From a virus: a DNA stretch of 22,372 nucleotides. The notes under the pieces were generated by a model that was not told the origin of the DNA, made no database searches, and worked only from the letters and a program-made list of their open reading frames with translations. Shown one piece after another: positions 1 to 22,372 of the stretch (within the stretch, counting starts at the first letter, position 1; every line of letters starts with the position of its first letter). A program made the position numbers and the translations under genes. The stretch is from the IMG/VR virus record IMGVR_UViG_3300007734_000480, positions 1 to 22,372 of that record, one strand, 5' to 3'.

Positions 1-1
1 G

Positions 2-1621
2 GTTGATAAGATTCGCAAATCTATTGACCAGATTGAACTGCTTGCTGAACTTTATGGTACGGGCATCGGTGAAATTGTTGTCAAAACAGAGAAAATCTTT
101 GTTCCGAGTACCCAACCAATACCTGGTCAAATCGGTCAAGCCGCCATCGGAGTGGTAGAAAAAGACCGAATTGCAGTCAAGATTGTTCCTGTTAACCCCC
201 GTAACTTCCTGTTTGACCCTAATGGAACATCTATTGATGACTGTATGGGTGTGGCTATTGAGAAGTATGTCTCTATCCACAAGATCGTCAAAGGTCAAGA
301 AGATGGCATTTATCGCAAGGTAAAGGTCGGTACGGACTCTATGGACACAGACTTAGAGCCTACCCAAGAGATTACTCAGTACGAAGACGACAAGGTAAAG
401 TTGTTAACTTACTATGGACTCGTTCCCCGTGAATACCTTGAAGAACTAGAAGATGGTGCTGAAGTAGAGGATTTATTCCCTGAAGACTCTATTCAGGATG
501 AGTATTCCGATTTGGTTGAGGCAATTATCGTGATTGCCAATGATGGTGTTCTTCTCAAAGCAGAAAAGAACCCATACATGATGAAAGACCGCCCAATCCT
601 AGCCTATCAGGACGACACAGTTCCTAATCGCTTATTGGGTCGTGGTACTGTAGAGAAGGCTTACAACTCACAGAAGGCTATTGATGCCCAAGTTCGTAGC
701 CACTTAGATTCTCTTGCTCTAACAACTAGCCCAATGATGGCTATGGATGCCACCCGCCTACCAAGGGGTGCTAAGTTTGAGGTTAAGCCAGGTAAGGCTA
801 TCCTGACAAACGGAAATCCCAATGAGATTCTGTTCCCATTTAAGTTTGGCAATACGGATGGTTCTAACCTGACAACCGCTAAAGAGTTTGAGCGTATGCT
901 TTTGATGGCAACAGGCACTCTTGACTCTCAAGGAATGGTATCTGCCGTTGCTAGAGATGCGGGTCAGGGCGGTATTTCGATGGCAGTAGCTTCAATTATC
1001 AAGAAATACAAGCGTACCTTGGTGAACTTCCAAGAGGATTTTATGATCCCCTTCATCACCAAAGCCGCCTATCGCTATATGCAGTTTGATCCCGAGCGTT
1101 ATCCTACTGTGGACATGAGGTTTATTCCGACTGCTGCCTTGGGAATCATTGCCCGTGAGCATGAACAACAACAAATGATTGGTTTACTCCAGACTCTTGG
1201 CCCAAATACACCTGTTTTGCCTATCATTTTGAAGGGTATTATGGCTAATTCTTCTCTGTCAAACAGATTTGAGTTGATTGAGATGCTTGATAAGATGTCT
1301 CAAGCTGATCCACAAGCCCAACAAGCGGCTCAGATGCAACAACAACTGGCTTTGCAATTGGCTCAGGCTCAGATTGCTGTCCAAACGACTCAAGCAGAGC
1401 AGAATAAGGCTGAAGCGCAAAAGTTACTGACTGAAGCGCAATTGATGCCTATTGAACTTCAGGCAAAGAGTATGGCGGCTAACACTAAAAACCTCCCAAC
1501 TGATGATGCTTTAGCTTCAAAAGAGTTTGATAAACGGGTCAAGATTGCTGAATTGATGCTAAAAGAAGCAGATATTCAAAACAAGGCTAAGATTGTTGAA
1601 AAACAGATGACTAGACAATGA
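2..1621 (+). CDS. Portal protein (5' end outside window)
   Basis: Portal proteins form the dodecameric ring at the capsid vertex through which DNA is packaged and ejected. The reading frame is open to the left edge of the window, so the 539 visible residues lack the true N-terminus; a GTG at 152 is an internal codon, not the start. The middle part (around 660-900) has the portal-like stretch AIDAQVRSHLDSL followed by a Pro/Gly-rich segment with KPGKAIL. The last 100 residues are rich in Gln, Ala and Lys (AQQAAQMQQQLALQLAQAQ) and should form a long helical barrel or coiled coil, as in P22-type portals. The gene precedes scaffold and coat genes, the classic portal-scaffold-coat order. Its stop overlaps the next start (ATGA). 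The family call rests on recalled similarity and gene order. Confidence 0.88.
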   Translation, partial: VDKIRKSIDQIELLAELYGTGIGEIVVKTEKIFVPSTQPIPGQIGQAAIGVVEKDRIAVKIVPVNPRNFLFDPNGTSIDDCMGVAIEKYVSIHKIVKGQEDGIYRKVKVGTDSMDTDLEPTQEITQYEDDKVKLLTYYGLVPREYLEELEDGAEVEDLFPEDSIQDEYSDLVEAIIVIANDGVLLKAEKNPYMMKDRPILAYQDDTVPNRLLGRGTVEKAYNSQKAIDAQVRSHLDSLALTTSPMMAMDATRLPRGAKFEVKPGKAILTNGNPNEILFPFKFGNTDGSNLTTAKEFERMLLMATGTLDSQGMVSAVARDAGQGGISMAVASIIKKYKRTLVNFQEDFMIPFITKAAYRYMQFDPERYPTVDMRFIPTAALGIIAREHEQQQMIGLLQTLGPNTPVLPIILKGIMANSSLSNRFELIEMLDKMSQADPQAQQAAQMQQQLALQLAQAQIAVQTTQAEQNKAEAQKLLTEAQLMPIELQAKSMAANTKNLPTDDALASKEFDKRVKIAELMLKEADIQNKAKIVEKQMTRQ

Positions 1622-1857
1622 ACCCAGAACTTCAAAAATACTATGAAGAGAGATTTTCCACGATGTCTACACAAGGGTGGATAGATTTGATGGAAGATGT
1701 TGACAAAATGATAGAACCTTTGAATAATATTTCAACAATTGCAGATGAAAAAAGTCTACAATTCAGAAAAGGTGAGTTATCAATCCTTATTTGGCTGAAA
1801 AACTTAAAACAAGTCAGCGAAAGAGCATTTGAGGACTTAAATGAAAAGAATGTATGA
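1618..1857 (+). CDS. Small conserved phage protein, function unknown
   Basis: This 79-residue, mostly helical and charged protein starts with an ATGA overlap on the portal stop and ends inside the next gene, so it is translationally coupled on both sides. It begins MNPELQKYYEERF and carries a central QFRKGELSILIWL segment. Sequences of this type are familiar to me from environmental podovirus genomes directly after the portal gene, but I know of no assigned function. There is no signal peptide or membrane segment. A role in head assembly or packaging is only suggested by its place between portal and scaffold genes. Confidence 0.75.
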   Translation: MNPELQKYYEERFSTMSTQGWIDLMEDVDKMIEPLNNISTIADEKSLQFRKGELSILIWLKNLKQVSERAFEDLNEKNV

Positions 1858-2068
1858 ATTTGCCTGTGATAATGGGCATATAACAGAGAGATTTGTTGAT
1901 TATGAGTCAACAATTCTTGTATGTGAGTGTGGCGATACATCTCGTCGCATTCTTTCTGCGCCAGCTTTTCGACTCGAAGGGTGGTCTGGTTCTTTCCCAT
2001 CATCGCATGGGAAGTTCGAGAAAAGCCACTTAGACAAGCTAAAAAGCGAGCGCAAACTCAACTCATAA
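1841..2068 (+). CDS. FmdB-like zinc-ribbon small protein
   Basis: This 75-residue protein starts MKRMYEFACDNGH and has a second cysteine pair in LVCECGD (Cys29 and Cys31), followed by the phrase RRILSAPAF. This layout, a short beta hairpin starting with Y-E-F-x-C, a second C-x-C-G knuckle and then an R-x-I-S-x-P segment, resembles the FmdB/CxxC zinc-ribbon family often found in phage head modules. The first knuckle is CDNGH rather than CxxC, so Cys9 and His13 would have to serve as ligands or the zinc site may be degenerate. The C-terminus is basic (KSHLDKLKSERK). It overlaps the preceding gene by 17 bases and lies just before the scaffold gene. Function in these phages is unknown. Confidence 0.7.
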   Translation: MKRMYEFACDNGHITERFVDYESTILVCECGDTSRRILSAPAFRLEGWSGSFPSSHGKFEKSHLDKLKSERKLNS

Positions 2069-2125
2069 GCAATTATGCCGAGTTGAATCTCCTACAACCG
2101 AACAACGGCAGGAAAAGGAAAAAGT

Positions 2126-2866
2126 ATGTTAGTTGATGACGACAAAGAAGAGTTGGGTGAGTTAGAGGCAGAAGAGCAAAAGATCGAACAAAAGACTGAA
2201 CTTCCTGAGAAATACAGGGATAAAAGTTTAGACGACATTGTGAGGATGCACCAAGAGGCTGAAAAGCTCATTGGTAAGCAAGCACAAGAAGTAGGCGAGG
2301 TCAGAAAGTTAGCTGATGAACTCATCAAACAGAACCTTGGTTCACGACAACAAACTAGGCAAGAAGAGCCTGAAGTAGATTTCTTTGAGAATCCACAGAA
2401 GGCAATTCAGAGGACTGTTGATAATCACCCCGACATCCAAGCGGCTCGCATGGCGACTCTTGAGATGAAAAGGTCACAAATTCAGCAGAGGTTAGCGCAA
2501 GAGCATCCCGACTTTGGTGAAATCGCCAGAGATCAGGATTTTGCAAACTGGGTGAAGTCTAGCCCTGTTCGCATTAGAATTTTTGAGCAAGCCGATGCGG
2601 GATATGATTTTGACTCTGCCAATGAATTGCTGTCGACCTATAAACAACTGCGATCTGTTAAACAGAAGCAATCTAGCAATGCAGGTGAGGCAACTCGCAA
2701 GCAGAACTTGAAAGCCGTAGGTGTTGATGTGGGTGGTTCTGGTGAATCATCAAAAAAGGTATACAGAAGGGCAGACCTTATTCGGCTAAAAATGCAAGAC
2801 CCTAATCGTTATGATGCACTTAGTGATGAAATCATGGCAGCATACGCAGAAGGTCGAGTTCGTTAA
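2126..2866 (+). CDS. Capsid scaffolding protein
   Basis: Scaffolding proteins guide coat assembly and are absent from the mature head. This 246-residue protein has an acidic N-terminus (DDDKEELGELEAEEQ), then the phrase PEKYRDKSLDDIVRMHQEAE and a long helical segment up to about residue 75. This PEKY-K/R-x-K-S-x-D-D-I pattern is characteristic of scaffold proteins in podovirus-like genomes. The C-terminal 50 residues are basic (SKKVYRRADLIRLK), as expected for the coat-binding end of a scaffold. It is predicted highly helical and has no Cys. A purine-rich ribosome binding site (GGAAAAGGAA at 2111-2120) precedes the ATG. It sits 18 bases before the coat gene. No separate head maturation protease gene is seen in this module. 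Confidence 0.85.
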   Translation: MLVDDDKEELGELEAEEQKIEQKTELPEKYRDKSLDDIVRMHQEAEKLIGKQAQEVGEVRKLADELIKQNLGSRQQTRQEEPEVDFFENPQKAIQRTVDNHPDIQAARMATLEMKRSQIQQRLAQEHPDFGEIARDQDFANWVKSSPVRIRIFEQADAGYDFDSANELLSTYKQLRSVKQKQSSNAGEATRKQNLKAVGVDVGGSGESSKKVYRRADLIRLKMQDPNRYDALSDEIMAAYAEGRVR

Positions 2867-2884
2867 ACTTTTGGAGATTTAATC

Positions 2885-3847
2885 ATGGCATATCCAACAC
2901 CAGCGGTAACCACAACCACCGCAGCAACCTTCATCCCAGAAATCTGGTCTGATGAAATCGTAGCCGCTTACAAGAAAAACCTTGTATTGGCTAACATCGT
3001 AATGAAGATGAACTTCAAGGGCAAGAAGGGTGACACAGTTCACATTCCCGCCCCTACCCGTGGTTCAGCTTCAGCAAAAGCGGCTTCTACAGCCGTTACA
3101 TTGATTGCCGATACTGAGACAGAAGTTCAAGTCTTGATTAACAAGCACTATGAATATTCACGTTTCATTGAGGACATCGTTGAAGCCCAAGCATTGAACA
3201 GCTTGCGTCAGTTCTATACTGCCGATGCTGGTTATGCGCTTGCCAAGCAAGTTGATACCGACTTGATCCAATTGGGTCGTGCTTTCAATGGTGCTACTGT
3301 CGGTACTAACGACTACGCAACAAGCAATACATCCACCAAAGCCTATATCGGTTCTGATGGTACTACTGCTTACAACAGCACATCTTCCAATGCAGCCGCA
3401 TTGACTGATGCCGCTATTCGCAGAACTATTCAGCGTTTGGATGACAATGACACTCCTATGGATGGTCGTTTCTTCATCATTCCTCCTTCAAGCCGTAATA
3501 CGTTGATGGGTCTTGCCCGTTACACAGAACAGGCTTTTGTGGGTAATGGCGATGCAATCCGTAATGGTGAAATCGGTCAACTGTATGGTATCCCCGTGTT
3601 TACATCTAGCAATGCTGATTCTGGCGCAGGTAACTCTGGTGCTGATCGTATTTGCTTGATGGGTCACAAGGACTCTATGGTTCTAGTTGAGCAAGTTGGT
3701 GTTCGTTCACAGACTCAGTACAAACAAGAGTACCTTGCTACTCTGTTTACATCTGACACTCTGTATGGTGTGAAAGCCATGCGTACAGCCGCTACAACTG
3801 GTGCAGCTTTGTCTTCTAGCGCATTTGCGTTAGCAGTTCCAGCCTAA
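2885..3847 (+). CDS. Major capsid protein
   Basis: The main shell subunit, 320 residues. It begins MAYPTPAVTTTTAATFIPEI and contains an N-terminal WSDEIVAAYKKNLVLANIV helix, a GKKGDTVHIPAP segment, and TLYGVKAMRTA near the end, a pattern I associate with coat proteins of the P22/N4-like HK97-fold groups of environmental podoviruses. The N-terminus reads directly into the folded region without a long acidic scaffold-like extension, consistent with the separate scaffold gene upstream. Preceded by GGAG at 2873-2876 and followed at once by a strong intrinsic terminator, as is common for the most highly expressed head gene. The fold assignment is by recall of related sequences, not by structure comparison. 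Confidence 0.9.
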   Translation: MAYPTPAVTTTTAATFIPEIWSDEIVAAYKKNLVLANIVMKMNFKGKKGDTVHIPAPTRGSASAKAASTAVTLIADTETEVQVLINKHYEYSRFIEDIVEAQALNSLRQFYTADAGYALAKQVDTDLIQLGRAFNGATVGTNDYATSNTSTKAYIGSDGTTAYNSTSSNAAALTDAAIRRTIQRLDDNDTPMDGRFFIIPPSSRNTLMGLARYTEQAFVGNGDAIRNGEIGQLYGIPVFTSSNADSGAGNSGADRICLMGHKDSMVLVEQVGVRSQTQYKQEYLATLFTSDTLYGVKAMRTAATTGAALSSSAFALAVPA

Positions 3848-3859
3848 TAGTTGCCACTT

Positions 3860-3892
3860 CTCCCTCATCTTCGGGTGGGGGAGTTTTTTCTT
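3860..3892 (+). terminator. Intrinsic terminator with UUCG tetraloop after coat gene
   Basis: A 10-base-pair stem (3860-3869 with 3874-3883, three G-T wobbles allowed) closes a C(TTCG)G tetraloop, one of the most stable RNA loops, and is followed by six T, a C and two more T. It lies 13 bases after the coat stop codon. Read directly from sequence. Confidence 0.92.
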
Positions 3893-3897
3893 AATTT

Positions 3898-3904
3898 AGG
3901 AGGA
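3898..3904 (+). promoter_or_regulatory. Near-consensus Shine-Dalgarno site AGGAGGA
   Basis: AGGAGGA, seven bases before the ATG at 3912, is the closest match to the anti-Shine-Dalgarno consensus seen before any gene in the window. It implies very efficient translation of the small protein that follows, consistent with a virion component needed in many copies. Confidence 0.75.
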
Positions 3905-3911
3905 ATTTATT

Positions 3912-4238
3912 ATGGCAGCAGCAACAGCAGTCGTTTCCCGCAGGGGTAATGACCAGTTCCGTGGTCTTTTTACAGACACTTGGGATGTTTCTTGTACTCT
4001 TGATAGCGCATCAGTAGCTACTACTGCAACCGCTACAGACACAGTTACAGTTCCAGGCGTTGCATTGGGCGATATGGTTATCGGTATGTCTGTTGGCGTT
4101 TCTGAGGCAGGTTTGGTTCGTAGAGCCTATGTTTCAGCCGCTAATACAGTTACTATCGTGACTTATAACCCTACAGCAGGTTCTGTTGACTTAGCATCAA
4201 CTACATTGCAACTTATGGTTGCTCGTCCTGTTCAGTAA
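3912..4238 (+). CDS. Probable head decoration / small structural protein
   Basis: A 108-residue protein that is Val, Thr and Ala rich and has no Cys. The central part has alternating beta strands: VTVPGVALGDMVIGMSVGV, then YVSAANTVTIVTYNPTAG and DLASTTLQLMVA. This strand pattern with a LGDMVIG turn and a SAANTVT strand is a recurring form among small phage structural proteins, often annotated as hypothetical or head decoration. It lies directly after the coat gene, has the strongest ribosome binding site in the window and is flanked by terminators on both sides, so high-level expression as its own unit is likely. A capsid-stabilising role is inferred from position and fold type; a minor spike or tail component is the alternative. 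Confidence 0.68.
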   Translation: MAAATAVVSRRGNDQFRGLFTDTWDVSCTLDSASVATTATATDTVTVPGVALGDMVIGMSVGVSEAGLVRRAYVSAANTVTIVTYNPTAGSVDLASTTLQLMVARPVQ

Positions 4239-4244
4239 AGTCAT

Positions 4245-4270
4245 AAAAGGGGGCTAAAAACCCCCTTTTT
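4245..4270 (+). terminator. Intrinsic terminator after decoration gene
   Basis: A perfect 9-base-pair stem (AAAAGGGGG at 4245-4253 with CCCCCTTTT at 4261-4269) with a seven-base loop CTAAAAA and a T run. The T-A lower stem doubles as the U tract. The A tract before the G run would let it act weakly on the other strand too, but no gene faces it. Confidence 0.9.
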
Positions 4271-4282
4271 AATGGAGTTCTA

Positions 4283-4477
4283 ATGGCAACCTTTAGATGT
4301 TTAGCAAGTGGACAAACAGTCACTTTTACCTATCAGCACGATATTGATTCGATGAAAGGTCATCAAGGTTATGTCAGAGTTGATGAAGTTCAAGAAGAAA
4401 CTTCTGAAAAACAAATAGTTTTGAAACCTCCAGTACCTGTTAAGAAGATGGGTCGTCCAAGGAAATCAAATGTCTGA
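4283..4477 (+). CDS. Small conserved phage protein with GRPRK tail
   Basis: A 64-residue protein. The N-terminal half (MATFRCLASGQTVTFTYQHD) looks like a short beta hairpin, followed by IDSMKGHQGYVRV, which recurs in small proteins of environmental phages. The C-terminus ends KKMGRPRKSNV, a basic segment containing the GRP core of an AT-hook, so minor-groove DNA contact is possible but unproven. It begins 13 bases after a terminator stem and overlaps the next gene by eight bases. Function unknown. Confidence 0.68.
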   Translation: MATFRCLASGQTVTFTYQHDIDSMKGHQGYVRVDEVQEETSEKQIVLKPPVPVKKMGRPRKSNV

Positions 4478-4673
4478 GATTGATCCACGAGAATTTGGTA
4501 AGCTAGAGGCTCAAGTTGAGGCTTTACAGACAGAAGTCCATGCACTTCGCCAAGATATTAAAACGCTTTTAGAGATGGCAAACAAGTCAAAAGGTGGCTT
4601 CTTTGTCGGAATGGCTATCGCTTCTGTAGTAGGCGGTATTATTTCATTTATTGCGACTAGGATCATCAAATGA
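4470..4673 (+). CDS. Coiled-coil protein with C-terminal membrane anchor (XhlA-like)
   Basis: A 67-residue protein with two parts. Residues 8-40 (FGKLEAQVEALQTEVHALRQ and on) show heptad leucine/valine spacing, a short coiled coil. Residues 43-63 (GFFVGMAIASVVGGIISFIA) form one hydrophobic helix, and the protein ends TRIIK. This is the architecture of XhlA/haemolysin-type holin partners, which assist lysis at the membrane. It lies far from the endolysin (about 17 kb away), so it may instead have a head- or membrane-associated role. It overlaps its neighbours by 8 and 4 bases. Confidence 0.68.
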   Translation: MSEIDPREFGKLEAQVEALQTEVHALRQDIKTLLEMANKSKGGFFVGMAIASVVGGIISFIATRIIK

Positions 4674-5077
4674 GCCTCCTAACTGGCGTTGTCTGTCCTA
4701 TAGCGACACAAGATATTTCGGTCAATCTGAAGAACCGAAACAATGCCTTTAAGAAGTTTGGCTATGGGCCACCTAATCCTGAAGAGCCTAATGATTCGTT
4801 TTGGCTAAAGAAAGCCAAGATGTATAACTCTCCTACAGATACCATAAAAGGTATGCGCTGTGGCAATTGTGCCGCCTTTATCCAGACACCTAAGATGATG
4901 GAATGTATCTCAAGTGGTTTGGAAAAAGATGAAGGTGAAGGAGAGTTATCTTATGACCAAAATTTCATTAAAGCCGCTGATCTCGGCTATTGCGACTTAT
5001 TTCAATTCACTTGTGCTGCCGCCCGTACTTGTGATGCGTGGAAAGGTGGCGGGCCTATTACGAAGGAAAAACCATGA
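4670..5077 (+). CDS. Cysteine-cluster protein, HiPIP-like pattern, function unknown
   Basis: A 135-residue protein with seven cysteines, at 9, 64, 67, 79, 108, 115 and 121. Cys64 and Cys67 form a C-x2-C knuckle in CGNCAAF, and later come ECI (Cys79), LGYCDLF (Cys108), FTC (115) and RTCDAW (121). The order C-x2-C-x-x-F, then single Cys, then an aromatic-Cys near Phe/Trp, resembles the iron-sulfur ligand order of high-potential iron-sulfur proteins, although the spacing between the last two ligands is longer than usual. A zinc-binding structural protein is the plain alternative. No signal peptide. It overlaps the preceding gene by four bases (ATGA) and the following one by four (5074 start). 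Function unknown. Confidence 0.7.
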   Translation: MSLLTGVVCPIATQDISVNLKNRNNAFKKFGYGPPNPEEPNDSFWLKKAKMYNSPTDTIKGMRCGNCAAFIQTPKMMECISSGLEKDEGEGELSYDQNFIKAADLGYCDLFQFTCAAARTCDAWKGGGPITKEKP

Positions 5078-5226
5078 AAATGACAAAGCCTAAAGAGACT
5101 AAGAAACCAAAGGGTATGCCATTGGCAATAATGATTGCTATTGGTAAGCCTAAGACTCGTCCCATGCCTGCCCGTGGTGGTCGCACAGCTACTAATATGA
5201 TGAAAAAAGCAGGTCGTGGCAAATGA
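5074..5226 (+). CDS. Lysine-rich 50-residue basic protein
   Basis: A 50-residue protein, MKMTKPKETKKPKG at the start and KKAGRGK at the end. It has 11 Lys, 4 Arg and one Glu, a net charge near +14. I chose the ATG at 5074 because it overlaps the preceding stop as ATGA and is preceded by GAAGGA; an in-frame ATG at 5038 would overlap that gene by 40 bases. Six Pro and the Gly-rich RGGR stretch point to a disordered chain. No family recognised. Being the first of four small basic genes, it may bind DNA or an acidic partner. Confidence 0.6.
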   Translation: MKMTKPKETKKPKGMPLAIMIAIGKPKTRPMPARGGRTATNMMKKAGRGK

Positions 5227-5390
5227 AAAAAGCAGAAACCAAAATAAGCAAAGTAATGAAAGAGTATGGTGCGGGTAAACTGCACTCTGGCTCTAAAAAA
5301 GGCCCTGCCGTTACTTCTCGTAAACAAGCCATTGCCATTGCTTTATCTGAGGCGGGCATGAGCAAACCCATGAAGAAGAAGAAGAAATGA
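5223..5390 (+). CDS. DUF6496-like small basic protein
   Basis: A 55-residue protein with the core KVMKEYGAGKLHSGSKKGP followed by TSRKQAIAIALSEAG, a pattern I recognise as the DUF6496 family of short phage and bacterial proteins. It ends KPMKKKKK; net charge is near +13. The start overlaps the preceding stop as ATGA. The conserved GKLHSGSKKG and SRKQAIAIAL pieces suggest a small fold rather than pure disorder. Function is not known to me. Found by reading the frame directly, because it is short. Confidence 0.78.
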   Translation: MKKAETKISKVMKEYGAGKLHSGSKKGPAVTSRKQAIAIALSEAGMSKPMKKKKK

Positions 5391-5533
5391 AACAAGGTCT
5401 TTACGCTAACATTCATGCCAAACAAGAACGCATCAAAGCGGGTTCTAAGGAAAAGATGCGTAAGGTTGGCTCTAAAGGTGCTCCTACTGAGGCGGCATTT
5501 AAGGCTGCGGCTAAGACCGCAAAGAAGAAATGA
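5387..5533 (+). CDS. 48-residue basic protein of a recurring phage family
   Basis: A 48-residue protein beginning MKQGLYANIHAKQERIKAGS and continuing KMRKVGSKGAPT, ending KTAKKK. It has 12 Lys and 2 Arg against 3 Glu. The YANIHAKxxRI-x-AGS-x-EKMR-K core recurs next to DUF6496 genes in environmental phages as I recall it, but no function is assigned. Start overlaps the preceding stop (ATGA), and its own stop overlaps the start of the nuclease-like gene, also as ATGA. Confidence 0.72.
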   Translation: MKQGLYANIHAKQERIKAGSKEKMRKVGSKGAPTEAAFKAAAKTAKKK

Positions 5534-6147
5534 TCCCTGAATCATTAGACAAAACAACTGTTAATCAGTTACTGCTGTCTCATGGGACATGGAAGCATCT
5601 TTTCTACCGATGCTATTCAGAAGTAAGCTCTGATTACAAAAATTATGGCGGTCGTGGAATTGATGTGCATCTATCGTGGCATGGAGAAGATGGTTTTTAT
5701 CAATTTATCCAAGATGTTGGACTTAGGCCATCAAAAGATTACAGTCTTGACAGAATTGATGTAAACAAGGGTTATTCTCCAGAAAATGTGAAATGGTCAA
5801 CTAGCATTGAGCAAGCCAATAATCGAAGGAATAGCAAGAGATACCTGTTTGAAGGCGAGAATCTTACGTTGGCTGAGATTGCTAGAAAAACAGGAATTGG
5901 ATACCAAAGAATCTGGAAAGCAACTAAGATTTATGGCGATCCATCAGAACATACAAAAATTGATCCAGATCGTGGTAAACGTATGTATCAAGGTGAATTA
6001 CGCTCAACAACTGAGATTGCTAAAATGGTCAATATGAAGCCAGAAACTCTTATGCAAAGATTAAGAAATGGCTTAGATTTTGATTTAGCTATTGCATTAC
6101 CACCTCAGCCTGGTGTACACTTCACAGGAAGATCATTATGGTCTTAA
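5530..6147 (+). CDS. Free-standing homing-endonuclease-like protein with tandem HTH modules
   Basis: A 205-residue protein. Residues 20-100 contain YKNYGGRGIDVHLSW (38-50), SLDRIDVNKGYSPENVKWS (72-90) and EQANNRR (94-100). The YGGRGI...F..F..D-G-x-R-P...LDRID-N-x-x-YSPENVRW...Q-x-N-R order is typical of an HNH-related phage endonuclease family. Residues 106-135 (GENLTLAEIARKTGIGYQRI) and 154-182 (GELRSTTEIAKMVNMKPETL) are two helix-turn-helix modules of the NUMOD type, likely the DNA-recognition part. Free-standing homing enzymes cut an unoccupied allele so that repair copies the gene. It splits a cassette of small basic genes, yet starts with an ATGA overlap and runs 10 bases into the next gene, so the insertion is well adapted. 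Confidence 0.82.
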   Translation: MIPESLDKTTVNQLLLSHGTWKHLFYRCYSEVSSDYKNYGGRGIDVHLSWHGEDGFYQFIQDVGLRPSKDYSLDRIDVNKGYSPENVKWSTSIEQANNRRNSKRYLFEGENLTLAEIARKTGIGYQRIWKATKIYGDPSEHTKIDPDRGKRMYQGELRSTTEIAKMVNMKPETLMQRLRNGLDFDLAIALPPQPGVHFTGRSLWS

Positions 6148-6416
6148 AAAAATACCAGAATCCAAAAGGTGGGTTGAATGAGGAAGGTCGAGAGTTCTAC
6201 AAAAGAACTGAAGGACTGAACTTAAAAGCACCTTTAAAAACGGGTAATTCAGGTCGACGATCTAGTTTTTTAGCACGAATGGGCAATATGCCTGGCGCTG
6301 AGATGAAAGATGGGAAGCCTACCCGACTCCTTCTATCTCTTAGAGCTTGGGGCGCATCGTCCAAGGAAGACGCTAAAGCAAAGGCTAAAGCGATCTCTAA
6401 GAGGAATAAGAAGTGA
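6138..6416 (+). CDS. DUF6321-like small basic protein
   Basis: A 92-residue protein with NPKGGLNEEGREFYKRTEG at the start, SGRRSSFLARMGNMPGAEM in the middle and PTRLLLSLRAWGASSKEDAK near the end. This KGGLN-x-x-GR-x-x-Y...NLK-P...RR-x-SF-x-ARM-x-MPG...LR-x-W order matches the DUF6321 family as I recall it, short proteins of podovirus-like genomes. It has 15 Lys and 8 Arg against 8 acidic residues. The ATG lies within the last codons of the nuclease-like gene (10-base overlap) and its stop overlaps the next start as GTGA. Function unknown; a virion or packaging role is possible. Confidence 0.78.
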   Translation: MVLKKYQNPKGGLNEEGREFYKRTEGLNLKAPLKTGNSGRRSSFLARMGNMPGAEMKDGKPTRLLLSLRAWGASSKEDAKAKAKAISKRNKK

Positions 6417-6748
6417 GACCAGTATCCGTTGGAATTAGCCCTACAGCCGCTACGCTGACTACTGTTTACACAGTACCAACGGGATACTATGCCAAATTTA
6501 CTGTCATGTATATCCACAATACTGGTGGATCGACAAAGCACATTACAGTTGCTTGGAATGATGCAAGTGCATCAACTTCATACGATATTCTTACCCAATA
6601 TAACTTCACATCCAAACAATACTTACAGTTTGATGGAAGTGCTTATATCGTTTTAGAAGAAGGCGATAAAATTCAAATAACAACTGAAGCTGGAAGCACT
6701 TTCAGTTTTCTAGCAACATTTGAGGTTGTAGGAGCGCAAAGAACATGA
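6413..6748 (+). CDS. Small beta-rich structural protein
   Basis: A 111-residue protein starting at GTG 6413, which overlaps the preceding stop as GTGA. Sequence is made of short strands: TTVYTVPTGYYAKFTVMYIH, then KHITVAW, YIVLEEGDKIQITTEAGS and FLATFEVVG. This is a jelly-roll-like or immunoglobulin-like beta sandwich pattern with no Cys. Proteins of this kind near the head-tail junction of podoviruses are often minor structural components. The stop overlaps the adaptor start (ATGA). Precise role not known. Confidence 0.68.
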   Translation: MRPVSVGISPTAATLTTVYTVPTGYYAKFTVMYIHNTGGSTKHITVAWNDASASTSYDILTQYNFTSKQYLQFDGSAYIVLEEGDKIQITTEAGSTFSFLATFEVVGAQRT

Positions 6749-7392
6749 CCTACTTAGAACTTGTTAACGATGTCCTTGTGCGTTTGCGTGAGAGTACTGT
6801 TTCTACTGTTGGTGAAACAACCTATTCCTCTTTGATTGGCAAGTTTGTCAATGATGCCAAGCGTCAAATTGAGGATGCTTATACTTGGAATTGCTTATCT
6901 CAGACAGTTACTGTCACAACAACTTCTGGCACAAGTTCATATTCTTTGACTGGTGTTGGTCAAAAGTTTCGTGTAATTGACGCAATTAACACGACCAGTT
7001 TGGTTAGTTTGACAGATATTCCTTTTGTGGACATGAATCGCAAGTTGAACTTTGGTTCTCCTGCTCAATCTATTCCTACTGAATACTGTTTTAATGGCGT
7101 GGATGGTAGTGGTGATACAAAAGTAAGCCTATTTCCAGTCCCAAATGGCGTATTTACTTTGTTGTTTGATGTGGTTGTACCTCAAGCAGCACTATCTTCC
7201 GACTCAACATCTGTGAAAGTTTTGGACTATTTGGTAGCCCAAAGTGCCTATGCTCGTGCTTTGATTGAGCGTGGTGAGGATGGTGGTACATCTAGTTCAG
7301 AGGCTTATGCTTTGTTCAGGGGTATGTTATCTGATGCGATTGCAACAGAGAGTACTCGCTATCCTGAAGAATCTAACTTTGAGGCAGTCTAA
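6745..7392 (+). CDS. Head-to-tail adaptor (gp11/tail tubular A-like)
   Basis: A 215-residue protein beginning MTYLELVNDVLVRLRES, the recurrent opening of adaptor proteins that dock on the portal and carry the short tail. A helical part (KFVNDAKRQIEDAYTWN, about 33-49) is followed by strands (TVTVTTTSGTSSYSL), then a beta-rich centre and a C-terminal helical part. This matches the helical bundle plus beta sandwich build of T7 gp11-type proteins. It lies between the small head genes and the nozzle gene, and overlaps the latter by one base (TAATG). The family call rests on the N-terminal motif and gene order. Confidence 0.78.
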   Translation: MTYLELVNDVLVRLRESTVSTVGETTYSSLIGKFVNDAKRQIEDAYTWNCLSQTVTVTTTSGTSSYSLTGVGQKFRVIDAINTTSLVSLTDIPFVDMNRKLNFGSPAQSIPTEYCFNGVDGSGDTKVSLFPVPNGVFTLLFDVVVPQAALSSDSTSVKVLDYLVAQSAYARALIERGEDGGTSSSEAYALFRGMLSDAIATESTRYPEESNFEAV

Positions 7393-8936
7393 TGGCATCT
7401 CAGTTACAAAGTTATAGTCTTTCAGCACCAGGTTTTTATGGCCTGAATACTGAAGATTCACCCTTGGATTTGGGTGCTGGCTTTGCTTTGGTTGCCACTA
7501 ACTGCATCTTAGATCAGTATGGTCGTATTGGTGCTAGAAAAGGTTGGTCAAGAGTAAATTCTTCCTCTGGAAACCTTGGTGCTAACGATGTTGGTGTGAT
7601 CCATGAGTTGGTTCAGACTGATGGCACATTGACTGTGTTGTTTGCTGGCAACAATAAACTATTTAAACTTGGCGCATCTAATGCGGTGACTGAGTTGACC
7701 TATGGTGGTGGCGGTACTGCTCCAACCATTACTGCTAGTAACTGGCATTGTGCATCTTTGAATGGAATTGCTTATTTCTTTCAAACTGGTCACGATCCAT
7801 TGATTTACGACCCTGCAGTAAGTACTACTACTTATCGCAGAGTGTCAGAGAAGTCTGGTTATGTTGCTACTGTTCCACAAGCAAACATCTGTATCTCTGC
7901 TTTTGGTCGTTTATGGGTGGCTAATACTTCTACTGATAAAACAACAATTAGCTTCTCTGACCTGATTGCTGGTCATGTTTGGTCTGGTGGCACTTCAGGA
8001 TATTTAGATATTTCTCGTGTGTGGCCTAATGGCGCAGATGAAATCATGGGTTTGGCTGCACATAATGACTTCTTGTTTATCTTTGGCAAGAAGCAGATTC
8101 TTGTTTATGCAAACGCTTCCACGCCAGCTTCTATTGTTCTAAGCGACACAGTAGGAAATATTGGTTGTGTGGCTAGAGACACCATACAAAGCATTGGTTC
8201 TGATGTTGTTTTCTTGTCAGACTCAGGTGTTCGCTCATTGATGAGGACTATTCAAGAGAAGTCTGCTCCTTTGCGTGACTTGTCAAAGAATGTTCGTTTT
8301 GATCTGGCATCCTCTTTAGCGGGTGAAACTCTTGCTAATTTGAAGTCTGTTTACTCAGAGAAAGAGGCTTTTTACTTACTGATTTTGCCTGCCACGCTTC
8401 AAGTGTATTGTTTTGACACCAAACAATCCTTGCAAGATGGCGCTTCTCGTGTGACCAAATGGGATTCAATTTCTCCAACTTGTGCAAAATCCTTGAGAAA
8501 TGGTGATTTGTACATTGGTAAGAATGGCTATATTGGTAAATATGGGACTTATCTTGATGACACATCAAGTTATCGTTTCTTGTACTACACAAACAATGCT
8601 GACTTGGGAAACCCTAACCAGATTTCTATTTTGAAGTCTATTACTGCTGTTGTAATTGGCGGTTCAAACCAGTATCTCACGATTAAGTGGGGGTTTGACT
8701 ATTCGGGCGCCTACCAGTCAGAGAACATTTTTATACCTACACAAGTAAGTTATGAATATGGAACTGCTGAGTATGCTGTTGCAGACTTTACAAGTGGCAT
8801 TCCAATCAAGGCGTTGACAAGCAATGCTTCAAGTGCAGGTAAGATTGTGCAAACAGGTTATGAGGCAACCATAAACGGAACTCAATTGTCTATACAGAAG
8901 ATTGAAATTCAGGCCAAAGAAGGCAAGATAGGATAA
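7392..8936 (+). CDS. Tail nozzle protein (beta-propeller type)
   Basis: A 514-residue protein with SAPGFYGLNTEDSPLDLGAG at residues 10-29 and then CILDQYGRIGARKGW, the usual opening of podovirus nozzle or stabilisation proteins. The rest alternates short strands with turns, with recurring G-x-Y-F/W and D-x-V-F-L-S-D-S-G pieces such as SDVVFLSDSGVRSL near residue 275, which is what a multi-bladed propeller gives. The nozzle continues the tail tube below the adaptor and gates DNA exit. The stop lies three bases before the fibre gene, ahead of which AGGA (8932-8935) serves as ribosome binding site. Functional call by family resemblance and position. Confidence 0.78.
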   Translation: MASQLQSYSLSAPGFYGLNTEDSPLDLGAGFALVATNCILDQYGRIGARKGWSRVNSSSGNLGANDVGVIHELVQTDGTLTVLFAGNNKLFKLGASNAVTELTYGGGGTAPTITASNWHCASLNGIAYFFQTGHDPLIYDPAVSTTTYRRVSEKSGYVATVPQANICISAFGRLWVANTSTDKTTISFSDLIAGHVWSGGTSGYLDISRVWPNGADEIMGLAAHNDFLFIFGKKQILVYANASTPASIVLSDTVGNIGCVARDTIQSIGSDVVFLSDSGVRSLMRTIQEKSAPLRDLSKNVRFDLASSLAGETLANLKSVYSEKEAFYLLILPATLQVYCFDTKQSLQDGASRVTKWDSISPTCAKSLRNGDLYIGKNGYIGKYGTYLDDTSSYRFLYYTNNADLGNPNQISILKSITAVVIGGSNQYLTIKWGFDYSGAYQSENIFIPTQVSYEYGTAEYAVADFTSGIPIKALTSNASSAGKIVQTGYEATINGTQLSIQKIEIQAKEGKIG

Positions 8937-8939
8937 ACC

Positions 8940-10952
8940 ATGTCAAATTACACAAAAAGTACCAACTTTGCATCTAAAGACAATCTGTCACCAGGCAATC
9001 CTTTAAAGATTGTCAAGGGTACTGAAATTGATACAGAGTTTAACAATATTGCCACCGCAGTAGCTACCAAGACAGACAATGCTTCTGCAACCATTACTGG
9101 TGGAACAATCAATGGGGCAACCATTGGTGCTTCTACTGCCGCAGCAGGCACTTTTACTAACTTAACTGTTAACACAGCCGCTACGATTGCTTCTGCCGCT
9201 ATTAGCGCAGGCACGATCAATGGCGCAGTTATTGGTGGTTCTTCTGCTGCTGCCATTACTGGTACTAATGTTACTGCCACAACAGGATTTAGTGGCCCAT
9301 TGACAGGGGCAGTTACAGGTAATGTTACAGGTAATGTGACTGGTAACTTGACTGGCAATGTCACAGGAAATGTAACTGGTAATGTTACAGGCAATGTAAC
9401 TGCTGCTTCTGGCACTTCTACATTCAATAATGTGACTATCTCTGGCTCGCTTGACATGGATTCTGGTACATCGGCAACGATTACTGGTCTAGCGAGTCCT
9501 ACAAACGATTCTGATGCGGCTACAAAGGGTTATGTAGATGCACTAGCCCAAGGTATTGATGCGAAGGCTTCTGTGGTTGTAGCTACAACTGCAAACATTA
9601 CTCTGTCTGGCACACAAACAATTGATGGAGTAGCGGTTTCTGTTGGTGACCGAGTATTGGTTAAAGACCAGTCTACTGCTTCTGGCAATGGCATTTATGT
9701 AGTTGCTTCTAGCACTTGGACTCGTGCAACTGATGCTGATTCTTGGACTGAGTTGACTGCGGCCTTTACCTTTGTTGAAAAGGGTACGACAAACGCTGAC
9801 TCAGGTTGGATTTGTACCATTGATGCAGGTGGGACATTGGGAAGCACATCTGTTACTTGGGCACAGTTCTCTGGTGCGGGACAGATTACGGCAGGCGCAG
9901 GTTTAACAAAGACTGGCAATACTCTTGATGTAGGTACTGCTTCTAGTTCACGCATTGTTGTCAATTCGGACAACATTGATTTGGCGACTTCTGGTATTAC
10001 TGCAGGAACATACCAATCTGTAACTTTTGATGCTTATGGTCGTGCCACAGCAGGAACTAACCCAACGACTATTGCTGGCTACAACATTACAAATGCCTAC
10101 ACAAAGACTGAGATTGACTCTATCTTTGGTTCTACAACATCTGCGGCAACTAGTGCATCCAATGCCGCCACATCTGCTTCTAATGCGGCAACAAGCGCTT
10201 CTAATGCCTCTACAAGCGAAACAAATGCGGCTTCTAGCGCAACGGCAGCAGCGGCTAGTTACGACTCTTTTGATGACAGATATTTAGGAAGCAAGACTTC
10301 TGCGCCTTCTGTGGACAATGATGGAAATGCTCTGTTGACAGGTGCTTTGTACTGGAATTCAACTGTTAGCCAACTGTATGTTTGGTCTGGAAGTGCTTGG
10401 ACTCAGGCGGCATTTACTTCAGCAGGATTCTTAACTGCAAGCAATAACTTGTCTGATCTGGCAAATGCTTCTACTGCAAGAACTAATTTGGGTGTTGCAA
10501 TTGGCTCAAATGTTCAGGCTTATAGTGCTACTTTGACTACTTGGTCTACAACTACTGCTCCTAGCGGTACTGTTGTTGGTACTACAGATACTCAAACGCT
10601 AACAAATAAGACCCTGACAAACCCGACTGTCACCAATTATGTTGAAACGCCTTACACGGCAAACTCAAGTACAGCCATCACATTGGCTTTGACAAATGGA
10701 ACAGTCCAAATTATTACTTTGACAGGCAACGCAACCATTACGATGCCAACAGCCACGGCTGGTAAATCATTTATTTTGCTTTTAAAGCAAGATGCAACAG
10801 GATCACGCACAGTTACTTGGACAACAGTTAAATGGCCAGCAGGGACTGCACCAACAATCACCAGCACAGCATCTAAGCAAGATATTTTCAGTTTCTTTGC
10901 TGATGGTACAAACTGGTACGGCACGACTGTCGGTCAGAACTACACACCATAA
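8940..10952 (+). CDS. Tail fibre protein with VTGN repeats
   Basis: A 670-residue fibre. Residues 1-40 hold an N-terminal piece (DNLSPGNPLKIVKGTEIDTE) seen in fibre and structural proteins of related phages. Residues 48-110 are Gly/Ala/Thr-rich beta-helix-like repeats with INGATIG and INGAVIG. Residues 125-153 carry seven tandem VTGN units. Residues 204-313 form a known phage fibre domain with TLSGTQTIDGVAVSVGDRVL and GNGIYVVASSTWTRATDAD. Residues 399-440 are a SASNAAT-type coiled stretch like that of lambda-type side fibres, followed by DDRYLGSKTSAPSVDNDGNA and, at the end, a beta-rich tip. Such fibres bind the host surface. It is nearly free of Cys, with a single one around residue 292. Confidence 0.85.
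   Translation: MSNYTKSTNFASKDNLSPGNPLKIVKGTEIDTEFNNIATAVATKTDNASATITGGTINGATIGASTAAAGTFTNLTVNTAATIASAAISAGTINGAVIGGSSAAAITGTNVTATTGFSGPLTGAVTGNVTGNVTGNLTGNVTGNVTGNVTGNVTAASGTSTFNNVTISGSLDMDSGTSATITGLASPTNDSDAATKGYVDALAQGIDAKASVVVATTANITLSGTQTIDGVAVSVGDRVLVKDQSTASGNGIYVVASSTWTRATDADSWTELTAAFTFVEKGTTNADSGWICTIDAGGTLGSTSVTWAQFSGAGQITAGAGLTKTGNTLDVGTASSSRIVVNSDNIDLATSGITAGTYQSVTFDAYGRATAGTNPTTIAGYNITNAYTKTEIDSIFGSTTSAATSASNAATSASNAATSASNASTSETNAASSATAAAASYDSFDDRYLGSKTSAPSVDNDGNALLTGALYWNSTVSQLYVWSGSAWTQAAFTSAGFLTASNNLSDLANASTARTNLGVAIGSNVQAYSATLTTWSTTTAPSGTVVGTTDTQTLTNKTLTNPTVTNYVETPYTANSSTAITLALTNGTVQIITLTGNATITMPTATAGKSFILLLKQDATGSRTVTWTTVKWPAGTAPTITSTASKQDIFSFFADGTNWYGTTVGQNYTP
9312..9401 (+). 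repeat. 12-bp tandem repeats encoding VTGN
   Basis: Seven tandem 12-base units (one reads LTGN) plus half a unit, encoding VTGN repeats at residues 125-154 of the fibre. Units differ mainly at third codon positions (GTT/GTG/GTC/GTA, ACA/ACT, GGT/GGC/GGA), so the protein repeat is kept while the DNA has drifted. Confidence 0.95.
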
Positions 10953-10961
10953 GGACTGACT

Positions 10962-12926
10962 ATGTTTGCATCAGGTAAAACAGCGACAGTCGTAAGTAAT
11001 GCAATTAGTTACATTGAGGATGTGTTTAGCACTTATCTTTACACAGGCACAGGCACATCTTTAACAATTACCAATGGCATTGACTTGTCCACTAAGGGTG
11101 GATTGGTTTGGAATAAACTAAGAGCAGGTGCTGGGTTAAGTGCAAACCATAAGTTATATGACACAACTCGTGGTGTTAATAAAGAACTTTATACAAACCT
11201 TACAAGTGCGCAAGGAACTAAAACAGACGCATTAAATTCATTTAATACAAATGGGTTTACTCTTGGAGCACAAGACATTAACGAAACTGGTGGCACATAC
11301 GCCTCATGGACATTCCGCAAGCAACCAAAGTTTTTTGACATTGTGACTTATACTGGTGATGGAATTGCTGGTAAAACAATTAGTCATAATTTAGGTTCTA
11401 CCCCTGCATTTATTATTGTTAAAGGTGTTGACGTTGCTAGAGCTTGGTTTTGTTATCATTCTTCTCTTGGCCCAACAAAATATATTCGACTTGATGATAC
11501 TGGTGCGGCAACAACAAATTCTACTATTTGGAATGACACTTCGCCAACAAGCACACAATTTACTGTTGGTGGTTCAACGGGAACTAATTTTTCTGGGTAT
11601 CAATTTGTCGCTTACCTATTTGCTCATGACGCAGGAGGTTTTGGTCTGACTGGTACAGACAATGTGATTTCTTGTGGCTCTTTTACTGATAGCACAACAG
11701 TAAATCTTGGATACGAGCCTCAATGGGTTTTAATAAAACCATCATCGTCTATTGGCAATTGGAATATTATTGATAATTTGCGTCAATGGGTTGGTACAGA
11801 TGCTGCTACTAGTGACGCATTGGGTGGTAAGTTTCTTGCGCCAAATTTATCAAGCGCAGAATCAACTACTTCATATAACACAAATATTACGCCAACTGGA
11901 TTTCGCGTTGATGGAACAAGTGGAACATATATCTATGTAGCCATTCGCAGAGGGCCGATGAAAGTTCCTACTGTTGGTACAACTGTGTACAACGGAGTAA
12001 CTTGGACAGGAGACAATGCTGCAAGAACTATTACAGGAATAGGTTTCCCATTAGATATGTGTTTTACACACATAAGAAATGTTAGTGGAACATCTGCACA
12101 AAGTTTGTTTTTTGATAGGGTGCGAGGAAATGGAAGTACAACATCTGCAAAAAGACTTAGAGCAACTGCAGCAGCTTCAGAAATAGATTACACATCTGTT
12201 GGAACTTTTGATTTAATGGATGGTTTTAGAATTCTTGATGGTGATGGTCTTATAAATGATGCAGGGTTGCCGTCAACTTATGTAGGATATTTCTTTAAAA
12301 GAGCACCATCTGTATTTGACCAAATATGTTTTACAGGAAATGGAACTGCAGGGAGAACGCTAAATCATAATTTAGGAGTAGCCCCAGAAATAATGATTGT
12401 AAAAGAAAGAAATTACTCAGGCGGTCGTCCTTGGGTTTTTTATCATTCTGGATTAGGTGCAACTAAATTCTTGTACATGAATGAAACAACCACGCCAACA
12501 ACAAGTTCAGCGGCTTGGAACGACACAGCACCTACATCGTCTGTGTTTACGTTGGGTTCAAATTCCATCGTTAACTTTTCTGGCACAAACTACGTTGCTT
12601 ATTTGTTTGCCACTTGTGCAGGGGTTAGCAAGGTAGGAAGCTACACAGGAAATGGAAGCACACAAACCATTAACTGTGGCTTTACAAGTGGTGCTAGGTT
12701 TGTATTAATTAAGCGTACTGACTCAACTGGGGACTGGTATGTATATGACACAGCTCGTGGCATGACAACAGTAACTGACCCATATTTATTGCTTAACAGT
12801 ACAGCCGCAGAATCTGCAAGTCTTGGTTCTGTTACAACATCATCAACAGGTTTTGACTTAAATGCAGGAATCTTGGCGGCAATCAACACTAATGGCGCAA
12901 GCTACATCTTTTTTGCGGTGGCGTAA
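10962..12926 (+). CDS. Receptor-binding-type fibre protein with DUF7483-like modules
   Basis: A 654-residue beta-rich protein built from recurring modules. Module A (residues 48-125) has GLVWNKLR and GGTYASWTFRKQPKFFD. Module B1 (126-223) has YTGDGIAGKTISHNLG, STIWNDTSPTSTQFTVG and YQFVAYLFA. Module C1 (236-330) has LGYEPQWVLIKPSSSIGNW and YIYVAIRR. Module D (346-450) follows, then B2 (452-551, TGNGTAGRTLNHNLGVAPE, AAWNDTAPTSSVFTLG, YVAYLFA) and C2 (558-654). I recognise B and C as the DUF7483 type found in tail proteins of aquatic phages. It follows the first fibre by nine bases with AAGGA before the ATG, so both fibres are likely co-expressed. Host recognition is inferred. Confidence 0.8.
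   Translation: MFASGKTATVVSNAISYIEDVFSTYLYTGTGTSLTITNGIDLSTKGGLVWNKLRAGAGLSANHKLYDTTRGVNKELYTNLTSAQGTKTDALNSFNTNGFTLGAQDINETGGTYASWTFRKQPKFFDIVTYTGDGIAGKTISHNLGSTPAFIIVKGVDVARAWFCYHSSLGPTKYIRLDDTGAATTNSTIWNDTSPTSTQFTVGGSTGTNFSGYQFVAYLFAHDAGGFGLTGTDNVISCGSFTDSTTVNLGYEPQWVLIKPSSSIGNWNIIDNLRQWVGTDAATSDALGGKFLAPNLSSAESTTSYNTNITPTGFRVDGTSGTYIYVAIRRGPMKVPTVGTTVYNGVTWTGDNAARTITGIGFPLDMCFTHIRNVSGTSAQSLFFDRVRGNGSTTSAKRLRATAAASEIDYTSVGTFDLMDGFRILDGDGLINDAGLPSTYVGYFFKRAPSVFDQICFTGNGTAGRTLNHNLGVAPEIMIVKERNYSGGRPWVFYHSGLGATKFLYMNETTTPTTSSAAWNDTAPTSSVFTLGSNSIVNFSGTNYVAYLFATCAGVSKVGSYTGNGSTQTINCGFTSGARFVLIKRTDSTGDWYVYDTARGMTTVTDPYLLLNSTAAESASLGSVTTSSTGFDLNAGILAAINTNGASYIFFAVA
11337..11951 (+). repeat. Protein-level repeat, first copy (modules B1 and C1)
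   Basis: Encodes residues 126-330 of the second fibre. It shares with the second copy the marks TGxGxAGxTxxHNLG, YHSxLGxTK, WNDTxPTSxxFTxG, FSGxxxVAYLFA, then VLIKxxxxxGxW and AESxxxxxxxITPTGF-like ends. The similarity is at protein level only. Confidence 0.8.
12315..12923 (+). repeat. Protein-level repeat, second copy (modules B2 and C2)
   Basis: Encodes residues 452-654 of the second fibre and repeats modules B and C after the intervening module D. The order is A-B-C-D-B-C. The second C lacks the IRR end and closes the protein with FFAVA. Confidence 0.8.
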
Positions 12927-12928
12927 TA

Positions 12929-12937
12929 TGGTATAAT
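12929..12937 (+). promoter_or_regulatory. Extended -10 promoter upstream of nuclease-like gene
   Basis: TGGTATAAT is a perfect extended -10 element (TGn plus TATAAT) in the 38-base gap between the second fibre and the nuclease-like gene. A clear -35 is not seen, as expected for extended -10 promoters; a T run lies at 12909-12914. Transcription would begin near 12944, followed by AAGGAG at 12954-12959 and the ATG at 12965. Confidence 0.65.
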
Positions 12938-12964
12938 TGGCAATAACTTAACAAAGGAGTTGCC

Positions 12965-13519
12965 ATGTTTACCGAGGAAGAAAAGACAAAGATTTTTAAA
13001 AGTTACAGGATGCAAAAGTCAAACGCCAGAACTAGAAAGATTCCATTTTTGTTGACTTTTGAGCAATGGTTAACAATTTGGAATGAATCTGGAAAACTTG
13101 CACAACGTGGTCGTGGTGCTAACAAATTTTGTATGTGTCGAGTAAATGATACAGGCGCATACGAAGTAGGTAATGTTTTTATTGGAACTGGTCGTGAAAA
13201 TGTAAGAGCTGGAAATCTTGGCAAAGTTATGTCTCAAGAAATTCGTCAAAAAATTTCTAAGGCTAATATTGGGAAACCACATGAATGGTCAAAAGGAGAA
13301 AAAAATCCTATGCACAGACCAGACGTTAAAGCTAAGATGAGTGAAAAAACTGGTGGAGCAAACCATTACAAAGCAATTGGAGTTACAACGCCTGAAGGGT
13401 TTTACCCAACAGCGAAATTAGCGGCAATTGCATTGGGTATGAAAAAATCAACTGTTGAATGGAGAGCCAAACATAAAAAATATGGCTTTACATACGGCAA
13501 TAATTTAGCAATTGCTTGA
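12965..13519 (+). CDS. Free-standing homing-endonuclease-like protein with NUMOD3-type region
   Basis: A 184-residue basic protein. Residues 15-80 carry SNARTRKIPFLLTFEQW (19-35), CMCRVNDTGAYEVGNVFIG (56-74) and ENV, a nuclease-like core of the A-x-x-R-x-IPF-x-LT-x-E-x-W...C-x-x-R-x-x-D-x-G-x-Y-x-x-GN-x type seen in phage intervening genes. Residues 89-130 (SQEIRQKISKANIGKPH, NPMHRPDVKAKMSEKTGG) fit the NUMOD3 nuclease-associated repeat, and residues 137-172 (AIGVTTPEGFYPTAKLAAIA, KKSTVEWRAKH) a NUMOD1-type helix-turn-helix. It has its own promoter and AAGGAG ribosome binding site, so it may be expressed apart from the tail operon. It lies between the second fibre and the fibre chaperone. Whether it cuts DNA is not known from sequence alone; no complete HNH triad is evident. 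Confidence 0.8.
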   Translation: MFTEEEKTKIFKSYRMQKSNARTRKIPFLLTFEQWLTIWNESGKLAQRGRGANKFCMCRVNDTGAYEVGNVFIGTGRENVRAGNLGKVMSQEIRQKISKANIGKPHEWSKGEKNPMHRPDVKAKMSEKTGGANHYKAIGVTTPEGFYPTAKLAAIALGMKKSTVEWRAKHKKYGFTYGNNLAIA

Positions 13520-13529
13520 GGAAATTAAA

Positions 13530-14018
13530 ATGCAAGTACGAATCAGAGAAACAGGCGCAGTCATGTACGAGAGTGAATTTCGTGCATTGCATCCAAACAC
13601 ATCAATGCCACAACAACTATCAGAGGCACTATTAAATGAGTTTGGTGCTGATGTAGTCTTTGAAGGCGCACAAGCGTCAGGCGGTACTGTTTACCAATAC
13701 TCTCAAGCCGCTGGTGTCGAGCAGATTGATGGTAAGTGGTACACAAAGTATGTATTAGGCCCTACCTTTATTGATACTGTTGATGATGGTGTAACTACTA
13801 CAGCACTACAGCACGAAACTGCTTACAAGGAACAGAAAGACGCTGAACAGGCTAAGAATGTTCGTGCTACTCGTGATGCTAAATTAGCAGAAACTGACTG
13901 GCGATTTCGTAGTGATATGACTCCATCACAAGCATGGAAAGACTACTGCCAAGCATTAAGAGATGTGCCTACTCAGTCTGGTTTCCCTTGGACTATTACT
14001 TGGCCTGATGCGCCTTAA
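13530..14018 (+). CDS. Tail fibre assembly chaperone-like protein
   Basis: A 162-residue protein. The C-terminal part, RATRDAKLAETDWRFRSDMT, then AWKDYCQALRDVPTQSGFPW and WPDAP, matches the phage tail assembly chaperone (Phage_tail_APC type) motif R-D-x-L-x-E-x-DW...W-x-x-Y-R-x-x-L-R-D-I-P...GFPW-x-x-x-WP. The middle part holds a short beta domain. I chose the ATG at 13530 (GAGGAA at 13518-13523); an in-frame TTG at 13512 lies inside the upstream nuclease-like gene. Such chaperones help fold and attach fibres and normally sit just after the fibre gene; here the nuclease-like gene has come between. Its stop overlaps an unrelated ATG, but the next gene starts at 14031. Confidence 0.85.
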   Translation: MQVRIRETGAVMYESEFRALHPNTSMPQQLSEALLNEFGADVVFEGAQASGGTVYQYSQAAGVEQIDGKWYTKYVLGPTFIDTVDDGVTTTALQHETAYKEQKDAEQAKNVRATRDAKLAETDWRFRSDMTPSQAWKDYCQALRDVPTQSGFPWTITWPDAP

Positions 14019-14030
14019 TGGAGAAAAATA

Positions 14031-16094
14031 ATGGCTGTAACCAATCAACAAATTTTAGAGTTTCTAAAAACTCCCAATCTGACAGATGCTCAGATTGCTA
14101 CTGCAATGCAGCAAAATGGAGTAACTCCTGCTCAGTTAGCTCAAGCTACTGGCGCACCTGCACAAGAAGTTGCCGTTCGATTCGCCCAAGCAGTTGCACC
14201 AACTGTTACAGACTATCAAGGCAAACAATACGATAGTGGAACTGTTATTAAGTTATCTCAACAGATCGCTGCGGCAATTGATCCTAAAAATGTAAAGGGT
14301 GGTGTTTTCGAGACTTCTGGAGAGAGTGTTGGATTTAACTATGATGAAGCCTCCAAAATCTTAGGAAAGCCTGCAACAGCGGCAGAGCAAGTTGTTTTGG
14401 ACATGAGTCGTCATCTTATAAAAGAAGGCTATACCGATCTTAATCAGGCAAATGCAACCGAAACAAATAGACGTTTTGGCTCTACCTTTACTGGTGGCGG
14501 TGGCACTATTTATGAACTTAAAAAGAATGCTGATGGCACTCCTGTTATTTCCACATGGAGTAAAGATACAAGCGACAAGAAAACTATTCTGAGTGGCTTG
14601 GCATTGGCGGCACTTGCTTTTGGCATACCTGGCGTTTCAGAGGGATTGTTAAGTAGCGCACCTGCTGGCGCAACTTTAGGAACAATTGGAGCAGAGGCTA
14701 CAGGTTTGACATTAGCTGAGTTGGGCGGTACTGCGGGTGCGGGTGCGTTGACTGCGGCTGAGTCTGCGGCTTTATATGGTGCTGGTGGTGCGACAGGCGC
14801 TGGTTTGTTAACAGCTGGTGGCGCAGGTACTGTTGCAGGAATGGGCGGTGCTGGTGGACTAACCGCAGGTGCAGGTGGAATTACTGGTTTAACCACAGGC
14901 GCAGGTGGAGTTACAGGATTGACTACTGCTGGCGGTTTAGCAGGTTCTAATACTTTGCTTGGTGGCTCTACTCTTGGTTCTACTTTGGGTGGTTTGACAA
15001 CTGGTGTTGTTGGCTCTACTTTAGGATCAACACTTGGGTCTACTCTTGGTTCAACATTGGGTTCTACAGTTGGCTCTAACCTTGCAAATACTGCTGCTAG
15101 AACTGCTTTAGGCGGTCTTACTTCTGGTAATTTAGCAAATCTTTTCTCTGGTGGTTTAGGTACTACGGGAAGCCTATTACAACAACAAGCATCTAAAGAA
15201 GCGGCTCAAAAAGCCCAAGCAATGATTGATGCTGAGACTGCTGTTGCCAAACAAGCTGCCGCATTCAGACCAGTTGGCATGACCACAAGGTTTGGTACTT
15301 CACAGTTCCAAGTTGATCCTGTTACTGGTCAATTGACAAGCGCAGGATATACACTAAGCCCTGAAGCTAAGAATGCTCAAGACCGATTTATTACTTTGGC
15401 AGGTCAAGGTTTAACTCAAGCAGAAGCGGCACAACAACAATTTGCTCCTTTGCAAACGGGCGCACAGAATTTGTTTAACCTTGGCAATCAATACATTGCT
15501 CAAACTCCTGAATCTGTTGCTCAGAATTATCTCAATCAACAGATGGCTTTATTGCAACCAGGCAGAGAGACTGAGTTAGCAAATCTGCAAAATAAACTCC
15601 AACAACAAGGTCGTGGTGGTCTTTCTGTTGCTCAAGGTGGCACTATGGGTGCTACAACTCCTGAACTACAGGCTTTGTATAACGCTAGAGCGCAACAAGA
15701 GGCTCAATTGGCGGCCAATGCTCAACAGTATGGTCAACAAAACGTCTTATTTGGTGCGGGTCTATTAGGCCAAGGCTCACAAGCTATGGGTCAGTATTAT
15801 GGCGGTCAAACAGCGGCTTATCAACCATACACAACTGCTTTGGGACAGGTGCAAAACTTAGAAACTTTGGCACAACAACCACTCACAATGGGTGCGGCTC
15901 TTGGTCAACAAGCAGCTACAGCAGGTACAAATGTTGGAAAACTAGGATTAACAGGAGCGCAATTAAGCACCAATTTAGCGACAAGTGCTAATGCTACTGC
16001 TAACCCTTATGCTCAAGCATTGATGGCGGCAGGTAATCCAAATGCCATGTTTGGTCAAGCACTTGGTAATGTGTTTGGCGGTCTATTTTCGTAA
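14031..16094 (+). CDS. Internal virion / ejection protein A (Gly-rich)
   Basis: A 687-residue protein without Cys. The first 60 residues are helical (VTNQQILEFLKTPNLTDAQI). Residues 186-380 are unusually rich in Gly, Ala, Leu and Thr, and include STLG repeats, suited to membrane insertion or a flexible helical region. Residues 380-600 are Gln- and Ala-rich and helical, with RETELANLQNKLQQQGRGG and LQALYNARAQQEAQLAANA, a piece that recurs in DNA-transfer proteins of podoviruses. The end is AMFGQALGNVFGGLFS. These proteins ride inside the capsid and are ejected ahead of the DNA to form a channel across the envelope. It is the first of three such genes. Identity rests on composition and order. 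Confidence 0.75.
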   Translation: MAVTNQQILEFLKTPNLTDAQIATAMQQNGVTPAQLAQATGAPAQEVAVRFAQAVAPTVTDYQGKQYDSGTVIKLSQQIAAAIDPKNVKGGVFETSGESVGFNYDEASKILGKPATAAEQVVLDMSRHLIKEGYTDLNQANATETNRRFGSTFTGGGGTIYELKKNADGTPVISTWSKDTSDKKTILSGLALAALAFGIPGVSEGLLSSAPAGATLGTIGAEATGLTLAELGGTAGAGALTAAESAALYGAGGATGAGLLTAGGAGTVAGMGGAGGLTAGAGGITGLTTGAGGVTGLTTAGGLAGSNTLLGGSTLGSTLGGLTTGVVGSTLGSTLGSTLGSTLGSTVGSNLANTAARTALGGLTSGNLANLFSGGLGTTGSLLQQQASKEAAQKAQAMIDAETAVAKQAAAFRPVGMTTRFGTSQFQVDPVTGQLTSAGYTLSPEAKNAQDRFITLAGQGLTQAEAAQQQFAPLQTGAQNLFNLGNQYIAQTPESVAQNYLNQQMALLQPGRETELANLQNKLQQQGRGGLSVAQGGTMGATTPELQALYNARAQQEAQLAANAQQYGQQNVLFGAGLLGQGSQAMGQYYGGQTAAYQPYTTALGQVQNLETLAQQPLTMGAALGQQAATAGTNVGKLGLTGAQLSTNLATSANATANPYAQALMAAGNPNAMFGQALGNVFGGLFS
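15012..15083 (+). repeat. 12-bp tandem repeats encoding GSTL
   Basis: Six 12-base units, GSTL four times then GSTV and GSNL, at residues 328-351. As in the fibre repeat, the units differ at synonymous sites (GGC/GGA/GGG/GGT, TCT/TCA, ACT/ACA), so the amino acid pattern is kept. A shorter run of the same motif (GGSTLGSTLGG) occurs at about 14961-14993. Confidence 0.92.
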
Positions 16095-16103
16095 GGATTC
16101 ATC

Positions 16104-17570
16104 ATGGCAGACAATATAGTAGCGGGTCTATTTGGATTGACTCCTGATATGTATCAGGGTCAACAATACAACCAAGACTTAAAAAGGGGCTATGAATTAG
16201 CTCAACTCGATCCTGGTGCTGCGGCTAGAGCGCAGTTGGGTGCTGGCATTGGTCAAATAGGTCGTGGCATTGCAGGTGCTATGGGCATAGAAGACCCTCA
16301 GTTGAAGCTAATCAGTGCTAGGAATGCTATTGCCCAACAGATTGACCAAACCAATCCTGAGTCGATCCTAAAAGGTGCTCAGATGTTGTCTCAAATGGGT
16401 GACCAACAAGGTGCTATGGCTTTAGCTCAATATGCTCGTCAAGCCCAAGGTGATGTTGCTCAAACAGAACAGCGTTTGGCGGCAAGTAAAGCATCTTTGG
16501 CACAGGCAGCTCGTGAGCGTCAACAAGCAACTCCTAATGATATTCAGATTGCTACACAAATGGCATCATTAACAGATGCTCTTGACCAGCTTAAAGATCA
16601 ACCTGCTTCTCCAGAGCGTGATCGTGCAATGAACTTGTTGACTACTCAATTGACCCAACTTGAGCGTTTAACTTCAAAAGTTGAAAAACAAATTACTCCC
16701 AATGTTAAAACTGTTGGTGTTGCAGAAGGAACTAAGAAAGCTGTATTTTTGGATGTTAATTCTGACCAACAATTTACATACGAAATTGGTGCTGATGGTA
16801 AGCAATATCGCAAACCTTATGTTGGTCAAGTTAATAGGGTTACATCAACCACACAAGTTGGCGTTAAATTACCAGAGCAAGAAAAAGAAGAAAAAGGTGC
16901 TCGTGGAAAAATGTTGGTTAAACAATATGAGGGTATTTCAGATCAAGCACGCATTGCTACTAGAACATTGCCATCTTTAGAATCAAATTTATCAATATTA
17001 GATAAAGGTTTTGATACTGGATTTGGTACTGAAGTTGTTGCCGCAGGTGCAAAAGTGTTGGCGGCTTTGGGTGTTCCAGAAGCTGAACGCCTTGCTACAA
17101 ATGCTCAAACATTCTTAGCAAATGCTAATGCTGCTGTTTTACAACGCCAATTAGAGCAAAAAGGCCCTCAAACAGAATCCGATGCTCAACGAATTACCAC
17201 TACTGGCGCACAATTTGGTAATACAAAAGAAGCAAATCGTTTCTTAATTAGTGTTGCAAAGGCTCAATTGAAGAGAGATATTGACCAACGTAATTTTTAC
17301 GATAAATGGTGGAAAACAAATTCAACCTATGATGGAGCAGAAGATGCTTGGTTTAGTGGTGAAGGCGGTAAATCTTTGTTTGATAGACCTGAACTTAAAA
17401 CCTATAGAGTTAAAGAGTCTGCTGCCTCACAAATTCCTACACAAAGAACTATTCCTAATAATATTCCACAAAAGGCTATTGATGCACTAAATCGTGGTGA
17501 AGGAACAGAAGCTCAGTTTGATGCGATATTTGGAGTAGGCGCTGCTAAACAAATAAAAGGAAACAAATAA
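16104..17570 (+). CDS. Internal virion / ejection protein B
   Basis: A 488-residue, highly helical protein without Cys. It opens MADNIVAGLFGLTPDMYQGQ and DLKRGYELAQLDPGAAARAQ, a block I recall from ejection proteins of environmental podoviruses. Residues 24-110 are Ala/Gln-rich with IGQIGRGIAGAMG, and a heptad-rich region follows to about 195. The C-terminal half (from SDQARIATRTLPSLESNLS) is a longer helical domain with DFINQ-free helices and ends with EGTEAQFDAIFGVGAA. It is preceded by AAGGA at 16093-16097 and overlaps the next gene by one base (TAATG). Role inferred from length, composition and order. Confidence 0.74.
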   Translation: MADNIVAGLFGLTPDMYQGQQYNQDLKRGYELAQLDPGAAARAQLGAGIGQIGRGIAGAMGIEDPQLKLISARNAIAQQIDQTNPESILKGAQMLSQMGDQQGAMALAQYARQAQGDVAQTEQRLAASKASLAQAARERQQATPNDIQIATQMASLTDALDQLKDQPASPERDRAMNLLTTQLTQLERLTSKVEKQITPNVKTVGVAEGTKKAVFLDVNSDQQFTYEIGADGKQYRKPYVGQVNRVTSTTQVGVKLPEQEKEEKGARGKMLVKQYEGISDQARIATRTLPSLESNLSILDKGFDTGFGTEVVAAGAKVLAALGVPEAERLATNAQTFLANANAAVLQRQLEQKGPQTESDAQRITTTGAQFGNTKEANRFLISVAKAQLKRDIDQRNFYDKWWKTNSTYDGAEDAWFSGEGGKSLFDRPELKTYRVKESAASQIPTQRTIPNNIPQKAIDALNRGEGTEAQFDAIFGVGAAKQIKGNK

Positions 17571-20155
17571 TGGCTACCAACCCATTTGCTGAATTTGTTG
17601 CTGAACCAGCACAAGAAAATCCTTTTGCAACCTTTGTAACGCAACAACCATTAGTTGCACCTAAAGAAGAAAAGACATCTTTAGGTCAATTGCTTCAATC
17701 TGCGATTTCTCTTGGTCGATCTACTGCTTCTCTTGCTGACATTACTGTTGGTGGAGTATTACCTGCTGCCGCACAAATGGTTGGCTATCCTTTGGCACGT
17801 TTAGGACGTTCACCAGAAGAAGCACAAGCCGCTACGCAAAGATTGGTATCTGCCGTTGACAAACCATTTGGAAAAATGGCGGGCGTTACTGAGACTCCAG
17901 AATATCAAGGTGAAGCTGGTCGTCAGATCATGGACTTCATTGGTGAAAACTTTCAAAAAGGAGCTAAATGGATTGCTGATAAAACTGGCATTCCTACTTC
18001 AGATGTTGAAAGTTACATGGCTTCATTAAGCCTTGCCGCACCCGCTATTGCCAAACCTGCTGCTCGAACAATACAAGAGTTAGCCGCACCCGCATTAGAG
18101 AAAGCCGTTATTGGCGCAAAGATGCCTTTTGAGCCAATGATGCAAGCTAGGCGTGAAAGAATGTCCTTAGAGGACTATGCTCGTGGCCCACAAATTGATG
18201 CAGCTAAAGAGGCACAACGTCTTGGTATTGCTTTAAGTCCAGAGCAAATTCAACCAACATTAATCCCTAAAACCTTATCTGCTGTTGCGGGTCAACGTGG
18301 TACTGATGCTATTGCTAATGCAAATAAGAATCAAATACGCAAAATTGCTATAAATGAATTGGGTTTGCCAGAAACTACGCAATTTGATAGCAAAGCACCA
18401 TTTAGTGAAGCAAGAATGCGTGTTGCAGAACCTTATAGTCAAGTAAAAAAATTGCCAATAATGGTGGCTGATGAAAATTTAATTTCTTCTCTTAATGATT
18501 TAAGGCCAGATTTAGCAGTGATTGGTGCTAATCAAAAAGCAAAATCGATAAACGCAATCATTGATGATGCAATAAACAAAACAAGTGCTGGACTAGATGG
18601 CGCTCAAATTCTTAAGAATGTTCAAACACTTCGCCAAGAAGCAAAGAAAACATACAACAATAAAAGTGCCGATTTACAGGCTCTTGATCTTGCAGACACA
18701 CGATTGGCGATTGCCAACTCTTTAGAGGCAATGATTGAATCTAACATTTTCAATCCTAAGTTGTTATCTGATTTCAGACAAGCCCGTCAGAAGATGGCTA
18801 AGACGTATGCCTATGAAGCCGCTACAGACTTTAACACTGGCATGATTGATGTCAATAAACTCAGCCGAGTTACCGCAAAAGATAATGCTATGACGGGTGA
18901 TATTGCTGCTCTTGGCAAGATTGCTGGTAATTTCCCTGACGCATTTACTACTAAAGCAACAGAGTCTATTTTAAGTGCGCCTCGAATTACTCGATCTGGC
19001 ATTGGTGGTACAGCTGGTGCTACTCTTGGCTATCAACTAGGTGGCGTTACGGGTTCTGTTCTTGGTACTGCTGCGGGTGTACTTGCGGGTGAAGGTGCGG
19101 GCATGTTTGCGTCCAACATCATGTCATCTCCCAAATATCAAGCGGGATTGAGTTTGCGTGACGCACGTATTCCTGTTAGTCAGGTAGCAACTGCGGCACA
19201 GCCTATTCCTCAAGGTCAGGCAATTGTTCCTTATCAACAAGAAGTATTTGATCCATCGGTTGGTGGGCCTGCTGGAAAATTGCGTGTTGTCTATGATGAA
19301 AATGGGCGACCCATTTACAAGCCAGAAGAACCCCGTCAAGGCTTTACAACGCCACAACAACAACCACCATTTGGCCCAACTGTATTTGAGTCTCAACGTG
19401 GTTTGCCCAATGAAGTGCCACGACAAATTTACGAAGCTCAAAAGCGTGCAGAAATGGCACAAGAGTTTAGGGCGGCTGCGGAACGCAAACCTGCAAGTGG
19501 AGGCATTGAGTTTACATTTGATGCTGTTGGAAACCTTGTTCCAGTAACCACTTCTGGGGCGGGTGGCGTATTGCCTACCGCCTTAGAGTCTGCTATTCAG
19601 AAAATGTCTGGGCAAGTTATTGAGCAACCTAGCACAAGCTACAGAACTCAAACAATCTCTCCTAAAACTGGTGCTAAACCATACACACGGATTGTAAAAA
19701 CAGAAGGCGAAACAACATTTGAACGTGGTGTTAATCAAGCGTTTGCAATGACTGCTGAAGAGAAAATTGCATGGAATAAGCTCAAAGTTGACTTGGGTGA
19801 AGTTGTTCCAGGCATGAAAACTCTTTCTAATGAGACTATTTTGAATAGACTTCAAGATGTTGAGTGGGCTAAAGATGCAGTTAAAAAGGCTCGTGATAAA
19901 GCTATTGCCTATCAAGAAATAGCAAATCGTGCGAAAACTAGAGATGCGCAAAGGGAAGCCATTGCCAACAGAGATCGTCTATACGATACTGCCGAGCAAA
20001 TAGAAGAAACATTAAGGCTATCAAGACCTGATGTTAGTGGTAAGCAACAAGGGCCAAAGACTCGTGCGGCTTTCCGTGAAGGCTTGCTAACAAACCCACA
20101 ACCGCCATTTAAGATGGAAATTCGTGGGACTAACAAACTTCTGTCGGGCGACTAA
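17570..20155 (+). CDS. Internal virion / ejection protein C, 861 residues
   Basis: The longest protein in the window. It opens with two near-identical segments, NPFAEFVAEPAQ and NPFATFVTQQP. Residues 45-200 hold amphipathic helices (GQLLQSAISLGRSTASLADI) and Ala-rich segments. Residues 200-460 are a long helical domain. Residues 476-514 carry GGTAGATLGYQLGGVTGSVL and more, a glycine-zipper pattern that favours membrane insertion. A Pro/Gln-rich linker follows (residues 540-620, QQQPPFGPTVFE), then a charged coiled-coil end (EKIAWNKLKVDLGEVVPGMK onward). Such large proteins are ejected into the cell envelope with the DNA in P22- and T7-like phages. No lytic transglycosylase motif is evident. 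It overlaps the preceding gene by one base. Confidence 0.74.
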   Translation: MATNPFAEFVAEPAQENPFATFVTQQPLVAPKEEKTSLGQLLQSAISLGRSTASLADITVGGVLPAAAQMVGYPLARLGRSPEEAQAATQRLVSAVDKPFGKMAGVTETPEYQGEAGRQIMDFIGENFQKGAKWIADKTGIPTSDVESYMASLSLAAPAIAKPAARTIQELAAPALEKAVIGAKMPFEPMMQARRERMSLEDYARGPQIDAAKEAQRLGIALSPEQIQPTLIPKTLSAVAGQRGTDAIANANKNQIRKIAINELGLPETTQFDSKAPFSEARMRVAEPYSQVKKLPIMVADENLISSLNDLRPDLAVIGANQKAKSINAIIDDAINKTSAGLDGAQILKNVQTLRQEAKKTYNNKSADLQALDLADTRLAIANSLEAMIESNIFNPKLLSDFRQARQKMAKTYAYEAATDFNTGMIDVNKLSRVTAKDNAMTGDIAALGKIAGNFPDAFTTKATESILSAPRITRSGIGGTAGATLGYQLGGVTGSVLGTAAGVLAGEGAGMFASNIMSSPKYQAGLSLRDARIPVSQVATAAQPIPQGQAIVPYQQEVFDPSVGGPAGKLRVVYDENGRPIYKPEEPRQGFTTPQQQPPFGPTVFESQRGLPNEVPRQIYEAQKRAEMAQEFRAAAERKPASGGIEFTFDAVGNLVPVTTSGAGGVLPTALESAIQKMSGQVIEQPSTSYRTQTISPKTGAKPYTRIVKTEGETTFERGVNQAFAMTAEEKIAWNKLKVDLGEVVPGMKTLSNETILNRLQDVEWAKDAVKKARDKAIAYQEIANRAKTRDAQREAIANRDRLYDTAEQIEETLRLSRPDVSGKQQGPKTRAAFREGLLTNPQPPFKMEIRGTNKLLSGD

Positions 20156-20248
20156 ATGATTGATTGGGCTGAAGCAATCATCGCGATAGTCTGTATTGGT
20201 TGTTTTGTCATCTTTTGTAGTTACATCATAATTTGGGCGTACCCGTGA
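20156..20248 (+). CDS. 30-residue single-span membrane peptide
   Basis: A 30-residue reading frame that begins directly after the stop of the large ejection protein. MIDWAEAI is followed by a strongly hydrophobic stretch (IAIVCIGCFVIFCSYIIIWA), enough for one membrane span, and ends YP. It lies between the virion genes and the lysis block, and its stop overlaps the following GTG start as GTGA, which argues that it is a real, translated gene. A holin accessory or other membrane microprotein is possible; no family is recognised. Confidence 0.6.
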   Translation: MIDWAEAIIAIVCIGCFVIFCSYIIIWAYP

Positions 20249-20532
20249 GATGGCTAATAGCACTTGTTTTAACTCTATCGCTTCAATCTACAGGGAAAGA
20301 CCTATGTAGTGTGCGTGAGTTTTATGGAATAGCTTACACAGTACATAACCCGTCAGAGCGTCATCAACAAATGTCTGCTTGGCTTACAAAACATAAAACA
20401 TTGTGTAAAAGTTCTGACATGACTGTTATATGGAATAACTTATCGGAATGGGCGGGTAGTGCAGATAGTGCTGAGTTAAGACATAAAGTTGTTATTGCTT
20501 ACAAGGATGCTGTAGAAAGGGAGAAGAAATGA
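20245..20532 (+). CDS. Secreted or membrane-anchored small protein of the lysis region
   Basis: A 95-residue protein. The start is taken as GTG 20245, which overlaps the upstream stop as GTGA; a TTG at 20233 is possible but gives only four extra residues. The N-terminus RWLIALVLTLSLQSTG has a basic start and a hydrophobic core, typical of an uncleaved or cleaved signal segment. The rest is soluble, with Cys in KDLCSVREFYGIAYTV and HKTLCKSS that may form a disulphide outside the cytoplasm, and WNNLSEWAGSADSAEL. No known spanin motif (no lipobox) is seen. Function unknown, but its location before the holin candidates and endolysin fits an envelope role. The stop overlaps the next start (ATGA). 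Confidence 0.65.
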   Translation: MRWLIALVLTLSLQSTGKDLCSVREFYGIAYTVHNPSERHQQMSAWLTKHKTLCKSSDMTVIWNNLSEWAGSADSAELRHKVVIAYKDAVEREKK

Positions 20533-20765
20533 TCGATACCATCAAATTATTCCCTACTGTTCAACCTTCTGGGTATCCTGATAAGACAGATGCCTTAGAG
20601 CGTAGAGTTGAGAAGCACCATGAGGAATATCGTGCTTTATTGGAGCAAAAAAAGGTACAAGATAAAATTGAAGATATAGCATTTGAGCTATATGTTAAGA
20701 AGGCTGAACAGAATAAGTTAAGACTTGAGATATTTCAAAATCGTAAACTAGACCTTTATGTGTGA
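20529..20765 (+). CDS. Small charged helical protein
   Basis: A 78-residue protein with no Cys or membrane segment. Residues 20-70 (TDALERRVEKHHEEYRALLE, KKAEQNKLRLEIFQ) show coiled-coil-like leucine spacing. It starts with an ATGA overlap on the preceding gene and is followed after six bases by a candidate holin. It resembles an Rz-like helical rod in composition but lacks the N-terminal membrane anchor, so that identity is not supported. Function unknown. Confidence 0.62.
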   Translation: MIDTIKLFPTVQPSGYPDKTDALERRVEKHHEEYRALLEQKKVQDKIEDIAFELYVKKAEQNKLRLEIFQNRKLDLYV

Positions 20766-20771
20766 GGATAT

Positions 20772-21017
20772 ATGGAAGATTTAAGAGGCAGACTGACTTT
20801 CTATGTAACCTTTATGGTTAGTGCAACGCTATGTATTTGTATTCTAGGGATGGTAGCTGCTTTCATTCTTGGTCTATGGGCAAAAGAGGTTGATAACTCG
20901 GAAATTTTTTCCCTGCTCAGCCCCGCATTTCAAACCATTATTGGTGGCTTTATTGGCCTTTTGGCAGGTGTAAAGCTATCGCATGACGAAGACAATAAAC
21001 ATTGTAAAAGGGACTAA
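20772..21017 (+). CDS. Two-span membrane protein, holin candidate
   Basis: An 81-residue protein with two hydrophobic helices, around residues 9-36 (FYVTFMVSATLCICILGMVA and on) and 50-69 (AFQTIIGGFIGLLAGVKL), and a charged end, HDEDNKHCKRD. Small proteins with two spans and a short charged tail just before an endolysin are typical class II holins, which form pores that time lysis. AGGA at 20764-20767 acts as ribosome binding site. Assigned as a holin candidate by topology and position only; a second membrane protein follows. Confidence 0.6.
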   Translation: MEDLRGRLTFYVTFMVSATLCICILGMVAAFILGLWAKEVDNSEIFSLLSPAFQTIIGGFIGLLAGVKLSHDEDNKHCKRD

Positions 21018-21019
21018 CT

Positions 21020-21514
21020 ATGTTTGAAATGTTATCTGGTGGAATACTAGGCTCTATCTTTGGTGGGGTGTTTCGCCTTGCCCCTGAAGTCCTTAAATGG
21101 ATGGATAAGAAAAATGAGCGTGAGCATGAACTCAATATGTTCAAGTTCCAATGCGACTTGGAGGCTCAAAGAGGCGCACAGAAACTCGCAGAAATAGGCG
21201 CACAAAGGGAAGCCGCAGTTGACGTGGGTGTGATGGATGCCTTCAATAACGCCATTACACAGCAAGCAGAGATGGTTAAGGCGGCAGGTGGATGGGTGGC
21301 CTCACTTTCTGCTTCTGTGCGTCCTGTGGTCACCTATTGGGTTTTGTTTGTTTGGTCATTTATCCATGTTTGGTTTGCTTGGAACGCATGGTTAGCAGGT
21401 GCGCCAGCTACTGAAGTCTTCAAAACAATGATGACTCCTGACTTTTCTGCCTTGCTCTCAGGAACTATTAATTATTGGTTCTTAGATCGCACTCTCTCTA
21501 AGCGTGGAATATGA
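21020..21514 (+). CDS. Membrane protein, GTA-type holin candidate
   Basis: A 164-residue protein with a hydrophobic N-terminal segment (LSGGILGSIFGGVFRLAPEV, residues 5-24), a long charged helix (KNEREHELNMFKFQCDLEAQ, residues 31-62), a second hydrophobic part (RPVVTYWVLFVWSFIHVWFA, residues 101-120) and a third weaker one (DFSALLSGTINYWFLD, 141-156). The K-x-E-R-E-H-E-x, ASVRP-x-x-x-YW and WF-x-D-R pieces recall the three-span GTA/phage holin type. Position: it directly precedes the endolysin with an ATGA overlap. It is the better of the two holin candidates. Ribosome binding site is weak (GGGA). Confidence 0.65.
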   Translation: MFEMLSGGILGSIFGGVFRLAPEVLKWMDKKNEREHELNMFKFQCDLEAQRGAQKLAEIGAQREAAVDVGVMDAFNNAITQQAEMVKAAGGWVASLSASVRPVVTYWVLFVWSFIHVWFAWNAWLAGAPATEVFKTMMTPDFSALLSGTINYWFLDRTLSKRGI

Positions 21515-21954
21515 ACTTAGAGTTGGCAGCAGAACTATGCAAAAGGTTTGAGGGCTTTCGTTCTAAGCCCTACCTTTGCCCTGCTAACGTAGCTACGATT
21601 GGTTATGGCTCTACCTACTACGCTGATGGTCGTAAAGTTAACCTTGCAGATTCTCCAATAGATGAAGAAAATGCAAGGATATTGCTAATGTATGAACTAG
21701 AACATACCTACCTACCAGGCGTTCTAAGGAACTGTCCGATCCTTCTGACAGATGAGCGTAAGTGCAATGCTATCGTTGATTTCTGCTACAACTTAGGCAT
21801 TGGCAGACTTCAAACCTCCACTCTCAAGCGTAAAATCAATGCCCAAGATTGGGAAGGCGCTAAAGAACAGCTCATGCTTTGGAACAAAGGCGGTGGGAAG
21901 GTTCTAGCGGGTTTGACCAAGCGTAGAGTCGCTGAATGTGCTTTGTTAAATTAA
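21511..21954 (+). CDS. Endolysin, GH24 lysozyme
   Basis: A 147-residue muramidase that cuts the beta-1,4 bond between N-acetylmuramic acid and N-acetylglucosamine in peptidoglycan. The active-site region reads KRFEGFRSKPYLCPANVATI then GYGSTYY. Glu14 is the catalytic acid, Cys23 sits where T4 lysozyme has Asp20, and Thr29 where it has Thr26; the spacing (9 and 6 residues) is the same as in T4. The later CNAIVDFCYNLGIGRLQTST piece and WNKGGGKVLAGLTKRR are typical of GH24 enzymes of the P21/lambdoid kind. No signal peptide or SAR anchor is seen at the N-terminus, so release needs a holin. The gene overlaps the membrane protein before it (ATGA). Confidence 0.92.
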   Translation: MNLELAAELCKRFEGFRSKPYLCPANVATIGYGSTYYADGRKVNLADSPIDEENARILLMYELEHTYLPGVLRNCPILLTDERKCNAIVDFCYNLGIGRLQTSTLKRKINAQDWEGAKEQLMLWNKGGGKVLAGLTKRRVAECALLN

Positions 21955-21984
21955 AATGTCATAATAACGCTATAAGGTGTTGAA

Positions 21985-22356
21985 ATGCCTAACATTCCTA
22001 CGCCAGAAGATACAAAACTGTTCGCACAAAGTGTCAAAAAGTGGCAACAAGTGCTCAGTTTGGGTGATTGGAGAATAGAGAAGGGAAGTAAGGCGGCAAA
22101 GGCGGCTATGGCTTCTGTGGAGTTTAATACTCAGGCTCGGTTGGCTACTTATAGATTGGGTGACTTTGGTGCTGAGAAGATAACACCAGAATCTCTGGAT
22201 CAGACTGCTTTACATGAGTTACTTCATGTGTTTCTGCACGATTTAATGACTGTGGCTCAAGACCCTAAATCCTCTCAAGATGAGGTGGAAATGCAAGAGC
22301 ATAGAGTCATAAATCTTTTAGAAAAGTTACTTTCAAAGGATTCCAATGGGAAGTAG
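21985..22356 (+). CDS. HExxH metallopeptidase-like protein
   Basis: A 123-residue protein with a zincin signature, ALHELLHVFLHDL, giving HExxH at residues 77-81. A third ligand may be Glu105 or Glu113 in EMQEHRVINLLEKLL. The N-terminal part (WQQVLSLGDWRIE, then ASVEFNTQARLATYRLG) resembles the core beta sheet of small phage and SprT-like metallopeptidases. It lies 30 bases after the endolysin with AAGGTG at 21974-21979. Substrate is not known; cleaving a virion or host protein, or helping lysis, are possible. A small non-catalytic relative is the alternative if the third ligand is lost. Confidence 0.72.
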   Translation: MPNIPTPEDTKLFAQSVKKWQQVLSLGDWRIEKGSKAAKAAMASVEFNTQARLATYRLGDFGAEKITPESLDQTALHELLHVFLHDLMTVAQDPKSSQDEVEMQEHRVINLLEKLLSKDSNGK

Positions 22357-22372
22357 TACCGAAACGTGTACC
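22346..22372 (+). CDS. Start of a following gene, cut by window edge
   Basis: An ATG at 22346, inside the last codons of the metallopeptidase-like gene, is preceded by AAAGGA (22335-22340) and opens a frame MGSSTETCT that reaches the window edge. The overlap with the preceding stop is like that of other coupled genes here. Too short to identify. Confidence 0.4.

What the first reader, a model, noticed from the sequence alone, without database searches (positions are those of the whole stretch)
12010..12425. Codon-usage island inside the second fibre gene suggests a swapped domain
Within residues about 347-486 of the fibre, all ten Arg codons up to residue 483 are AGA (8), AGG (1) or CGA (1), with no CGT or CGC. 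By contrast, five of nine Arg codons in residues 1-330 are CGT or CGC. Ile shows the same: ATA is used 6 of 9 times in the island, 1 of 20 in residues 1-346 and 0 of 6 after residue 487. The island covers module D and the start of module B2, so it looks like a piece recently acquired by recombination from a phage with different codon habits, with a boundary near the homologous HNLG motif. This is where host range may be changing.
Basis: seen in the sequence. Interest (0 to 1): 0.72.

Follow-up and report, generated by a model that had tools for sequence, protein, structure and literature searches.

The report
Swapped bead in phage tail fibre
One of six bead-like domains in this aquatic phage's tail-fibre protein was brought in from another phage lineage, shown by its foreign codon habits and by two otherwise different phages carrying nearly the same bead, which is a known way for phages to remodel the part that probably touches the host.

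Summary
The fibre is two DUF7483 copies, predicted as six ~100-residue beta-sandwich beads (A-F). Bead D (residues ~327-447, window ~11940-12299) is 89-91% identical in DNA to two IMG/VR phages (L002, L209). Every other bead of those fibres is no closer to the window than many other relatives. Trees of bead D and bead F conflict (AU p = 0.0002). The codon island runs past bead D to residue 486, a tract those two phages lack, so the window kept a longer tract or was patched twice. Two corrections: the edges are not at HNLG but at the C|D linker and at residue ~486, and 'recent' is relative, since the nearest copies differ by 9-11% and the donor was not found. Fibres aligned here also show mildly raised AGR/ATA in this region, so part of the signal is positional. 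Beyond the finding, the linkers between beads keep their synonymous codons across 142 divergent fibres, and identity breakpoints are enriched there, suggesting they act as homologous-recombination anchors. Domain mosaicism of phage receptor-binding proteins is known; the host-range effect is inference only.

The parts
10962..12926 (+). second fibre gene, 654 aa, two DUF7483 (PF24299) copies = six beta-sandwich beads A-F
   Evidence: Pfam E 1.8e-104, 2 stretches; PHROG virion structural / tail fiber; AlphaFold2 pLDDT 86.4, pTM 0.84
11025..11318 (+). bead A (residues 22-119)
   Evidence: strand pattern of model; closest relative only 0.69 nt
11334..11621 (+). bead B (125-220)
11667..11948 (+). 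bead C (236-329)
11940..12299 (+). exchanged DNA segment carrying bead D (residues ~327-446): 88-91% identical to L002 and L209
   Evidence: HMM breakpoints at residue 327 (L209) or 342 (L002) and 447
11988..12296 (+). bead D proper (343-445)
   Evidence: tree support 100 for window+L002+L209
11949..12419 (+). codon-usage island (residues 330-486; AGA/ATA/GGA, low NNC)
12300..12419 (+). right part of the island (447-486), start of bead E: D-like codon use, not shared with L002/L209; departs from the conserved linker codons
12315..12608 (+). bead E (452-549); from residue ~481 nearest to L211 (nt identity steps from 0.56-0.62 to 0.71-0.76)
12627..12920 (+). bead F (556-653), nearest L190/L162 (0.86/0.85 nt)
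   Evidence: switch at residues 549-568
11301..11351 (+). linker A|B (..WTFRKQPKFFDIVTY), codon-conserved
   Evidence: synonymous excess 0.38
11634..11678 (+). linker B|C (GGFGLTGTDNVISCG), codon-conserved
   Evidence: synonymous excess 0.52
11931..11987 (+). linker C|D (IYVAIRRGPMKVPT..), codon-conserved; left edge of the swapped bead
   Evidence: synonymous excess 0.47; breakpoints
12294..12338 (+). linker D|E (FKRAPS.FD..CFTG); right identity edge of the swapped bead
   Evidence: synonymous excess 0.34 in relatives; the window itself departs from consensus
12594..12647 (+). linker E|F (VAYLFATCAGVSKVGSYT)
   Evidence: synonymous excess 0.24

Best explanation
The island marks a horizontally exchanged piece of the fibre gene. 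Shown here: bead D (domain 4 of 6) is shared at ~90% DNA identity with two phages whose other fibre beads are ordinary relatives, and its codon style comes with it. Shown here: the codon island continues to residue ~486, where bead E switches to an L211-like sequence. Inferred: bead D plus the start of bead E entered together, or through two overlapping exchanges, from a pool with AGA/ATA/GGA-rich, A+T-rich codon habits. Inferred: exchange happens by homologous recombination (phage recombinases in co-infected cells) between the short linker stretches that join the beads, which stay conserved at DNA level and so let one bead be replaced in frame. Inferred: the beads form the distal, probably carbohydrate- or receptor-contacting part of the fibre, so bead replacement changes adsorption.
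For: Per-bead nearest neighbours differ. Sharp identity steps against L002/L209 at 327/342 and 447. Tree conflict between D and F. Synonymous codon identity between window and L209/L002 is 0.85/0.79 in D but 0.40-0.54 in C, E and F. Codon island and the 447-486 extension. Backbone relatives L138/L139/L122/L125 are 81-83% identical up to 10418 or 10530, carry unrelated bead D (0.38-0.49 nt), and backbone matches resume downstream of the fibre. Linkers have excess synonymous conservation 0.39 vs 0.13 elsewhere (p 1.6e-14 over columns), and identity breakpoints fall in linkers 40% vs 19% expected. A high-confidence model places the linkers between beads.
Against: The donor was not found; only two carriers were found in IMG/VR and neither is a parent (9-11% DNA divergence; L002's other genes use few AGA, 9 of 81 Arg). 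The window's own D|E linker departs from the common linker codons, so its right junction was not made through that consensus. For beads A-C the AU test did not reject window+L002 (p 0.73, poorly resolved tree). Part of the AGR/ATA excess is positional. Linker and breakpoint p-values ignore shared ancestry, and conserved linkers by themselves draw apparent breakpoints towards their edges.
Confidence: 0.88

Rival explanations
1. The codon island is normal within-gene variation or a position effect: this bead favours AGA/ATA in all such fibres.
For: Aligned fibres pooled show AGR 0.50 vs 0.39 and ATA 0.27 vs 0.19 in this region; the all-codon changepoint test is only about p 0.01 within the gene.
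Against: The window ranks 1st of 152, about 3.4 sd above the mean difference; most deviant of 213 windows; independent sequence evidence for exchange.
Confidence: 0.06
2. Two separate exchanges: bead D from the L209/L002 pool, and residues 447-486 from a different source, the codon similarity being coincidence of two A+T-rich donors.
For: L209/L002 identity ends at 447 while codon style ends at 486; no held sequence covers both.
Against: 447-486 is the most D-like of 562 stretches in the contig, a coincidence if unrelated; one longer tract is simpler.
Confidence: 0.3
3. Metagenome assembly chimera joining two phages inside the fibre gene.
For: The record is an IMG/VR-type virus record, reads not available.
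Against: Reading frame intact across 654 aa; edges lie on predicted domain borders; the same bead sits in foreign contexts in two other contigs; exact matches across the edges to any held locus are at most 29 nt; the same mosaic pattern is seen in many other fibres.
Confidence: 0.03
4. Linker codons are conserved for an RNA- or DNA-level function (site-specific recombination, RNA structure, translation pausing between domains), not because they are recombination anchors.
For: Synonymous conservation is strong and local; pausing at domain borders is an established idea in general (own knowledge).
Against: Breakpoints concentrate at the linkers; by eye no common motif among the linker consensus sequences, not tested formally.
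Confidence: 0.25

Closest known systems
Domain mosaicism of phage receptor-binding proteins (PMC10684548, Nat Commun 2023)
   Same: A fragment at high identity is shared by otherwise dissimilar tail fibres, in frame, between distinct phages
   Different: Here the unit is a single internal bead in a six-bead tandem fibre, and the junctions sit at codon-conserved linkers; the paper's tail-fibre example has a shared N-terminus and swapped C-terminal tips
T-even adhesin exchange between conserved motifs (own knowledge: Tetart, Desplats and Krisch 1998; not read here)
   Same: Short conserved stretches separating variable segments are proposed as sites of homologous exchange that swap specificity
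   Different: Other proteins with other motifs; unrelated sequence family
Boundary sequences between genes of lambdoid phages (own knowledge; not read here)
   Same: Short conserved DNA at module borders proposed to guide exchange
   Different: Between genes, not within one gene
DUF7483 fibres of Roseobacter, Pelagibacter and Synechococcus phages
   Same: Same kind of protein; best isolates 38-44% identical over 97% of the length
   Different: None of the phage records holds a bead D better than 44% identical

Membership tests
DUF7483 (PF24299) phage fibre | Pfam profile above gathering score over most of its length | tested here: met
   349.8 bits vs cut-off 27, two stretches
Domain mosaicism | fragment shared at high identity between otherwise dissimilar proteins | tested here: met
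   bead D 0.89-0.91 nt; other beads rank 28-145 of ~150
Domain mosaicism | phylogenetic conflict between fragments | tested here: met
   D clade support 100; F rejects it, AU p 0.00022; A-C test inconclusive (p 0.73)
Foreign-codon horizontal acquisition | donor with matching codon habits identified | tested here: inconclusive
   two carriers found, neither matches as donor; phage records negative at DNA level
Motif-guided homologous exchange | DNA-conserved stretches at exchange borders | tested here: met
   synonymous excess 0.39 vs 0.13; breakpoints in linkers 40% vs 19%; relatedness not fully controlled, and the window's own right junction lies off the consensus linker
Motif-guided homologous exchange | exchange changes receptor specificity | not testable with these tools
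   host unknown; needs adsorption assays

The most novel reading that the evidence does not exclude
DUF7483 fibres are a bead-exchange system: inter-bead linkers are held at DNA level (including synonymous sites) across highly divergent aquatic phages because they serve as recombination anchors, so that single beads can be replaced in frame across phage lineages with unrelated backbones.
Probability: 0.45. Interest if true: 0.68.

Novelty: new member of a known kind. Interest (0 to 1): 0.48.

Why it matters
It shows that a codon-usage signal seen by eye can pinpoint a real domain swap in a phage adhesion gene, and it gives domain borders and linker sequences with which the exchange mechanism in a widespread but unstudied aquatic fibre family (no paper in the held library names DUF7483) can be tested.

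Tried and rejected
No tRNA gene in the window that would explain AGA/ATA use. No phage record near the window at DNA level and none with bead D. Bacterial genomes: one distant match, 37%. A degenerate DNA pattern for bead D found only the same two contigs. PDB fold search: no match at E <= 0.001 and best VIA-align Z 5.7 (galectin-like and T4 gp9-like sandwiches), too weak to name a fold family. One related-loci run failed from a frame error. AU test for beads A-C was uninformative.

Full report
Observation. The fibre gene 10962-12926 encodes 654 residues. Against whole-contig usage, the 140-codon window starting at residue 341 is the most deviant of 213 windows (z 6.4), just ahead of the capsid gene (5.9), which deviates in the opposite way with CGT and ATC. 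When codon use is learned from residues 342-446 only, residues 447-486 score higher than any of 562 other 40-codon stretches of the contig, and the score turns at residue 486. So the island is real and its right edge is near window 12419. It is not wholly free of position effects: 152 aligned fibres pooled show a mild rise of AGR and ATA in the same region, but the window is first of 152.

What it lies in. The protein holds two copies of DUF7483. A confident AlphaFold2 model (pLDDT 86.4, pTM 0.84) has strand blocks that divide into six beads of about 100 residues: A 22-119, B 125-220, C 236-329, D 343-445, E 452-549, F 556-653 (bead limits are my reading of the strands). The island is bead D plus the start of bead E.

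Independent evidence of exchange. Bead D is 0.91 and 0.89 identical in DNA to contigs L209 and L002; the median relative is 0.43 and all others are far lower. Those two fibres are unremarkable in every other bead: L002 ranks 32, 70, 50, 28 and 77 for A, B, C, E and F, and L209 ranks 125, 142 and 145 for C, E and F. A two-state identity model puts the switches at residue 327 (L209) or 342 (L002) on the left and 447 on the right. A tree of bead D joins the three with support 100, and a tree of bead F rejects that clade (AU p 0.00022); for beads A-C the test did not decide. Most of the unusual codons are shared by all three copies, so the style arrived with the bead. Other beads have still other nearest neighbours: E from about residue 481 is nearest L211, and F is nearest L190 and L162 (0.86, 0.85), with a switch at 549-568. 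The phages closest in backbone (L138, L139, L122, L125; 81-83% DNA over 6267-10530) have unrelated bead D (0.38-0.49) and only short matches inside the fibre; similarity resumes downstream of the fibre, from 13196-13641 depending on the relative.

HNLG (residues 469-472) is not an edge. The identity edge is the D|E linker (447) and the codon edge is residue 486. The tract 447-486 keeps the D-like codon style and in the linker (446-459) differs from the common codons at almost every position, while L002 and L209 largely follow the common codons there. Either the window holds a longer piece of the donor, or it was patched twice; I favour the longer piece but cannot exclude two exchanges. 'Recent' is relative: the nearest copies differ by 9-11% of bases. 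The donor is unknown; L002's other genes have GC3 0.53 and few AGA codons, so L002 looks like another recipient.

Mechanism. Across 142 fibres under 75% identical, linker codons are conserved at synonymous sites (mean excess 0.39 vs 0.13 in other conserved columns, p 1.6e-14), whereas similarly conserved blocks inside beads are not (0.09-0.15). Of 124 clustered identity breakpoints, 40% fall in linkers that make up 19% of the scanned length. Both results ignore shared ancestry, and conserved linkers pull apparent breakpoints towards themselves, so this is suggestive rather than proven. The simplest mechanism is homologous recombination between linkers in co-infected cells. That bead replacement alters host range is inference from the place of such proteins in phages, not tested.

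Relation to what is known. Domain mosaicism of receptor-binding proteins is well documented (PMC10684548), and motif-guided swapping is known from T-even adhesins (own knowledge). The case is a clear new member; the codon-conserved linkers between tandem beads may be a new variant. No held paper names DUF7483.

Noticed in passing
window 12965-13519: Homing-endonuclease-like gene (NUMOD3 just under cut-off; PHROG homing and HNH endonuclease families) inserted exactly between the fibre and its assembly gene; about 15 of 136 relatives have an insert at this place, while 120 have the two genes abutting. It might drive co-conversion of the neighbouring fibre.
   Followed up: partly
window 5530-6147: A second HNH-like reading frame by eye (SLDRID..GYSPENVKW motif); weak relatives in a few loci; Pfam gives only a sub-threshold sigma-70 region 4 match.
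   Followed up: no
window 10418-10952: Identity with the backbone relatives stops inside the first fibre gene (at 10418 or 10530), so the tip of that fibre may also be replaced.
   Followed up: partly
L183 3462-7541 and L131 1077 onward: Some relatives carry two DUF7483 fibre genes in tandem.
   Followed up: no
window 2885-3847: Capsid gene deviates in codon use towards CGT and ATC, as expected for high expression.
   Followed up: no
L002 3698-5755 and L209 3-1466: These two fibres share a second near-identical block (aligned to window residues ~178-240) besides bead D, and differ elsewhere.
   Followed up: no
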